From: an uncultured Fidelibacterota bacterium
GTDB taxonomy: Bacteria > Fidelibacterota > Marinisomatia > Marinisomatales > Marinisomataceae
Reading direction: 5' to 3'
Length of the DNA stretch: 64,000 nt
NCBI GenBank assembly: GCA_902578385.1
Contig: CACHCR010000002.1
Location: 1 to 64,000 of the forward strand
The notes under the pieces were generated by a model, which ran no database searches, was not told the origin of the DNA, and saw only the letters and a list, made by a program, of their open reading frames with translations. Numbering within the stretch: the first letter of the stretch is position 1; each line of letters begins with the position of its first letter. The position numbers and the translations under genes were made by a program. Of the stretch, positions 1 through 64,000 are shown piece by piece.

Positions 1-260
1 TTTTTCAGTCTTTAAGACAAGCTATTGACGGAATTATAAATATTGAAGTTGATAAAAATGTTTTAATTAAACGTTTGGTTGAAAGGGCAAAAAACTCAGG
101 AAGAGCTGATGATACAGAAGAAGTGATTATAAATCGCCAAAATGTTTATTCAGAATTAACTGCCCCATTGATTGAATTTTATCAGAGCGATATAATCAGT
201 ATCGATGGAGATGGTTCAATTGAAAAAGTCACCGAAAGAATCTTAAAGCGTATTCACTAA
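1..260 (+). CDS. adk: Adenylate kinase, C-terminal part (5' end outside window)
   Basis: The reading frame is open from base 3 and ends at TAA 258-260. Adenylate kinase interconverts ATP+AMP and 2 ADP in the cytoplasm. The visible part contains the conserved SGRADDTEEVIINR stretch followed by the NVYSELTAPLIEFY helix and a terminal IDGDGSIEKV segment, all typical of the family C-terminus. The residues before SGRADD (LIKRLVERAKN) show the short-lid form without the zinc-type LID domain, as is common in Bacteroidetes and cyanobacteria. The stop codon overlaps the coaE start (TAATG), so the two are probably translationally coupled. Confidence 0.93.
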   Translation, partial: FQSLRQAIDGIINIEVDKNVLIKRLVERAKNSGRADDTEEVIINRQNVYSELTAPLIEFYQSDIISIDGDGSIEKVTERILKRIH

Positions 261-850
261 TGAAAGTAGTTGGAATTACTGGTGGAATAGCATCAGGGAA
301 AAGTACTGTATCTTCTTATTTACAAAACAAATATCAGGCATATATTTTTGATGCTGACAAAGAAGCAAAACTGATACTGAATTCAAAACTTATATCAGAA
401 AAAATTTATAAAGCATTCCCGGGTCTTTTAGATTTATCTAAAACTTCAATTGCAAATGAGGCTTTTAAAAATCAAAAATCGCAAAGAAAAATAAACGATA
501 TTATTCATCCTGCTATAAGTGATTTAATTTTGGAAAGAATTAATGATAAGAAAAAATCACATACTTTATTTGTAATTGATGCTGCACTAATAATAGAATC
601 TGGGGTTTTTAAGAAACATCGAGAAAGTGGGTCTAAATTAATTTTAATATCTGCAGATAAAGATACAAGATTACAAAGAGCTTTAGAAAGAAGTAATTTA
701 TCTGAACAAACAATTAATGATCGAATGAAATTACAAATGAAAGATAGCGAAAAAATTAAACATGTAGATTATATTATCGAAAATAACTCAACAAAATCTG
801 AACTTTATAATAGTGTAGATAAAATAATTAAAACAATAATGCATGAGTAA
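260..850 (+). CDS. coaE: Dephospho-CoA kinase
   Basis: This 196-residue cytoplasmic enzyme catalyses the last step of coenzyme A synthesis, phosphorylating dephospho-CoA with ATP. The P-loop GITGGIASGKST lies at about residues 5-16, followed by the FDADKEAK segment (usually DAD) and an INDIIHPAI segment that matches the conserved HP of CoaE. Length is normal for the family. The ATG overlaps the adk stop codon by one base, and the 3' end overlaps the following lipoprotein start by eight bases, so it sits in a tight operon. Confidence 0.93.
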   Translation: MKVVGITGGIASGKSTVSSYLQNKYQAYIFDADKEAKLILNSKLISEKIYKAFPGLLDLSKTSIANEAFKNQKSQRKINDIIHPAISDLILERINDKKKSHTLFVIDAALIIESGVFKKHRESGSKLILISADKDTRLQRALERSNLSEQTINDRMKLQMKDSEKIKHVDYIIENNSTKSELYNSVDKIIKTIMHE

Positions 851-1814
851 TTTATTTAAAATATTATTTCTTTATTTATTAATAATTGGTTGTGCTTCTG
901 ATGTCAACTCCGAAGATATTTTAGCTAGTGATGAATCTGGTAATGGAAATGGAGGCGGATTTACTGGTGGCGGAAATGAAACAATACCAGAATTGAATGT
1001 CGAATTAATTACCACTTATAATGAACAGACAGCATCCTTCTCTACATCATTTGGGAATTATCAAAGAAGCTTTATTGTTCATGTACCGCCCAATTTCGAC
1101 TTTGAAACGCAATCTTTACCACTAGTATTTGTTTTACATGGCTATACAGGTCAAGCTCCAATTATAAGACAATATTCTGGTTTTGATCAAATTTCAGATC
1201 AAGAGAATTTTATTGTGGTTTATGTACAGGGCACTACTGACGCGTTTGGTAATACTGGATGGAATGTAAATGTCGTACCAACATTTAACTTAGTAGATGA
1301 TGTAGGTCTTTTTAAAGCTTTAATAAAATACTTCAAAGCAAACTACAATATTGATAGTTCAAAGATATTTTCAACAGGAATGTCTTTAGGAGGATTTATG
1401 AGTTACAGATTAGCATGCGAACTTAATGAAATAAATAGTATAGGATCTGTTACAGGCTCAATGGCTGGCTATTACGATTGTAATCCACCTAAAAAAACTG
1501 GTACAATTCATTTTCATGGTACCTCCGATGGAACAGTCCCTTATGATGGAGTTGAATGGAGTTTGTCAGCTCGAGATGCACACGATTTTTGGAAAGTTCA
1601 CAATTCGTGTAATTCACAAACAGAAATTAATCTACCTGATTTTAATGGAGATGGAAGAATTACTAAAAGATTGATTTCTTATAACTGTGATGAAAATAAA
1701 GCAGTTGAATTATATTCCTTGGAAGGTGAAGGACATATATGGTGGAATCGGGCATGGGGACACGATATAAATACATCAGAATTAATTTGGCAGTTTTTTA
1801 AAAACCAACAATGA
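843..1814 (+). CDS. Secreted lipoprotein esterase, PHB-depolymerase/LpqC-like alpha/beta hydrolase
   Basis: The 323-residue product starts with a lipoprotein signal (hydrophobic residues 4-16, lipobox IIGC with Cys17), then a Gly/Asn/Glu-rich linker. The alpha/beta-hydrolase core shows VLHGYTG (oxyanion region), the nucleophile elbow GMSLGG, an HGTSDGTVPY segment likely to carry the acid residue, and the histidine in EGEGHIWW. This is the pattern of polyhydroxybutyrate depolymerase/feruloyl-esterase-like secreted hydrolases; the true substrate cannot be told. A DFNGDGR loop near residue 268 resembles a calcium-binding loop. A paralogue is encoded convergently at 2388-3281. The ATG overlaps the end of coaE. 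Confidence 0.8.
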   Translation: MSNLFKILFLYLLIIGCASDVNSEDILASDESGNGNGGGFTGGGNETIPELNVELITTYNEQTASFSTSFGNYQRSFIVHVPPNFDFETQSLPLVFVLHGYTGQAPIIRQYSGFDQISDQENFIVVYVQGTTDAFGNTGWNVNVVPTFNLVDDVGLFKALIKYFKANYNIDSSKIFSTGMSLGGFMSYRLACELNEINSIGSVTGSMAGYYDCNPPKKTGTIHFHGTSDGTVPYDGVEWSLSARDAHDFWKVHNSCNSQTEINLPDFNGDGRITKRLISYNCDENKAVELYSLEGEGHIWWNRAWGHDINTSELIWQFFKNQQ

Positions 1815-2395
1815 TTACTAAAAATCATAGAATTTTTTTATCTAAAGCTGACAAGACATTAAAAAAAATAATTGAAGATAATAAAATTCCAAAGATTTCA
1901 AAATCTCAAGATTTTGTACTTGATTTATATAAGTATATAATTTTTCAGCAAATTTCAACCAAAGCAGGAAATAGCATTTTTAATAGATTTATAAAATATT
2001 ATAAAAATAATAAAGACAGCATATCTGGGTGGAATGATAGTGAGTGGAAAAGTATCGGTTTATCAATTCAAAAGAAAAATTATATAGAAAATATATTTTT
2101 TGAAAAAAAAGATATATACGCTCTAAATAAAAGTAATGATATAGATTACATTCGAAATCAACTAATTAAAATCAAAGGAGTTGGTAATTGGACAATCGAT
2201 ATGTTTTTGATTTTTTCAAAAGGAGAGGTCAATATTTTTCCAAAGGGAGATTTGGCGTTAATTAACGTTATTAAAAAAAAATATCAAGTCGATTCTATGG
2301 ATCAAATTCTTGAAATAGCTAATAAGTGGTCACCTTATAAGACTATAGCAACTTTATATTTATGGGAATCTTTGGAAGACGACTTTCCTAATTAA
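1811..2395 (+). CDS. HhH-GPD DNA glycosylase, AlkA (3-methyladenine glycosylase II)-like
   Basis: This 194-residue protein belongs to the HhH-GPD base-excision repair family. The hairpin IKGVGNWTIDMFLIF (about residues 117-131) matches AlkA-type glycosylases, and FPKGD a little downstream supplies the expected catalytic Asp. No C-terminal Cys cluster is present, so a MutY/Nth-type iron-sulfur enzyme is unlikely. It probably removes alkylated bases. The N-terminal AlkA domain is missing, as in short AlkA proteins. The start overlaps the preceding stop (ATGA) and the 3' end overlaps the convergent esterase gene by eight bases. Confidence 0.8.
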   Translation: MITKNHRIFLSKADKTLKKIIEDNKIPKISKSQDFVLDLYKYIIFQQISTKAGNSIFNRFIKYYKNNKDSISGWNDSEWKSIGLSIQKKNYIENIFFEKKDIYALNKSNDIDYIRNQLIKIKGVGNWTIDMFLIFSKGEVNIFPKGDLALINVIKKKYQVDSMDQILEIANKWSPYKTIATLYLWESLEDDFPN

Positions 2396-3281
2396 AGTCT
2401 GATAATTTATATTTTAGAAAAAAATCAACCAATTCCTTGCTAGAATTTATTTCATGATTGTTCTTTCCAAAAAATAATTTGAGGAAAAGCCAATCCGCAA
2501 TAGGAGAACCAAGCCATAGATGTCCACCATTTACCACTTTTAAATGAATCACTTTTGTATCAGAATTGTCTTTAGTGTAAGTATATCTTTCAACAGTTGT
2601 ACGATCTTTTTTATGAACATCTTCTATATTTTCAACTACTATTTTATCTAATTGATTGTATTTAGCCCAATAATTAACTGATTCTATTGTACTCAAAAAA
2701 TCTCCATCCGAAATATTATATTTTTGCAATCTATCTTTAGTGCCATGAATATGAATTAAAGGAATTTCTCTATCTATGTTACACAATCTGTTTTCATTAA
2801 TACTAAAATTTCCTCCAACAGATCCAAATGCAGCTATTTTATTCGATAGGCCACACATAAGCTCGTAAGAGAAGGTACCACCATTTGAAAATCCACAAGC
2901 ATATATACGATTAGAATCGATATTATATTTTGATGAGACTGAATCAATAAGTGCATTTACAAAACCAATATCATTTTCATCATTCAACATCGCTTTACCT
3001 ACGTTCCATGATCTTTTAACACCTTCAGGGTAAATTACTCCCATGCCATTTTGATGAGCGTAATTATCCATTTGTGAAAATCCTTGCTGGTCAATTGCAT
3101 GACTTAAAAAACCATGAAAATTAATAATTATAGGAAAAGGTTCTGATGTATCTTCAGGTAATGAAACATAGTATTCCCTTATCTTTTCGTCAAAATTAAT
3201 TATTTCTTTTTTAGAAGCTGTTTTGTCTTTAGCCCCACCTAATAGAAAAAACGCAATAAAAAATATTAAGATTTTATTCAT
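2388..3281 (-). CDS. Secreted PHB-depolymerase/LpqC-like esterase (second paralogue)
   Basis: The 297-residue protein has an N-terminal signal-like hydrophobic segment (residues 3-16) without a lipobox Cys. The core shows INFHGF, a GFSNGG nucleophile elbow preceded by YACG, an HGTKDRLQ segment and GGHLW with the likely catalytic His. Motif order is the same as in the lipoprotein esterase at 843-1814, so the two look like paralogues, one anchored and one released or periplasmic. It is the second gene of a minus-strand pair, starting three bases after the amidinotransferase-fold gene. Substrate is unknown. Confidence 0.75.
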   Translation of the reverse strand: MNKILIFFIAFFLLGGAKDKTASKKEIINFDEKIREYYVSLPEDTSEPFPIIINFHGFLSHAIDQQGFSQMDNYAHQNGMGVIYPEGVKRSWNVGKAMLNDENDIGFVNALIDSVSSKYNIDSNRIYACGFSNGGTFSYELMCGLSNKIAAFGSVGGNFSINENRLCNIDREIPLIHIHGTKDRLQKYNISDGDFLSTIESVNYWAKYNQLDKIVVENIEDVHKKDRTTVERYTYTKDNSDTKVIHLKVVNGGHLWLGSPIADWLFLKLFFGKNNHEINSSKELVDFFLKYKLSDFN

Positions 3282-3283
3282 AA

Positions 3284-4168
3284 TTAAAATAGTTCATTGG
3301 TCAGACAATGAACCGAACCTCCACTTAAGTTAAATTGAGACACGTTAGCATAATCAAAAATTATGTTATTTGATAAAGCAAAATCTGATATTTGCTTTTG
3401 ATTTAAGTTTTTACTTCCAATGAAAAGTCCTGGAAGGGTAAGGCCATTCATTGCTGTTCTAAAACTTAATGATGAATCGATATCTTGATGTTCAATCTCA
3501 ATTAGCTCCCATTGATTTAATCTACAAATGCTTCTTAAATCATTTATTTCTTTATCGGTAAAAACTTCACGAGCACATATTAGTCCAATGCATTCATATT
3601 CATCATTAAAAATAGGAGAAATTGAAGTATCTAAATGGTAACCACTTGAATTTATAATGTGAAGGCTAGACACTTTAAGCTTTTCTGCCATTTGCTCTGC
3701 TCCGCTAAGGTTATTTCTGCCTTGACCTGCTAACAAAATATTTTCTTTGGGAAGAAAGAAGAATTCTCCACCCTCAGCTATGCAATTCTCATCTAGAAAT
3801 GAAACATTATATTGCAAATCATTTAAAGTGGAAATAACATATTTTCCTTCCTTCATTCTTTCAAAAAGTTTCATATTACACATTACAATATCTTTATTTG
3901 TATTGCAGAGAAAATGATCACGCATAAAAACAAAGTCATATTTTTTATTAATTTCTATTTCTTTTCCAAAAGGAATAATTATTACATCAAGTGAATACTT
4001 CTGAAGTATCGCTGTTAGATTGTCATGCTCTTTTTTTAATAAATCCTGATTAGGTATTGCTCCATTACTCATCATATCGTTATCATGATATGCAACTATC
4101 CCATTATTCCACCAGCCGTTTTGAGGAAGAGAGCTAATAGCAATTTTTATTTTTTTAAGATCATTCAT
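3284..4168 (-). CDS. Amidinotransferase/arginine-deiminase superfamily hydrolase
   Basis: The product (294 residues from the ATG at 4168; a TTG lies two codons upstream) has the guanidino-modifying enzyme signature: FMRDHF, the AEGGEFFFL segment, a YHLDTSISP segment with the catalytic His, and near the C-terminus LSGGSVHCLTNEL with the nucleophilic Cys. Members deiminate or hydrolyse arginine, methylarginines or related guanidines (arginine deiminase, DDAH) or transfer amidino groups. All catalytic motifs look intact, so it is probably active on a guanidino compound. Which one is not visible; DDAH-like is my first guess. It leads a two-gene operon with an esterase. Confidence 0.75.
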   Translation of the reverse strand: MNDLKKIKIAISSLPQNGWWNNGIVAYHDNDMMSNGAIPNQDLLKKEHDNLTAILQKYSLDVIIIPFGKEIEINKKYDFVFMRDHFLCNTNKDIVMCNMKLFERMKEGKYVISTLNDLQYNVSFLDENCIAEGGEFFFLPKENILLAGQGRNNLSGAEQMAEKLKVSSLHIINSSGYHLDTSISPIFNDEYECIGLICAREVFTDKEINDLRSICRLNQWELIEIEHQDIDSSLSFRTAMNGLTLPGLFIGSKNLNQKQISDFALSNNIIFDYANVSQFNLSGGSVHCLTNELF

Positions 4169-4219
4169 TTGCAAAAACTTACAATTTTTATATTAACATT
4201 ATAAGATTAAATTATATGA

Positions 4220-4942
4220 GTGAATAAAGATATTTTAACAGTAAAAGACCTAAACAAATATTTGCCTGCTCTTAAGACAGAGGTTGATATCTATTTTAAG
4301 GAAAAATTAAGCGAAGGTTTATTTAAGTCAGATGCATTGGTAGGATTAAAAAAAATCCCAAGTGAATCAGTAGATTTAATTGTTACTGAACCATCATTGG
4401 ATCCAAGTAATCCATTGTCATATTCAGCGTACATTAAATGGATAGAAGAATGGGTTGCAGAATGTAAAAGAGTTTTAACAACAAGCGGTTCCATATATAT
4501 TATTTGCCCTTGGGAATCCTCATCCTTATATCATTCTGTATTAGGAAAGAATTTTATTGTACAGTCCAGAATAACAGCTGAAAGACAAATAGAAAATATT
4601 GAGCTATCGCAGTGGAAAAACAAGATTTCTGATATTTGGTTTGCAACAAAAACAAACGACTATATTTTTAATCAGAATTATATTGTTAATGGTAAAAATA
4701 TTAACAATCCAACCCCGGAAGAAATAAAAGACAACTTATGGTTCCATTTAGATTATGAAGAAATTGTTCATCGGATTATCAAAGCAAGCAGTTTTAAGCT
4801 AAATTGGATTCTTGATCCATTTATGAATGTTGGGGCAGTCGGAGTTGTAGCTAAAAAGCGAGGAAGAAGATTCATTGGATTTGAGTCTAATCAAGATCAA
4901 ATACTGTTGGCAATGAAAACAATAAATGAAAGAGAAAATTAA
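4220..4942 (+). CDS. N4/N6 DNA methyltransferase-like protein with degenerate motifs
   Basis: The 240-residue protein has the overall layout of a beta-class amino-methyltransferase: SVDLIV followed by motif IV, a CKRVL..GSIYI strand, FATKTNDYIFN, and a C-terminal motif I region DPFMNVGAVGVVAKK followed by RRFIGFE. Motif IV, normally DPPY, reads EPSL, and the SAM-binding FxGxGTT loop has lost its GSGTT core. It may be catalytically dead or use another chemistry. GTG at 4220 is the only reasonable start: an in-frame stop lies directly upstream and no ATG follows in the N-terminal part. No restriction enzyme is adjacent. The stop overlaps yqeY (TAATG). Confidence 0.7.
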   Translation: MNKDILTVKDLNKYLPALKTEVDIYFKEKLSEGLFKSDALVGLKKIPSESVDLIVTEPSLDPSNPLSYSAYIKWIEEWVAECKRVLTTSGSIYIICPWESSSLYHSVLGKNFIVQSRITAERQIENIELSQWKNKISDIWFATKTNDYIFNQNYIVNGKNINNPTPEEIKDNLWFHLDYEEIVHRIIKASSFKLNWILDPFMNVGAVGVVAKKRGRRFIGFESNQDQILLAMKTINEREN

Positions 4943-5379
4943 TGTTAAAGCAAATTGAAACAGATATGATGCAAGCCTTAAAAAATAAAGAGAAGGAAAA
5001 GGCTGGAGCTTTGAGATTGTTAATATCCAAATGTAAAAATAAATCTATTGAGCTGGGGCACGAATTATCTGAGCAAGAAGTTATTAAAGTTCTCCAAAGT
5101 GCCGCAAAACAACACAAAGAATCTATAAAAATGTATAAGCAGGGCAATAGAGAAGATTTAGTTAATACTGAAATGAAAGAATTAGAATTTGTAGAATCAT
5201 ACCTTCCTTCTATGATGAGCGAAGATGAAGTTAGATCATTAGTTGATTCTGTCATTAAGGAAGTGGATGCATCACAAATGTCAGATTTTGGTAAAGTTAT
5301 GCCTCAAGTTATGAAAAAAGGGGCAGGTAAGGTTGATGGAAACATGGCCCAGTCCATTGTAAAAGAATTATTGTCTTAG
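4942..5379 (+). CDS. YqeY/GatB-C-terminal-like domain protein
   Basis: This 145-residue protein matches the YqeY family throughout: the N-terminal helix pair with KEKEKAGALRLLISKCKN, the AAKQHKESIKMYKQGNREDLV segment, the LEFVESYLPSMMSEDEV motif and the glycine-rich C-terminus MKKGAGKVDGNMAQ. The fold resembles the tRNA-interacting tail of GatB, but a defined role is lacking; it is often found near dnaG and rpsU as here. ATG overlaps the upstream stop. The next gene, cvpA-like, begins two bases after its TAG stop. Confidence 0.9.
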   Translation: MLKQIETDMMQALKNKEKEKAGALRLLISKCKNKSIELGHELSEQEVIKVLQSAAKQHKESIKMYKQGNREDLVNTEMKELEFVESYLPSMMSEDEVRSLVDSVIKEVDASQMSDFGKVMPQVMKKGAGKVDGNMAQSIVKELLS

Positions 5380-5381
5380 AT

Positions 5382-5846
5382 ATGATTATAGATTTCCTTT
5401 TTTCAATGATTATTTTCATTATGAGTATCTTTGGAATGAGAAAAGGGTTCATTGAGTCTTTCACCGATTTTTTAAATTTAGTTGTTGGAATGTCAATTGC
5501 ATTATTGTTTTATGTAGATCTTTCATTTGTCATATCAAAATATATATCAATGAATGGAACTATTATTATCTTCTTTTCAATTGCATTAATTTTCCTATTA
5601 TCTCTTATAATACTTCGTTTGATAACCAGTCTTTTATTGTTTTTATTTGATGGTAGCATATCATCTTATAAAATACCTAATATGATTCTAGGATTTTTCC
5701 TTGGAGGCATTAAAGGAATTTTAAGCCTAGTTTTATTTTCAGGAATTTTTGAAAGATTCATTTCATTAAGATTGTATGAAATTTTATTTGAGCAGTCAAA
5801 AATACTTGTTTTACTGGAACCACTGAAAGACTATATTTTTAGTTGA
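5382..5846 (+). CDS. CvpA-family membrane protein
   Basis: The 154-residue protein is almost wholly hydrophobic, with four predicted transmembrane segments (about residues 2-20, 28-47, 58-84 and 98-120). The motif GMRKGFIESFTDFLNLVVG after the first helix and the LGGIKGILSLVL segment match the CvpA/colicin-V-production family. Family members lie in the inner membrane and are linked to envelope homeostasis; the molecular role is not established. It lies between yqeY and dnaG with overlapping ends (TGATG to dnaG), so the three form one operon. Confidence 0.8.
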   Translation: MIIDFLFSMIIFIMSIFGMRKGFIESFTDFLNLVVGMSIALLFYVDLSFVISKYISMNGTIIIFFSIALIFLLSLIILRLITSLLLFLFDGSISSYKIPNMILGFFLGGIKGILSLVLFSGIFERFISLRLYEILFEQSKILVLLEPLKDYIFS

Positions 5847-7588
5847 TGAGAAGAATAGCACAAGAAACAATAAATAGAGTTTTAGAAGAAGTAGATATCT
5901 TTGAAGTCATTTCACAGTATGTAGACCTTAAAAAAAGAGGTAAAAATTATTTTGGTTTAAGCCCTTTTCGATCTGAAACAAAGCCTTCATTTAGTGTAGC
6001 TCCAGATAAAAATATGTGGTATGATTTTGGATCAGGACAAGGTGGAAATGCTGTAGGATTTCTTATAGAATATGAAAAAATAAGTTTTTCTGAGGCAGTA
6101 CGTTCACTAGCTGAAAAATATAATATAGAAATTATTGAAGTCGGAGGTGAACAACAAAGTAACCTATATGATCAATTATATGAGATTCATAATCTCGCCA
6201 ATTTATTTTTTATGAATAACCTTTCTTCCAAAAAAGGATTAAAAGCTAAAAAATATTTAACTGAAAGATTATTTGATGATTCAATTATACAAAAGTTTAG
6301 CATTGGCTATGCTAGCGATTCATGGGATCAGCTATATAATGAATTAAATCAAAAGTTTGATAAAGATGTTATAGAAAAGTCAGGACTATTTTCTCAAAGC
6401 AAGAAAGGATTTATTGATCGATTTAGGAATAGAATTATATTTCCCTTTTTTAGCCCTTCGGGTAAGGTTATTGGATTTAGCGGAAGAAGTTTATCAGAAA
6501 AAGAAGATGTAAAATACTTGAATTCTCCTGAAACGCTTTTATTTCAAAAAAGTAAAGTTTTTTATGGTTCATATCAAACAATGCCTGAAATAAGAAAAAA
6601 GAATTATGTTCTACTAGTTGAAGGACAAACAGATTTTTTAAGACTATATGAAAAAGGATTTACTAATGTTCTAGCAACATCAGGTACAGCTTTTTCTTCT
6701 AAGCATGCTATAGCATTAAATAAATATACCAATCGTGTAATATTAACTTATGATTCAGATAATGCTGGGACTAATGCTGCAATTAGAACGGGCTATATTT
6801 TAATGCAAAATGGGTTTGAGGTAAGAGTTTTAGATTTAGGAAATGAATTAGACCCAGACGATTATTTTAAGCTAAAAGAAAATAATAATTCATCATTTCA
6901 GCAGTTAATTAAAGATGCTTCCCATCCTATAAATTATATTATTAATAAAAAAAATATTTTAAATCAGGGCGCTTCAGATAGATCAAAGTTTTTAAATGAG
7001 TCTATAGAAGAAATAAAGCTTGTTAATGATGTAATCATAAAAAATGATTTGGTAAAAAGGCTATCTAATGAACTTGGTGTTGATGAAAATGAGATTCTAA
7101 GTAGATTTGATAAAATCTCTTCCAAAAAGAGAGTTAAAGATGATAGCAATATCAAGGAAACATCAATTAGATTATATGATTCTAAATCTGATAAAGCACA
7201 GTTAGAAATCTTATCATTATTAATTCATAATTCTTCTTTAGCTAATGATATCACTTTATCTTTATTGGACAATAAGATATGCTATAATATCATTAAAACA
7301 ATTAAAGACAATCATCAAAAATACAATAATGTTGCTCAATTACTTGAATTGATTGGAGATAATCCTGAAGAAAGAAATTTAGTGGCGGCTCTTTCTGCTG
7401 AAGAAAAAACTGACAAAGATACAGAGTTGGTTGTATTAAATGATTGTATTAAGACTTTAGAAGATATATCAATTAAAAGAGAGATTAATAAAATCAGAAA
7501 TCAAATACGTATTGCTGAAGATAATGATAATTCTCTTGATACTAATTTGATTCGCAGGCTTGAAGAGCTTCAAAAAAAAGTTATATAA
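5846..7588 (+). CDS. dnaG: DNA primase (zinc-ligand-less form)
   Basis: DnaG synthesises RNA primers at the replication fork. The ATG at 5846 overlaps the cvpA stop; a TTG one codon upstream is the alternative. The N-terminal CHC2-type module is recognisable (NYFGLSPFRSETKPSFSV ... WYDFGSGQGGNAVGFL, about residues 32-70), but every zinc ligand is replaced (Ser, Arg, Asp, Ser instead of Cys, His, Cys, Cys). The catalytic core follows, with the TOPRIM motifs VEGQTD (about residue 257) and YDSDNAG (about 302). The C-terminal helicase-binding domain is divergent. Length of 580 residues is normal. A strong terminator follows immediately. Confidence 0.92.
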   Translation: MRRIAQETINRVLEEVDIFEVISQYVDLKKRGKNYFGLSPFRSETKPSFSVAPDKNMWYDFGSGQGGNAVGFLIEYEKISFSEAVRSLAEKYNIEIIEVGGEQQSNLYDQLYEIHNLANLFFMNNLSSKKGLKAKKYLTERLFDDSIIQKFSIGYASDSWDQLYNELNQKFDKDVIEKSGLFSQSKKGFIDRFRNRIIFPFFSPSGKVIGFSGRSLSEKEDVKYLNSPETLLFQKSKVFYGSYQTMPEIRKKNYVLLVEGQTDFLRLYEKGFTNVLATSGTAFSSKHAIALNKYTNRVILTYDSDNAGTNAAIRTGYILMQNGFEVRVLDLGNELDPDDYFKLKENNNSSFQQLIKDASHPINYIINKKNILNQGASDRSKFLNESIEEIKLVNDVIIKNDLVKRLSNELGVDENEILSRFDKISSKKRVKDDSNIKETSIRLYDSKSDKAQLEILSLLIHNSSLANDITLSLLDNKICYNIIKTIKDNHQKYNNVAQLLELIGDNPEERNLVAALSAEEKTDKDTELVVLNDCIKTLEDISIKREINKIRNQIRIAEDNDNSLDTNLIRRLEELQKKVI

Positions 7589-7620
7589 AATAAAAGCCCT
7601 CTGAAAAGAGGGCTTTTATT
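7589..7620. terminator. Bidirectional intrinsic terminator between dnaG and the TonB receptor
   Basis: A perfect stem with arms 7592-7601 (AAAAGCCCTC) and 7608-7617 (GAGGGCTTTT) closes a six-base loop. Flanking A and T runs extend the pairing and give a U-tract in both directions. It begins at the dnaG stop and lies 26 bases from the stop of the convergent receptor gene, so it can end both transcripts. Confidence 0.9.
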
Positions 7621-7645
7621 ATTTAATAATCAGATATTAGTCAAC

Positions 7646-10333
7646 TTAGTAGTTGATAGTTACCCCAAAATTAAATTGTTTTGGAGCACCCATACGAACT
7701 CTTAGGTTTGCAACGTCTCCAGAACCATCATAAGCATCTACAAAGTCACCGATGTATAATTCATCAGTCATATTGAACACAGAGTAATTAAATGTTACGT
7801 CTTTGTCCATAATCTCTGTACCATAACTTAACTGTAAGTTATAGATGGTTTTTCTTTCAGTTTCATAAGCATCATCAGCAAAAGTATTACCTTCACCAAG
7901 TAAGAATGCTAAGTCCTGAATAGCGCCATCATAACCCCATCTTGGGTACTGTCTAGCAAATGATTCAGCTTCAACAGATGCTTTTAATCTATTAAAGAAA
8001 CCAGTTACCATTAATACAGTTTGTGATTGTGGAGCACCTGAAATCATAACATCTTTTACGTATAGATCAAAAGTTTCAGAACTAGTTCCGTCACCTTCAA
8101 TTTCGTTCCAAGTGTATGATAAGTCTTCAGTAAATCTCCAATCACTTTCATGACCTCTAATATCAAGTCTCAATACTGGAATCGGCTGATATGCAATAGA
8201 GTATTCTAACCCTTGGTGCAATTCGCTCAATCCAGTAATGCTGAAGAATGATTCAACACCATTTAAGTCTTCAGAAGTACCACTTTGAGCTCTATCAGAC
8301 CAAAGCGCATAGTAGTAATTCATACTACCAGCCCACTGACCATTAAGAGACTTAAATCTAGTACCTACATCAAACCATGTTGCGGTCTCATTCTCGAAGC
8401 CTTCGTTCTTAATCATATTTACATCATCAATTAGTTTATCTAATGATGGTGTCATAGCAGAGTAACTAACGTTACCAAATAGTTGCCATGTGTCGTTTAA
8501 AGCACGACTTCCACCAACTTTCATTTGATATCCTAACTCAGCATCAGCTTCAATTTTTAAGTTGTCAAGCGTGAAATGATCTTGTGCTGTGTAGCTAGCA
8601 GTTGTAGCACCGAACATTGCAAAAGCATTTGTTCCTGCACCGTCATCATAATTTGCTTGAACATACCCACCTAACCAGTCAACAGTATTAGTGTTGTCAT
8701 AGTATAGTTTGTCACCAAGTGTTCTATGTCTTTGTTCTTCTGACCAGTTTGGATTAGATGTGTTGTAGAAGAAGTCACCACCTAGCAAGTCATAAACTTG
8801 ACGATAGTGCTCAACTTTAGCAGTTCTCATATCTAGACCTAAAGTCATAGATACAGTGTCGCTCATTTCTTTTTCCATTTTGGACATAATACCATAGGTA
8901 TACTGGTTATTTCTACTACCTCTTAGGACACCTCTGGATTCATAGCCGTAGCCATCTTTCCATTGAGCATCAGACATATTACGTGCAATTGTTGCATCGT
9001 AATCTCTGTACCCGTCACCCCAAAGGATAGAACCAGCAGAACCAGAACCACCACCTTCACCACCTGAGTAGTAGAAAGAAGTAGCCATAGTAGTTGAATC
9101 ATCAAGATTCGCATACCAGTTCAACTGAACTATTGGTTTGTGGAAATAATTATTTCTTTCATTAATCATTGTTGTTGAGCGTTGATCTCTAACTTTATAA
9201 TTCCAGCCATCAAATGGTACCCAACTAGCTACAGCTCTCTTACCAGTGTAAGGAGTTTCTAGGTAGTCAGCTCTAGGATTATAATCAAGACCATACTCTG
9301 TTCTTAGATCTTCTTCAGCAACACCCATTTCAAGTGCTAATTCATGACTGTAGTTTGAAATACGATTATTCCAAAAGTTTTGTCCATGAAACTGAGGAGA
9401 ACCTAATGCGATAAACTCTAAACGATTATCATTATTAACTGAGTATGATGCATTAAAGTAGTAAGACCAAGCATCTGAATAAGTACCTCTAGCAAACAAT
9501 TTATCAGCAGTTCTTCTTGAAGCTGACATCATCATTGCTAGTTTACCATCCATCATTAAGCCAGTATTTACAGTAACAGCAGTTTTTGTATACTGATGTT
9601 CACCGGCTTCTTGTTTTAATACAACGCCTGGCTCAGTTGATGCAGGTGCACTCATAAAGTTCACCACACCACCTAAACTTGGTGTTGCAAGATTAACGGA
9701 ACCTGCTCCTCTTTGAACCTGAACAACAGATGCAACATCAGCAAGTACACTCCAGTTAGAGAAGTATAAATTACCGTTTTCCATGTCATTCATAGGAACA
9801 CCGTTAATTAGGTATGATGTGTAACGATCGTCAAAACCACGAACGTAAACATTTTCATCATCCCAACCACCACCATTTTCAACGTAAACGTTTGGTAGGG
9901 TTGATAGAGCTTTTGGCAATCCACGACCACCTAATCTGAAATCAATTTCAGCTTTGGTGTATTCATTAAATGGGATTGCTGAGGTGTTGTCTACACGTTC
10001 AGCAAGTACTTCAACACCGCCTAACGCGACGGATGCTGATTCTAGTGTAAAGTTTGCAGATGCGTTAGAACCTGAAACACGTACACTTGCACTTGAAGAT
10101 TTGTAACCTACAACACTGGCAGTTACTGTGTAGCTACCATCAGGAACATTAATAGAATAACCACCGCTTAAAGTAGCAGCAGCACCTAATGTTGTTCCTT
10201 CAACCACAACATTTGCCCCTGGTAAAGCATTACCATCTGCGTCTGAAACAGACCCAGAGATAGTACCTTGACCAAAGAGAGCGCCAGAAATCATAATGAT
10301 TCCAACTAGCGCACCAAGAATCGAACGATTCAT
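7646..10333 (-). CDS. TonB-dependent outer-membrane receptor with carboxypeptidase-regulatory-like domain
   Basis: The 895-residue protein has a signal peptide (MNRSILGALVGIIMISG, cleavage near FGQ), then a CarboxypepD_reg-like beta domain (about residues 22-105 with GTISGSVSDADGNALPGANV), a plug domain (VYVRGFDDRY, INGVPMND, VVQVQRGAGS, GGVVNFMS) and a large beta-barrel ending in an aromatic residue (FNFGVTINY). It should import a substrate across the outer membrane using TonB-ExbBD energy. No substrate is evident; no SusD partner is adjacent. I chose the ATG at 10333 because AAGGAG lies six bases upstream; a longer frame starts ten codons earlier. The gene is visibly richer in G+C than its neighbours, as expected for high expression. 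Confidence 0.92.
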   Translation of the reverse strand: MNRSILGALVGIIMISGALFGQGTISGSVSDADGNALPGANVVVEGTTLGAAATLSGGYSINVPDGSYTVTASVVGYKSSSASVRVSGSNASANFTLESASVALGGVEVLAERVDNTSAIPFNEYTKAEIDFRLGGRGLPKALSTLPNVYVENGGGWDDENVYVRGFDDRYTSYLINGVPMNDMENGNLYFSNWSVLADVASVVQVQRGAGSVNLATPSLGGVVNFMSAPASTEPGVVLKQEAGEHQYTKTAVTVNTGLMMDGKLAMMMSASRRTADKLFARGTYSDAWSYYFNASYSVNNDNRLEFIALGSPQFHGQNFWNNRISNYSHELALEMGVAEEDLRTEYGLDYNPRADYLETPYTGKRAVASWVPFDGWNYKVRDQRSTTMINERNNYFHKPIVQLNWYANLDDSTTMATSFYYSGGEGGGSGSAGSILWGDGYRDYDATIARNMSDAQWKDGYGYESRGVLRGSRNNQYTYGIMSKMEKEMSDTVSMTLGLDMRTAKVEHYRQVYDLLGGDFFYNTSNPNWSEEQRHRTLGDKLYYDNTNTVDWLGGYVQANYDDGAGTNAFAMFGATTASYTAQDHFTLDNLKIEADAELGYQMKVGGSRALNDTWQLFGNVSYSAMTPSLDKLIDDVNMIKNEGFENETATWFDVGTRFKSLNGQWAGSMNYYYALWSDRAQSGTSEDLNGVESFFSITGLSELHQGLEYSIAYQPIPVLRLDIRGHESDWRFTEDLSYTWNEIEGDGTSSETFDLYVKDVMISGAPQSQTVLMVTGFFNRLKASVEAESFARQYPRWGYDGAIQDLAFLLGEGNTFADDAYETERKTIYNLQLSYGTEIMDKDVTFNYSVFNMTDELYIGDFVDAYDGSGDVANLRVRMGAPKQFNFGVTINY

Positions 10334-10339
10334 AGTTAA

Positions 10340-10345
10340 CTCCTT
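10340..10345 (-). promoter_or_regulatory. Strong ribosome binding site of the TonB receptor gene
   Basis: On the minus strand AAGGAG is followed by six bases (TTAACT) and ATG at 10333. It is one of the best Shine-Dalgarno matches in the window and decides the start over the ATG at 10363. Confidence 0.8.
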
Positions 10346-10381
10346 TTTCTCGGTTATCTTCATATATTAATATATTAACTT

Positions 10382-10401
10382 AGGATACACGCGAGTATCC
10401 T
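10382..10401 (-). promoter_or_regulatory. Hairpin at the predicted 5' end of the TonB receptor mRNA
   Basis: Seven-base arms AGGATAC (10382-10388) and GTATCCT (10395-10401) enclose six bases whose core is CGCG. It lies just downstream of the promoter-like element at 10405-10436, so the transcript would start at or within a base or two of the stem. A 5'-terminal stem-loop of this kind commonly protects abundant outer-membrane protein mRNAs; an operator palindrome is the alternative reading. Confidence 0.45.
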
Positions 10402-10404
10402 TCG

Positions 10405-10436
10405 CAAATATCACCTTTTTATCTTAAAAATCCAAA
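10405..10436 (-). promoter_or_regulatory. FCB-type promoter (TTTG-N20-GATATTTG) for the TonB receptor
   Basis: On the minus strand TTTG (10436-10433) is followed by exactly 20 bases and GATATTTG (10412-10405). This differs by one base from the Bacteroidetes housekeeping consensus TTTG-N19/21-TAnnTTTG. The start of transcription would fall near 10398-10400, giving a leader of about 65 bases that carries the hairpin and the strong ribosome binding site. Confidence 0.5.
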
Positions 10437-10487
10437 CGATTATTATTAATGTATAATATTGTTATATCAAAACTCAATTGAAAATTA

Positions 10488-10495
10488 TATATTTG
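10488..10495 (+). promoter_or_regulatory. Candidate -7 element TATATTTG upstream of the epimerase gene
   Basis: TATATTTG matches TAnnTTTG exactly and ends seven bases before the ATG at 10503. If used, the transcript would be leaderless or nearly so. No TTG is found at the proper upstream distance, so the call is weak. Confidence 0.3.
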
Positions 10496-10502
10496 CATTA
10501 AT

Positions 10503-11402
10503 ATGAGATATGTAGTAACAGGTGGAGCTGGTTTTATTGGAAGTAATTTAGTTGACGAGCTAGTTAAAAATGGGCACGACATTCACATTATTGACAATTT
10601 TTCTTCTGGTAAAAAAGAAAATTGCAATTCTAAAGCTGAAGTGCATTCTCTTGATATTTCCGAATGTAAAAATTTAAAACAAATGAGCGAAGTTTTAAAT
10701 GGATGCGATGCAGTATTTCATTGTGCGGCAAGTGCAAGAGTTCAACCTTCTATTGCAGACCCAATTAATTATGAAAAAAATAACACAATTGGTCTAATTA
10801 ATATTTTAAAAACCGCCGTTGATTCAAATGTTAGACGATTTGTATACAGCGCTTCATCTTCAGCTTATGGTCCAACAGATCAATTACCATCTTATGAAAA
10901 TGATCCAGTTAATCCAATATCTCCCTATGCAGCTCAAAAATATTATGGAGAGATTACTTGTAGAATGTTTTCTGAAGTATACAATATTGAGACAGTTTCT
11001 TTGAGATACTTTAATGTTTTTGGAGAAAGACAGAATTTGGGAGGCGCTTATGCAACCGTAATAGGGATTTTCTTAAATCAGCTTTCTAAAAATATTCCTT
11101 TAACAGTAAATGGAGATGGAAAACAAAGAAGAGACTTTACTTATGTTGGTGATGTGGTTAATGCTAATATTTTAGCTTGTAATTCTCCCAATGTCGGGAA
11201 AGGTGAAATATTAAATATTGGTAGTGGTAAAAATATTTCAATTTATACTGTTGCAAAAATGTTAAGTAATTCAATAGAATTCAAAAAAGCTTTAAAAGAG
11301 CCATTTGCTAATTTAGCTTCTATTGAAAAAGCAAAAAAATTATTAGATTGGGAACCTCAAACAAGCTTAGAAAGTTGGATAGAGAGAAATAAAAATGTGT
11401 AA
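10503..11402 (+). CDS. NAD-dependent sugar-nucleotide epimerase (UDP-glucose 4-epimerase-like SDR)
   Basis: The 299-residue extended-SDR protein starts with the NAD-binding TGGAGFIGSNLVDEL motif (residues 5-19), has IIDNFSSGKKEN after the second strand, SASSSAYG with the catalytic Ser, YAAQK (YxxxK) and the RYFNVFGERQ motif. These are hallmarks of GalE-type epimerases acting on UDP- or dTDP-sugars; the exact substrate is not readable. Its last eight bases overlap the next SDR gene, so the two enzymes likely act in one pathway feeding surface polysaccharide. Confidence 0.82.
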   Translation: MRYVVTGGAGFIGSNLVDELVKNGHDIHIIDNFSSGKKENCNSKAEVHSLDISECKNLKQMSEVLNGCDAVFHCAASARVQPSIADPINYEKNNTIGLINILKTAVDSNVRRFVYSASSSAYGPTDQLPSYENDPVNPISPYAAQKYYGEITCRMFSEVYNIETVSLRYFNVFGERQNLGGAYATVIGIFLNQLSKNIPLTVNGDGKQRRDFTYVGDVVNANILACNSPNVGKGEILNIGSGKNISIYTVAKMLSNSIEFKKALKEPFANLASIEKAKKLLDWEPQTSLESWIERNKNV

Positions 11403-12420
11403 AAAAATTTTAATAACGGGGGGAGCAGGTTTTATAGCTCATCATGTAATTGATAAAATTTTATCAACAACAGATTGGGAAATTATTACTCTTGATAGAT
11501 TAGATTTTAGTGGAAATTTAAATAGATTAAAAGAGGTAGTATCTTCTTACCCAGAAAGCGAGCAAAAAAGAGTAAGAGTAATTCATCATGACCTTAAAGC
11601 AGAGCTTAACCCTGAATTATGTGCTACAATAGGCAAAGTAGATTTTATAAGTCATTTGGCTGCTGGATCTCATGTAGACAGATCGATTACTTATCCACTA
11701 GAATTTGTAATGGATAATGTTGTTGGGACAGCCAATATTTTAGATTATGCTAGAAAAATTGATGGACTAGAACGATTTGCTTATTTCAGTACCGATGAGG
11801 TTTTTGGACCTGCCCCTCCTGGGATTTACTATAAAGAAAATGATAGATACAATTCGACTAATCCATATTCTGCAACAAAAGCAGGAGCAGAAGAGCTGGT
11901 TGTTGCCTTTGAAAATACGTATGGTTTGCCAGCAATTATTACACATACAATGAATGTTTTTGGTGAAAGACAAAATGCTGAAAAATATATACCCATGGTT
12001 ATTAAAAAAGTCAGAGATAATGAGTTGGTGACTGTTCATGCAAACGCTGAAAAAACTGTTGCAGGTTCTAGGCATTATATTCATGCTGAAGACGTATCAA
12101 ATGCTTTACTTTTTTTGTTGAATTATGATATTTCTAATATGTCTCCAGATTCTACTGGAGCAAAATGTCAGAAATTCAATATAGTAGGCAAAGATGAAAT
12201 TGACAATCTGGAGCTCGCTCAATTTATTGCAAAAGTTCAAAACAAGGATTTAAACTACGAAATGGTGGATTTTCATTCACAAAGACCTGGTCACGATTTA
12301 AGATATAGTTTAGATGGAAGTAAAATGGCAGAAATGGGATGGACTCCAAAGTCAGCATATGAGCAATTAGAAACGACAATTAATTGGACTTTAAAAAATG
12401 ATAGATGGCTATCTATATAA
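11395..12420 (+). CDS. dTDP-glucose 4,6-dehydratase-like SDR
   Basis: The 341-residue extended SDR has TGGAGFIAHHVIDKI for NAD binding, LDRLDFSGNLNRL, HLAAGSHVDRSI, STDEVFG with the Asp-Glu pair that defines 4,6-dehydratases, YSATK (YxxxK) and NVFGERQ. It is therefore more RmlB-like than epimerase-like and probably makes a 4-keto-6-deoxy sugar nucleotide. It overlaps the upstream epimerase gene and precedes the polysaccharide export gene by 39 bases. The remaining dTDP-rhamnose genes (rmlA, rmlC, rmlD) are not in the window, so the end product stays open. Confidence 0.8.
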   Translation: MCKKILITGGAGFIAHHVIDKILSTTDWEIITLDRLDFSGNLNRLKEVVSSYPESEQKRVRVIHHDLKAELNPELCATIGKVDFISHLAAGSHVDRSITYPLEFVMDNVVGTANILDYARKIDGLERFAYFSTDEVFGPAPPGIYYKENDRYNSTNPYSATKAGAEELVVAFENTYGLPAIITHTMNVFGERQNAEKYIPMVIKKVRDNELVTVHANAEKTVAGSRHYIHAEDVSNALLFLLNYDISNMSPDSTGAKCQKFNIVGKDEIDNLELAQFIAKVQNKDLNYEMVDFHSQRPGHDLRYSLDGSKMAEMGWTPKSAYEQLETTINWTLKNDRWLSI

Positions 12421-12459
12421 TTTATTTGTTAAGACTATTTTTCAAACTAAATTGACAAC

Positions 12460-14370
12460 ATGAAACTTGCTATTATTATTACCGTTCTTTCCCATAGTTT
12501 TTTGTTTTCACAAGTCTCAATTACTGATATTAATAGAATTGGAAACGAACAATTAGATGAAATTAGAAAAGAACTCCAAAATGCACCCGAAAAAAATTCA
12601 AAATTTGATGTTGATGATGTTGAAGATATTGAGTCAACCGCTGTAACTATTGAACAGAAAGAACTTGAGCTGATTAATGAAGAATATTATGGGTACAATT
12701 ATTTTAAATCAGAAATAAATTTTTTTGATAATGTTCCAACTCCATCAGAGTTTAAATTAGGTGCTGGAGACGAAATTATTATTTCGCTATGGGGAGATAC
12801 TAATTTGAGAGAGCAATTCATAATAAATAAAGAAGGCTTAATTTATTATGAAAACATCGGTTTTATTAATCTTTCAAATAAAACAATCAAAGATGCTGAG
12901 AATTTATTAGTAAAAGAGCTTTCTAAAATTTACTCTACCTTAAAGGACATAAATAATCCAACAAAATTAATGGTTGAGCTTGGGAAGCTTAAATCTTTAA
13001 ATATATATTTTTCTGGTGAAGTTTCTAAACCTGGAATTCAACTAGTTCACCCTTTTTCAGATATTCTTACTGCAATAACTCAAGCAGGTGGAGTAAATAC
13101 AGAAGGATCATTAAGAAATATTAAGTTAATTAGAGACAATAATACCATAGCTGTAATTGATTTCTACTCTTTTTTTATTAAAGGCTCAAATGAGTTTTCT
13201 GATTTTCGTTTAATTGATGGAGATACAATTCATATTCCACCTATAAAAAATAGAGTTGAAATTCAAGGATCAGTCTTAAGACCAGGTTATTATGAATTAT
13301 TAGAGGGCGATAGTCTTAATGACCTAATTAATTATGCAGCTGGCTTAAAAGCTAAAGCTTCATCAATTATTTCATTGGATACAGTTATCCCGTTTGAAAA
13401 TCGTACATCCCAAGATAATATAATTTCAAGTCTGAATATTGATTTAAATGCTACTAATGAAATTACATTAAATAACGGCGATAAAGTTCTAGTTAGAGAA
13501 ATTGGTGAATCAAATTCTAAAGTTGAGATTTACGGTAGAGTTAAAGTGCCTGGAATATATTCTTCAATAAATATGACATTGAAAGATATTCTAGATTTTG
13601 CTGGGGGTTTTGATGATCCAGTTTTCAGAAAAACTATTAGACAAGATGAAATTATTATTCTTAGAAAAGATGAGAATCAGTTTTATAGCCAAGAGATAAA
13701 ATCTACATATGCTGATGCTGATAAAATTGATTTAAATATTAATGATAAAATATTTGTATATGAAAGTACTAACTATAGAAATAGCCCCACTTATCGTGTT
13801 GAGGGAGAGGTAAATAAGCCTGGTACTTATCCACTAAAAAAAGGTATTACAGTGGAAAAAGCTCTAAGTCTAGCTGGAGGTCTTACAGAATTATCAACAA
13901 TCAATAATATTATAATTAGTCAAGAATTTACAGAAATAGATGAAACGGATGTTGAATTTACAGAAATTAAAAATGTGGCTAACTTTGATTTAGACTTTGA
14001 ATTGAGTTCAAACTCCGTAATCAAAGCATTGCCATATGAAAACGTTGTTAGTGTTGAAGGAAATGTATATAACCCTGGATTAGTAGCATTCACTAGAGGG
14101 ATTACAATGACAGATGCTATCATTCAAGCTGGTGGCTATAAACCTAATAGTATGAAAAATAGAGCTTATGTTAAAAAAGCAAATGGTGAAGTAAGTAAAG
14201 CAAATATTTTTCTTGGTAGATTAAAAAGATTAAACCCAGGTGATACGGTATTTGTGCCAGTTGATCCTGATCCTGATGAATTTGATATAACAACATTTAT
14301 TGCAGATTTATCAACTACACTTGCTAATATTGCTGCAATCCTTTTAATTGTAGACAATCAAAACGACTAA
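12460..14370 (+). CDS. Outer-membrane polysaccharide export protein with five SLBB repeats (Wza-like)
   Basis: The 636-residue protein begins with a signal peptide (MKLAIIITVLSHSFLFSQ). A Poly_export domain follows (FKLGAGDEIIISLWGD, about residues 98-185). Then come five SLBB-type units, each beginning with a G-x-V-x-x-P-G turn: GEVSKPG (about 185), GSVLRPG (270), GRVKVPG (358), GEVNKPG (448) and GNVYNPG (533), spaced 85-90 residues. A hydrophobic C-terminal helix (IADLSTTLANIAAILLIV) ends the chain. Wza-family proteins form the outer-membrane channel for capsule or exopolysaccharide. There is no lipobox Cys, unlike E. coli Wza. The Wzz-like partner is at 37624. Confidence 0.87.
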   Translation: MKLAIIITVLSHSFLFSQVSITDINRIGNEQLDEIRKELQNAPEKNSKFDVDDVEDIESTAVTIEQKELELINEEYYGYNYFKSEINFFDNVPTPSEFKLGAGDEIIISLWGDTNLREQFIINKEGLIYYENIGFINLSNKTIKDAENLLVKELSKIYSTLKDINNPTKLMVELGKLKSLNIYFSGEVSKPGIQLVHPFSDILTAITQAGGVNTEGSLRNIKLIRDNNTIAVIDFYSFFIKGSNEFSDFRLIDGDTIHIPPIKNRVEIQGSVLRPGYYELLEGDSLNDLINYAAGLKAKASSIISLDTVIPFENRTSQDNIISSLNIDLNATNEITLNNGDKVLVREIGESNSKVEIYGRVKVPGIYSSINMTLKDILDFAGGFDDPVFRKTIRQDEIIILRKDENQFYSQEIKSTYADADKIDLNINDKIFVYESTNYRNSPTYRVEGEVNKPGTYPLKKGITVEKALSLAGGLTELSTINNIIISQEFTEIDETDVEFTEIKNVANFDLDFELSSNSVIKALPYENVVSVEGNVYNPGLVAFTRGITMTDAIIQAGGYKPNSMKNRAYVKKANGEVSKANIFLGRLKRLNPGDTVFVPVDPDPDEFDITTFIADLSTTLANIAAILLIVDNQND

Positions 14371-14375
14371 TCATA

Positions 14376-15116
14376 ATGAAACTAATTCTTCTCCGTCATG
14401 GTGAAAGCAAGTGGAATTTAGAAAATAGATTCACTGGGTGGACGGATATCGCACTTACTTCTTCAGGTATAGAAGAAGCTTCATTTTCTGGAAAACAATT
14501 ATTAAAAAAAAACATAAAAATTGTTAGCGTTTATACTTCTTTGCTTAAGAGGGCTATTGAGACTGCCAATATAGTCTCAGAAATAATCAAATTTCCAAAA
14601 CAAAATATTAAATTGGATTGGCGTTTAAATGAAAGACACTATGGATCATTACAGGGGTTAAATAAGTCCGAAACAGCTGCAAAATTTGGTGAACAACAAG
14701 TCCTTTTGTGGAGAAGAAGTTATGATATTCCACCTCCATCTTTAGATGAAAATGATGAAAGACATCCAAGATTTTATAAGAAATTTCAGGATATTGGAGA
14801 AAATCTTCCAATTGGTGAAAGCTTAAAGGATGTAATTGATAGGCTGAATCCATTCTTAAAAGATTATTTTAATTTTATTAAAAACCGTCCGGGGAATCAT
14901 CTATTAGTTGCTCATAGTAATTCTTTAAGAGCCATAGTTAAACTACTTGATAACCTATCCGAAGAGGAAATTATATCAGTAAATATTCCAACTGGCGTGC
15001 CGCTAGTTTATTCACTTGATAATAATTTAAATGTTATTAAAAAGGAATACTTAATAGATGAAGCTAAATTAAAAGAAAAACAAAACATAGTTGCAAATCA
15101 AGGTAAAGCAAAATGA
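14376..15116 (+). CDS. gpmA: 2,3-bisphosphoglycerate-dependent phosphoglycerate mutase
   Basis: This 246-residue glycolytic enzyme interconverts 3- and 2-phosphoglycerate through a phosphohistidine. It shows LILLRHGESKWNLENRFTGW at the N-terminus with the catalytic His, NERHYGSLQGLNKSE with the acid/base Glu, WRRSYDIPPP and VAHSNSLRAIVK with the second His (the usual GNS here is SNS). Length and motif order are those of GpmA rather than of a generic histidine phosphatase. It begins five bases after the export gene and overlaps hldE1 by four bases, an unexpected place for a glycolytic gene. Confidence 0.92.
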   Translation: MKLILLRHGESKWNLENRFTGWTDIALTSSGIEEASFSGKQLLKKNIKIVSVYTSLLKRAIETANIVSEIIKFPKQNIKLDWRLNERHYGSLQGLNKSETAAKFGEQQVLLWRRSYDIPPPSLDENDERHPRFYKKFQDIGENLPIGESLKDVIDRLNPFLKDYFNFIKNRPGNHLLVAHSNSLRAIVKLLDNLSEEEIISVNIPTGVPLVYSLDNNLNVIKKEYLIDEAKLKEKQNIVANQGKAK

Positions 15117-16069
15117 ATCTAGACTTTTCAGACATTAAAGTTTTAGTAATTGGTGATTTTATGATAGATCATTATATCATGGGAGAATCAAATAGGATGT
15201 CCCCAGAGGCCCCCGTACCTGTTGTTGTTCCAAAAGAGGAATTTTCAATTCCTGGAGGAGCAGGAAATGTCGCCATGAATTTAAAGTTAATGGGTGCAGA
15301 TGTAACATGCGTAGGTTGTATTGGAAATGATATTTGGGGAGAAAAATTACTTTCAATCTTAAAAAATGAAGGTATTAACACAGAAAGAATAGAGATAATT
15401 GATGACCATCCTACTACATTAAAACAAAGAATTTATTCTGACGGTAAACAGGTTGCTAGATTAGATACAGAAAAGATAATAAATTGGGAAATTGATGATT
15501 TTACTACTGATATAGCAGAAAATTATGATGTTATGATATTATCAGATTACAACAAGGGAGTTCTACATAATTCTGATTTATTTCTTACTTTAATTTCTGC
15601 TTCTCAACTTTCTCCCGATAATCGTTTAGAGACTATAATAGTAGATCCTAAAAAAGATGATTTTGATCATTATAATGGAGTGAATATTATTACTCCCAAT
15701 TTAGATGAACTTCAAAAAGCTACTAAAATGAAAATTGATGATAATGAATCAATTATCAAAGCTTGCAGAAAATTAATTGAAGAATATAGCATTGAATATG
15801 TAGTTGCAAAAAAAGGTGATAAAGGAATAACAGTTGTAGGTGAAGATAATTTTGTTAAACATATTAAACCGCATACTGTTGAAAATCCAGATGTTACAGG
15901 AGCTGGAGATACAGTGATTGCTGCTTTATCAATTGTTTATGCCAAAACTAATGATATAGAATTTTCAGCAAAATTTGCTAACGCTGCAGCTGCAATTGCT
16001 GTTGATAAAACTGGCACTGCAAGTGTTACTATTGATGAGATTAATAATTATATTAAATCATATACATGA
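15113..16069 (+). CDS. hldE1: D-beta-D-heptose 7-phosphate kinase (RfaE1/HldE kinase domain)
   Basis: The 318-residue PfkB-family sugar kinase has LVIGDFMIDHYIMGESNRMSPE at the N-terminus, which is typical of RfaE1, the GGAGNVAMNL motif, NPDVTGAGDT with the catalytic Asp, and FANAAAAIAVDKTGT near the end. It phosphorylates D-glycero-beta-D-manno-heptose 7-phosphate at O1. The nucleotidyltransferase domain found in fused HldE is absent. It overlaps gpmA and gmhA by four bases each; gmhA supplies the heptose 7-phosphate, so both belong to ADP-heptose synthesis for lipopolysaccharide core or a glycan. Confidence 0.9.
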   Translation: MNLDFSDIKVLVIGDFMIDHYIMGESNRMSPEAPVPVVVPKEEFSIPGGAGNVAMNLKLMGADVTCVGCIGNDIWGEKLLSILKNEGINTERIEIIDDHPTTLKQRIYSDGKQVARLDTEKIINWEIDDFTTDIAENYDVMILSDYNKGVLHNSDLFLTLISASQLSPDNRLETIIVDPKKDDFDHYNGVNIITPNLDELQKATKMKIDDNESIIKACRKLIEEYSIEYVVAKKGDKGITVVGEDNFVKHIKPHTVENPDVTGAGDTVIAALSIVYAKTNDIEFSAKFANAAAAIAVDKTGTASVTIDEINNYIKSYT

Positions 16070-16623
16070 ACAAATTAATAAAAAATTCTCTAAAAACTCA
16101 TTCAGAAGCTTTGCAACTTATAAATGAATCTGATATCATAGATGCAATTAATATTATTCTTAATGCTATAAATGAAGGTAAAACAATATTTTGGTGTGGC
16201 AACGGAGGCAGCGCATCTCAAGCAAATCATCTATCTGCAGAACTTATTGGAGGAATGTACCAAAAAAAAATTAAACCTTTTAAATCTATATGTTTAAATA
16301 CTGATACAGCATTTCTAACAGCTTGGTCTAATGATGATTCATTTGAAAATATATTCGTACGCCAATTAGAGGCTTTAAGTAAATCAGGAGATATTCTGAT
16401 TGGTTTATCAACAAGCGGTAATTCCCTTAATATTGTCAATGCAGCAAAGTTTTCTAATCTTAATAATTTAAAAGTGATTTCTTTAACAGGTAATAATGGT
16501 GGTAATTTAAAAAACCATTCTATTGTTAATATCAATATTGAATCTGATAGCACTCAACGCATACAAGAGATGCATATTTTAATAGGACATATTCTTTGTG
16601 ATATTATTGAGAAGAAATCATAA
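16066..16623 (+). CDS. gmhA: Sedoheptulose-7-phosphate isomerase
   Basis: The 185-residue SIS-domain protein converts sedoheptulose 7-phosphate to D-glycero-D-manno-heptose 7-phosphate. Motifs: CGNGGSASQANHLSAEL with the His/Glu metal ligands, STSGNSLNI for phosphate binding and STQRIQEMHILIGHILCD with the Gln and His ligands. It is the last gene of the plus-strand operon and overlaps hldE1 by four bases. Its 3' end overlaps the convergent Wzi-like gene by six bases. Genes for GmhB phosphatase, the heptose nucleotidyltransferase and the epimerase are not in the window. Confidence 0.92.
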   Translation: MNKLIKNSLKTHSEALQLINESDIIDAINIILNAINEGKTIFWCGNGGSASQANHLSAELIGGMYQKKIKPFKSICLNTDTAFLTAWSNDDSFENIFVRQLEALSKSGDILIGLSTSGNSLNIVNAAKFSNLNNLKVISLTGNNGGNLKNHSIVNINIESDSTQRIQEMHILIGHILCDIIEKKS

Positions 16624-17877
16624 GTTGAATGCAAATTTTATACCTAGATTATTACCCGTACTTTCTTCCCCTGTGACTATAATTCCAATTAGGTATTGAT
16701 TAAAAATTTTATCAATCGAAAGATAATATTTTATTGAATCAGATATATCAGTTTTTCTAGAAAGTAATAATTTTGAACTATATTTATTGGGTTGATCATT
16801 TTTTACACCCAAATGAAAAACTTTTGATGGGTTAACATCTAAATCAGCTTGTGCATTTCCTGCGTTAATAAAGGGATTACCAATTACATACCCTTTATAG
16901 CTCCAACCTTCTGAATATTGGCCGTGATTATAATAGTTTTCATCAACATAAGGTGGATTTATATCTTGATTTGTTGTGTTCAAATATTCAAATAAAATAT
17001 GAGTATTTTTAATAAAATTAGTTAATTCTATACCCCATAAACCATCTGACTTATTTTGAAATCTTAGTCCACTTGTATCTTCAAAAAAATGTTGATAGTA
17101 GAGTTTAATTTCCTTTTCATAAATTATTTTTTTGAAGTAAAAGTCCCAAATTCCTAAGTGATTGCCTAAGGCATTAGCATGTGGTTCTCCTTCTAGTAGG
17201 GGTCCGTCAGCACTTATAAAAATTTTAAAGAAGTTTTTAAAAGAATTAGGAAAGTTATAATCTTCTGTACTTCCTCCCCATATTGCTTCATGTACAAAAC
17301 CAATACCAATATCATTCTGATTCTTAGAATAATTCAAATAAATAAATTTTTCATGAAGAAATGGGGCAGTTTTATAAATTTGACTTTTCTCAAAAAAGGC
17401 ATGTGAAATTCCAAAATCAAAATAAATATATTTATTTCTTTTCAATTCATAAGAGCTTGTTATTCCTATTTTAGGCATAGGCTCTGCATTATTACTAATT
17501 AGCATTGATCCTGAGGTTATAAATTCATTAAGATAACTACTAAAATCTTTGTAATATTTTCCAGCTTTTAAATAAGTATTATTAAATAGTTTAGATTGAA
17601 TAAATGATTCACCAAGATAAATTTTATCTGCTAGAGAAAAAATATTTATATTGAGACTTAAATTATCATATTTAAAAATACCATCGTAATTAAAGTATAT
17701 TTTTGATCTTTTTTGGCCATAATTATTATACTGTGACCACCATTGATTAGATGTATCATAAGTTAATTGAAGATTATATTTATTACTTATATCCTGGGAA
17801 TATAGCTTAGAAGAAAGTATTATAAATAAAATAATATAGTACTTAAAAATACTATTTTCTTTGAATAGGTTTAACAT
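16618..17877 (-). CDS. Wzi-like capsule assembly outer-membrane beta-barrel
   Basis: The 419-residue protein has a signal peptide (hydrophobic residues 11-26, ending KLYSQ) followed by alternating amphipathic strands expected of a barrel. Segments such as FVHEAIWGG, LGNHLGIWDF and YYNHGQYSEGWSYKG match the capsule assembly Wzi family, which in enteric bacteria anchors capsular polysaccharide at the cell surface. The C-terminus is FAFNL rather than a canonical terminal Phe. The gene overlaps the end of the M1 peptidase gene by 26 bases. Its presence near export and glycan genes fits a capsule-like surface polymer. Confidence 0.75.
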   Translation of the reverse strand: MLNLFKENSIFKYYIILFIILSSKLYSQDISNKYNLQLTYDTSNQWWSQYNNYGQKRSKIYFNYDGIFKYDNLSLNINIFSLADKIYLGESFIQSKLFNNTYLKAGKYYKDFSSYLNEFITSGSMLISNNAEPMPKIGITSSYELKRNKYIYFDFGISHAFFEKSQIYKTAPFLHEKFIYLNYSKNQNDIGIGFVHEAIWGGSTEDYNFPNSFKNFFKIFISADGPLLEGEPHANALGNHLGIWDFYFKKIIYEKEIKLYYQHFFEDTSGLRFQNKSDGLWGIELTNFIKNTHILFEYLNTTNQDINPPYVDENYYNHGQYSEGWSYKGYVIGNPFINAGNAQADLDVNPSKVFHLGVKNDQPNKYSSKLLLSRKTDISDSIKYYLSIDKIFNQYLIGIIVTGEESTGNNLGIKFAFNL

Positions 17878-19504
17878 AGAATTTCCAATCCATTACCTCT
17901 ATTTGGGAATGTTTTGTAATCTCAAATGAACTATATTTTTTTGTTGGAGTAAATCTTTGTTCTTTACCATTAATTAAAAATCCTAAGGGCATGACAAAAT
18001 TATCATTAACATTATTCCATTTGAAATAAAAATCTGTATCAGTTTGATAATATTCTAGTTCTGGTTGGTTGGGGCTATAAAAATACTGTTCTGCAAAATA
18101 CCACATATCTTCTCCAGTTTTTTCTTCAACTTTATTAAAAAAGTCAATTGTATTTACAAAGCCTTTAGCATTTTCTTCCATAAATTCTTTTAATATCTCA
18201 AACCATATTTTATCATTATTTATTACACTTCTTAAAGTATGCATAACCCATGCTCCTTTCATATAGGTATCGCCGTGGAGTGCCCAATGATTTTCATTCT
18301 CATTACCAACAATAGGGATTTCATTTACAATACGATTTTTAATCGTATTCAAATAATGAACTCCTACTTCATAGCTTTTAAATTTATCTTCAAAAAAAAT
18401 AGATTCTGAATAAACCTGTAAGCCTTCATGAATCCAAATATGAGTTGGATCAGATGCAGTAACACTATTACCAAACCATTCATGCCCAGTTTCATGTATT
18501 ATTAAAGGATCAATAACTCCGTACATCGGCCAGCTTTTGCTTCTTACACCATTATACATACTAAATCCATTACCATATGTTACTGCGGATTGGTGTTCCA
18601 TTCCTAGATATGGAACTTCAATAAGCTTATATCCATCTTCATACCATTGATAATCACCAAAGTATTTTTCATAAAATCTTATTACTTCTTTTGATTGAGG
18701 GAAGAAGTTTGAAGCCAATTCTCTATTATAATCTAAAACATAATGGTTCATAAAATGTGTATCATTATCCTTCAAAAAAGTGTCTTGGACTGCTACATAA
18801 TTTCCAATTTGAACTGATATGTTATAATTATTTATGGGGTTATTAACAAACCATTCATATGTAGTCTTATTTCCTAAATTTTTGACGCTTATTAATTTTC
18901 CATTTCCAACTGCTACTAAGTTTGATGGAACTGTATAAACCATTCTTACACTATCTCCCTCTGCGGTAATATGATCTTTGTTAGGCCACCAAATTCTTGC
19001 ACCTTCACCTTCACATGAAACTGCAATCCAATCACGCCCATCTTTATCTTTAGACCATGTAAATCCTCCAGCCCAAGGCGGGTTATCAGCACTTTGAGGA
19101 ACTCCTTCATAAAAAACAGTAAATTCAAAAATACTATCCTTTTTTATTAATGATTTGAAATCAATCAATACAGCATTAAATTCTCTTGAAAAAGATAAAT
19201 TCTGATTTTTATAAGTTATTTTTTTGATATTCAAATTTTCTGCTAAGTCAATTTGTAATTTATTTAAATCTCTGACACTCTCAGCTTTGACTGTTACAAA
19301 ACCATTAAGTGATTTCTTTTCAATATCAAAATCAATATTTATATCGTAGAATGATACTCTATATGACGAACGATTTTCATTTAAATTACCTATTAAGAAA
19401 TTATTTTGAGTTAATTCTGGTAGATTATATTGATTTCCATGAGGTCTATTTTCTTGGCAAGACAACAAAGTGCATATTAGTATACTAAAGATTATTTTTT
19501 TCAT
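17852..19504 (-). CDS. M1-family metallopeptidase lipoprotein
   Basis: The 550-residue protein begins at the ATG at 19504, preceded by AAGGAC; the frame is open further upstream but a lipoprotein signal starts here (MKKIIFSILICTLLSCQ, Cys16). The M1 N-terminal beta domain is followed by LGMEHQSAV (equivalent of GAMEN) and the zinc site HETGHEWFGN with the downstream Glu in IWIHEGLQVY. It should be an exported aminopeptidase of the Bacteroidetes-type M1 group. It overlaps the small membrane protein gene upstream by 20 bases and the Wzi-like gene downstream. Confidence 0.88.
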   Translation of the reverse strand: MKKIIFSILICTLLSCQENRPHGNQYNLPELTQNNFLIGNLNENRSSYRVSFYDINIDFDIEKKSLNGFVTVKAESVRDLNKLQIDLAENLNIKKITYKNQNLSFSREFNAVLIDFKSLIKKDSIFEFTVFYEGVPQSADNPPWAGGFTWSKDKDGRDWIAVSCEGEGARIWWPNKDHITAEGDSVRMVYTVPSNLVAVGNGKLISVKNLGNKTTYEWFVNNPINNYNISVQIGNYVAVQDTFLKDNDTHFMNHYVLDYNRELASNFFPQSKEVIRFYEKYFGDYQWYEDGYKLIEVPYLGMEHQSAVTYGNGFSMYNGVRSKSWPMYGVIDPLIIHETGHEWFGNSVTASDPTHIWIHEGLQVYSESIFFEDKFKSYEVGVHYLNTIKNRIVNEIPIVGNENENHWALHGDTYMKGAWVMHTLRSVINNDKIWFEILKEFMEENAKGFVNTIDFFNKVEEKTGEDMWYFAEQYFYSPNQPELEYYQTDTDFYFKWNNVNDNFVMPLGFLINGKEQRFTPTKKYSSFEITKHSQIEVMDWKFYVKPIQRK

Positions 19505-19685
19505 AATAAGTCCTTGTTTTAAATACATTATTAGCAAATATGATATAGTATAAAATAATACAGAAAAGAAACCATAATACAATAGCGAATGCTTCTTTAA
19601 TTAGAAATAGAATGTAAACGATAGCTAGATAAATAAGCCATTTTATCCATGTCGGCTGAGACCATAATTTAAATAACGATTTCAT
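19485..19685 (-). CDS. Small membrane protein, function unknown
   Basis: The 66-residue protein has two hydrophobic segments (about residues 14-31 and 33-50) and a basic C-terminal tail (KTRTYYEKNN). I do not recognise the family. Evidence that it is real: the ATG overlaps the stop of the sulfotransferase gene (TAATG), and its end overlaps the start of the M1 peptidase by 20 bases, so it fills the only space between two co-directional genes. It may be translated mainly to couple the two neighbours. Confidence 0.55.
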   Translation of the reverse strand: MKSLFKLWSQPTWIKWLIYLAIVYILFLIKEAFAIVLWFLFCIILYYIIFANNVFKTRTYYEKNNL

Positions 19686-20395
19686 TATTTAACTTCTTTT
19701 AAGTAACTATAATATTTCATTGATTCATTATAAATAGAATCATATTTATTCTCAATGTTAATATCTTTTTTTTCATATTTATGGAATCCAGTAGTTTTAA
19801 TAACGTTATCGTACCAAATTTTCCACCAAATACCATAATTAATATGACCACCTTTTTCCCATTTAAGCATTTTTTTATCAAATTTAATATTAATTTTTCT
19901 ACACCAACCTGAAAGTGATTTCTCGGGATTCATTAATAGTTCTTTTGAATCAATTACCAAGTATGGTTTATTAATTTTTTCAAGAAAATTTACAATTTCA
20001 TATTGTTGTGGATAGCCCAGTTCTTCTACAGAATTCAATTCATTTTTTTTCGTAAAAGAACTAATTACTTCCTTAGGGTGTCTTAATAAAATACAATTTT
20101 CGATATTAGAAATCCAATCTATACTGCTTAAATCAAGAATATGATGTGCCATATGTTTTTGATACCATATTTTTTTATTTTTAGGTATTTCTCCTGTGAG
20201 ATATTTCACAATTTCGTTATAGTTTGAAGAATACTTATTTATTATTTCTTTATGCATTGGATGTTTTATTTTTGTTTCTTTAAGGTAGTGTGCATAAAAA
20301 GGTTCATCAGTAACAAATGTATCTGTTCTTGAAGACCATGACCTCATTAATGCTGTAGATATATTTCTAGGACCTGACCAGCAACCTACAATCAT
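19685..20395 (-). CDS. Sulfotransferase-family protein
   Basis: The 236-residue cytoplasmic protein starts with VGCWSGPRNISTALMRSWSS, a 5'-phosphosulfate-binding loop, and carries the 3'-phosphate-binding segment ILLRHPKEVISSFTKK about 100 residues later. This is the P-loop sulfotransferase fold that uses PAPS. The acceptor is unknown. It overlaps the class IV aminotransferase gene by four bases (ATGA), a pairing that suggests a shared small-molecule pathway. An APS-kinase-like gene at 28430 could in principle supply PAPS, but that protein is atypical. Confidence 0.72.
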   Translation of the reverse strand: MIVGCWSGPRNISTALMRSWSSRTDTFVTDEPFYAHYLKETKIKHPMHKEIINKYSSNYNEIVKYLTGEIPKNKKIWYQKHMAHHILDLSSIDWISNIENCILLRHPKEVISSFTKKNELNSVEELGYPQQYEIVNFLEKINKPYLVIDSKELLMNPEKSLSGWCRKINIKFDKKMLKWEKGGHINYGIWWKIWYDNVIKTTGFHKYEKKDINIENKYDSIYNESMKYYSYLKEVK

Positions 20396-21303
20396 AATCC
20401 GTTTATATTTTCCTGAATATGATGGTTGTAAAAATCTCTAATATGATTTGTTAATGAATTAGAATTAATTGATGATAAGTTTCTGTTTTCAAGTGAAGAT
20501 ACTGGAATTATTCCAGCGAATGTACCAGTTACAAATGCTTCATCACAATCTTTAATTTCATCAAAGGTAAAATCTTTCTGATAACAATTAATACCATTTT
20601 TTTCACAAAGATAGATGGCTTTACTTCTAGTTATTCCGTTAAGACAATATTCACCTCTTGAAGTCCAAACGGAATTATTTTTAATAAAAAATAGGTTTGT
20701 AGAATTACACGTACTAATATTCCCATAAGGGTCATTCATAATTCCTTCGTCATAATTTAATTCATTTGCTTCAATGCTGGCTAAAATACAATTTAATTTG
20801 CTTAAAGTATTGTAACGTGTACTCAAAATATTATGAGGTGGCCGAACTATTGAAACTCTTCCTATACTAATTCCATTTTTATATGTATTGGGATCTGTCT
20901 CTTTATATTCAGGGATGATAACTAAAGTTATGGGCCCAATATTTGCATTTGGATTTTGATATGGGGTTATTTTTTCTCCTCTTGAAATGATAAGTCTAAT
21001 ATGTACACCATCTGTCATATTATTTTTTAATAATACTTTCGATATTTGATTAATAATTTGTGTTTTTGAAAAAGGTATATCCAAAGATATGCCCTTTGCA
21101 CTTTGAAACAGCCTATCAAGATGGTCATCAATGAATACTAACTGATTATTATGAAGTCGAATCCCTTCCCAAACTCCATCACCTAAAAGAAAGCCACTGT
21201 CAAATACGGATACTTTAGCTTTATTTCTATGAAATAGTTTTCCATCAATGTTGATAAATATATCAGCATTTTTATCATTTTTTATATATGAATGGCTACT
21301 CAT
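20392..21303 (-). CDS. Class IV PLP aminotransferase (branched-chain/D-amino-acid type)
   Basis: The 303-residue protein has the fold-type IV pattern: VSVFDSGFLLGDGVWEGIR, FIDDHLDRLFQSAKG, the Lys in TLSKLNCI that should bind PLP, EGIMNDPYGNISTCNSTN and LNGITRSKAI for phosphate binding. The family includes branched-chain aminotransferase, D-amino-acid aminotransferase and aminodeoxychorismate lyase; the motifs do not decide between them. The only usable ATG (21303) lies three bases past the 3' end of the tRNA, and no Shine-Dalgarno is possible outside the tRNA body. A second in-frame ATG (21315) falls inside the tRNA acceptor stem and is unlikely. Confidence 0.8.
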   Translation of the reverse strand: MSSHSYIKNDKNADIFINIDGKLFHRNKAKVSVFDSGFLLGDGVWEGIRLHNNQLVFIDDHLDRLFQSAKGISLDIPFSKTQIINQISKVLLKNNMTDGVHIRLIISRGEKITPYQNPNANIGPITLVIIPEYKETDPNTYKNGISIGRVSIVRPPHNILSTRYNTLSKLNCILASIEANELNYDEGIMNDPYGNISTCNSTNLFFIKNNSVWTSRGEYCLNGITRSKAIYLCEKNGINCYQKDFTFDEIKDCDEAFVTGTFAGIIPVSSLENRNLSSINSNSLTNHIRDFYNHHIQENINGL

Positions 21304-21306
21304 TTG

Positions 21307-21380
21307 TGGGCCCACAGGGACTTGAACCCCGAACCTGCGGATTATGAGTCCGTTGCTCTAACCAATTGAGCTATGGGCCC
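21307..21380 (-). tRNA. tRNA with CAT anticodon, probably tRNA-Ile2 (lysidine type)
   Basis: The 74-base minus-strand sequence folds as a cloverleaf: acceptor stem GGGCCCA/TGGGCCC with discriminator A, D stem GCTC/GAGC, anticodon loop CTCATAA on a CGGA/TCCG stem (with an A-C mismatch at 27-43), and T arm CGGGG-TTCAAGT-CCCTG. CCA is not encoded. C4-G69 and C5-G68 in the acceptor stem are determinants for TilS, which favours tRNA-Ile(CAU) over elongator tRNA-Met; Met cannot be excluded by eye. Confidence 0.93.
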
Positions 21381-21388
21381 TTCATACT

Positions 21389-21416
21389 GTTATAAAATAA
21401 CAATTAATATAATCAA
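21389..21416 (-). promoter_or_regulatory. Candidate sigma70-like promoter of the tRNA operon
   Basis: On the minus strand TTGATT (21416-21411), a 16-base spacer and TATAAC (21394-21389) precede the tRNA 5' end by eight bases. Transcription would begin just at or before the mature tRNA and could continue into the aminotransferase operon. In such AT-rich DNA a chance match is quite possible. Confidence 0.35.
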
Positions 21417-21479
21417 AATTGTTAATTTAATAATAAAATAATGCTACATTATTGAACTATATGTAAGCTTAAAACTACA

Positions 21480-22541
21480 ATGAAAAAGAAAAAAATTAAT
21501 ATTTTAATTACGGGATGTGGCGCTCCAGGTATTTCAGGTACTATTTATTCATTAAAAGAAGCAAATCAATTGTATGAAATCTTTACAATTGGTACGGACA
21601 CAAACCCCTTAGCAGTAGGCAAGCATTTTTGTGATCATTTTGAAGTTATTCCATCATTTTCAGATACTAAGAAATATTTAGATAGTTTGATTTCTATTTC
21701 AAGTAGGTATAAAATTAATGTTATTTTACCTCAAAATACACTTGAGCTAAGTATCCTATCCGATAATAAGCATCTATTTGAGGAGATAAATACCAAAGTA
21801 TTAATATCTAATAAAGAGGGAATTAATCTGTCAAATAATAAATATAATTTGATGCAAGTTGCAGAAAAAATTGGTATTCCATATCCATCTTATGTAGAAG
21901 TTGATAATATTATGGACTTAGAAAAAACTTTAAAGTCTTTTGGTTGGCCTAAAAAAAAAGTTGTTATCAAACCTCCATTATCTAACGGGTCAAGAGGTGT
22001 AAGAATTATAGATGAAGATATAGATCTAAAAGATAAATTTTTTTCAGAAAAGCCAGGTATTTTAAGTACAAATTTTGAGATAATAAAATTAACTCTTGGA
22101 ACTTCTTTTGATAAATTATTGGTAATGGAATATTTATCTGGGCAAGAATATTCTGTAGATATATTGAATGTAAAAGATAAAAAAATAGTTATTCCAAGAT
22201 CTCGAGGATTAATTAAAAGTGGAATTACTTTCTCTGGTAAAATTGAAAATAATGCATTGATTGAAAAATATAGTATTGCATTGGCTGAAGCTTTAAACCT
22301 AAGCTACTGCTTTGGCTTCCAATTTATATTAAAAGATGATATTCCTTATATTATTGAATGCAATCCAAGAGTTCAAGGGTCTATGGTTATATCAACCCTT
22401 GGAGGAGCAAATATTATCTTAAATAGTATATTAAATTTATTGAATGAAGAAATGTTACCCATGAAGTTAAGGTATGATACAATATTTACAAGATATTGGG
22501 GTGGAATAGCAGAAAATGGAGATGGTAAAAAAGTTATATGA
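21480..22541 (+). CDS. ATP-grasp enzyme (carbamoyl-phosphate-synthase-like fold)
   Basis: The 353-residue protein has an N-terminal Rossmann-like part (ILITGCGAPGISGT), then ATP-grasp elements: NKYNLMQVAEKIGIPYP, VVIKPPLSNGSRGVRII (nucleotide-binding loop), MEYLSGQEYSVDI and the metal-binding FQFILKDDIPYIIECNPRVQGS. ATP-grasp enzymes join a carboxylate to an amine or thiol through an acyl phosphate. The ligands here are unknown. The stop overlaps the start of the HAD-like gene (ATGA), so they are probably one functional pair, in a glycan biosynthesis neighbourhood. Confidence 0.8.
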   Translation: MKKKKINILITGCGAPGISGTIYSLKEANQLYEIFTIGTDTNPLAVGKHFCDHFEVIPSFSDTKKYLDSLISISSRYKINVILPQNTLELSILSDNKHLFEEINTKVLISNKEGINLSNNKYNLMQVAEKIGIPYPSYVEVDNIMDLEKTLKSFGWPKKKVVIKPPLSNGSRGVRIIDEDIDLKDKFFSEKPGILSTNFEIIKLTLGTSFDKLLVMEYLSGQEYSVDILNVKDKKIVIPRSRGLIKSGITFSGKIENNALIEKYSIALAEALNLSYCFGFQFILKDDIPYIIECNPRVQGSMVISTLGGANIILNSILNLLNEEMLPMKLRYDTIFTRYWGGIAENGDGKKVI

Positions 22542-22852
22542 TATACGGAATTGATATAGATGGAACTATATGTACAACTGATTGCGATTATTCGAATGCT
22601 CGGCCGTACAAAGAGATAATAAAAAAAATTAATTCATTATTCGATGAAGGACATACAATAATTTTTTATACATCTAGAGGATACAAGTCAGGTACTGACT
22701 GGTATGATTTTACAAAAAAACAGATAGATAATTGGGGCGTTAAATATCATGAATTAAAAATGGGTAAACCACAATTTGATATTTTTATTGATGACAAGGC
22801 TATATCCAATATTGAGTGGTACAGAAAAAACAATTTAAATATTGAAAAATAG
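22538..22852 (+). CDS. Small HAD-like phosphatase (capsular biosynthesis type)
   Basis: This 104-residue protein begins with YGIDIDGTICTTD, the HAD motif I (DxDGT) with both catalytic Asp residues. Motif II-like IIFYTSRG and the FDIFIDDKA motif with the terminal Asp pair complete the catalytic set. There is no cap domain. Similar small HAD proteins occur in capsule and lipooligosaccharide loci. It is coupled to the ATP-grasp gene upstream and converges with the deacetylase-like gene at four bases distance. Its substrate is unknown. Confidence 0.75.
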   Translation: MIYGIDIDGTICTTDCDYSNARPYKEIIKKINSLFDEGHTIIFYTSRGYKSGTDWYDFTKKQIDNWGVKYHELKMGKPQFDIFIDDKAISNIEWYRKNNLNIEK

Positions 22853-22856
22853 TAAA

Positions 22857-23546
22857 TTAATTAAAAGTTTTTATTGTACTCTTAATATGTTTTATAAAAT
22901 TATCTGACTTATTTTTCAATACTTCTTCAATCGTTTTTTGAACAGTTTTTTTACTATTCATCCACCAAACTGGATGAATACATAATTGAATGTTTTTGGA
23001 TTCTTGAAATGCTTTTGATTTTAGCGGCGATCCATAACGAAAAGAACCTCCAGAATCAGCAAAATAAACAATTTTTTTTAATAATTTATTTTCATAGGTA
23101 TTTTGTATTGAAAAGTAATTTTCTGGATTACTTAAAAAAGCTTTAGTTGGCTGATGAATACTAATAATATTAATATTTTCATCAAAAACATCCTCAAATA
23201 TTTTTTTTTCCTTAATAAAGCTTTTTCTAGGATTCTTATAAATACTTAAATCAAAATGTAAAGATATATTGTGACCTAATTCTCTGATTTTTTTTACTTT
23301 TTTGATATTTTCATCAGCTAAAAGATTATAAGATAAATTAGATAATAAAAAAAAGTAGGTTGCTTTGACATTAGAATTGTTTTCCAAAATAGCCATTTTA
23401 AGAGCTAAGTCAATTGAAACATCAACATCATGTCTAAGAATAACTTGTTTATCATTTTTAAGATCGAGTTCATCATAGCTAATAAATAGGTAATTTTTAT
23501 CTAGAAAAGCATTAACGAATTTTTCATAATCTCCAAGTAATGTCAT
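22857..23546 (-). CDS. Polysaccharide-deacetylase-like protein (NodB fold)
   Basis: The 229-residue protein has QVILRHDVDVSIDLALKMA near residue 35, which looks like the HD pair of the NodB metal site, ATYFFLLSN, and LGHNISLHFDLS with the second conserved His. This pattern is seen in divergent polysaccharide deacetylases found in O-antigen loci. It has no signal peptide, so a cytoplasmic sugar-nucleotide or lipid-linked substrate is plausible. It forms a minus-strand pair with the glycosyltransferase gene. Confidence 0.65.
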   Translation of the reverse strand: MTLLGDYEKFVNAFLDKNYLFISYDELDLKNDKQVILRHDVDVSIDLALKMAILENNSNVKATYFFLLSNLSYNLLADENIKKVKKIRELGHNISLHFDLSIYKNPRKSFIKEKKIFEDVFDENINIISIHQPTKAFLSNPENYFSIQNTYENKLLKKIVYFADSGGSFRYGSPLKSKAFQESKNIQLCIHPVWWMNSKKTVQKTIEEVLKNKSDNFIKHIKSTIKTFN

Positions 23547-23601
23547 AATTAAATAATAAGAAACTTTACGCGCCTATTAAAGATATTTCATTTAAAAAAA
23601 T

Positions 23602-24768
23602 TTAATTTATGAGATTGGTCATATATTTCTTTATTTTAATTTCTTGTTTTTCCCAATTAAAATCTTTTGCAATTTTTCGACAATTTTCTTGCATTTTCTC
23701 ATAATCAAAGCTCAAAATTTTTTTTACCGATAATTCAAAATCTTTTTGATTATTAGATGATATTATTTCATAACCAATTTTGTTTTTTCTTATAAAGTCA
23801 GCTTCATATTTCATTCCGCCGCTTAGAATGGGAATTTCTGACATTATACTCTCAAAAAGTTTATTTGGTAAAGCACTTTCATAACTTAGAGAGTATTTAT
23901 TTTTTGTTCTTAGGGTTGTCACTGTAAAGTCTCCTGAAGATACTATATTTATTACTTCTTTGTAAGGCACTGCTGGATGGAAAAAAATATTTTTACATCT
24001 TTCCTCATATTTTCTAATCAATCCTTCAAGAGGTCCTGATCCTAAAAAAATTATGCAAATATTCAAATCTGTGTTTTTAAATAGTTCTAAGTATTTTTGA
24101 ATCCCTCTATCTGGTAATAAAGCTCCTATATAAATGAATTTTTTCACATTAGCTTTAATATTAAATTTATTTAGTAAATAATTTGATCTTTTGCTAGCTC
24201 GATAATGAGGGACATTATTAATTACGATTGGGGAGATTGAATATTTTTTCTTGTACCAATCTCCGATTATATCATTAACAACAACTACTTTATCAACGAA
24301 TCTTATAAGAAAATGCTCAAAAATTTTGGTAACATATTTTTCAAAAGTTCCCGATCCCTGCCTCTCGGTTTCTAGTTCATGAGTATCATAAACAATCTTA
24401 CTTTTTCTATTTAAAATTTTAAAAAAAACAGATGGTGGCAATGATGCCAAATTATGAGCGTTAATTATCTCTGGCTTGTTATTACTTAAAAATTTATATG
24501 ATAGTATCCAAAATTTAAAAATTAATAATATTTTTCCAACCAATCGTCTACTAGACCATTTTTGAGAATCTATAGGCAGTCTTACAATAGTAATATTTTT
24601 GTCAACTTTTTCAAATTCATTTGATAAGCTATTTTTTTTAATCCCCAAATGATAAATATGATCAAAATATTCTAATTGATTTATGGAGCCGGTAATTTTT
24701 TCTATCCTAGCTTCATTTTGCATATCAGATGGATAGATATGTACATTAATTTTTTTCTTCAATTTCAT
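23602..24768 (-). CDS. Glycosyltransferase, GT4-like (GT-B fold)
   Basis: The 388-residue protein is a retaining GT-B glycosyltransferase by its C-terminal half: FIYIGALLPDRGIQKYL, IIFLGSGPLEG, and ESALPNKLFESIMSEIPIL, which holds the paired acidic residues of the EX7E motif. The N-terminal half carries NAHNLASLPPS and VYDTHELETER. It should transfer a sugar to a growing lipid-linked oligosaccharide at the inner membrane. I chose the ATG at 24768; the TTG at 24804 lacks support. It is divergent from the acetyltransferase gene. Confidence 0.8.
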   Translation of the reverse strand: MKLKKKINVHIYPSDMQNEARIEKITGSINQLEYFDHIYHLGIKKNSLSNEFEKVDKNITIVRLPIDSQKWSSRRLVGKILLIFKFWILSYKFLSNNKPEIINAHNLASLPPSVFFKILNRKSKIVYDTHELETERQGSGTFEKYVTKIFEHFLIRFVDKVVVVNDIIGDWYKKKYSISPIVINNVPHYRASKRSNYLLNKFNIKANVKKFIYIGALLPDRGIQKYLELFKNTDLNICIIFLGSGPLEGLIRKYEERCKNIFFHPAVPYKEVINIVSSGDFTVTTLRTKNKYSLSYESALPNKLFESIMSEIPILSGGMKYEADFIRKNKIGYEIISSNNQKDFELSVKKILSFDYEKMQENCRKIAKDFNWEKQEIKIKKYMTNLIN

Positions 24769-24794
24769 ATAAAATAATTTGTTGCTTAAGAATG

Positions 24795-24827
24795 GTACTT
24801 TCAAAGTTTTTTTTTAAAAAAAAGTAC
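24795..24827. promoter_or_regulatory. Palindromic T9A8 tract in a divergent intergenic region
   Basis: A T9A8 run (24807-24823) is flanked by GTACTTT (24795-24801) and AAAGTAC (24821-24827). It lies between the divergent glycosyltransferase and acetyltransferase genes. Such tracts bend or stiffen DNA and could act as UP-like elements for either promoter; the sequence gives no direct proof. Confidence 0.25.
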
Positions 24828-24861
24828 TTATTTTTATCACATTTATAGTTAAAATCTTTTT

Positions 24862-25323
24862 ATGGAAAAAGGCCGTCATTCAATAATAAAAAATTCAGAA
24901 ATTGGCAAAGGGACGGTAGTCTGGCATTTTTGTAATATTTATGGTGCGGACATTGGAAAGAATGTCAAGATTGGTTCATATGTAGAAATACAGGATGGTG
25001 TTAAAATTGGAGACAATTCTATTATTAGCTCCCATTCGTTTATATGTTCTTTAGTAACTGTAGGTAAAAATGTTTTTATAGGACATTCTGTGATGACTGT
25101 AAATGATAAAAACCCTCCATCATTTAGAAGAACAGGATCCAAGGATGGATGGTTGCCAACAGATATATGTGATAATGCAGTTATTGGAAGTGGCTGTGTA
25201 ATATTCCCAGTTAGAGTTGGGAAAAACTCAGTTGTTGGTGCTGGATCCGTAGTTACAGAAGATGTTCCTGATAATACTAAGGTTGCTGGTTCGCCAGCAA
25301 AAATCATAGGAAAAGTTGAATAA
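24862..25323 (+). CDS. Left-handed beta-helix acetyltransferase for amino-sugar nucleotides
   Basis: The 153-residue protein consists mostly of hexapeptide repeats (IGKGTVVWHF, IGKNVKIGSYVEI, IGDNSIISSHSFI, VGKNVFIGHS, VGKNSVVGAGSVV) and ends with AGSPAKIIGKV, a trimeric acyl-CoA-dependent transferase signature. The VWHF turn near residue 20 is typical of WlbB/WbpD- and FdtC-like enzymes that acetylate 3-amino sugars on nucleotide carriers. Its TAA overlaps the ATG of an aminotransferase gene, which could supply the amino sugar. Confidence 0.8.
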   Translation: MEKGRHSIIKNSEIGKGTVVWHFCNIYGADIGKNVKIGSYVEIQDGVKIGDNSIISSHSFICSLVTVGKNVFIGHSVMTVNDKNPPSFRRTGSKDGWLPTDICDNAVIGSGCVIFPVRVGKNSVVGAGSVVTEDVPDNTKVAGSPAKIIGKVE

Positions 25324-26430
25324 TGAATATTCCTTTCGCAGACATCAAGAAACAATATTTAAGTATTTCTGATGAAATTAATAATTCTATACAAGAAGTT
25401 TTAAACGATACAGCTTTTATTAGAGGTAAATATGTTGAAAGGTTTGAAAATAATCTTTCAAAATTGTATGGTATAAATCATTGTATTGGAGTGGGCAATG
25501 GTACCGATGCAATATATTTAGCTTTAAGAGCGCTTGATATCGGCCCAGGAGATGAAGTAATAACTGTTTGCAATTCATGGATTTCTACTTCTGAAGTTAT
25601 TGGACAAGTTGGTGCTAATGTTAAATTTATTGATATAGAATTAGATAATTTTAATATTGATGTTAATAAAATTGAGACCAAAATTTCTGAAAAAAACAAA
25701 AGCAATAATTCCTGTTCATTTATATGGTCAACCTGTAAAAAATATGGATTTACTGATTGAAATAGCCAAGAAATATTCCATTCATGTAATTGAAGATTGT
25801 GCTCAAGCAATTTTTGCAGAATTTAAAAACCAATATGTTGGTACATTTGGAGATATTGCAACAATTAGCTTTTATCCTGGTAAGAATTTAGGTGCATTTG
25901 GAGATGCTGGTGCGGTTATTACAAACAACAATAATCTTGCTGAAAAAGTAAGAATGATAGCTAATCATGGGCAAAAAATTAAACATAATCATAAATATGA
26001 AGGTATCAATTCTAGAATGGACGGTTTACAAGGAAACATATTAAATGTTAAATTAAATCATATTTTATCTTGGACAAAGAAAAGACAAGCTATAGCTAAT
26101 ATTTACAGAAAACACCTTAAAGAATTGCCAAACATTTCTATTCCTAAAGTAGATAAAGATTGTACTCATGTATTTCATTTGTACGTTATTTTAGCTGAAA
26201 AAAGAAATGAATTAATGAGCTTCTTGAAAGACAATGGCATAGGAACTGCATTACATTATCCAAATATTCTACCTTTACTAGCATGTTATGACCATTTAAA
26301 TCATTCTGCTTCAGATTTTCCAATGGGGTTTGATGCTTCACAAAGAATTCTTTCCCTGCCTATGTTTCCGGAGCTGGAGGAAAAAGAGATTCAATATGTT
26401 TGTCAAAAAATAAAAGAGTTTTATACATAA
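25323..26430 (+). pseudogene. DegT/DnrJ/EryC1 sugar aminotransferase split by a one-base frameshift
   Basis: The N-terminal part (25323-25760, with IGVGNGTDAIYLALRAL and GDEVITVCNSW) and the C-terminal part (in another frame, with AIIPVHLYGQPV, VIEDCAQAI, the PLP Lys in YPGKNLGAFGDAGA) together make one full-length enzyme of about 368 residues. The join lies at an A7 run, 25690-25696; removing one A gives an unbroken frame reading KISEKTKAIIPVHLYG. Everything else, including catalytic residues, is intact, so either a sequencing indel, a recent mutation or slippage must be considered. The motif around Lys is that of FdtB/QdtB-like 3-ketosugar aminotransferases. It is coupled to the acetyltransferase upstream. 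Confidence 0.85.
25690..25696 (+). other. A7 homopolymer at the aminotransferase frameshift
   Basis: The run reads GAAAAAAAC across codons gaa-aaa-aac. Restoring the downstream frame needs a shift of +1 (or loss of one A). The heptamer A-AAA-AAC is a classic -1 slippage site, but -1 would give the third frame, so ribosomal -1 shifting does not rescue it. Slippage by RNA polymerase or a read error could. Confidence 0.7.
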
Positions 26431-27540
26431 ATGGAATTCATTGATTTAAAAGCTCAACAAAAATTCATAAGAAAGTCATTAAACACTTCAATAAATAAAG
26501 TTTTAGATGATGGTAGATATATTTTAGGGGAAGAAGTTTCTCAGCTCGAAAAACAATTATCTTCCTTTTGTGGATCTCAACATTCTATTGGTTGCTCTAA
26601 TGGTACTGATGCATTAATTATTGCTTTACTTGCATTAGGAATTAAGCCAGGCGATGGAGTAATTACGGTCCCATTTACTTATATTGCAACATTGGAAGCA
26701 ATTGCTACAATTGGAGCAATTCCTGTTTTAGTAGATGTATATGATTCAACTTTTAATATGAACCCTGAATTAATAGAAGATGTTATTAAAAATTCTGAAT
26801 ATAATATTAAAGCTATAATGCCTGTTGATCTATTTGGCTTACCAGCTAGATATAGATTAATTAAAGAAATATCAGAAAAATATGGATTAAAAGTTATTGG
26901 TGATGCCGCACAATCTTTTGGAGCGTCCAAAAATACACTTAATGTTGGAAAATTTTCTGATATTACTACAACTTCTTTTTTTCCTGCTAAGCCTCTTGGA
27001 TGTTACGGAGATGGGGGTGCAATATTTACTGATTCTGATGAATACAACAAAATCATTAGGTCTTTGGCTGTACATGGAAAGGGCTCAGATAAATACGATA
27101 ATATAAGGATTGGGCTAAATTCACGACTTGATACATTACAAGCAGCTATATTAATAGAAAAATTGAAAATTTTCGAAAAAGAAATAGAATTGCGCAACAA
27201 AATTGCAGATTTATATCGCAAAAAGCTTAATAATTTAGATGTAAGATTTCAATATATCCCACAAGGATATAAATCAGTTTATGCACAATTTTCAATAGTT
27301 TTTGATAATCAGAAGGTAAGAGACGAGGCCCAGCTATTATTAAGTAAAAAAAATATACCTTCCGTTATCTACTATTCAATTCCAGGTCATTTGCAAACAG
27401 GATACAAATACTTAAATTATAAAAAAGGTGATTTCCCCGTTACTGAAAAACTTAGTAATACAATTCTTAGTTTACCTATGCATCCTTATTTAAATGAAGA
27501 TGACTTAGATAAAATTGTTGGAGTAATAAAAACCATTTAA
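26431..27540 (+). CDS. DegT-family aminotransferase, WbpE/WlbC-like
   Basis: The 369-residue PLP enzyme has IGCSNGTDALIIALLALGIKPGD, VITVPFTYIAT, IMPVDLFGLPA, IGDAAQSFGA and the PLP Lys in FFPAKPLGCYGDGGA. The FFPxKPLGCYGDGGA signature is characteristic of WbpE/WlbC, which transaminates UDP-2-acetamido-3-keto-glucuronate on the way to UDP-2,3-diacetamido-uronic acids. It starts directly after the frameshifted paralogue. WbpB-like (42140) and WbpD-like (36983) genes elsewhere in the window support the pathway; a WbpI epimerase is not seen. Confidence 0.82.
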   Translation: MEFIDLKAQQKFIRKSLNTSINKVLDDGRYILGEEVSQLEKQLSSFCGSQHSIGCSNGTDALIIALLALGIKPGDGVITVPFTYIATLEAIATIGAIPVLVDVYDSTFNMNPELIEDVIKNSEYNIKAIMPVDLFGLPARYRLIKEISEKYGLKVIGDAAQSFGASKNTLNVGKFSDITTTSFFPAKPLGCYGDGGAIFTDSDEYNKIIRSLAVHGKGSDKYDNIRIGLNSRLDTLQAAILIEKLKIFEKEIELRNKIADLYRKKLNNLDVRFQYIPQGYKSVYAQFSIVFDNQKVRDEAQLLLSKKNIPSVIYYSIPGHLQTGYKYLNYKKGDFPVTEKLSNTILSLPMHPYLNEDDLDKIVGVIKTI

Positions 27541-27558
27541 AAAATTATAGGAGATATA

Positions 27559-28440
27559 ATGTCAAGATCAGATAGTAAAAGTCACGTTAGAATTGGAGTA
27601 ATAGGAAAAGGTTTTGTAGGAACAGCCGTTTCTCATGGTTTTTCTCACCAGACTGGATATGGTGCGGATATTAAGATTTATGATAAGAATCCAGCTAAGT
27701 CTCAGAACTCTTTGGAGGAGACTGTTAATGAGTCTGACTATCTTTTTTTATCGGTTCCAACACCATCAGCAAAAGATGGAACAATAGATTTGTCTATTGT
27801 TGAAAGTGCGCTTGAATCAATAAATAATGTTAATGATAACGATAATAATATTGTCCTTTTGCGATCAACAGTAACACCAGGTACAACAGAATCTTTGCAA
27901 AAAAAGTATCCTAATTTAAGATTTGTTTTCAATCCAGAATTCTTAACAGAAAGATCTGCCTCTTTTGATTTTATCAATCAGACTAGAGTTATACTTGGTG
28001 GAGAAATAGAAAATACTGAAAAAGTAAAAAAATTATACAGAGATAGATTTGGGGAATATCTACCTGTTCTTCAAACAAGTTTTCAAACCGCAGAATTAAT
28101 TAAATATATGAATAACTTATTTTTTGCTACGAAAGTTTCTTTTTTGAATGAAATGAAGTTATTGTCTGATGAAATTGGGGCAGATTGGGATGATGCTGTT
28201 GAGGGATTTATTCTTGATGGAAGAATCGGGCACTCTCACATATCCGTCCCTGGACCGGATGGAAAATTTGGATTTGGAGGTAGCTGTTTTCCAAAAGATA
28301 TTCAAGCTCTTATAAATTTTGGAGAACAAAATGGAATTGAGATGAATGTACTAAAAGGTGCATGGAAAACTAACTTAAAGGTAAGACCAGACAAAGATTG
28401 GGAAAACCTTAAAGGCAGAGCTGTTTCAGATGAAGAATAA
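27559..28440 (+). CDS. Short UDP-glucose/GDP-mannose dehydrogenase-family protein
   Basis: The 293-residue protein has GVIGKGFVGTAV for NAD binding, FLSVPTPSA, LLRSTVTPGTTE, FNPEFLTERSA, ELIKYMNNLFFATKVSFLNE and the catalytic Cys in FGFGGSCFPKD. Full-length sugar-nucleotide dehydrogenases have over 400 residues; here the C-terminal UDP-binding domain is missing and the chain stops shortly after the central domain. The overall pattern is intact, not a random truncation. It may oxidise a sugar nucleotide to a uronic acid. GGAG lies ahead of the ATG. It overlaps the kinase gene by 11 bases. Confidence 0.78.
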   Translation: MSRSDSKSHVRIGVIGKGFVGTAVSHGFSHQTGYGADIKIYDKNPAKSQNSLEETVNESDYLFLSVPTPSAKDGTIDLSIVESALESINNVNDNDNNIVLLRSTVTPGTTESLQKKYPNLRFVFNPEFLTERSASFDFINQTRVILGGEIENTEKVKKLYRDRFGEYLPVLQTSFQTAELIKYMNNLFFATKVSFLNEMKLLSDEIGADWDDAVEGFILDGRIGHSHISVPGPDGKFGFGGSCFPKDIQALINFGEQNGIEMNVLKGAWKTNLKVRPDKDWENLKGRAVSDEE

Positions 28441-28894
28441 GAAACCTTTTCAAGCTATTTGGCTTACAGGGCAACCTGGTAGCGGTAAAACAACTCTAGC
28501 TAACTTATTATTTTATCATTTAAAAGAAAATTCACCAAACAAATCTTTTTTTAATATTGATGGAGATGATTTAAGAGATCTTTTTCAAAATAAAGACTAT
28601 TCAAAAAAAGGAAGAGAAGCAAATATTAGGCTAGGTATGAGTATCGCTGCTTATTTAATTAATAAAAATTGTCTTCCAATAATTTCTCTGGTATCTCCTT
28701 ATTTAAATTTAAGAGAAGAGTTTAAATCAAAGTATAGCGTTTTAGAGGTTTATGTTCATACTAGCGAAATTAGAGGTAGAGAAAATTACTTTGTAGAAGA
28801 TTACGAACCTCCACATAATAATTTTATAGAGATGGATACAACAAATAAAACTAAAGAGGAAAGTTTAGATGAAATACTCAATGTTTATAGGTAG
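28430..28894 (+). CDS. APS-kinase-like small kinase
   Basis: The 154-residue protein has a P-loop WLTGQPGSGKTT, the DGDDLR motif, REANIRLGM, the ISLVSPYLNLR segment and LEVYVHTS, all matching adenylylsulfate kinase. It lacks the lid segment (KGLYKKAR ... NFTGID in classical CysC) that contacts APS, so the phosphate acceptor may not be APS. Related kinases in capsule loci act on other nucleotide-linked groups, for example in O-methyl phosphoramidate synthesis. It overlaps the sugar dehydrogenase upstream by 11 bases and the nucleotidyltransferase downstream by 26 bases. Confidence 0.72.
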   Translation: MKNKKPFQAIWLTGQPGSGKTTLANLLFYHLKENSPNKSFFNIDGDDLRDLFQNKDYSKKGREANIRLGMSIAAYLINKNCLPIISLVSPYLNLREEFKSKYSVLEVYVHTSEIRGRENYFVEDYEPPHNNFIEMDTTNKTKEESLDEILNVYR

Positions 28895-29216
28895 GTGGCA
28901 ACCTTGGCATAAAGGTCATCGTTGGTTAATTGATCAAAGATTAAATGATAATAAAAATGTTTTAATATGCATAAGAGACATGGAAACTGACGAAAATAAT
29001 CCATATACAGCAGAAGAAGTTAAGATAAATGTAGAAAAATCGTTAAATGATTTGGTGTCAAGTAAAAGAGTAAAGGTGATAATTATTCCTGATATTGAAT
29101 CTGTAAATTATGGACGAGGAGTCGGATATGACATTATTGAACATATACCTCCCTCAAACATTGAGAAAATTTCTGCTACAGAAATTAGAAATAAATTATC
29201 TCAAAATACTCAATGA
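28869..29216 (+). CDS. Small HxGH nucleotidyltransferase (NMNAT/cytidylyltransferase-like)
   Basis: The 115-residue protein has FIGRWQPWHKGHRWLID with the HxGH nucleotide-binding motif at the N-terminus and ISATEIRNKL at the C-terminus, matching the ISxTxxR motif of NMN adenylyltransferase and related enzymes. At this length only the minimal Rossmann core is present. It should activate a phosphate-containing small molecule with NMP. Coupling to the kinase gene (overlap 26 bases) and the flippase gene (overlap 4 bases) suggests it prepares an unusual glycan building block or substituent. The substrate is unknown. Confidence 0.72.
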   Translation: MKYSMFIGRWQPWHKGHRWLIDQRLNDNKNVLICIRDMETDENNPYTAEEVKINVEKSLNDLVSSKRVKVIIIPDIESVNYGRGVGYDIIEHIPPSNIEKISATEIRNKLSQNTQ

Positions 29217-30460
29217 GTATTTTAAAAGACAAATATTTAAAAAATATAGCAAAAATCTTTTCTGCCAATTCCTTAATTCAATTAATACCTGCATTAGGCA
29301 TCTTAATATTAGCACGAATTTTTAGTCCTGAAGGATTTGGATTATTTGCTGTATGGTCAAGTTTTGTATTTATTGGATTAAATGCTGCAATCTTAAAATT
29401 AGAAGTATCTATTTTTGACGAAGTAAGCGGAAATCGAATGAAAGCAGTTCAGATTATGCTCTTTGTTAGTCTAATTTTATCTATTGCCATTGGATTTTTA
29501 GCAAGCATAATATTTTATTCCATAGATTATGAGCAATTCAATATTCTAGATATTATTTTTGGCGCCACTGCTATTTTCCTTTTAGCAGCTTATAGGATTT
29601 GGACACTTTTGCTAACAGCTGAAGCTCAATTTGATAATCTAATTATTATAAGACTTGTCAATGCATCAGCTGTATTATTATCTCAAATAATTTTTGGTCT
29701 ATACAATCCTGAATACAAAAGCTTAATAATCGGATTTATTGTTGCTCATGTTATAACTTTATTTTTTGCTCAAAAAATACAGCCCATTACTTTTACATTT
29801 CGGATTGATAATATTTTTATTAACGTTAAAAAATATTTTAAAAAACATATTAGATACCCTTTATTCTCATTACCAAGCGAAGTAGTTAGTTCAGTTAGCT
29901 CACAGATTCCTTTCATAATATTGCTAAGTAAGTATGGTCCTGACTTAACAGGACAATTTGCAATGGCATTTAAAATACTAGGAGTGCCCATGGGTTTTGT
30001 AGGTAAGGCTGTTGGAGATGTTTTTAGACAAAAATCTGCTGAAGATTATAAAGTAATAAAGAATTGTAGAGATACTTTTAATAAGACATTTTTTCTTTTA
30101 TTTTGTGTATCATTATTTTCAGCACTATTCACTTGGAATTTTATCTCACCTATTGTTTTAATAGTATTTGGAAGTGAATGGGAGCTGGCAGGTGCAATAT
30201 GCATTTTTTTAATTCCATTGTTTTCTATGAATCTGATTGTTAGTCCTTTAACATTCACATTATATGTTGTTCAGAAGCAACATATCGATTTGCTATGGCA
30301 ATTAATTCTTATAGTGACTGTATATTTATGTCTCACAATGACAACAAATTTTAATACATCAATTATTTATTATAGCATCACTTATTCGATGCTATATATT
30401 TTACTATTACCATATCTTTATTATATTTCAGGTGATTTATCTAAAAATCAAAATCTCTAG
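29213..30460 (+). CDS. Polysaccharide flippase (Wzx-like, MATE/MOP superfamily)
   Basis: The 415-residue integral membrane protein has about twelve hydrophobic helices. The N-terminal region (ANSLIQLIPALGILILARIFSPEGFGLFAVWSS, here given in two parts: ANSLIQLIPALGIL and ILARIFSPEGFGLFA) is typical of O-antigen flippases, and GPDLTGQFAMAFKILGVP in the middle is a frequent motif. It should move lipid-linked oligosaccharide across the inner membrane. ATGA overlap with the nucleotidyltransferase upstream; hisH begins two bases after its stop. It is the only clear Wzx candidate in the window. Confidence 0.82.
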   Translation: MSILKDKYLKNIAKIFSANSLIQLIPALGILILARIFSPEGFGLFAVWSSFVFIGLNAAILKLEVSIFDEVSGNRMKAVQIMLFVSLILSIAIGFLASIIFYSIDYEQFNILDIIFGATAIFLLAAYRIWTLLLTAEAQFDNLIIIRLVNASAVLLSQIIFGLYNPEYKSLIIGFIVAHVITLFFAQKIQPITFTFRIDNIFINVKKYFKKHIRYPLFSLPSEVVSSVSSQIPFIILLSKYGPDLTGQFAMAFKILGVPMGFVGKAVGDVFRQKSAEDYKVIKNCRDTFNKTFFLLFCVSLFSALFTWNFISPIVLIVFGSEWELAGAICIFLIPLFSMNLIVSPLTFTLYVVQKQHIDLLWQLILIVTVYLCLTMTTNFNTSIIYYSITYSMLYILLLPYLYYISGDLSKNQNL

Positions 30461-30462
30461 CT

Positions 30463-31089
30463 ATGAGAAAAAATAAAATTTGTATAATAGATCATGGTGT
30501 CGGTAATAATAAATCAGTTAAGAGTATAATTAATCACATTGGGTATCAATGTACTATTTCTAATGATATTAAAGTGCTGGATGACGCAGAATTATTAATA
30601 TTGCCTGGCGTTGGGTCTTTTGATGCTGGAATAAAGAGTCTTCATGATTTAAACCTTTTCGAATTTTTAAAATCAAAATCGGAGGACGGAAATACTATTA
30701 TTTTGGGGATATGTCTAGGGATGCAGCTTTTATTTGACAGTAGCGAAGAGGGAAAGTTAGATGGACTTGGTATTATAGCAGGAAGTGTTAAAAAATTTCC
30801 AGAAAATAAAGATTATCCTGTTCCTCATATTGGGTGGAATAAAGTTATTGATTCATCAGGATTTTTTGAATCTAATGATATAAAATATTATCCTCGGTTC
30901 TATTTTGTTCACTCCTATTATGTTGATTGTCAAGATCAGTCTAATATTCTTGGCGTTACTGAATATGGTAGTAAGTTTACCTCTGCTGTTAAAAAAGATA
31001 AAATCATTGGAGTTCAATTTCATCCAGAAAAAAGTCATGGCTGCGGTATGTTATTATTTAAAAAAATATGTGGGATGTTAAGTGATTAA
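30463..31089 (+). CDS. hisH: HisH-like glutamine amidotransferase of a sugar amidation module
   Basis: The 208-residue class I glutaminase has ELLILPGVGSFDAG, the nucleophile Cys in ILGICLGMQLLF, and the His-Glu pair in GVQFHPEKSH. In histidine synthesis HisH feeds ammonia to HisF, but here it is followed by a HisF-like gene lacking a key catalytic Asp and by an N-acetyl sugar amidotransferase, as in the wbp/hisH2-hisF2-wbpG arrangement of Pseudomonas O-antigen loci. It thus probably supplies ammonia for converting an acetamido group to an acetamidino group. Confidence 0.85.
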   Translation: MRKNKICIIDHGVGNNKSVKSIINHIGYQCTISNDIKVLDDAELLILPGVGSFDAGIKSLHDLNLFEFLKSKSEDGNTIILGICLGMQLLFDSSEEGKLDGLGIIAGSVKKFPENKDYPVPHIGWNKVIDSSGFFESNDIKYYPRFYFVHSYYVDCQDQSNILGVTEYGSKFTSAVKKDKIIGVQFHPEKSHGCGMLLFKKICGMLSD

Positions 31090-31855
31090 TTTTAGAGTTA
31101 TACCCTCAATGCTTCTAATTGATGATTCTGTTGTAAAGGGAAAAAATTTTAAGAATCATACTTATGTCGGAGACCCTATTAATATATTAAAAATCTATAA
31201 TAAAAAAGAAGTTGATGAGCTATTAATATCAGACATTGGTATTAATAAAAATAATAAATCAATTAATTTTGATTTGATTGAAACAATTGTTGATGAAGCA
31301 TTTATGCCTATTGCTTATGGAGGAGGTATTAATAATCTAGATGACATAAATCAATTATTTAATATTGGTATAGAGAAAGTTGTATTAACAACTATAGCAT
31401 TTTATGATCCAGATTTGGTTCAAAAAGCAAGCAATCGTTTCGGAGCTCAAAGTATAGCAGTTGGTATAGATGTAAAAAAAGATTTTCTTGGACGTCAACA
31501 TGCTTATGTCAAAAATGGATCTATTAATACAAAAATGAGTTTATTAGAATACATTGATAAACTGTCGCAATATAGTTTTGGAGAATTGATTGTAAATAAC
31601 ATTAATCGTGAAGGTACATTTTCTGGAATTGATTTAAAAATACCTGATAGTATTGTTAAAAAATTAAATATTCCATTGTTGATCAGTGGAGGTACAAAAG
31701 ATTTTAATGACATTGAACAGATGATGAAAATTAAAGGATTGTCAGGTGTAATAGGGGGGGCTATTTTTACATATTACGGTAAACATAGAGCAGTACTTCC
31801 TACCTATTTATCAGGAGAAAATTTAGAAAAGATAAATAAAGTGTGGGAAATATAA
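31082..31855 (+). CDS. hisF: HisF-like ammonia-channel protein of a sugar amidation module
   Basis: The 257-residue TIM barrel aligns with HisF throughout: RVIPSMLLIDDSVVKGKNF, YGGGINNLDD, VGIDVKK and LLISGGTKDF. At the first catalytic position HisF has Asp (IPCLDVKDG); here it is Leu, while the second Asp (GIDVK) is kept. The loss fits LPS-type HisF2 proteins that serve as ammonia conduits instead of making imidazole glycerol phosphate. GTG at 31082 is the start and overlaps hisH by eight bases; the stop overlaps the amidotransferase ATG (TAATG). Confidence 0.83.
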   Translation: MINFRVIPSMLLIDDSVVKGKNFKNHTYVGDPINILKIYNKKEVDELLISDIGINKNNKSINFDLIETIVDEAFMPIAYGGGINNLDDINQLFNIGIEKVVLTTIAFYDPDLVQKASNRFGAQSIAVGIDVKKDFLGRQHAYVKNGSINTKMSLLEYIDKLSQYSFGELIVNNINREGTFSGIDLKIPDSIVKKLNIPLLISGGTKDFNDIEQMMKIKGLSGVIGGAIFTYYGKHRAVLPTYLSGENLEKINKVWEI

Positions 31856-33000
31856 TGGATTATAAGCAGTGTAGTAGATGTATAATGGACACAACTGATG
31901 AACACATTTATTTTAACGAAAATGGTATTTGTAATCATTGTATAAGATTCGAAGAATCCCAAAAAACTAAATGGTTTCCAAATAAAGAGGGTGAAAAAAA
32001 GTTAAAAAATTTATTCAATCTTATTAAAAATGAAGGCAAAAATAAAGAGTATGATTGCATTTTAGGTTTGAGTGGAGGGCTTGATAGTTCATATGTTGCA
32101 ATTTTAGCCAAGAAGTATGGACTTCGTCCATTAGTCTTTCATGTTGATGCTGGATGGAATTCAGAATTGGCAGTTTACAATATTGAGAAGGTAATTGAAT
32201 ATTGCAATTATGATTTAGTAACTCATATTATGGATTGGAATGAAATAAAAGATTTACAAAGAGCTTATATTAAATCAGGGGTAGCTAACCAAGATGTTGT
32301 ACAAGACCATTCATTTGTGTCAATATTATACCATTATGCTAATAAACATCGTATCAAATATGTATTGAATGGCTCAAATATTGCGACTGAGAGTGTATTC
32401 CCATCTTCTTGGCATCATGATGCGATGGATTCAATTAACTTAAAAGCTATTCATAAAAAATATGGTGAAATAAAGCTTAAGCATTTTAAGCCAATATCAT
32501 TTTTTCAGTATTATTTTTGGTATCCAATTATTAAAAAAATGACAGTACTTAATCCTTTGAACCTAGTATACTATAATCCTGAAGAAGTAAAAGAATTTTT
32601 AATGAAAAATATTGGTTATAAGCCTTATGGACGTAAGCATGGAGAATCTGGATTTACAAAGTTTTTTCAAAATTATTTTTTAGTTGAAAAGTTTGGATAT
32701 GATAAAAGAAAATTACATTTGTCTAGTATGATCTTAAGTAATCTCATAACCAGAGATGAAGCCATAGAAGAATTAAAAAAACCTCTATATGATGAGTTAG
32801 AGTTAATTCAAGATAAAGCTTTTGTGGCAAAAAAATTAGGATTTTCTGTAGAAGAGTTAGATAGTTTTATTAGTCAAGATAATGGTCACTATAGCGATTT
32901 TGCAAATTGGGACTCAAGATACAAACTTTTAAAAAAGCTTCAACATTTTATAACAAACTATACTTCAATAAAGATTAACACATATTACAAAAAAATATAA
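31855..33000 (+). CDS. N-acetyl sugar amidotransferase (WbpG/PseA/WbuX type), copy 1
   Basis: The 381-residue protein has two CxxC pairs (CSRC, CNHC) near the N-terminus, a PP-loop LGLSGGLDSSYVA (about residue 75), the FHVDAGWNSELAV strand, and NGSNIATESVFPSSW. The family uses ATP to activate an N-acetyl group and ammonia to make an acetamidino sugar. The preceding hisH and hisF supply ammonia. I chose the ATG at 31855 because it overlaps the hisF stop; a GTG four codons upstream is possible. A paralogue lies at 39721-40845. Confidence 0.87.
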   Translation: MDYKQCSRCIMDTTDEHIYFNENGICNHCIRFEESQKTKWFPNKEGEKKLKNLFNLIKNEGKNKEYDCILGLSGGLDSSYVAILAKKYGLRPLVFHVDAGWNSELAVYNIEKVIEYCNYDLVTHIMDWNEIKDLQRAYIKSGVANQDVVQDHSFVSILYHYANKHRIKYVLNGSNIATESVFPSSWHHDAMDSINLKAIHKKYGEIKLKHFKPISFFQYYFWYPIIKKMTVLNPLNLVYYNPEEVKEFLMKNIGYKPYGRKHGESGFTKFFQNYFLVEKFGYDKRKLHLSSMILSNLITRDEAIEELKKPLYDELELIQDKAFVAKKLGFSVEELDSFISQDNGHYSDFANWDSRYKLLKKLQHFITNYTSIKINTYYKKI

Positions 33001-33020
33001 TAGAATTTTTAATAGTAAAT

Positions 33021-33860
33021 CTAATGAAAAAATGCTCTAATCAGCTGTTTAGGATATTTAATTATTTTGAGTAAGGTGTCAATTTTTTTCATTAATGGAT
33101 TTTTAGTTTTGTAATACCCTCTTTTAGAAAAATCAATATCAATATTTAAATTATCAAACAGTGGTTCTATACCTTTCTGCCATTTACCCTTTACTATACC
33201 AGTATCACCTTCTTTACCTTCAAAATATGGAATAACTTCCTTAAAACCAGGAGTTAAACATTTTTCATTAAATCTAAAAAAACTATCTTTAATTTTATGG
33301 CTTCTTATAGTTCCAAAAAGTTCAAACATCCATGGGTTTTCATCTGAAATGAGATATTTTTTTAGAGAAGAAGCCTTCCAGAGTGCTGGTGATGTAGTAA
33401 TTCTATATTTTGATTTTTGCTTAATTTTACTAATCATTGGATTATCTGTTGATTCAAAAGAACGTGTTTTATCGTGATTAGTTAATGTTATATTTGAGTA
33501 GTCATTATCCTTCATTATTTTGTAGCATTCGGTAATAGATTTTTCATCAACAAAGTCTGAAATAAAGAAATCATCAAGCATTAGAAGCACTATATCTGAA
33601 TTAGGAATTTTGTTGAGTGCTTGTATTAATATTTCACTCCAAGGAGGTTCATTATCATAATATTGATTGGCCTCCAAATTTCTGATATTTAAATTTCCAT
33701 GATAATTATATTTTTTCTGGTATGTTGTTAATATAATTGGGTATTGACATTCAGGCCAAAATTTTTCAAATAATTTAAAGAACGGATCCCAACAATCTTC
33801 AAAATGATCACATGTATTTACAATGATAGTAATATTCGATGACTTATCTTGATCGTTCAT
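33021..33860 (-). CDS. Probable glycosyltransferase-like protein, GT-A-like
   Basis: The 279-residue protein opens with NITIIVNTCDHFEDCWDPFF, a strand-loop pattern of GT-A enzymes, and has DIVLLMLDDFFISDFVD about residue 95, where the Asp pair could be a DxD-like metal site. YRITTSPALWKASSLKKYL recalls the acceptor region of GT2-like proteins. I do not recognise a defined family. It is the only minus-strand gene between two plus-strand glycan blocks and starts at an ATG at 33860 (a TTG is two codons upstream). Function as a sugar transferase is inference. Confidence 0.5.
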   Translation of the reverse strand: MNDQDKSSNITIIVNTCDHFEDCWDPFFKLFEKFWPECQYPIILTTYQKKYNYHGNLNIRNLEANQYYDNEPPWSEILIQALNKIPNSDIVLLMLDDFFISDFVDEKSITECYKIMKDNDYSNITLTNHDKTRSFESTDNPMISKIKQKSKYRITTSPALWKASSLKKYLISDENPWMFELFGTIRSHKIKDSFFRFNEKCLTPGFKEVIPYFEGKEGDTGIVKGKWQKGIEPLFDNLNIDIDFSKRGYYKTKNPLMKKIDTLLKIIKYPKQLIRAFFH

Positions 33861-33968
33861 GAGCAATGTTGATACAAATTGTAATGATTTGATAAGATAA
33901 TTACAAATTATATTATTTTTTATATGATTTTTATTGTGATATATTATTATCTAAAATTAGATATCCAT

Positions 33969-34877
33969 ATGGAAAGCAAAAAAAATATTATTGTTACAGG
34001 CGGCTCTGGTTTGGTTGGTAAGCATCTTAATAAAATTTTACCTAATGCTATTTATTTATCTTCAAAAGATTGTAATCTAATGAATATGAATGAGATAGAT
34101 TCTATGATGGAAAATTATAATCCAAGAATAGTTATACATTTAGCAGCTAAGGTTGGTGGAATTTTAGATAATATTAATTATCCAGTTGATTATATAGAGC
34201 AAAATTTAATTATAAATGGAAATTTATTAAGAAAATGCCATGAATATAATGTTGAAAGAGTAATTGCTATATTAAGTACTTGCATTTACCCAGATAAAGC
34301 TGATAAGTATCCAATGAGTGAAAACAATTTGTTTAATGGACCACCAGCTGATACTAATTTTTCTTATGCATTATCCAAAAGAGCAATGGCAGTACATATT
34401 GAATCTTATGTTAAGCAGTATCAAAAGCAATGGTGCTATCTTATACCATGTAACTTGTATGGAGAGTATGATAAATTTGAACATCATCATAGTCACTTTG
34501 TTTCAGCTCTTATAAAAAAAATATATAAAGCTGAAGATAGCATTGAGCTGCTTGGGTCAGGTAAGCCCTTAAGACAATTCATGTACGCTGATGATTTAGC
34601 TAATATTATAAAATATTTCATTGATAATAAAGTTAATGAGAATGTAAATGTTGCACCAAATTACACCTACTCAATAGATGAGATTGCAAGAATTGGTATT
34701 AAGTCCTGCGGAAAAGAACATTTAAAGATTATATATAAAAATCAAAAATTAGATGGTCAGTTTAGAAAAGATGTTGATTCTTCAAAGTTATTAAATATTG
34801 TGGGAGACTTTAAATTTACATCATTAGAGGAGGGAATAAAGAAAGTTTATGATAACTTTAGTAAAAGATACAATTGA
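33969..34877 (+). CDS. GDP-L-fucose-synthase/GDP-colitose-synthase-like epimerase-reductase
   Basis: The 302-residue SDR has IVTGGSGLVGKHL for NADP binding, HLAAKVGGI, the STCIYP motif, YALSK (YxxxK) and NLYGEYDKFEHHHSHF, which are distinctive of GDP-4-keto-6-deoxymannose epimerase-reductases (WcaG/Fcl) and their relative ColC. The next genes encode a ColD-like dehydratase and Gmd, so a ColC role in GDP-colitose synthesis is more likely than GDP-fucose synthesis. Start chosen at the ATG at 33969, just before the NADP motif. The 3' end overlaps the next gene by 29 bases. Confidence 0.8.
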   Translation: MESKKNIIVTGGSGLVGKHLNKILPNAIYLSSKDCNLMNMNEIDSMMENYNPRIVIHLAAKVGGILDNINYPVDYIEQNLIINGNLLRKCHEYNVERVIAILSTCIYPDKADKYPMSENNLFNGPPADTNFSYALSKRAMAVHIESYVKQYQKQWCYLIPCNLYGEYDKFEHHHSHFVSALIKKIYKAEDSIELLGSGKPLRQFMYADDLANIIKYFIDNKVNENVNVAPNYTYSIDEIARIGIKSCGKEHLKIIYKNQKLDGQFRKDVDSSKLLNIVGDFKFTSLEEGIKKVYDNFSKRYN

Positions 34878-36003
34878 TAATAAAGATATCGATCGTTTAG
34901 TAAGTTGGCTTAAATCTTATCCAAAGCTTACAAAAGGTGCTGTTACAATAGAGCTTGAAAAGAAGTTTTCAGATTGGATAGGTAGAAAATACTCAGTTTT
35001 CTGTAATTCGGGATCATCAGCCAATCTCTTAATGCTTTACGCACTAAAAGAAGGAAAGTATTTAAAAAACAATAAAGTGGTTGTTCCTGCTATTTCTTGG
35101 GCAACTGATTTAGCTCCAGTTATTCAGTTAGGACTTGACCCAATTTTATGTGACTGCAATTTAGAAGACTTGTCTGTAGACTTAGAGCATTTAGAAGAGA
35201 TTTTTAAGAAGGATAAACCAGCAGCATTGTTATTTGTTTCTATATTAGGACTAGTCCCTGATATGAGTCAACTTATTAAGCTCTGTTCAAAATACGATGT
35301 ATTATTACTTGAAGATACATGTGAATCTATGGGATGCGAATATAAAGGTCAAAAATTAGGCACATTTGGATTAGCATCTACCTTTTCAACATATTTTGGT
35401 CATCACATTTCCACTATTGAAGGAGGTTTTGTTTCAACTGATGATTTAGATTTATATGAATTACTAGTTTCGATGAGAAGTCATGGATGGGATAGAGATT
35501 TAAGTACTAAGACACAGAAACAATTACAAAAAGATTGGAATATTTCAAAATTCAATTCTTTATATACTTTCTATTACAGTGGATTTAATTTTAGATCAAC
35601 AGATTTACAAGCTTATATTGGTTTAACCCAAATTGATAAATTAGATGATTGGGGACTAAAGAGAGAAGCAAATTTTAAGTCTTACCAAAATTTAATTAAT
35701 AATAAATATTGGATGCCCTATGAAAGGCCTAATACTTTTATATCTAATTTTGCATATCCTGTGATTAGTCCCAGTAGAGATAAAATTGTGTCGGATTTAC
35801 AAAAAAATAATGTAGAAGTTAGACCAATGATATCTGGTTCAATGGGAACCCAACCTTTTTATATAAAAGCTTATGGAAGATTAGAACTAAAAAATGCTTC
35901 CATTGTAGATAAGTATGGATTTTATATCCCCAATCACCCAAAATTATCACAAAAAGATTTAGAGTTCATATCTGAAATAATTAACAAAGGAGATTTAAAG
36001 TGA
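34849..36003 (+). CDS. GDP-4-keto-6-deoxymannose 3-dehydratase-like PLP enzyme (ColD type)
   Basis: This 384-residue DegT-fold protein has SVFCNSGSSANLLMLYAL, VVVPAISWATD, LLEDTCESMG and, where aminotransferases carry the PLP Lys, FSTYFGHHISTIEGG with His. This Lys-to-His exchange defines ColD, which removes the 3-hydroxyl of GDP-4-keto-6-deoxymannose with PLP and glutamate, on the way to GDP-L-colitose. Gmd (36000) supplies the substrate and the SDR at 33969 would finish the sugar. RfbH-like CDP-sugar dehydratases also have His but usually an iron-sulfur cluster. The stop overlaps the gmd start. Confidence 0.85.
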   Translation: MITLVKDTIDNKDIDRLVSWLKSYPKLTKGAVTIELEKKFSDWIGRKYSVFCNSGSSANLLMLYALKEGKYLKNNKVVVPAISWATDLAPVIQLGLDPILCDCNLEDLSVDLEHLEEIFKKDKPAALLFVSILGLVPDMSQLIKLCSKYDVLLLEDTCESMGCEYKGQKLGTFGLASTFSTYFGHHISTIEGGFVSTDDLDLYELLVSMRSHGWDRDLSTKTQKQLQKDWNISKFNSLYTFYYSGFNFRSTDLQAYIGLTQIDKLDDWGLKREANFKSYQNLINNKYWMPYERPNTFISNFAYPVISPSRDKIVSDLQKNNVEVRPMISGSMGTQPFYIKAYGRLELKNASIVDKYGFYIPNHPKLSQKDLEFISEIINKGDLK

Positions 36004-36980
36004 AAAAAAAGGCATTAATTACAGGAATTAATGGTCAAGATGGGTCATATCTTGCAGAATTTTTAATTGAAAAAGATTATGAGGTATACGGTGTTCTTAA
36101 AAGAAATTCTGTTGCAGAAAATCAGACAGCTCGTCTTGATTCTGTTTTTTCTCAATTAAACCTTGAATATGCAGATATGACTGATATGTCATCATTAATT
36201 AGAGTTTTAAATCAAGTTAAACCAGATGAAATTTATAATCTTGCAGCTCAGTCTCATGTAAGAATATCTTTTGATCAACCTATATATACTGCACAAGTAG
36301 TTGCAGTTGGAGTTATGAATTTATTGGAGGCTGTTAGACTTATATGCCCAAAAGCAAAAATTTATCAAGCATCTTCTTCTGAAATGTTTGGAAATAATAT
36401 TGATGAAGATGGATTTCAAAGAGAGTCAACTCCAATGAGCCCAGTTTCTCCTTATGGATGTGCTAAAGTTTTTGGTTATAACTTGGTTAGAAATTACAGA
36501 AATTCATATAACCTATTTGCAAGCAATGGAATTCTCTTTAATCATGAATCACCTAGAAGAGGAACAAATTTTGTAACAAATAAAGTTGCAAAAGAAGCAG
36601 TAAGAATTAAAATGGGCTTATCAAAAGAGTTAAAGCTAGGGAATTTAAATGCTGCTAGAGATTGGGGGCATGCAAAAGATTATGTCAAATGTATGTGGCT
36701 TATGCTACAACATAAAAAGCCTGATGATTTTGTAGTTTCTACAGGGAAATCACATACAGTTCAAGATTTAGTTAATTACGTTTTTAATTCTCTTGAAATA
36801 CCAAATTGGGAGCAGTTAATTAAGCAAGATAAGAGGTTTCTTAGAGCTGAGGAGTTAGATGTTTTGAGAGGAGATTGTTCAAAAGCAAAAGAAATATTGT
36901 CATGGAAACATGAATATACTTTTGAAACAATGCTTGATGAAATGGTTGAATACTGGTTAGAGTTTTATAATAAGAATTAA
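36000..36980 (+). CDS. gmd: GDP-mannose 4,6-dehydratase
   Basis: The 326-residue SDR begins at GTG 36000 (overlapping the upstream TGA, with AAAGGAG ahead). It shows ALITGINGQDGSYLAEFL, the Gmd-specific NADP-binding signature, YNLAAQSHVRISFDQP, QASSSEMFGN with the Thr/Ser-Glu catalytic pair, SPYGCAK (YxxxK) and LFNHESPRRGTNFVT. It produces GDP-4-keto-6-deoxymannose. A manB/manC pair is not adjacent, though a phosphohexomutase starts at 63301. The gene ends three bases before a convergent acetyltransferase. Confidence 0.93.
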   Translation: MKKKALITGINGQDGSYLAEFLIEKDYEVYGVLKRNSVAENQTARLDSVFSQLNLEYADMTDMSSLIRVLNQVKPDEIYNLAAQSHVRISFDQPIYTAQVVAVGVMNLLEAVRLICPKAKIYQASSSEMFGNNIDEDGFQRESTPMSPVSPYGCAKVFGYNLVRNYRNSYNLFASNGILFNHESPRRGTNFVTNKVAKEAVRIKMGLSKELKLGNLNAARDWGHAKDYVKCMWLMLQHKKPDDFVVSTGKSHTVQDLVNYVFNSLEIPNWEQLIKQDKRFLRAEELDVLRGDCSKAKEILSWKHEYTFETMLDEMVEYWLEFYNKN

Positions 36981-36982
36981 CT

Positions 36983-37558
36983 TTATTTTATTTCAAGCAG
37001 TTGGTTATCTTCAAGACGAAATTGACCGCAAGTACTAACGTTTTCTTTAAATTTTAACTTATCACCTTTTTTATTAACCCAGCCAACCAATTTTGCAGGA
37101 TTTCCATATACTAAAGAAAAATCTTTAACATCTTTTGTTACAACAGATCCTGCACCAATCATTGAATATTTTCCAATGGTAACTCCACATACAATTGTCG
37201 CATTAGCACCTATTGAAGCAGATTTTTTTACCTTAGTTTTTTGATAGAATTCTGCTCCTTGTTGTGGGAATTCAGATCTAGGTTGTAAAATATTTGTAAA
37301 AACCATTGATGGTCCACAAAACACAAAATCTTCTAGTTCTACTCCTTCATAAACGGAAACATTATTTTGTATTTTTACATTGTTACCAATTTTTACATTA
37401 TTTGCAATATTGACATTTTGACCAATAGAACAACTCTCACCAATTACCACATCAGATTGAATGTGAGAAAAATGCCAAATTTTTGTATTTATACCAATGT
37501 TTACATTTTCATCAACAAAAGAAGAATCATGTATGAAATATTTTTTTTCATTACCCAT
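36983..37558 (-). CDS. UDP-amino-sugar N-acetyltransferase, WbpD/WlbB-like
   Basis: The 191-residue hexapeptide-repeat protein has the WHFSHI turn near the N-terminus, VFCGPSMVFTNILQPRSEFPQ, and IGANATIVCGVTIGKYSMIGAGSVVTKDV, closely matching WbpD/WlbB, which acetylate UDP-2-acetamido-3-amino-glucuronate using acetyl-CoA. VYGNPAKLVGWV near the end is also typical. It is isolated on the minus strand between gmd and the Wzz-like gene. Together with the WbpE-like (26431) and WbpB-like (42140) genes it argues for a diacetamido-uronic acid in the glycan. Confidence 0.85.
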   Translation of the reverse strand: MGNEKKYFIHDSSFVDENVNIGINTKIWHFSHIQSDVVIGESCSIGQNVNIANNVKIGNNVKIQNNVSVYEGVELEDFVFCGPSMVFTNILQPRSEFPQQGAEFYQKTKVKKSASIGANATIVCGVTIGKYSMIGAGSVVTKDVKDFSLVYGNPAKLVGWVNKKGDKLKFKENVSTCGQFRLEDNQLLEIK

Positions 37559-37586
37559 TTTATCTCTAATTTTTAAGTATTATTCA

Positions 37587-37616
37587 TTGTCAAATTAATA
37601 AATTAATTTGTATTAT
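37587..37616 (+). promoter_or_regulatory. Candidate promoter upstream of the Wzz-like gene
   Basis: TTGTCA (37587-37592), an 18-base AT spacer and TATTAT (37611-37616) precede the ATG at 37624 by only seven bases, so a transcript from here would be leaderless or have a minimal leader. TTAATTTG (37603-37610) is also a near match to TAnnTTTG. AT-richness makes chance matches likely. Confidence 0.3.
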
Positions 37617-37623
37617 ATAAGCA

Positions 37624-38547
37624 ATGAATTTAGGCAAATACATTTTAAATTTTCTTACTGATAATAAAAAAACTTTTATTATAAGTTTAGTTTTATGCCA
37701 AGTTATTTTTCTATTATTCTTCTTTTTGTCCAGTAGAGTTTTCGAGTCTAGAACAGATATTATGCCTAATACTAATTCATCAAGTCAACTTGGTCTTAAT
37801 GCTTTATCTGGTCTTATTCCTGGCAACTTTCAAGGCCAGTCTAAATCTCCTAATATTTATTCTACAATAATCAAATCAAAATCATTTTCTAAAGATTTGT
37901 TTAAAAAAACGATTAATGTTAACGGTGATGAGATAGTTGTTTACGACTGGTTATTGGAATCCTATAATTTACATCATGATAATTCAGAAATTGAATTTGA
38001 AAAATTATATAGATTTTTTGTTAACAATATTATTTCAGTACGCTATAATAAGATAACTAATATTGTTACTATTCAGGCATATACTATAGATCCATTTATT
38101 TCTCAGGCATTATTAAAAATTTCTTTAGTAGAGTTGAAAAGTAGGCTTAAACAATATTCTAAGGATACCAAAGCTGCAAATAAGGATTTTATTCTGAGTA
38201 GAATTTCAACTATAGAAGATGAATTAATTGAGATTGAAAATAGATATATTAATTTTTTAAATCAAAATTCCAGTACTAGCTCCCCAAGTCTAAATGTTGC
38301 AAAAAAGAGAATTGAAAGAGAAGTGTTCATTAAAGAAAATTTGCTTAAAGAATTAGCTACAGAGCTAGAAATTAATAAACTTGAAGTCACAAGAAATAAC
38401 CAAGTAGTTATTGATGTGATTGACGAGCCCACTCTAAACTTGCTTAAAGTTTATCCTAAATTCAGTTTATTATTTATTATTTCATTGATGGTAGGATTTG
38501 TTATTCCGTTTATTGTGCACTCTAAAAAAATATTCATTGATAACTAA
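37624..38547 (+). CDS. Wzz/chain-length-determinant-like protein
   Basis: The 307-residue protein has one transmembrane segment near the N-terminus (about residues 17-36) and a second near the C-terminus (about 283-301), with a periplasmic helical part between, the topology of Wzz polysaccharide co-polymerases. ESRTDIMPN after the first helix and VVIDVIDEPTLNLLKVYPK before the second are typical. There is no tyrosine kinase domain. It overlaps the polymerase-like gene that follows. A role in setting glycan chain length or in export with the SLBB protein is likely. Confidence 0.78.
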   Translation: MNLGKYILNFLTDNKKTFIISLVLCQVIFLLFFFLSSRVFESRTDIMPNTNSSSQLGLNALSGLIPGNFQGQSKSPNIYSTIIKSKSFSKDLFKKTINVNGDEIVVYDWLLESYNLHHDNSEIEFEKLYRFFVNNIISVRYNKITNIVTIQAYTIDPFISQALLKISLVELKSRLKQYSKDTKAANKDFILSRISTIEDELIEIENRYINFLNQNSSTSSPSLNVAKKRIEREVFIKENLLKELATELEINKLEVTRNNQVVIDVIDEPTLNLLKVYPKFSLLFIISLMVGFVIPFIVHSKKIFIDN

Positions 38548-39703
38548 TTTCCAAATACCAAAAAATTACTTTGTTTCATCTCTATTGTTTTTGTTGGTTT
38601 TTTCCTATGCATTTCTTCCTATCAATTATTTTTTTAACTCTCTTTATCTAATACTTTTTAGCTTTACCATATTGTCTTTTATTTTATTTTTTGAAGTTAA
38701 AAAATCATTAGTTAACATGGATACTTTTGTCTGGTATTTAATTTTTCTAGTTTGGTATTGTATTCATTTATTTTTTGCTGGACAATTGCAAATTTTACAA
38801 GTTGATTTTAGACCTATATTTTTCTTAAATACAGCTACATTATTTTTTTGTATATATTATTCATTTCTAAGAGAATACATTGTCAAAATTCTTTTTTTAG
38901 CGGGTATAATCTATATGTCTTTTTCAATTAGTACATTTTATTCGCTAATATCATCAAATTCAGTCCAAGGATTTGTTAATATATTTGCATTGAGCGGTCT
39001 AGATAATTCTGGGCAAGATTTTTACCAAAATTATGGTATATGGCTTTCAATATTGATGATTATTAGTGCTCATTTTATGAATATATACCTTAATAAAAAG
39101 TCTAAAACAAGATTCTTATTATTCAGTATCCCTTTTTGTTTTTCATTAATCTTCTTGCTGTTGCTAGGAGCTAGGGCAGCTTTTATTGGTGGAATTGTCG
39201 GACTAATTTTTTTATTAAGAAATGTAGGTTTTAAAAATTTACTTATTAGTACAACATTTATTTCTATTTTTTTAATACCAGTTGCTCTATTTAATCAAGA
39301 TATATTACTAACTGTTACAAGATTTGTTGCTTTATTTGCTGGTACTGATGATTCAGCTAGAGTATTTATGTTTGCTCAAGCTATAGATTTGTGGTCGCAG
39401 GATATATTTACTATTTTATTTGGTGGTGGAATTAAGTCATATCCAATATTTATTGGTGAAAATAATTTAGGATGGTATCCTCATAACATTTTTTTAGAAA
39501 TTTTATGTGAATTAGGAATTATAGGTTTATTTATTTTCTTTGGAATATTTTATAGTGCTTTTCAAAATAAAAATAATGATTTATTAATGACATCATTAAC
39601 GCTTTGTATGATATTAAGCTATTCCTTTACTGGTGGGATTCATGATCTATATAATATATTCTTCTTTTTAGCTTTATCTACTAAAACCAATGTTGATTAT
39701 TAA
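38537..39703 (+). CDS. O-antigen polymerase/ligase-like membrane protein (Wzy candidate)
   Basis: The product (about 388 residues) is a polytopic membrane protein with at least ten hydrophobic segments and a large loop that contains SARVFMFAQAIDLW followed by GGGIKSYP and WYPHNIFLEILCELGIIGLF, the H-N-x-F-L-E pattern typical of Wzy_C/O-antigen ligase proteins. The start is uncertain: no ATG is available near the first helix; I use the TTG at 38537, overlapping the Wzz-like gene by 11 bases. Another TTG lies at 38498. As the only such protein here it is the best Wzy candidate. Confidence 0.72.
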   Translation: MITNFQIPKNYFVSSLLFLLVFSYAFLPINYFFNSLYLILFSFTILSFILFFEVKKSLVNMDTFVWYLIFLVWYCIHLFFAGQLQILQVDFRPIFFLNTATLFFCIYYSFLREYIVKILFLAGIIYMSFSISTFYSLISSNSVQGFVNIFALSGLDNSGQDFYQNYGIWLSILMIISAHFMNIYLNKKSKTRFLLFSIPFCFSLIFLLLLGARAAFIGGIVGLIFLLRNVGFKNLLISTTFISIFLIPVALFNQDILLTVTRFVALFAGTDDSARVFMFAQAIDLWSQDIFTILFGGGIKSYPIFIGENNLGWYPHNIFLEILCELGIIGLFIFFGIFYSAFQNKNNDLLMTSLTLCMILSYSFTGGIHDLYNIFFFLALSTKTNVDY

Positions 39704-39720
39704 CTATATTTAATATCTTA

Positions 39721-40845
39721 ATGAAAACTAAAAACAATATTGTTTGTTCTTTTTGTGTAATGGACACATCAGTGCCAGATATTACTTTTGATGAAAATCA
39801 GCAATGTCAATTTTGTAAAAATCATAAAGAGCGAATTCTTTTTGAGCAAGAAAACTACCCTAATTATCTAAAAAAATTAACCAAAAACATTAAAAGAAAA
39901 TCAAAAAAAAACCAATACGATTGTATGATAGGAGTTAGTGGAGGAGTTGATAGTACTTATGTAGCTTACTATTTAAAAAAAGTTTTGAAGCTAAACCCTT
40001 TAGCAGTTCATCTTGATAATGGTTGGAATTCAGAATTAGCAGTTAAGAATATTGAAAACTGTTTAAAAGCTTTAGATATTGACTTGATAACACATGTAAT
40101 CGATTGGAATGAATTTAAAAAAATTCAAAAAGCTCTATTAGAATCATCTATAAACAATCTAGAGATCGTTACTGATCATGCAATAAATGCTCTTTTAATT
40201 AAAACTGCATCAAAATATAAAATTAAGTATATAATTAATGGAAGTAATACTTCCACAGAAGGAATAATGCCTTCAAGTTGGATGGAAGCAAATCAAAATA
40301 AACAATTAATTAGGTCTATTTTTAAAAAATTTTATCCAAATCATTCGATAAAATCTGTTCCAACAATCTCTTTCCTAGAGTTTTTTTATTATTTGTTAAT
40401 TAAAAAAATTAAGTTTGTACCAATATTAAATTTTATCGAATACAATAAAGAAATCGCAATAGAAATTTTAAAACAAGAAATTGATTATAAGCCATATAGA
40501 TATAAACATTATGAATCAATAATAACACGGTTTTTCCAGGGCTATATTTTGCCGGAAAAGTTTAATATAGATAAAAGGAAAGCACACTTTTCTTCATTGA
40601 TTGTATCAGGCCAAATGTCTAGAGACGATGCTTTAGAAAAATTAAAAGAACATCCATATGGAGATATTCAGGTAATGGAAAGGGATAAAATTTTTTTTCT
40701 AAAAAAACTTGAATTAGATAAGGTACAATTTGAAAAAATAATGAAACATAAACCTATTTCAGCCTCGGTGTATTCTCCCATAAGTATAATGGTAATAAAT
40801 TTTATTGGAAGATTTAAAAAACTATTAAGAAAGTTAACAAGATAA
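39721..40845 (+). CDS. N-acetyl sugar amidotransferase (WbpG/PseA/WbuX type), copy 2
   Basis: The 374-residue protein repeats the layout of copy 1: CSFC and CQFC pairs at the N-terminus, PP-loop IGVSGGVDSTYVA, HLDNGWNSELAV, INGSNTSTEGIMPSSW, and a C-terminal helix bundle. The two copies are clearly paralogous but well diverged. No second hisH/hisF pair is present, so both would share one ammonia source or this copy uses free ammonia. It is followed by a glycosyltransferase, so it may modify a different sugar of the same repeat unit. Confidence 0.85.
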   Translation: MKTKNNIVCSFCVMDTSVPDITFDENQQCQFCKNHKERILFEQENYPNYLKKLTKNIKRKSKKNQYDCMIGVSGGVDSTYVAYYLKKVLKLNPLAVHLDNGWNSELAVKNIENCLKALDIDLITHVIDWNEFKKIQKALLESSINNLEIVTDHAINALLIKTASKYKIKYIINGSNTSTEGIMPSSWMEANQNKQLIRSIFKKFYPNHSIKSVPTISFLEFFYYLLIKKIKFVPILNFIEYNKEIAIEILKQEIDYKPYRYKHYESIITRFFQGYILPEKFNIDKRKAHFSSLIVSGQMSRDDALEKLKEHPYGDIQVMERDKIFFLKKLELDKVQFEKIMKHKPISASVYSPISIMVINFIGRFKKLLRKLTR

Positions 40846-40871
40846 TTTGATTATTTTTTAGGAAAAAAATT

Positions 40872-42089
40872 TTGAAGGTATTAATCATAAATCATTTTGC
40901 AGGTGTGCCAAAAGTAAATGAAGCTTCACTAAGACATTATAACTTTGCAAAATATTTCCAAAAGAAAAAAATAGATTGTTCTATTATAACATCAAAAAAA
41001 AATTACCAAAAGTACGATAGCATGAATTATTCTGAAAACTCGATAGGAGATATTGAATATCTTTTCGTTGATGAACCTAATATAAAATCTAAATCGTTAT
41101 TCGCAAAACTTACTAGAATGGTCGGATTTTCATTTAATCTTTATAAATATTTATTTTTTAAAAAAAATTTTCAAAAGATAGACTATGTTATTGCTAGTAG
41201 CCCTGATTTATTTACTGCTTTTATTGGATACCTTTTTGCTAAAAAAAAATCATCTAAGTTCATATTAGAAATCAGAGATATTTGGCCTTTATCTCAAATT
41301 GAATTACATAATTTTTCCCGCAATCATCCAATGATTATTTTGTTAAAATATCTCGAAAATTTATTACACCGAAAAGCAGATATTATTATTAGTAATTTAC
41401 CATATTATGAAAAATACTTAATTGATCATAATATGCCACATAAAGAATATTATTACATTCCTCAAGTTATTGATAAAGGGTATTATTATGAAAACTATCA
41501 AAAAATAAAATTAAATAAAGAACATTTAAAAATATTTAAATCCTATGATTTTGTAGGAATTTATGCTGGAACAATTGGTAACTATTATGGAATAAAAAAT
41601 ATAATTGAAGCCTTAAGACTAATAGATAAAAAGATGGCTATCATTTTAATGGGTGAAGGAGATTTCAAGAATGATGCTATCAAATTGAAGCAAGAATATA
41701 GTTTAGATAATTTGTTTATAATTGATGGAAGTCCAAAATCGTATTTATTTTCTATCTTAGATAAATGTTCTTTTGGTATTGTTAGTTTCCCTGATAAAAA
41801 AATTTATAAGTATGGAATAGCTTCTTTAAAAATGTTTGATTATTTATATGCACAAATACCTCTTTTGATGATGGGACCTTTTAGTAAATATTCTATTTTG
41901 AAAAATATAAACATAAAATATAAAACAAGATTTTTAGATATCGATGGAATTGTAAATCAATTTAATAGGCTATACGAGATTAATAAACAAACTAGATTGG
42001 ACATAGCAAAAGAAAGCCACCAATTACTAGATGAAAAAGCTTCTATTTCTTTAATGAATAATCAATTAGATAAAATATTTCCGCAGTGA
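40872..42089 (+). CDS. Glycosyltransferase, GT4-like (WbuB/WcaI type)
   Basis: The 405-residue GT-B protein begins at TTG 40872 with AGGA upstream; no ATG is available near. It shows LIINHFAGVPK, the conserved LEIRDIWPLSQIEL segment typical of WbuB-like transferases, DIIISNLPYYEKYL, GIYAGTIGNYYGIKNII and ILMGEGDFKND, and C-terminally SLKMFDYLYAQIPLL. The DIWP motif and gene context suggest transfer of an N-acetylamino-sugar to the lipid-linked glycan at the inner membrane. It follows the second sugar amidotransferase. Confidence 0.82.
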   Translation: MKVLIINHFAGVPKVNEASLRHYNFAKYFQKKKIDCSIITSKKNYQKYDSMNYSENSIGDIEYLFVDEPNIKSKSLFAKLTRMVGFSFNLYKYLFFKKNFQKIDYVIASSPDLFTAFIGYLFAKKKSSKFILEIRDIWPLSQIELHNFSRNHPMIILLKYLENLLHRKADIIISNLPYYEKYLIDHNMPHKEYYYIPQVIDKGYYYENYQKIKLNKEHLKIFKSYDFVGIYAGTIGNYYGIKNIIEALRLIDKKMAIILMGEGDFKNDAIKLKQEYSLDNLFIIDGSPKSYLFSILDKCSFGIVSFPDKKIYKYGIASLKMFDYLYAQIPLLMMGPFSKYSILKNINIKYKTRFLDIDGIVNQFNRLYEINKQTRLDIAKESHQLLDEKASISLMNNQLDKIFPQ

Positions 42090-42139
42090 ATGCTCCGATA
42101 TGGTATTTCTTTTTTAAGAATTAATGTCTATCTTATTTT

Positions 42140-43087
42140 ATGAAGAAAACTATTATTTTGTTCGGAGTAGGATATTGGGGTAAAAATCATTTAAGAGAAC
42201 TCAATGCCAACCCTTTTGTTTCTTCAATTCTGGTTGTAGATCCTATACTCAACAAAGAATCAGATATTTTACAACAATATAAAAATGTGAATTTTTATGC
42301 CACATTTGAAGAGGCAATAAGTAAAAATAAAAATATTGATGGTGCAATTATAGCTACACCACCCCCAACTCATTTTGATATTGCTAAAAAATGTCTTGAA
42401 CATAATTTACATGTCTTAATTGAAAAACCTATGGTTGAGAGTATTAAAGAATTAGATATTCTAAATCAAATAGCAGGTGATAGTAAGGTTTTAATGTCAG
42501 GACACACATATCTTTATAATCCTGCTGTTAAACTTATGAAAGAAATTATTGATACTGGTGAAATAGGTGATATTATGTTTATACATAGTCAAAGATTAAA
42601 CTTCGGCATAATGAGAGAAGATACAGATGTTTTTCTTAGTCTTGCTCCACATGATATTAGTTTAGTACAATTTTTTATGAATGATGAGGAGTATTTAAAA
42701 ATGTTAAATAGTAAGTCAAATTTCACATTTTCACCATTCGATGATTTTTCATCTATACATCTTTCATATAAGAATAACATTTTTGCTAAAATAGATGTTA
42801 GCTGGTATTATCCTAAAAAAATTAGATCTTTATCGATAATGGGCTCAAAAAAAACAATAGTTTTTGATGATGTTGATAAAAAAATATTTATGCATGATTT
42901 ATCCGTTGATAATCAATATGTTCACAAAAATGAAGGTTCAAAAGAGATTTATTTTGATCAGAGCATATCCCCTTTAACAAATGAAATTAATCAATTTATT
43001 AAATATTTTGATAGACCAGCTAAATGTATTACTGGATACAATCATACTAAAAATGTTATTAAAGTTTTGGAAGAATATTATAAATAA
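42140..43087 (+). CDS. Gfo/Idh/MocA oxidoreductase (WbpB/WlbA-like)
   Basis: The 315-residue NAD-dependent enzyme has IILFGVGYWGKNHLRELN at the N-terminus, DGAIIATPPPTHFDIAKKCL, and HVLIEKPMVES with the EKP motif, followed by GHTYLYNPAVKLMKE and a LAPHDISLVQFF segment with the catalytic-type His. This combination is usual in WbpB/WlbA-like enzymes that oxidise C3 of UDP-GlcNAc-uronate before transamination. It is the expected partner of the WbpE-like aminotransferase at 26431. Its stop overlaps the next ATG (TAATG). Confidence 0.82.
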   Translation: MKKTIILFGVGYWGKNHLRELNANPFVSSILVVDPILNKESDILQQYKNVNFYATFEEAISKNKNIDGAIIATPPPTHFDIAKKCLEHNLHVLIEKPMVESIKELDILNQIAGDSKVLMSGHTYLYNPAVKLMKEIIDTGEIGDIMFIHSQRLNFGIMREDTDVFLSLAPHDISLVQFFMNDEEYLKMLNSKSNFTFSPFDDFSSIHLSYKNNIFAKIDVSWYYPKKIRSLSIMGSKKTIVFDDVDKKIFMHDLSVDNQYVHKNEGSKEIYFDQSISPLTNEINQFIKYFDRPAKCITGYNHTKNVIKVLEEYYK

Positions 43088-43704
43088 TGTATTGCTTTTT
43101 TAAGACACTTTTTGACTACATTTTTTCCATAATTTTACTTTTTCTTTTAAGCCCAATTATATTTTTTTGTTCTTTATTGATTTTTTTTGATTTAGGTGCA
43201 CCAATTTTTTTTAAACAAAAAAGAGGTGGTCTTGATGGGGAACCATTCGATATAATTAAATTCAGAACAATGAATAATCATGGAGATTTAAATCCATCTA
43301 AAATAAATGATGAAAAAAGAACAACAAAGTTAGGAGCAATTTTAAGAAAATTTAGCCTTGATGAGCTTCCAACTCTTATAAATATTATTAAAGGAGAAAT
43401 GAGTTTTGTTGGCCCTAGACCTTTATTATATGAGTACAAAAAACACTATAATGATAATCAAAAAAAAAGATTTTTAGTAAAACCTGGAATTACGGGGTGG
43501 GCTCAGGTAAATGGTAGAAATGAATTATCTTGGGAAGAAAAATTTAATCTTGATAATTGGTATATAAAAAATCAAACCTTATTATTAGATTTTAAAATTA
43601 TACTAATGACCGTGAAAAAAATTTTCTTGAATACTGATGTAGATTTTGATAAGTCCAAAGATGACATTAAGTTTAGAGGGAAAAATGAAAATAATAAAAG
43701 TTGA
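43087..43704 (+). CDS. Phosphoglycosyl transferase initiating lipid-linked glycan (PglC-like)
   Basis: The 205-residue monotopic membrane enzyme has one N-terminal hydrophobic segment (about residues 10-32), then FFKQKRGGLDGEPFDIIKFRTM, LRKFSLDELPTL with the catalytic Asp-Glu, MSFVGPRPLLYEY and KPGITGWAQVNGRNELSW. These are the marks of the small polyprenol-phosphate phosphoglycosyl transferases such as PglC, without the extra membrane domain of WbaP. It would place the first sugar phosphate on undecaprenyl phosphate. The following acyltransferase and aminotransferase genes likely make that sugar. Confidence 0.9.
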   Translation: MYCFFKTLFDYIFSIILLFLLSPIIFFCSLLIFFDLGAPIFFKQKRGGLDGEPFDIIKFRTMNNHGDLNPSKINDEKRTTKLGAILRKFSLDELPTLINIIKGEMSFVGPRPLLYEYKKHYNDNQKKRFLVKPGITGWAQVNGRNELSWEEKFNLDNWYIKNQTLLLDFKIILMTVKKIFLNTDVDFDKSKDDIKFRGKNENNKS

Positions 43705-44104
43705 CACTAAAAGATTTTCTAAATGGGAAGCTCCAATTATGGAGCACGGAAAGCCTACAAAGTACGGATGGATAGTCCATCACCCTGAAAATTTAAAATT
43801 AGGAAAATTTACAGATATTGGAGCATTTACATATTTGAATGCATTGTATGATATTGAAATTGATGAATATGCTCAGTTTGGTTCTCATTGTTCAATATAT
43901 TCATACTCATCAATCGATGAAAAAAAAGGAAAAGTAATAATTGGATATAATGCAAGGATTGGTTCACATACAACTATTATGCCAGGAATAACAATTGGCG
44001 AGAATTCAATAGTTGGCGCAAATAGCTTTGTCACACAAGATATACCTAAAAATACTTTTTTTGCCGGATGTCCAGCAAGATTAATCAAGGAATTGCATGA
44101 ATAG
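43685..44104 (+). CDS. Hexapeptide-repeat sugar O/N-acyltransferase
   Basis: The 139-residue protein (ATG 43685, preceded by AGAGGG) is a left-handed beta-helix: LKLGKFTDIGAFTYL, IEIDEYAQFGSHCSIYS, VIIGYNARIGSHTTIMPG, ITIGENSIVGANSFV and FAGCPARLIKEL. It should transfer an acetyl or other acyl group to an amino sugar. The gene overlaps the phosphoglycosyl transferase end by 20 bases and the aminotransferase start by eight, like pglD between pglC and pglE, but the N-terminal domain of PglD is absent. Confidence 0.78.
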   Translation: MKIIKVDTKRFSKWEAPIMEHGKPTKYGWIVHHPENLKLGKFTDIGAFTYLNALYDIEIDEYAQFGSHCSIYSYSSIDEKKGKVIIGYNARIGSHTTIMPGITIGENSIVGANSFVTQDIPKNTFFAGCPARLIKELHE

Positions 44105-45257
44105 TTGGCCTCACTTTGACAACGAAGATATTAAAAAAGCTTCTGAAATTCTCAAATCAGGAAAAATAAATTATTGGACTGGTTTGGAAGGTAGAGAATT
44201 TGAAAAAGAATTTTCAAATTACGTTGGAGTGAAACATTCTGTTGCAGTAGATAATGGTACAAATGCATTAATTCTGGCAGCTCATGCATTGGGAATTTCA
44301 CGCGGTGATGAAGTAATTATGAGCCCTAGAACATTTGTTGCTTCTGCATTTAGTATAATGCACCTTGGAGCAAAACCTGTTTTTATAGACATTGATAGAA
44401 ATTCACAAAATATGGATTCAAACTTAATTGAAGCCGCAATTTCTCCTAACACTAAAGCAATTATGGCAATTCACTTAGCCGGATGGCCATGTGAAATGGA
44501 TAAAATTCAAGAAATTTGTAATAAACATAATTTATTTTTAATTGAGGATTGTGCTCAAGCTCATGGAGCCAAATATAACAATCAGTCTGTTGGATCATTT
44601 GGGGACGTTAATGCCTGGTCTTTTTGCCAAGATAAAATAATGACAACAGCTGGAGAAGGTGGAATGGTTACTACAAATAATAAAGACCATTGGTCTTCTG
44701 TTTGGTCTTTTAAAGATCATGGTAAAAACTATGACACTGTTTATAATAAAGAACATCCTCCAGGATTTAGATGGTTGCATGAAGATCATGGCACAAATGC
44801 TAGAATGACAGAAATTCAATCTGCTATTGGACGTCTTCAACTAAAAAAGTTAGACATGTGGATTAATCAAAGAACACATTTATCTAATATATTTAATGAT
44901 GCCTTTAAAGATTTAGATGGATTAAGAATCACTTTGCCACCATCGCACATCAAGCACGCATATTATAAATATTATGTTTTCACTGAGCCCGAAAAGTTAA
45001 AATCAGATAAAGATAGAGATTTCATTATGAATTCACTAAATGATTTGGGAATTGCATGTTATAGTGGAAGTTGTAGTGAGATTTATAAAGAAAAAGCATT
45101 TGACAAAATGTTTTCTAATCAGAAACCTTCATTAAAAGTTGCAAAAGAGCTTGGTGAAACATCTCTAATGTTCCTCGTTCATCCAACTATCCACGAAGAT
45201 GATATTTATAAAATTTGTGAACAAACAAAGAAAATTATTAAACAATGTCAAAGATGA
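44097..45257 (+). CDS. DegT/DnrJ/EryC1 sugar aminotransferase
   Basis: The 386-residue PLP enzyme has GKINYWTGLEGREFEKEF, SVAVDNGTNALILAAHALGI, VIMSPRTFVASAFS, AIHLAGWPC, LIEDCAQAHGA and the PLP Lys in SFCQDKIMTTAGEGGMV. These are the residues of a functional 4- or 3-keto-sugar aminotransferase. The exact sugar is not readable. Overlap with the acyltransferase upstream suggests an N-acylated amino sugar. The membrane SDR fusion that follows after 11 bases might supply its keto-sugar. Confidence 0.83.
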   Translation: MNSWPHFDNEDIKKASEILKSGKINYWTGLEGREFEKEFSNYVGVKHSVAVDNGTNALILAAHALGISRGDEVIMSPRTFVASAFSIMHLGAKPVFIDIDRNSQNMDSNLIEAAISPNTKAIMAIHLAGWPCEMDKIQEICNKHNLFLIEDCAQAHGAKYNNQSVGSFGDVNAWSFCQDKIMTTAGEGGMVTTNNKDHWSSVWSFKDHGKNYDTVYNKEHPPGFRWLHEDHGTNARMTEIQSAIGRLQLKKLDMWINQRTHLSNIFNDAFKDLDGLRITLPPSHIKHAYYKYYVFTEPEKLKSDKDRDFIMNSLNDLGIACYSGSCSEIYKEKAFDKMFSNQKPSLKVAKELGETSLMFLVHPTIHEDDIYKICEQTKKIIKQCQR

Positions 45258-45268
45258 AAAATTAAGAT

Positions 45269-47056
45269 ATGAACGAATATACTAAGCCATTTGTCAAATT
45301 TTTCATTGATATAGTCATCTCTTTATTTTCATTAATAATTTCTTACGCTTTCTTATATAATTTTCAATTTATTGGGAACAACACTATTGATATTTTATCT
45401 CAATTTAGCCTCTTTATTTTGGGATACATGATTTCCTCATATTTAACAAAAAACTATGCATCGGTTTGGGCATATGCGAGTTTGAATGAAGTTTTCAGAT
45501 TAGCATTGAATGTTTTAATATCCTTCCTCATTCTAATTATTTTTGCTTTTGTCTTGAGGTTAGAGGTTAATTATAAAGTACTAATCCTTTTTTATCTTTT
45601 ATTTGGTTTTTTTGCGGCGAATGCGAGACTTTTAAGAAGATTCATTAAAGAAAGAGAAGATATTTTACATGGAACAAAGAAAACTATCATTGTTGGCGCT
45701 AATAAAAAAACTAATGAATTTTTAAAAAATCCTCATAATAGAAGTTCATATAACATTGTTGGAATTTTAGACGATAAGTATGATAAAGGAAAAAAAATTT
45801 TTAATTATAACGTAATTGGTACTACAGCTGATTTAAAAAAAATCATTAAAGATTTAGATATTGAAATTGTTATATATTCAGGAATCTTTGATAATAATCT
45901 TTTTCTAAAAAAGAGTTTTATGAGAGAAGTTGTTAATTTAAGTGTATCATTCTTAACTATTGAACAGTCTTTAAAACAAGATATTCCCTTGTCACTTTCA
46001 AGCATGAATCAAGTTAGAGAAATAGAGGATACACTTTTACATAAAGTGGATTCTGAAAAGTCCAAGAATATATTAGTTACTGGTGGAGGAGGCTACATTG
46101 GCATTCATTTAGTTAAGATGCTTTTAGATGATGACTATAATGTAACAATTTTGGATAATTTCACATTTGGCAAAAGTTCTATTAATAACATAAAAGATCA
46201 CCCAAAATTAACTGTTATTGAGGGGGATGTGGCAAATATTAAAGATTTAGTAAAAGCAGTGAAAAATAATAGATATGTCATTGCACTGGCAGCGATTGTA
46301 GGTGACCCTGCTAGTAGCATTAATGCTGAGGAAACACTTAATTTAAATTATGAGAGCTCAAAAATTTTAACAGAAATATGTAATTTTTACGAGGTTGAAA
46401 AGTTAGTTTTTGCATCAAGTTGTAGTGTTTATGGTGCAAGCACGTCTGGATATTTGACTGAAGATTCTCCGTTAAATCCTGTATCACTTTATGCGAGGAC
46501 TAGAATATATTCTGAAAACTATATTTTAGATAATAGTAAGATTACTAGTCCAACAATATTAAGGCTTTCAACGGTATTTGGCTTTTCACCAAGAATGAGA
46601 TATGATTTAGTTGTAAATACCTTATTGATAAGAGCATTGCGAGATAAGAAATTTAGTGTTTTTGGAGGAGATCAGTGGAGACCCTTTGTTCATTGCAACG
46701 ATGTTGCAAGAGCATTCAAGCTAGTTATTGAATCAGATAAAAAAGTGACTCACAAACAAATATTTAATGTTGGTTCAGATGACATGAATTTCACAATTGA
46801 TCAAATTGGAGATAAGGTATCAGCAAAATTCCCGGAGGCAGAATACAATACTGTAGATGAGGATGTTGATAAGAGAAATTATAAAGTTTCATTCAATAAA
46901 ATCGTCACACAATTAGGATTTGAGAAAAATTATGATATTGAAATGGGTTTGGATGAAATGATAGAAAAAATTAGTCAAGACGATTCATTATTAGATTATG
47001 AAGACAAAGTTTATTCAAATTTTTCTCAACTTAAAGATTCATTTTCGGAATCATAG
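45269..47056 (+). CDS. FlaA1/WbpM-type membrane domain fused to an extended-SDR epimerase domain
   Basis: The 595-residue protein has four N-terminal transmembrane helices (about residues 8-30, 42-60, 70-98, 102-118), a CoA-binding-like Rossmann domain (KKTIIVGANKKTNEFL to about 250) and a C-terminal SDR (NILVTGGGGYIGIHLVKMLL, about 268-590). Its first parts match WbpM/PglF/FlaA1 dehydratases, but the SDR is of the GalE-like kind with LDNFTFGKSS and SSCSVYGAS. The expected YxxxK reads YARTR, so the catalytic Lys is Arg. Activity may be lost or altered. The gene ends the plus-strand glycan block. Confidence 0.78.
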   Translation: MNEYTKPFVKFFIDIVISLFSLIISYAFLYNFQFIGNNTIDILSQFSLFILGYMISSYLTKNYASVWAYASLNEVFRLALNVLISFLILIIFAFVLRLEVNYKVLILFYLLFGFFAANARLLRRFIKEREDILHGTKKTIIVGANKKTNEFLKNPHNRSSYNIVGILDDKYDKGKKIFNYNVIGTTADLKKIIKDLDIEIVIYSGIFDNNLFLKKSFMREVVNLSVSFLTIEQSLKQDIPLSLSSMNQVREIEDTLLHKVDSEKSKNILVTGGGGYIGIHLVKMLLDDDYNVTILDNFTFGKSSINNIKDHPKLTVIEGDVANIKDLVKAVKNNRYVIALAAIVGDPASSINAEETLNLNYESSKILTEICNFYEVEKLVFASSCSVYGASTSGYLTEDSPLNPVSLYARTRIYSENYILDNSKITSPTILRLSTVFGFSPRMRYDLVVNTLLIRALRDKKFSVFGGDQWRPFVHCNDVARAFKLVIESDKKVTHKQIFNVGSDDMNFTIDQIGDKVSAKFPEAEYNTVDEDVDKRNYKVSFNKIVTQLGFEKNYDIEMGLDEMIEKISQDDSLLDYEDKVYSNFSQLKDSFSES

Positions 47057-48164
47057 TTTGAACAACTAATTCTCCAATTGCTAATGAAGCAGTAAGACCT
47101 GGTGAATCAATTCCTATCAGATTAATTAAATTCGGAAATCCATTTTTATTCTCTTCGTTTATATAAAATTCAGAAAAATTATCATTTGTAAAAAAAAGTT
47201 TTGGCCTTACACCTGAATAATCAGGAGTCAAATCATCAAACTGTAAATCTTTTATATAGTCCTTAGCACTATCAAAGAATTTACTTTGAGAATTTTCATT
47301 TACGGTATAATCAAAATTATTTGCTTCAACTTTTTCATAATCAGGTCCTATCTTGGTTCTACCTGTCGAATCAAAACTTATATGAATGCCTAAAGAGTCA
47401 TCTGGTTGTGGAAGAGAGTAAACTAATCTGTTAAAACTATTTCTCCACTTTGAACTTAATGCAAAATAGGAACCTTTATAAAATTTTAATGATGGTATTT
47501 TAAGATTTTGATTCATTATTTTTTTTGCAATAGTGTAACTGTTTAATCCTGCACAATTAATAATGCTTGAAGTATTAATCGTCTCAATTTCTTTATTTTT
47601 TCTTTGAATTTGTAATTCATATACATCTTTTCTTTTTTTTATTTCAATAGCATTACTTTGAAAGATAAATGTGCAATAATCTGAGGCAATTCTAAACAAA
47701 TGATTCATATAGTCATGTGAATCAATTACTCCAGAGGATTCAATATATATAGATTTATCTGAAATTATATGTTGTTCCATTTTTGAAGATTGTTCAGATG
47801 TTAAAACATCAAATTCGATCCCTTTTTTTATAAGTGATTCAGTAAATGAGTTAAAATTGTCAATTTCTCGTTCTTTTGATACAACAATCTTACCACAATT
47901 TTTGTACCAAATTTTATTTTCATCACAAAATTTATAAATCAGTTCATTGCCTCTTTGACATAATTGATATTTTAGGCTATTTTGCGGATTAAAAATTCCA
48001 GAATGAATTACCTCACTATTTCGACTTGAAGTAACCTTCCCAAAATTATCTTCTGAATCAATAACAAGTACACTTAATTTTGTTTTTGATAAATAATGAG
48101 CAATACTTAAACCTACAACCCCAGCACCAATTACTGTTACATCAAATTCAGGTTTTTTTGACAT
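47031..48164 (-). CDS. L-2-hydroxyglutarate-oxidase-like FAD oxidoreductase
   Basis: The 377-residue DAO-family flavoprotein has the FAD-binding VTVIGAGVVGLSIAHYLS at the N-terminus, then SSRNSEVIHSGIFNPQNSLK, which is typical of LhgO/L2HGDH, YYxxCGKIVVS-like residues, INCAGLNSYTIA and a C-terminal NLIGIDSPGLTASLAIG. It should oxidise L-2-hydroxyglutarate or a related 2-hydroxyacid. It is the last gene of the methyl-cycle operon; its ATG overlaps the ahcY stop. Its 3' end overlaps the convergent membrane-SDR gene by 26 bases. Confidence 0.82.
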   Translation of the reverse strand: MSKKPEFDVTVIGAGVVGLSIAHYLSKTKLSVLVIDSEDNFGKVTSSRNSEVIHSGIFNPQNSLKYQLCQRGNELIYKFCDENKIWYKNCGKIVVSKEREIDNFNSFTESLIKKGIEFDVLTSEQSSKMEQHIISDKSIYIESSGVIDSHDYMNHLFRIASDYCTFIFQSNAIEIKKRKDVYELQIQRKNKEIETINTSSIINCAGLNSYTIAKKIMNQNLKIPSLKFYKGSYFALSSKWRNSFNRLVYSLPQPDDSLGIHISFDSTGRTKIGPDYEKVEANNFDYTVNENSQSKFFDSAKDYIKDLQFDDLTPDYSGVRPKLFFTNDNFSEFYINEENKNGFPNLINLIGIDSPGLTASLAIGELVVQTMIPKMNL

Positions 48165-49651
48165 TAGTACCTATATTCATCTTTTTTGAACGGTCCATTT
48201 ATGTTAACACCAATGTATTTTGCTTGGTCTTTGGAAAGCTTTGTCAGATCTGCATCAAGATGTTTTAAATGAATTCTAGCAACTTCTTCATCTAGTTTTC
48301 TGGGTAAATCATATATTCCAGTCACAGGTTTATTTTTTGCTAAAAAAACTTGAGCTAAAACTTGATTTGAAAATGAAGTTGACATGACAAAACTTGCATG
48401 GCCTGTTGCACATCCTAAGTTAACTAGTCTACCTTCCGCCAAAATAAATATTTGCCTACCATTTTTGAAAGTATATCTATCAAGTTGAGGTTTTATTTGA
48501 TCTCTTTTAGCATTTGACTTATTTAGCGCTTCTACTTGAATTTCATTATCAAAGTGCCCAATATTACAAACAATGGCCTGATCCTTCATTTTTTTCATAT
48601 GTTTTAATGTAATGATATCTTTATTACCTGTAGTTGTTACAAAAATATTTCCTCTATCTAAAACATCTTCTAGTCTTCTTACTTCAAATCCTTCCATTGC
48701 TGCTTGCAGTGCACATATTGGGTCAATTTCAGTTATGATAACTTTACAACCATATGATTTCATTGACTGAGCTGATCCTTTCCCCACATCTCCATAACCG
48801 CAAACAACTACGGTTTTACCAGCAAGCATAATTTCTGTTGAGCGCTTAATACCATCTGCTAAAGATTCTCTACAACCATAAAGATTGTCAAATTTTGATT
48901 TAGTTGCTGCATCATTAACATTAAATGCTGGAAATAACAAAGTAGCATCTTCTACCATTTGCTGCAATCTAGCTACGCCTGTTGTTGTTTCTTCTGAAAC
49001 ACCTACAATTTCAGGAACAATATTATGCCAATGATTTGGATTAAGTTTATGAACTTTCCTTAAAAGTTTTTCAATGACAATTTCTTCTTCAACTTGTGTA
49101 GTGATTTTTGGAAGTTTTTTATGTTTATTAAAATAGTTTTCTAATTCATATCCTTTATGAATTAATAATGTTGCATCGCCACCATCATCTACAATAAGAT
49201 TTGGACCTAAGTTATTTTTGAATGTTAATGCTTGTAATGTACAGTCCCAATATTCTTCAAGTGTTTCACCTTTCCATGCAAAAACTGGAGTCTTCGTCTT
49301 AGCAATTGCAGCTGCAGCTTCATCTTGTGTTGAAAAAATATTACAACTTGCCCAACGAACATCAGCTCCTAAATCTTTTAGTGTTTCTATAAGAATTGCT
49401 GTTTCGATAGTCATGTGCAATGAGCCTGTAAGCCTAAAACCTTTTAGAGGTTTTGATTTAGAATATTTTTTTCTTAATTCCATTAAACCAGGCATTTCTT
49501 TTTCAGATATGTCAATCTTATCCCTACCCAACTTTGCAAGTTTGATATCTTTGATTTTGAAAGGTAAGGACTCAACAATATTTTTGGGTTGTTTTTTCAT
49601 TTTATTTCCAGTCCTAACTAAATTATTTTTTTCTGTGTTTTGTAATCTCAT
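48164..49651 (-). CDS. ahcY: Adenosylhomocysteinase
   Basis: The 495-residue NAD-dependent enzyme splits S-adenosylhomocysteine to adenosine and homocysteine. Motifs: [48 protein letters not shown], the NAD-binding [13 protein letters not shown] (about residue 280), NIGHFDNEI and the C-terminal [11 protein letters not shown] at 49651 has AGAGGA just upstream and follows the metK stop by eight bases. It gives an N-terminal extension of 17 residues over the usual start region, the ATG at 49600, which is an alternative. It recycles the product of the SET methyltransferase and other SAM enzymes. Confidence 0.94.
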
Positions 49652-49659
49652 ATTTCCTC

Positions 49660-50778
49660 TTAAAATTTTAATTGATCAGATATATTCGTGTTCTCCCATG
49701 CAAGATGTTCTTTACCAAAATGACCATAGTTAGTAGTCTCAGATAGATTTAGTTGAAATAGGTTAAATTTCCTAATAATTCCCAATGGCGTTAAATCAAC
49801 ATTTTGAGAGATCCATTCTGATATGTCATTTCTAACTTTTCCATCACAGTACACATATAGTGATACTGGTTCTTTTATTCCGATAGCATAACTGAGTTGG
49901 ACAGTAGAATTGTTTGCAGAACCTGATGCAACAATATTTTTAGCTAGATATCTTGCCATATATGCTCCACTTCTATCTACTTTAGTACAGTCTTTACCGC
50001 TAAAAGCTCCTCCTCCGTGAGGAGCATACCCACCATAAGTATCAACAATAATTTTTCTTCCAGTAATTCCAGTATCACCATCTGGTCCACCTGTTACAAA
50101 ATTACCAGTTGGGTTCACTTGAAAGATAGTATTGTCATCAAACATATCATCTAATTCTGGTTTGATAATTTTTTCTACTCTTTTTTGCACTTCCTCAGGA
50201 TTATCTTCTAAATCTTCACTATGTTGAGTGCTACAAATAACATTCGCTATTCTTACAGGTTCATTCACATTACTGTATTCGATCGTTACTTGCGCTTTTC
50301 CATCTGGACCCATCCAGTCTTGCCCGCCATGTCTCGCAGTTGAAAGTGCTTTAGTAATTTTGTGACTATAATAAATTGCACTTGGCATTAACGAATCATT
50401 TTCACTGCATGCATAGCCAAACATCATTCCTTGGTCTCCTGCTCCACCTTTATCGACACCTCTTGCAATATCAATACTTTGATTATGAATTAAGTTTTTA
50501 AATGATAATGTTTTCCAATGGAAGTTTTCTTGTTCGTAACCAATATCTTTAACGGTTTGTCTAACTAGTTCTTCGATTGAATCAGTATTTTTCATTAAGT
50601 CCGTTTTAACTTCTCCAGCAATAGTTACCATGTTTGACGAAACCATTGTTTCAATAGCTGTTCTATGACTTTCATTTTGATTAATTAAATAATTTGCAAC
50701 ATTATCTGAAATTAAATCAGCGACTTTATCGGGATGACCTTCCGTAACAGATTCAGATGTAAAAAAATAGTTTTTCAT
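49660..50778 (-). CDS. metK: S-adenosylmethionine synthetase
   Basis: The 372-residue enzyme makes SAM from methionine and ATP. Motifs: [72 protein letters not shown] and [20 protein letters not shown] chose the ATG at 50778, which overlaps the stop of the SET-domain gene (TAATG); the frame extends six codons further. Spacing to ahcY is eight bases. No riboswitch leader can fit upstream because of the overlap. Confidence 0.95.
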
Positions 50779-51104
50779 TAGTCTTTTTTTATCCAATTAT
50801 GCTTTGTGTAATCAACAGTAATTTCATCACCTAAATTTATATTTGTTAAAGTAATAATTTTAATAAAATCTCCATCATACACAGCTTCACAGTTTGGTTT
50901 TTTTGAATGATTAAAAAATCCTCCCAAAGGAGTTCTGATATATCCGTGAGAAAATCTATCATCTCTTACATGAGATATTCCAAGCTCACTTTTGGATTGT
51001 ATTTCACTTGTTGCAAAAAGGCCTAAACCATGAATAGAAGAACTTTTAATTGTTAAACTAGACGGTAGAGGCTCAAAAGTCTTTAATTTTTCAAAATTTT
51101 GCAC
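50778..51104 (-). CDS. Small SET-domain lysine methyltransferase
   Basis: The 108-residue protein is a minimal SET domain: SSIHGLGLFATSEIQ at the start, then GGFFNHSKKPNCEAVYDGDF with the NHS..PN SAM-pocket motif, and LGDEITVDY with the catalytic Tyr. It should methylate lysines in a protein, using SAM made by the overlapping metK gene. No pre- or post-SET zinc cluster is present. The start is a GTG at 51104 without a clear Shine-Dalgarno. Targets are unknown; ribosomal proteins are a usual guess for bacterial SET proteins. Confidence 0.8.
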   Translation of the reverse strand: MQNFEKLKTFEPLPSSLTIKSSSIHGLGLFATSEIQSKSELGISHVRDDRFSHGYIRTPLGGFFNHSKKPNCEAVYDGDFIKIITLTNINLGDEITVDYTKHNWIKKD

Positions 51105-51207
51105 GTGAAATAATATAATTATTTAAACTCATAATAAATGTTTTTTTTATTGAGTATTTAGAATATATTCTTCTCGACATGAAGACATTTCTAGGAAATC
51201 CTTTTTA

Positions 51208-51915
51208 ATGAGCTTAATTAATCAAGTAATCTTATTGCAAGAAGTTGATAATAAATTATTTGAAATCGAAAAATTACTTGGTGACTTACCTGCTAAAGTA
51301 GAAGAGCTTACACAAAATGAAGATAATGTTAAGCTTTCCCTTCAAAAGAAAGAAAATAATCTTAAAGAAACATCAGTAGCAATAAGTTCAAATGAAACTC
51401 TAGTAGAAAGCACCTCAGAAAAAATAAACTCTTTGAAAGATAAACTTATTGATGGATCTATTAGTACTAATAAAGAATATGATGCTATGATGGAAACTAT
51501 AGATTTTGAGAAAAACTTACTGTCTGAAAAAGAAAATGAGCTAATTGAGCTCATGAGCAAAAAAGAAGAGTTGACCAAAGAAATAGAAGAAGATACATCA
51601 GCACTCGATGGAATTATTACTGAATTAAATTCTAAAAAAGATGCTTTAAATGCTAAGATGCAAGAAGTATCTGAAGAGCAAAATGCTTTAAAGTCAGAAA
51701 GAGAATCCGTTGCTCAAAATATAGATTCTGACACAATGTCAAAGTATGCTGAGATTTATAAAGCTCGAAAAGGTTTAGTAGTAGCTGAAATTTTAGATAA
51801 TAGCTGTGAAGGATGTGGTGCTATGGTGCCACCACAGAGTATTAATGAGGCACTAGCGAAAAACATCGTTTTTTGTGGTAATTGTAGTAGATTTCTTTAT
51901 AAATCAGAAAATTAA
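51208..51915 (+). CDS. Coiled-coil C4-type zinc-ribbon protein
   Basis: The 235-residue cytoplasmic protein has a long coiled coil (about residues 5-175, heptad-like Glu/Lys/Leu pattern) followed by YKARKGLVVAEILDNSCEGCGAMVPPQ and FCGNC, the two CxxC knuckles of the C4 zinc-ribbon family (zf-RING_7, CT398-like). It is widespread but poorly defined, with suspected links to secretion or translation. AGGA lies upstream of the ATG. It precedes rnpB by 45 bases on the same strand. Confidence 0.85.
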   Translation: MSLINQVILLQEVDNKLFEIEKLLGDLPAKVEELTQNEDNVKLSLQKKENNLKETSVAISSNETLVESTSEKINSLKDKLIDGSISTNKEYDAMMETIDFEKNLLSEKENELIELMSKKEELTKEIEEDTSALDGIITELNSKKDALNAKMQEVSEEQNALKSERESVAQNIDSDTMSKYAEIYKARKGLVVAEILDNSCEGCGAMVPPQSINEALAKNIVFCGNCSRFLYKSEN

Positions 51916-51960
51916 TTTTTTTCTTCTTAATTCAATTTCAATCCCTTATTATATCGACAA

Positions 51961-52295
51961 GAGCTGATTGGATGATTGCTCGATTTATCGAGAGGAAAGT
52001 CCGGGCACCAGAGAGCATAGTGCCACCTAACAGGTGGGATTCGTGAGAATATGGACAGTGCAGCAGAAAGTAAACCGCCATTAGGTAAGGGTGAAACGGT
52101 GGTGTAAGAGACCACCAGTAGTAATGGTAACATTATTAGCTGGTAAACCCCACTAGGTGCAAGATCACGTAGACCCGAGATACTGCTCGTATCATTTGAG
52201 GGAAGGGTAGATTGCTAGAGTTTTATAGAAATATAAAATAGAGAGGAATAATCATCGCATCTATGATGTACAGAACCCGGCTTATAGATCAGCTC
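51961..52295 (+). ncRNA. rnpB: RNase P RNA (M1 RNA, bacterial type A)
   Basis: The RNA component of RNase P, which matures tRNA 5' ends. Conserved region I (GAGGAAAGTCCGGGC, 51992-52006) and region V (ACAGAACCCGGCTTAT, about 52270-52285) are present and can pair as P4. The ends close helix P1 (GAGCTGA 51961-51967 with TCAGCTC 52289-52295). The internal AGTAAACCGCC and GGTAAGGGTGAAACGGTG segments also fit. fabH starts eleven bases after its 3' end with no terminator between. Confidence 0.95.
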
Positions 52296-52306
52296 AAAGA
52301 ATTATT

Positions 52307-53305
52307 ATGAAGAAATCAAAAATAGCTGGTATTGGATTTAATGTTCCTGACAATATTGTGACAAACAACGATATTGAAGAAATGATGGATACAACTGATG
52401 AATGGATTCAAACTAGGTCAGGAATTAAGGAAAGAAGATGGGTTCTACCTGGGACCGCTAATTCTGATTTAGCTTTACCAGCATGTATTCAAGCAATAGA
52501 AAATGCAGGAATATCACCAAATGATATTGATGCCATTATTGTTGGAACAGTTAGTTCTGACTATAATTTTCCAGGTATGGCTCCAATTATTCAAAGAAAA
52601 CTTGGAATTAAAGAAAATATCCCTGCTTATGATATAAGCGCAGCATGCTCTGCATTTATATACTTGCTAGAAATGGGAGATCAATATATTAAATCAGGCA
52701 AGTATAGTAATATTTTATTAGTTGGTTCAGATATTATGTCTACAATTATAGAAAGAACACCAGAGGGAAGAGCTACAGGTGTATTATTTGGGGATGGTTC
52801 GGGAGCAGTAGTACTTCAAGAGTCAAATGATGAAAGTCAGATTTTATCAACTCATTTATTTGCTGATGGTGATGGAGTAGAGCATTTGACAGCAAAAGCA
52901 CCAGGATCTATATATAATCCTTTGAGAATTGATGCTGATATAGTTAAAGATAGACTTCATTTACCTCACCAGAATGGTAGAGAAGTATTTAAAAATGCTG
53001 TCAAAAGAATGCCTGAAGCAATTAATGTTGCAATGGAACATAATAATTTATCAATCGATGAAATTTCTTTAGTTGTTGCACATCAGGCAAACAGAAGAAT
53101 TTTAGAAGCTTGTGCGGAAAGAATGAAATTGCCTTTAGAAAAAATGTATATCAACATTCACAAATACGGTAACACAACTGCTGCAACAATTCCAATTGCT
53201 ATTTGCGAAGCCCTTGAAGAGGGTAAGTTTGCAAAAGGCGATCATATTATATTAACTGCTTTTGGAGCAGGCTATACTTGGGCATCTGCAGCAATTAGAT
53301 GGTAA
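52307..53305 (+). CDS. fabH: 3-oxoacyl-ACP synthase III
   Basis: The 332-residue condensing enzyme starts fatty-acid synthesis by joining an acyl-CoA and malonyl-ACP. The triad is visible: Cys in ISAACSAFIYLLEMG (about residue 113), His in VVAHQANRRILEAC and Asn in HKYGNTTAATIP. DEWIQTRSGIKERR at the N-terminus is also typical. The ATG lies eleven bases after the predicted rnpB 3' end, with no good Shine-Dalgarno in between. The 7TM-HD gene starts one base after its stop. Confidence 0.95.
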   Translation: MKKSKIAGIGFNVPDNIVTNNDIEEMMDTTDEWIQTRSGIKERRWVLPGTANSDLALPACIQAIENAGISPNDIDAIIVGTVSSDYNFPGMAPIIQRKLGIKENIPAYDISAACSAFIYLLEMGDQYIKSGKYSNILLVGSDIMSTIIERTPEGRATGVLFGDGSGAVVLQESNDESQILSTHLFADGDGVEHLTAKAPGSIYNPLRIDADIVKDRLHLPHQNGREVFKNAVKRMPEAINVAMEHNNLSIDEISLVVAHQANRRILEACAERMKLPLEKMYINIHKYGNTTAATIPIAICEALEEGKFAKGDHIILTAFGAGYTWASAAIRW

Positions 53306-53306
53306 A

Positions 53307-55589
53307 ATGAATAATTTTCAAAAAATTAAAAACTTTTTTTTACAAAATAAATTTCCAATTCTAATCTTTTTTGGTCTTTCTTTTGCAATTTCATTAACAT
53401 TTCCAACTGGGTTTTCAATAAGGTATTCTTATCAATTAAATGATATTGCAAATGAGCCAATTATTGCACCATTTGATTTTGGAATTTTAAAAACAGATCA
53501 AAAACTAAGTAAAGATTTAGATGAAGCAAGAAATTCTGTTCAATTTTCATTTTCAAGAAATCAAGATTTTGTCAATAAGCAAATTACGGATATAGATACA
53601 TTTTTTATTTATTTAAATGATATTTATGGTGCCCATGAACTTTTTATTTCATCTCAAGATTCACTTTATAAATATCGATATGAACCTGAGTTCGAAAGCT
53701 ATCAAACAAGTTTTATTGCAGATAGCACAACTTATGTTACTTTGTATAGCGAATTTCTTAATCAATATCAATTCCAGATAGATAAAGCTCAGTGGGATCA
53801 ATTGCTCGGAATAAACGAAAGTCTTGCAGAGCCTATAAATTTAGAATTATTTAAAAATCAGATTAAGCAAATATGTCTTAATAGGTGGGCTGAAGGAATT
53901 ATTGATGAGCCATTAGAAAATATATTAAGTGATGAAATTAGTATCATTCAAGGTGGAGAGCTTGTTATTGCTCCAACAAAAAACTATAATGATATAGAGA
54001 CTGCGTGGAAAAAAAATAGAGAAGAAGTCAATCAGATATATGAAAATGAATTAGATATTAAATCTATTCTAAGTTATGAACTTATTAATGAGTTCACAAA
54101 ACCAAACATTTTATTTGATAAAGAACTAACTGAATCAAGACAAAAAGAAAGATTAGACAAAGTTTCAAGATTTCAAGGAACAGTACTTGCTAATGAGCTT
54201 ATTGTTGATACAAATAATAGAATTACTGAATCTGTTTTACTAAAACTTAAATCGTTACAATTTGAATCAGAAAGAAGATTAGGTTATGAGAGAGCAGCAG
54301 ATAAGTTTAGAGAGTATTTAGGAGCCTTCTTTGTTGTAGCTATTTTATTATTTCTACTTTTTTCTTTTTTCTATATTTATAGAAATAATTATTTCAAAAA
54401 CTTCAAGCTATTGCTATTGATTGGTCTTTTAATGTACTTAATAGTGTTTTTTTCTTGGATAATAGTTAGTTACCAATTGCCTGTATATATCATTCCTATT
54501 GCTATGTTTTCAATTTTGTTAACAGTCTTATTGGATACTACTGTTGCATTAATTTCTTCAACAATTTTAATTCTTTTAATTTCTTTGCTTATAGGCAATG
54601 ATCTTGATTTTGCAATCATACAATTTTTTATATCTTTTATTGCAATTTTAAATGTAAGGAAGCTGCGTAAAAGAAGGCAAATTATTGCAACAATGTTAAC
54701 TTTAGTTTTCTGTGGATTATTTGTTTTCTTTTCAGTGATGCTTTTTAAAGGAATTGATTTTCTTGATTACAATTATTCAACCGTTGGCTACTTAGCTCTC
54801 GCAAGTTTTTTATGTCCAATTCTGGCATTTGGATTAGTTCCATTATTCGAGTCATTTTTTGGTATTACAACAGATTTGAGTCTAATTGAATTACTCGATT
54901 ATGATCAGCCTTTATTAAAAAAATTAATGGAAGATGCCCCAGGAACTCATACTCATAGTGTAAAAGTAGGTACTTTAGCTGAATCGTGTGCTAATGCGAT
55001 TGGAGCGCGCGCACTATTATGTAGAGTGGGATCTTACTATCATGATATAGGAAAAATTAAAAAGCCTGAATACTATGCTGAAAATCAAACTGGTGTAAAT
55101 AAACATGACTCAATCACTCCACATATGAGTGCTAAAATTTTAAAACAACATGTAACTGATGGTCTTGCATTAGCCGATGAATACGGCCTTCCAAAGATTG
55201 TAAAAGATTTTATTAAAACTCATCATGCTAAAAATAAAATGGAATTCTTTTATAAGAAGGCTTTAGAAATTGATAAAAAAGTTGATGAAAATGAATTTAG
55301 ATATCCAGGCCCAAAACCTAGAACAAAAGAAACAGGTATAGTTATGTTAGCTGAGGCGATTGAAGCACAAGCAAATTCACTTAAGAATCCTACTCTAGAA
55401 AAATTTGAAATAATGATTGATAAAGCAATAAGAAGTAGATTAGAAGATGGACAATTAGATGAATGTCCTTTAACAATGGAAGATCTTCAAAAGATTAAAG
55501 GTAGAAGAGATGGTAAACATGGTCTTCTTCCTGTACTTTCAGGATTGTATCATTCAAGACCAGAATATCCATCAAAAGATAATGAATGA
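53307..55589 (+). CDS. 7TM-HD family phosphohydrolase (PgpH-like)
   Basis: The 760-residue protein has an N-terminal transmembrane helix, an extracytoplasmic domain (to about residue 340), a seven-helix membrane part (about 345-545) and a cytoplasmic HD domain: THTHSVKVGTLAESCANAIG, YYHDIGKIKKPEYYAENQ, DFIKTHHA and MLAEAIEAQANS. Homologues such as PgpH hydrolyse cyclic di-AMP. The ATG at 53307 is one base after the fabH stop. The gene overlaps ybeY by eight bases. Confidence 0.88.
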   Translation: MNNFQKIKNFFLQNKFPILIFFGLSFAISLTFPTGFSIRYSYQLNDIANEPIIAPFDFGILKTDQKLSKDLDEARNSVQFSFSRNQDFVNKQITDIDTFFIYLNDIYGAHELFISSQDSLYKYRYEPEFESYQTSFIADSTTYVTLYSEFLNQYQFQIDKAQWDQLLGINESLAEPINLELFKNQIKQICLNRWAEGIIDEPLENILSDEISIIQGGELVIAPTKNYNDIETAWKKNREEVNQIYENELDIKSILSYELINEFTKPNILFDKELTESRQKERLDKVSRFQGTVLANELIVDTNNRITESVLLKLKSLQFESERRLGYERAADKFREYLGAFFVVAILLFLLFSFFYIYRNNYFKNFKLLLLIGLLMYLIVFFSWIIVSYQLPVYIIPIAMFSILLTVLLDTTVALISSTILILLISLLIGNDLDFAIIQFFISFIAILNVRKLRKRRQIIATMLTLVFCGLFVFFSVMLFKGIDFLDYNYSTVGYLALASFLCPILAFGLVPLFESFFGITTDLSLIELLDYDQPLLKKLMEDAPGTHTHSVKVGTLAESCANAIGARALLCRVGSYYHDIGKIKKPEYYAENQTGVNKHDSITPHMSAKILKQHVTDGLALADEYGLPKIVKDFIKTHHAKNKMEFFYKKALEIDKKVDENEFRYPGPKPRTKETGIVMLAEAIEAQANSLKNPTLEKFEIMIDKAIRSRLEDGQLDECPLTMEDLQKIKGRRDGKHGLLPVLSGLYHSRPEYPSKDNE

Positions 55590-56016
55590 AATAAATATTT
55601 TTAAAGAATGTAAAGATATTGATTTTAATAAAGATCATATTACCCAATTAATAAATTTATCACTCGATACTACTAAATATAATCAGGTAAAGATTAACTT
55701 GATTTTCTGTGATAATGATAAGTTGAACTCTTTTAAACAAGAATATTTTGATGATGATGTATTAACAGATATAGTTACTTTCCCAATTAAGAATGATAAT
55801 GATCTCGAAGCTGAAATATACATCAGTGTTGAAATGGCACAAATGAATGCAGATGAATTTAAAGTTTCTCTAAATAACGAGCTTAGTAGACTTATTATTC
55901 ATGGAGTATTGCATTTAACTGGATTTAATGACGATACAGAGGAGTCTAAAAAAATTATGTTTTCAAAACAGGAAGAGATAATTTCAAATTTTCAGAAAAA
56001 CGTTTGTTATGAGTGA
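55582..56016 (+). CDS. ybeY: Endoribonuclease YbeY (16S rRNA maturation)
   Basis: The 144-residue metal-dependent protein acts in rRNA maturation and ribosome quality control. The active-site region reads LIIHGVLHLTGFNDDTEESKK: the first two His of HGxLHLxGxDH are kept while the third is Asp, as in the Bacteroidetes form (GYKD). DIVTFP and EAEIYISVEMA upstream also match YbeY. I chose the ATG at 55582 (overlap with the 7TM-HD stop) over a longer open frame that runs through the HD gene. It overlaps mazG by eight bases. Confidence 0.88.
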   Translation: MNEINIFKECKDIDFNKDHITQLINLSLDTTKYNQVKINLIFCDNDKLNSFKQEYFDDDVLTDIVTFPIKNDNDLEAEIYISVEMAQMNADEFKVSLNNELSRLIIHGVLHLTGFNDDTEESKKIMFSKQEEIISNFQKNVCYE

Positions 56017-56779
56017 AGCAGTTAAAGAATTAATTGATATAGTAATTAAGTTAAGATCTGATAATGGTTGTGATTGGGATAGAAAGCAAACTTCTGAATC
56101 TTTGACACCACACTTAATTGAAGAAGCAAATGAGGTCGTAGATGCAGTGTTAGAAAATAATTCCGAAAATTTAAAAGAAGAATTAGGAGACTTGCTTCTG
56201 CATGTAGTTTTTCAAGCAGTGATAGCTTCTGAAAAAAAATCATTCGATTTTGAAGAAGTTGTTCAACAAATAAATAAAAAATTGATAAAAAGACACCCCC
56301 ACATTTTTGATGAAAACTATGAGGGTGAAGATTTATCCAATTCAAAAAATTGGGAGCTCAATAAAAAGAATGAAAAAAATAGGGAATCAGTTCTTGATGG
56401 TATGCCTAAATCACTTCCATCTCTGATTGTCGCACAAAGATATCAGGATAAAACAGGTGCTGTAGGTTTTGAATGGGAAAACTTTTCTCAAGCAATGGAT
56501 AAAGTTGATGAAGAATTAGGAGAGCTTAAACAAGCTATTAAAAATAATGACATAAATAATATTGAAGAAGAAATTGGAGATTTATTAATTACAATCGTTA
56601 ATCTTGCAAGATTTTTTGATATTTCAGCTGATTTAGCACTTAAAAAGACAAATCAGAAATTTTATAACAGATTTAATTTTATTGAAAAAATAGTAAAAAA
56701 AAATAATCAAAAAATAGAAGATATATCATTAGCTGAGCTGTTAAATTATTGGGAGAAAGCTAAAAATGAAGAAAAATAA
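56009..56779 (+). CDS. mazG: Nucleoside triphosphate pyrophosphohydrolase
   Basis: The 256-residue enzyme has two MazG domains. The first has CDWDRKQTSESLTPHLIEEA, EEANEVVDAV and KEELGDLLLHVVFQA; the second has DKVDEELGELKQAI and EEEIGDLLITIVNLARF. The ExxE...ExxD metal-binding helices are complete in both. It removes non-canonical nucleoside triphosphates or lowers (p)ppGpp precursors. It sits in a chain of overlapping genes from fabH to the cytidylyltransferase. Confidence 0.93.
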   Translation: MSEAVKELIDIVIKLRSDNGCDWDRKQTSESLTPHLIEEANEVVDAVLENNSENLKEELGDLLLHVVFQAVIASEKKSFDFEEVVQQINKKLIKRHPHIFDENYEGEDLSNSKNWELNKKNEKNRESVLDGMPKSLPSLIVAQRYQDKTGAVGFEWENFSQAMDKVDEELGELKQAIKNNDINNIEEEIGDLLITIVNLARFFDISADLALKKTNQKFYNRFNFIEKIVKKNNQKIEDISLAELLNYWEKAKNEEK

Positions 56780-57188
56780 AATTATTGGAATAACTTTTGG
56801 TTCTTTTGATCTTTGTCATTACGGTCATGCACTGATGTTTGAAGAATGTAAAGAATACTGTGACTACTTAATAGTAGGAGTACAATCTGATCCTAGCATA
56901 GATCGCCCTGAAAAAAATAAACCTATTCAATCACATAAAGAAAGAATAGGTATTGTTAGCTCTTTAAAGTTCGTTGATAAGGTTATAGAATATGATACTG
57001 AAGCCGATTTAATTGAAGTTTTAAAAAATATTCAACCTGATGTAAGAATTCTTGGCGCAGATCATGAAGGTACACCTTTTACAGGTCACGAACTTCCTAT
57101 TAAATGTATTTTTAATACAAGAGATCACGGTTATTCTACTTCAGAACTTAGGAAGAGAGTTTTTGAAGCTGAAAAAAGTAAAACTTAG
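56766..57188 (+). CDS. Glycerol-3-phosphate cytidylyltransferase-like protein
   Basis: The 140-residue Rossmann nucleotidyltransferase has ITFGSFDLCHYGHALMFEEC with the HxGH motif, DYLIVGVQSDPS, the QSHKERIGIVSSLKFVDKVI segment and TRDHGYSTSELRKRV, related to RTxGISTT of TagD/GCT. It should transfer CMP (or AMP) to a phosphorylated alcohol; the substrate might be glycerol-3-phosphate or a relative used in envelope polymer synthesis. The start overlaps mazG by 14 bases. It converges with the next gene (four-base overlap). Confidence 0.75.
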   Translation: MKKNKIIGITFGSFDLCHYGHALMFEECKEYCDYLIVGVQSDPSIDRPEKNKPIQSHKERIGIVSSLKFVDKVIEYDTEADLIEVLKNIQPDVRILGADHEGTPFTGHELPIKCIFNTRDHGYSTSELRKRVFEAEKSKT

Positions 57189-57763
57189 TTGCCAATTAAG
57201 TAATTAAATATAATACTAGACCCCAATCTTAATTTATTATCATTATTGAGCTCATTTTCAAAAATACTTTCTTCTTTTAAAGCTAAAACTCTAAGCTTTT
57301 CACCAATGTATACTTGTTTAGTGTCAAATTGCAATTGCTCAAAATCGATTCTATAGGGATTTTTTTTGAAAACTTCTAAAATGGAATTATTTTTTTCAGG
57401 ATATTCCGCTAGCAGTTTCTTAAGAAATATTGATAAAGTATAATCAGACTTATAATTATCAATTAATAAAAAACTACCATTCAAAATCATTCTATTTAAC
57501 TCTTGAATATGATTTTCTGATAATTTTAGGTAAGAATTACCACATAGAAATATTATAGAATATTTGGAAAATAGTAAATTACCATCATCATTTATTTCAA
57601 ATGCTAAATCAATATTTGAGTTATTTTTAAGATATTCAGATAATTTATTTGCTTCATCAATACTACAACTTCCATATAATAATATTTTATCTGATTGGGC
57701 AAATAATTGATTGAATAGCATTAGAATTATTAATAATGCAGTTATATTTAGTTTTTTAATCAT
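57185..57763 (-). CDS. Secreted protein of unknown function
   Basis: The 192-residue protein has a signal peptide (KKLNITALLIILMLFNQLFAQ) and a globular remainder with strands such as ILLYGSC, IIFLCGN and a GSFLLIDNY segment. The pattern of a hydrophobic strand followed by NGSFLLIDN is weakly like DUF4159 periplasmic proteins, but I do not claim the family. It is a single minus-strand gene, divergent from the EnvC-like gene with 31 bases between starts. Confidence 0.6.
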   Translation of the reverse strand: MIKKLNITALLIILMLFNQLFAQSDKILLYGSCSIDEANKLSEYLKNNSNIDLAFEINDDGNLLFSKYSIIFLCGNSYLKLSENHIQELNRMILNGSFLLIDNYKSDYTLSIFLKKLLAEYPEKNNSILEVFKKNPYRIDFEQLQFDTKQVYIGEKLRVLALKEESIFENELNNDNKLRLGSSIIFNYLIGN

Positions 57764-57794
57764 TATTAATAATTTAGGTTTTAATTTTATTTAA

Positions 57795-58964
57795 ATGAAA
57801 AAACTTAAATTTTATCTAATAATATTATTGATAACTTCATTAGCATTTAATCAAGATCAAAATTTTGATAAATCAATTAAAGATACTGAAGAACAAATTA
57901 GTAGACTTAAAAACTCCATCAATTCTGGGAATAAAGAAGTTGAAAAATTGAAAACTCAATCAAAAAAAACAAAAGATATTATTGAATTAACTAGAAAAAA
58001 TATTAAAAACTCAAATGCACTAATTAATGCATATGACAAAAAAATAAGTCTTTATAATAAGCAATTAGTTAATCTTGAAAATGCAATCATCAGAAATAAT
58101 CAATCGATTAATGAAATAAAAAAATCTTATGAAATAAGATCAATAAGTCTTTATAAAAATAGAAATAATGATCTCTCAAATTACATTTTTAATTCTAAGA
58201 GTTTTTCACAAATGATTTACCGTCTTAAATACTTTAATATAATTTCAGACATAAATCAAAAGTCTGTTGATAAGATAAAAACTACACAAAAGTTTAATAA
58301 GCAAAAAACTTATGAAATTTCCGGATTGCTTGATAAAGTTGAAGAAAGTAAAAATTTTAAGGAAACTGAAATATCTAGTTTAAATCAGAAGAAAAAATAT
58401 CAAGAAAAGTTATTGAAGCAGCTCAAAAATGAAGAAAATGAAGTAAAAGCTGAGATTGCAACACAATTAAAACAAATTGATGCTTTAGAAAAATTGCGCA
58501 AACAAATTATTGCTGATAAAGAAAAGTATAATGAACAGCAATTGGCTAGCTTAAAACGAATTGATAAAGATATAAGGAATTACAAAGGAAAGTTAGATTG
58601 GCCTGTTCAAGGAAAAGTCATAAAAAAATTTGGACCACAATGGAATCCGCGATTAAATACTACTTTAGACAATCCAGGTATTGATATTAGTTCAAGGGCA
58701 ACTTTACCAGTTAAAAGTGTTTTTGATGGATATGTATCAACTATTACATTTATAGCTGGATATGGAACTACTGTGATAATCGATCACAATAACAGTTACT
58801 ATACTGTTTTTACTCATTTAGAAAATTTGCTTATATCAGAAAATATGAACGTAAAAGAAGGTCAAAATATTGGTTATGTATCAAATGATAATATTATTCA
58901 TTTCGAAATTTGGGGTAACAACCAAAAATTAAATCCAGAAAAATGGTTAGCTAATGGAAATTAG
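57795..58964 (+). CDS. EnvC-like murein hydrolase activator (coiled coil plus LytM/M23 domain)
   Basis: The 389-residue exported protein has a signal peptide (KFYLIILLITSLAFNQ), a long coiled coil (about residues 22-265) and a LytM domain (LDWPVQGKVIKKFG, PGIDISSRATLPVKS, GYGTTVIIDHNNSYYTVFTH, IIHFEIWGNNQKLNPEKWL). The zinc-site HxxxD reads NPGID, and the HxH near the end is IIH, so the peptidase site looks incomplete, as in EnvC, which activates amidases at the septum instead of cutting peptidoglycan. It overlaps holB by eleven bases. Confidence 0.82.
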   Translation: MKKLKFYLIILLITSLAFNQDQNFDKSIKDTEEQISRLKNSINSGNKEVEKLKTQSKKTKDIIELTRKNIKNSNALINAYDKKISLYNKQLVNLENAIIRNNQSINEIKKSYEIRSISLYKNRNNDLSNYIFNSKSFSQMIYRLKYFNIISDINQKSVDKIKTTQKFNKQKTYEISGLLDKVEESKNFKETEISSLNQKKKYQEKLLKQLKNEENEVKAEIATQLKQIDALEKLRKQIIADKEKYNEQQLASLKRIDKDIRNYKGKLDWPVQGKVIKKFGPQWNPRLNTTLDNPGIDISSRATLPVKSVFDGYVSTITFIAGYGTTVIIDHNNSYYTVFTHLENLLISENMNVKEGQNIGYVSNDNIIHFEIWGNNQKLNPEKWLANGN

Positions 58965-60018
58965 TCAAATACAAAGGGAATCTTGGCAAAAGTTTGAAAA
59001 TGCCATAAAAGAAGAAAAAATTTCAAATGCCTACATCATTCATGGACCATCTGGCTCAGGCAAAGAAGCGTTAGCATTGCAATTTATTTCTCAGATTTTA
59101 TCATCAAAAACAACCGATTTAATTTCCAATGAAAATATTACTTTCATCGCTCCTGCATCAAAAGATTTTTACCAAAATTTATTTAAAAGTAAAACATTTG
59201 AAACTGATGAGTATAAACAATGGAAAGAATTTTTAAGTAATAAAATGTATAATCCTTTTTTTAAAAAATTTTTATCTGATAGTAACAATATCCCCGTTGT
59301 AACAATTAATAATTTAAAAGAGAAGATTTACTTTAAGACTGATAGCAGAAAAATTGTATTATTTTTTAACTCTGAAGCATTATCTCACGGAAGTGGTGAA
59401 TCAGCAAATATGCTTTTAAAAGTACTGGAAGAACCCCCTGGTAATACTACATTTATTTTAGTAACCGATTATATTGATAAGGTAATGCCGACAATTAAAT
59501 CACGATGTCAGTCAGTATACGTTCCTAGATTAACAAATGAGTCAATTGAACAATTTTTTGCAAAAAATAATCTATTATCTTCCAATTTTATTTCTTTTAT
59601 TACAGATAATAATTTAAATGCACTTGATTCCCTTAATTCTTTTGACAGAGAGCAAATTTTAGATTGTATAAAAGATTATTTTAATGCAATTAGATATAAA
59701 AATTCAGAATCTATTTCAAAATTTATAGATAAAATCGAAAGCCTGTATAAATCTTCAAGAAATGAATTTGATTTCCATTTATCTTTAATTGGGAAGTTTA
59801 TTAAGCTTATTTCAATGATTAATCAGTGTATTGATTATGATATTGAATTTGAGGAATTTGAGGAACTAGCATTAATTATTAATAAAAAATATGAAAATAT
59901 GGATCAACTCAAATTAATTGAAATTATTGAAGAGTTTACCAGTTCAGTAGATGGTAACGCAAATCTCAGGTTATCATTAATGAACATGATTATTAATTCA
60001 AATAAGGCATTAAATTAG
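58954..60018 (+). CDS. holB: DNA polymerase III delta' subunit
   Basis: The 354-residue clamp-loader protein has the Walker A-like IIHGPSGSGKEALALQF (about residues 28-44), NSEALSHGSGESANMLLKVLEEPPGNTTFIL, and IKSRCQSVYVP with the SRC sensor motif. Zinc-binding Cys residues of classical delta' are absent. It is part of the replisome clamp-loading complex. The C-terminal collar domain is divergent. It overlaps the EnvC-like gene and precedes metG by three bases. Confidence 0.85.
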   Translation: MEISQIQRESWQKFENAIKEEKISNAYIIHGPSGSGKEALALQFISQILSSKTTDLISNENITFIAPASKDFYQNLFKSKTFETDEYKQWKEFLSNKMYNPFFKKFLSDSNNIPVVTINNLKEKIYFKTDSRKIVLFFNSEALSHGSGESANMLLKVLEEPPGNTTFILVTDYIDKVMPTIKSRCQSVYVPRLTNESIEQFFAKNNLLSSNFISFITDNNLNALDSLNSFDREQILDCIKDYFNAIRYKNSESISKFIDKIESLYKSSRNEFDFHLSLIGKFIKLISMINQCIDYDIEFEEFEELALIINKKYENMDQLKLIEIIEEFTSSVDGNANLRLSLMNMIINSNKALN

Positions 60019-60021
60019 CAC

Positions 60022-61497
60022 ATGGAAAAGTATTATATAACTACACCTATTTATTATGTGAACGATAAACCACATATTGGACATGCATATACAACAATAC
60101 TTGCAGATACAATTTCAAGATTTCGAGCTTTAATAGGGGAAAAACCAACTTTTTTAACTGGATTAGATGAGCATGGTTTAAAAGTCCAGCAAGCGGCAGA
60201 AAAAAATGGAAAAGCACCTCAAGATCACTGCGATTCAATGGCTCCAGCATTTATAGATTTGTGGAAAAAATTAAATATTAATTATTCTGATTTTATTAGA
60301 ACTACTGAGCATAGACATACAAAGATTGTTCAACAAATTTTAACAAAAGTCCATGAATCAGGTGATATATATATGGATGAGTATGAAGGATGGTATTCAA
60401 TTTCTGAAGAAAGATTTATTACAAAAAAGGAATTTGATTCTGGTCAATTTGGTGAGGCAAAACAAATAAAGGAAAAAAATTATTTTTTCAGAATGAGTAA
60501 ATACCAAAAAACTTTAATAGATAAAATTGAAAAAGATGAATTGCTAATACAGCCAAAAAGTAGAAAGAATGAGGTGCTTGGTTTTCTTAAAAATGAATTA
60601 TCTGATCTTTGCATTTCAAGACCAAAATCTCGTCTTGAGTGGGGAATAGAACTACCTTTTGATGATAATTATGTAACATACGTATGGTTTGATGCACTAA
60701 TAAATTATATATCAGCTATAGGAGCTTTTAAAAATGATGAACAGTTTTCTTCTTTATGGCCTGCAGATGTTCATTTAATTGGTAAGGATATTTTAACTAC
60801 ACATTCGGTTTATTGGCCTACAATGTTGCTATCATTAGGATTACCATTACCACAAAGAATTTTTGCACATGGATGGTGGCTTACCGATGATCGGAAAATG
60901 AGTAAATCATTAGGAAATGTCGTAAGTCCGTTATTATTAATAGATGATTTTGGAGTTGATTCTGTTAGATATTATTTAATGTCTGAAATGGTTTTGGGTA
61001 TGGATGCAACATTTTCATCAGAATCTTTTGAAAAAAAATATAATAGTGACTTAGCCAATGATTTTGGCAACTTAGTTAGTAGAGTTTCAACTTTAATAAA
61101 GAATAATTTTGATGAAAAAATTCCAAAAAGTGGCTTAAAAGAATCTGATCTTTCCTCCAATTTTCAGAAAATAGTTTTAAAGGAACAATTAGATAATTTT
61201 GAGATTGATAAAGTAATTAATGATATAATGACTTTCATTCGAAGTATTAATGTTTTTATGGAACAAAATGAACCATGGAAATTAGTAAAAAATGATAAAG
61301 TTCAGGCTGGAGATATATTATACCATTGTGCAGAGTCCTTAAGATTAGCTGCTGTAATGTTATCTCCTGTAATGCCTTCAAAAACTAAAGATATTTTAGA
61401 TATTTTAGGTACTAATGATGTAGAATTAGTTTGGGGTAAATTAAAATCAGGATCAAAGATTTCTACCTCAGAGCCTATTTTCCCGAGAATTAGTTAA
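60022..61497 (+). CDS. metG: Methionyl-tRNA synthetase
   Basis: The 491-residue class I synthetase has TTPIYYVNDKPHIGHAYTT with the HIGH motif, TGLDEHGLKVQQAA, WYSISEERFITKKEF, TYVWFDALINYISAIG and the signature RKMSKSLGNVVSP (about residue 293). The zinc knuckle Cys residues are missing in the CP domain, giving the zinc-less form, and there is no C-terminal dimerisation (EMAP-II-like) domain. Its stop overlaps the tatD start (TAATG). Confidence 0.95.
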   Translation: MEKYYITTPIYYVNDKPHIGHAYTTILADTISRFRALIGEKPTFLTGLDEHGLKVQQAAEKNGKAPQDHCDSMAPAFIDLWKKLNINYSDFIRTTEHRHTKIVQQILTKVHESGDIYMDEYEGWYSISEERFITKKEFDSGQFGEAKQIKEKNYFFRMSKYQKTLIDKIEKDELLIQPKSRKNEVLGFLKNELSDLCISRPKSRLEWGIELPFDDNYVTYVWFDALINYISAIGAFKNDEQFSSLWPADVHLIGKDILTTHSVYWPTMLLSLGLPLPQRIFAHGWWLTDDRKMSKSLGNVVSPLLLIDDFGVDSVRYYLMSEMVLGMDATFSSESFEKKYNSDLANDFGNLVSRVSTLIKNNFDEKIPKSGLKESDLSSNFQKIVLKEQLDNFEIDKVINDIMTFIRSINVFMEQNEPWKLVKNDKVQAGDILYHCAESLRLAAVMLSPVMPSKTKDILDILGTNDVELVWGKLKSGSKISTSEPIFPRIS

Positions 61498-62255
61498 TGT
61501 TATTAATTGATACACATGCACACCTTTATTATGATAATATGTATGAAAATTTATCTGAAGTTTTATCCATAGCAGAATCAAATAATGTTAAAAAAACTAT
61601 TTGTATAGGTACAGATCTTGAGACTTCATTAAAGTCAGTAGAAATTGCAGAGCAGTATGAAAATGTTTACGCTACTGTAGGTATTCATCCACATGATTCA
61701 AAAGACGTTTCTGAAAATTATTTGCTAGAGCTTGAAAAATTATCTAAAAGTAATAAAGTAGTAGCAATTGGTGAAATTGGAATTGATAATTATAGAAATC
61801 ATTCACCACAAGATGTACAGAAAAAAGTAATGATTGAACAAATGGATCTTGCATATAAATTAAATCTTCCGATTGTCTTTCATAATAGGGATGCAGATAA
61901 TGAAATATTTGATATTTTGAAAAAAAATCCATTTCATAGAGCATTATCCCATTGTTTTTCTAGCAATTTGGATTTTGCAAAAAAACTGATTGCTCATGGA
62001 ATTAAAATTTCTTTTTCAGGAAATATAACATTTAAGAATGCAACAAATACAGAAGTGGTAGAAGAAATTTCGCTTGATGATTTTATGCTGGAAACTGATT
62101 GTCCATTTTTAGCACCTCACCCATATAGAGGAAGTAAAAATGAACCAAAGTATGTTTTAACAATAGCTGAAAAAATTGCTGAATTAAGAGGAGAAACGTT
62201 AGAATTGATTGCATTGTCTACTTCAAAAAATGCTGAACAATTTTTTAATATATAA
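61497..62255 (+). CDS. TatD-family metal-dependent deoxyribonuclease
   Basis: The 252-residue TIM-barrel hydrolase has LLIDTHAHLYYDNM with the metal-binding HxH, ATVGIHPHDSKD, AIGEIGIDNYRN with the Glu ligand, PIVFHNRDADNEIF, LSHCFSSNLDFAKK and ETDCPFLAPHPYRGSKNEP with the Asp ligand. All metal ligands are present. It probably acts as a 3'-5' nuclease in DNA quality control. The usual order metG-tatD-rsmA is kept, and rsmA starts directly after its stop. Confidence 0.9.
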   Translation: MLLIDTHAHLYYDNMYENLSEVLSIAESNNVKKTICIGTDLETSLKSVEIAEQYENVYATVGIHPHDSKDVSENYLLELEKLSKSNKVVAIGEIGIDNYRNHSPQDVQKKVMIEQMDLAYKLNLPIVFHNRDADNEIFDILKKNPFHRALSHCFSSNLDFAKKLIAHGIKISFSGNITFKNATNTEVVEEISLDDFMLETDCPFLAPHPYRGSKNEPKYVLTIAEKIAELRGETLELIALSTSKNAEQFFNI

Positions 62256-63017
62256 ATGGTTTTTGCAAAAAAGAAATGGGGACAGAATTTTCTAGTTGAT
62301 AATAATCTATTAGAAAAAATTATTAAAACTATTGATATTAAAAAGGATGATGAAATATTAGAAATAGGCCCAGGGCATGGAGCTCTTTCTGAAAAAATTA
62401 TACAAAAAACTAAAGCATTAAAAATGGTTGAGATTGACCCTGAATTGATTCAAGTAATCTGTCAAAACCCCCTGCTTTCACCATTTGAAATTTTTAATCA
62501 AGATATTCTTAAAACAAATCTTAAGGAATTAGGTTTAAATAGTCCAAAAGTCATTGGAAATATTCCATATAATATTACCTCTCCAATTATATTTTGGCTT
62601 ATTGATCATTTGCCTTTTTGGAGTGAATCATATTTGATGGTTCAAAAAGAGGTTGCTCAAAGATTAATAGCAGATATCGGAACTAAAGATTATAGTCGAA
62701 TAACAGTAATGACTGGCTTGTATTTTAATATTAAAATATGTTTTTATATTTCTCCCAATGTATTCAATCCAAAGCCAAAAGTTGAATCAGCGTTTATCTC
62801 GATAAAAAAGAATGATAAATATGATTTAACTAAAATTGATTCAAAGAAATATAGTCAGGTAGTTCGTATGGCTTTTAATCAAAGAAGAAAAATGCTAAGA
62901 AATTCTCTCTCTGCATTGGAAATTAATAGAGATGAGTGTGGCGTTGATTTTCAAAGAAGACCAGAACAGCTTACAATCGACGAGTTTTTAGACATTTCTA
63001 ATAATATTATATCCTAA
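62256..63017 (+). CDS. rsmA: 16S rRNA (adenine1518/1519-N6) dimethyltransferase
   Basis: The 253-residue SAM-dependent enzyme dimethylates two adenines near the 3' end of 16S rRNA. It shows KKWGQNFLVDNNLLEKII, ILEIGPGHGALSE as SAM motif I, VIGNIPYNITSPII with the catalytic NIPY, MVQKEVAQRL and FNPKPKVESAFI. Length is normal. ATG follows the tatD stop without a gap. It is also known as KsgA. Confidence 0.95.
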   Translation: MVFAKKKWGQNFLVDNNLLEKIIKTIDIKKDDEILEIGPGHGALSEKIIQKTKALKMVEIDPELIQVICQNPLLSPFEIFNQDILKTNLKELGLNSPKVIGNIPYNITSPIIFWLIDHLPFWSESYLMVQKEVAQRLIADIGTKDYSRITVMTGLYFNIKICFYISPNVFNPKPKVESAFISIKKNDKYDLTKIDSKKYSQVVRMAFNQRRKMLRNSLSALEINRDECGVDFQRRPEQLTIDEFLDISNNIIS

Positions 63018-63048
63018 TTGGCATTTTTGAATTTTATCACTAAGTTTC
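63018..63048 (+). promoter_or_regulatory. Candidate FCB-type promoter for rpsU
   Basis: TTG (63018-63020), a 20-base spacer and TAAGTTTC (63041-63048) come close to TTTG-N20-TAnnTTTG. The -7-like element ends six bases before the rpsU ATG at 63055, so a start here would make a leaderless mRNA. Only partial matches, so weak. Confidence 0.35.
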
Positions 63049-63054
63049 CGCACG

Positions 63055-63249
63055 ATGATTGAAGTAAACATAAAAGACAATGAATCTTTAGAGAGAGCAC
63101 TTAGACGTTTCAAAAAGAAATGGGAACGCTCTGGTGTACTTAAAGACGTTAAAAGAAAAGCTTTCTATGAAAAGCCTAGCGTCACAAAGAGAATTGCCAA
63201 AAAACAAACCATCAGAAGAGCAGTAAGACTAGCAAAGTTTAATAAGTAA
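63055..63249 (+). CDS. rpsU: 30S ribosomal protein S21
   Basis: The 64-residue basic protein has MIEVNIKDNESLERALRRFKK and a highly basic C-terminus (TIRRAVRLAKFNK), as expected for S21. FCB-group S21 is of similar length. It sits on the platform of the small subunit near the anti-Shine-Dalgarno end of 16S rRNA. It follows rsmA, which modifies the same rRNA region, by 37 bases. No Shine-Dalgarno is seen ahead of the ATG. Confidence 0.95.
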   Translation: MIEVNIKDNESLERALRRFKKKWERSGVLKDVKRKAFYEKPSVTKRIAKKQTIRRAVRLAKFNK

Positions 63250-63300
63250 TTGTCTATAACTCCTCTTTCAATTCTAATAAAAAAGTTCTAATCTACAACT

Positions 63301-64000
63301 ATGTTAATTAGAAGTGCATCCGGTCTTAGAGGAATAGCAGAAGATCATTTTACCCCCGAATTAATCGATCAGTATATTTTAGCATTTATTACCACTCAAA
63401 ATATTAAATCATGTGTTATTGGAAGAGATGGTAGGCCCTCCGGAAAACAGATTGCTCAGTGGGTGATTGATTCGTTACATAAAAAAGGAATAAATGTTGA
63501 TAATTGTGGTCTTGCTACAACTCCTACAATGCAAATTATGACTGAAAATGAAAATTATGATGGTGGAATTGTAATTACAGCCAGTCATAATCCATCTGAG
63601 TACAACGGATTAAAGTTCCTTCAAACTGATGGGACATTTTTAAGTCCTGATCAATGTGAAGAATTATTTAAAGCAGTCGATCAAAATGTTTCAATAAATC
63701 CGCCTGATTCACTTGGAGTAGTTTCAGATTATTCAACAGCAAATGAGGAGCACATTGAAAAGGTTTTAGCTGCAAAGTGTATTGATGCTGATAACATCCG
63801 AAAAAAGAAGTTTAAAGTTGTCATTGATGCTGTAAATGGTGCTGGATCATTTATTTTACCAATTCTTTGTGAACATTTAGGGTGCGAAGTTGTAACAATG
63901 AATTGTAATGGAGATGGTAATTTTAATAGAGAAGCAGAGCCTTTGGCTGAAAATTTAAATGAATTAGAACAAAAAGTTTTAAGTGATAGAGCAGATATTG
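63301..64000 (+). CDS. Phosphohexomutase (phosphomannomutase/phosphoglucosamine mutase), N-terminal part
   Basis: The frame starts at ATG 63301 and is open to the window end (233 full codons). SASGLRGIAEDHFTPEL, CVIGRDGRPSGKQIAQ, the phosphoserine loop in VITASHNPSEYNGLKF, and VIDAVNGAGSFILP are those of the alpha-D-phosphohexomutase family. SASGLRG at the N-terminus resembles ManB/GlmM-like enzymes of FCB bacteria. If it acts on mannose phosphate, it would feed the GDP-mannose route used by gmd at 36000. The metal-binding loop (usually DGDxDR) lies beyond the window. Confidence 0.85.
   Translation, partial: MLIRSASGLRGIAEDHFTPELIDQYILAFITTQNIKSCVIGRDGRPSGKQIAQWVIDSLHKKGINVDNCGLATTPTMQIMTENENYDGGIVITASHNPSEYNGLKFLQTDGTFLSPDQCEELFKAVDQNVSINPPDSLGVVSDYSTANEEHIEKVLAAKCIDADNIRKKKFKVVIDAVNGAGSFILPILCEHLGCEVVTMNCNGDGNFNREAEPLAENLNELEQKVLSDRADI

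Follow-up and report, generated by a model that had tools for sequence, protein, structure and literature searches.

The activation of sulfate is central to the sulfur cycle, and two enzyme solutions are known for its first step, from sulfate to APS: Sat (PF01747), a protein of ~390 residues from the HxGH/HxxH nucleotidyltransferase superfamily, and CysDN, composed of a PP-loop subunit (CysD) and a GTPase (CysN). The second step, from APS to PAPS, belongs to the APS kinase CysC (PF01583, TIGR00455), a P-loop protein with a DGDxxR motif and a following Arg, an SPY/SPF..R motif and a C-terminal lid of ~25 residues carrying an FTG motif. Sat also occurs fused to this kinase, forming bifunctional PAPS synthetases. 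Other members of the kinase family act on substrates different from APS, for instance the Cj1415-type cytidine diphosphoramidate kinase of a Campylobacter capsule locus, whose cytidylyltransferase partner is of another family and fold than the nucleotidyltransferase described below.

Here we describe two overlapping genes that couple a kinase of the APS kinase family to a 115-residue HxGH nucleotidyltransferase (hereafter NT), located in a window of 64,000 nucleotides (the whole stretch of DNA analysed) from an uncultured Fidelibacterota bacterium. With a probability of about 0.83, we consider this pair to be a miniature split PAPS synthetase, in which NT would be the missing ATP sulfurylase. 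The features on which the analysis is based are the following:

19685-20395, minus strand: Sulfotransfer_5 family protein (ST5), 236 aa, candidate PAPS user (PF19798, 157 bits)
20392-21315, minus strand: class IV aminotransferase-family protein (AT4; PF01063, 152 bits), with a 4-base overlap with the ST5 gene
27559-28440, plus strand: short UDP-glucose/GDP-mannose dehydrogenase-like gene, matching PF03721 and PF00984, with no C-terminal domain
28430-28894, plus strand: lid-less P-loop kinase of the APS kinase family, 154 aa, proposed APS kinase (PF01583, 61 bits)
28559-28576, plus strand: DGDDLR motif of the kinase (D46, R49), in invariant columns, aligned with the canonical DGDxxR
28869-29216, plus strand: HxGH nucleotidyltransferase NT, 115 aa, proposed compact ATP sulfurylase; closest profiles archaeal NMN adenylyltransferases (NMNAT), far under their cut-offs
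28890-28919, plus strand: GRWQPWHKGH nucleotide-binding motif of NT (G8, R9, Q11, H14, G16 and H17 invariant in 28 relatives)
29109-29129, plus strand: YGRGVGY element of NT (G82, R83, G86 and Y87 invariant in 28 relatives)
29169-29189, plus strand: ISATEIR motif of NT (I101, S102, A103 and R107 invariant in 28 relatives)
29213-30460, plus strand: polysaccharide flippase, genomic context (PF13440, PF01943)

The kinase gene overlaps the dehydrogenase-like gene by 11 bases and the NT gene by 26 bases, while the NT gene overlaps the flippase gene by 4 bases. The coordinates, overlaps and motifs given for the kinase/NT pair in a preliminary description of this DNA all held when the sequence was read again. 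The surroundings form a surface-polysaccharide locus, with DegT aminotransferases, Wzz, Wzy_C, a sugar transferase and HisH/HisF-like genes, and the window kinase is the sole APS-kinase-family gene of its source genome (0.95 Mb, 14 contigs, 76% complete). The dehydrogenase and the flippase were considered as functional partners of the pair and set aside, since neither recurs in the neighbour clustering of NT loci.

The kinase carries a Walker A motif (GQPGSGKT), DGDDLR and VSPYLNLR, and thus shares with CysC the P-loop, the DGDxxR motif with its following Arg and the SPY/SPF..R motif, as well as the fold. Alignment with 22 relatives, canonical APS kinases included, revealed that G14, G19, K20, D46, R49 and R62 are invariant; we take the D46 region to hold the catalytic Asp, and R49 and R62 to be the two APS-binding Arg (DGDxxR...R). 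By contrast, the canonical lid with its FTG motif (DPKGxYxKAxxGEIxxFTGxxxPYExP) is replaced by a short stretch in the window kinase, a loss shared throughout the window clade and by the aligned phage homologues. The Pfam match (cut-off 21.1) is confined to positions 4-110 of the 152-position profile. The score against the NCBIfam model apsK (TIGR00455; 68.3 bits) falls under the equivalog cut-off of 138.7 because the lid is missing. The alignment with canonical relatives and the partial Pfam match thus confirmed the absence of the APS-contacting lid, as previously remarked. The preliminary description had also regarded a structure prediction pointing to a true APS kinase as an argument against its own reading, and the AlphaFold2 model (pLDDT 94.9) goes part of the way in that direction: its top PDB matches are APS kinases, and the first three structure matches, including 5cb8 and 7yq1, are APS-bound APS kinases (TM 0.80-0.81).

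No curated family model fits NT. Its best families are archaeal NMNAT models, with 42-47 bits against cut-offs of 127-181; for instance, TIGR01527 matches residues 4-78 only, with 42.6 bits, and misses its equivalog cut-off of 181.2. The score against Pfam CTP_transf_like lies right at the cut-off, and the Pfam scan gave no match to the Sat domain (PF01747). With Sat, NT shares the superfamily and the proposed reaction, but it carries the HKGH and ISATEIR signatures in place of the Sat motifs, on less than a third of the length. With CysDN it shares the proposed reaction only, being an HxGH protein unrelated to the PP-loop CysD and its GTPase CysN. Archaeal NMNAT (TIGR01527) is the closest described enzyme in both sequence and fold, yet past residue 78 NT lacks much of the NMNAT segment, with ~24 fewer residues up to ISATEIR, and holds there the invariant GR..GY element. 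This YGRGVGY element, outside the NMNAT-matching part, is a candidate oxyanion/acceptor loop. The NT model (pLDDT 85.2) matches archaeal NMNAT and phosphopantetheine adenylyltransferase, with no match reaching an E-value of 0.001, and a Thermus thermophilus ATP sulfurylase with APS stands at rank 12 of the match list. In the open-access literature on new or missing ATP sulfurylases, phage cysC with sulfotransferase, sulfite oxidation in SAR11 and the APS kinases of haloarchaea, we found no paper on the NT/kinase pair.

Searching with the NT sequence on its own recovered relatives far beyond chance, with 58 loci in genomes and 578 in viral contigs; 80 of the viral loci were kept. These relatives reach 84% identity, the nearest ones occurring in uncultured Marinimicrobia. 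Among 140 NT genes (genome loci, kept viral loci and the window), a kinase of the APS kinase family was adjacent, with at most one gene between, to 129 and fused to 5, that is 134 of 140. The pairing is ancient and spans bacteria, archaea and phages. The preliminary description had treated the two genes as one functional unit and had held that a neighbourhood survey finding no such pairing in related genomes would speak against its reading; the survey revealed a conserved pairing, in agreement with a single unit. In isolated phages the two enzymes form a kinase-NT fusion, and the profile of the phage family PHROG phrog_10255 (labelled 'kinase'), where they are likewise one protein, matches both window proteins. 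In a gammaproteobacterial metagenome-assembled genome (MAG), the fusion has the opposite order, with NT preceding a canonical APS kinase, and is truncated by the contig end. In another locus (L017:6996-7344, genome G161), the NT gene is interrupted and lies in two pieces, as a decaying copy or an error.

The viral loci display additional recurrent neighbours. Many of them (L060-L139) have genes for a DUF3310 protein and a sulfotransferase-like or GT11-like glycosyltransferase before the pair, this last position being perhaps a swappable slot, followed by methylase and DHH-family genes after it. An N4/N6 DNA methylase gene follows the pair in 64 viral loci; a role in phage DNA modification was rejected, as this methylase is not recurrent in bacteria. 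In 6 viral loci (L062, L064, L065, L077, L098, L129), a gene for a small HAD phosphatase (cluster c48), possibly a PAP phosphatase, separates the kinase from NT. In Casjensviridae (L140, L210, L211), the gene for the kinase-NT fusion overlaps the gene upstream of it, which encodes a NADAR domain in L211 and a near-identical protein in the others; the block also includes a MazG-like pyrophosphatase and a gene annotated as cysteine dioxygenase. The phrog_10255 family forms a distant clade, with about 36% identity in NT, and this Casjensviridae branch may have another function, its NADAR neighbour hinting at NAD chemistry. The SAR11/SAR86 branch is likewise distant.

Beyond the conserved pairing, several partners and neighbours of NT relatives belong to APS and PAPS metabolism. 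The NT partners in loci L011 and L012, in genome G099 and in haloarchaea score above the equivalog cut-off of apsK. NT relatives were found on nine haloarchaeal plasmids, and each of the four examined has a cysC-annotated gene for a fusion of ~285 aa, in which NT follows a full-lid APS kinase, and a sulfotransferase gene directly or nearly directly upstream; the isolates include Halocatena, Haladaptatus, Natrinema and Halostagnicola, and the two fusions scored against apsK reached 147.8 and 160.3 bits. NT relatives are thus coupled or fused to true APS kinases, and NT would supply the ATP sulfurylase activity expected of a bifunctional PAPS synthetase. In Flavobacteriales (L011), a canonical APS kinase and NT are accompanied by CysQ, a PAP phosphatase (261.6 bits, equivalog cut-off 228.8), a flippase and 3 sulfotransferases. 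Elsewhere, CysQ (267.6 bits) overlaps NT (L020), a sulfotransferase lies downstream of a canonical APS kinase and NT (L012, with the same cluster in L014), and another lies upstream of a kinase-NT fusion (L015). A sulfotransferase-like gene with the motifs KCGTS and RNPYSRFFS is located just upstream in 21 of the 80 viral loci, and 8 of these viral proteins, once scanned, gave weak Sulfotransfer_1 matches in 5 cases and Sulfotransfer_2 matches in 3; a sulfotransferase motif scan, which is blind to Sulfotransfer_5, produced 16 matches against 0 in shuffles. A DHH-family gene lies downstream in 51 of the 80 viral loci. Given that a DHH enzyme is a PAP phosphatase in Methanothermococcus (PMC10322725), the viral protein is by analogy a candidate for the same role. 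In SAR11 loci (e.g. L021:4767-6602, L027, L016, L019), aprA and aprB (989.7 and 194 bits) stand beside the pair on the opposite strand, and the pair could complete sulfite oxidation there.

Two further observations accompany these loci. On the haloarchaeal plasmids L212-L215, from several genera, the same three genes cluster repeatedly (sulfotransferase, APS kinase-NT fusion, YqcI/YcgG-family protein), which could represent a sulfated small-molecule pathway. The SAR11 pair also adjoins type I secretion ABC/HlyD genes.

The classical ATP sulfurylases are missing from most of these backgrounds. The preliminary description had noted that no ATP sulfurylase is present, which extends to the sampled genomes of the window's genus: Sat was found in 0 of 24 genomes and CysD in none of those tested, PF01507 matches being weak and mostly to ~440-residue proteins that are not CysD-like. 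NT occurs in 13 of these 24 genomes, and APS-kinase-family genes occur in the same 13 and in one more, near a contig end. Neither Sat nor CysD was detected in 25 of the 28 NT-carrying genomes reached through the loci (a weak sub-cut-off CysD match in G219 not being counted), nor in any of the three SAR11 genomes tested (G214-G216). Four NT-carrying genomes (G206, G209, G210, G212) hold a canonical APS kinase despite having neither Sat nor CysD, and in four others (G152, G208, G211, G218) a classical ATP sulfurylase accompanies NT. Among 199 genomes surveyed in the phylum, 117 had an APS kinase (E <= 1e-14). Sat or CysD accompanied it in 96, and NT was present in 13 of the remaining 21, leaving 8 with none of the three APS sources. 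The association of NT with missing Sat/CysD in the phylum (Fisher p 4e-11) overstates independence, as the 13 genomes are one genus and therefore represent few independent events. Many surveyed genomes are incomplete MAGs or single-cell genomes, in which absence is weak evidence genome by genome.

Within this genus, the kinase beside NT also appears to have been exchanged. Genome G099 (92% complete, without Sat) pairs NT with a canonical APS kinase (246 bits), the arrangement and the neighbours, AT4 and ST5, being those seen with the lid-less relatives, and its NT is 61% identical to that of the window. On the NT tree, the partner type (canonical or not) must switch 5 times, with 3 or more of these switches forced by well-supported branches, although long branches make some placements unsure. 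The ST5/AT4 gene pair lies near NT in 9 of 9 NT-carrying genomes of the genus, at 1.1-5.1 kb in the eight others fetched and at 8.5 kb in the window, where the ST5 gene is upstream of the pair on the other strand. In the two genomes of the genus without NT (G126, G006), which were read almost completely and in which a control gene was found, ST5/AT4 and the kinase/NT pair are both absent. This co-occurrence (9/9 versus 0/2), which holds for lid-less and canonical kinase partners alike, therefore indicates a tie between the pair and the sulfotransferase that is stronger than the 8.5 kb of the window suggests.

NT most likely replaces the absent ATP sulfurylase because its relatives are paired with or fused to bona fide APS kinases and lie near sulfotransferase and CysQ genes, in several cases in genomes where none of the known ATP sulfurylases was detected. 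NT would adenylylate inorganic sulfate (sulfate + ATP -> APS + PPi), the overlapping kinase would phosphorylate the 3'-OH of the product (APS + ATP -> PAPS + ADP), and PAPS would then pass to a sulfotransferase, in the window most likely the ST5 protein, yielding a sulfated glycan or small molecule. We infer both reactions, the sequence in which they occur and the nature of what is sulfated from homology, invariant residues, predicted folds, pairing and fusions, gene linkage and the absence of Sat and CysD. With bare sulfate as acceptor, NT could dispense with an acceptor region of the NMNAT type. The lid-less kinase may, more speculatively, use NT for substrate closure or direct APS transfer, and such reliance would account for the tight coupling of the two proteins. 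Several findings stand against a PAPS synthetase: NT is nearest in sequence and fold to archaeal NMNAT rather than to Sat, the window kinase is devoid of the lid of canonical APS kinases, four NT-carrying genomes also have a classical ATP sulfurylase, 8 genomes of the phylum have an APS kinase with none of the three APS sources, and the ST5 gene of the window lies 8.5 kb off on the other strand.

The first two of these findings feed the alternatives. An improbable one keeps PAPS synthesis for the haloarchaeal and Bacteroidota members of the family and supposes that the window pair, like the rest of its lid-less subfamily, now uses a different sulfate-like acceptor or a different nucleotide and makes a product other than PAPS, as the general loss of the lid in the window clade and in phage homologues and the strong divergence of the SAR11/SAR86 kinases (about 28 bits) might suggest; however, D46, R49 and R62 are kept, the window NT remains close to a same-genus NT that is paired with a canonical APS kinase, and ST5 accompanies both kinds of partner. 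The preliminary description proposed instead that the pair activates a small phosphorylated group for the surface glycan, and deemed sulfate activation less likely. In such a reading the kinase would make or phosphorylate the group and NT would link it to CMP or AMP, giving a new activated substituent like CDP-phosphoramidate. The glycan locus, the lid-less kinase, the frequent activation of phosphate esters by HxGH enzymes and the HAD gene that separates the two partners in 6 of the viral loci, reminiscent of kinase-phosphatase-nucleotidyltransferase sugar pathways, are compatible with such a role, to which the Cj1415-type kinase offers a parallel. It is nevertheless very unlikely as the main reading, because relatives of NT occur with CysQ, sulfotransferases and canonical APS kinases, an association that also reverses the earlier ranking of sulfate activation. 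Kinase exchange within one genus argues in the same direction, as does the lack of a consistent third gene for a phosphorylated precursor, the HAD gene being rare. Pfam scans of some neighbours revealed no Campylobacter-type genes for glutamine phosphate or CDP-phosphoramidate synthesis. The evidence agrees with that proposal in so far as the pair would activate a small acidic moiety that is then passed to a larger molecule, but gives no support to a new phosphorylated substituent.

We give hardly any credence to a NadR-like pair, in which the kinase would phosphorylate nicotinamide riboside and NT, as a reduced NMN adenylyltransferase, would make NAD. Archaeal NMNAT provides the nearest profiles and folds, kinase-NT fusions resemble NadR and a NADAR neighbour exists in Casjensviridae phages, but the NMNAT match ends at about residue 78 of NT, just before the shortened segment with its invariant GR..GY, the kinase aligns with APS kinases rather than with nicotinamide riboside kinases, and the neighbours are genes of the PAPS pathway, not of NAD metabolism.

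If the pair is a split PAPS synthetase, a compact third ATP sulfurylase would fill a pathway gap in abundant ocean bacteria and explain the presence of sulfotransferase genes in genomes seemingly unable to make PAPS. It would also give a new meaning to a widespread phage gene pair, so far seen by family models only as a 'kinase' and an NMN-type adenylyltransferase, and an ATP sulfurylase of 115 residues would be of practical use for PAPS regeneration. A bolder and rather doubtful extension is that NT constitutes a third class of ATP sulfurylase, evolved independently of Sat and CysDN, reduced to ~115 residues since its acceptor is only sulfate, and spread over marine bacteria, haloarchaea and phages; run in reverse in SAR11 (APS + PPi -> ATP + sulfate), it could provide the energy-conserving step that sulfite oxidation lacks there.

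Two minor observations concern the genes upstream of the pair in the window. The dehydrogenase-like protein (27559-28440) is also near the phage family phrog_9148 (172.9 bits). The DegT-family aminotransferase gene at 25323-26430 apparently lies in two overlapping frames (25323-25760 and 25657-26430), reflecting a frameshift or a sequencing error.
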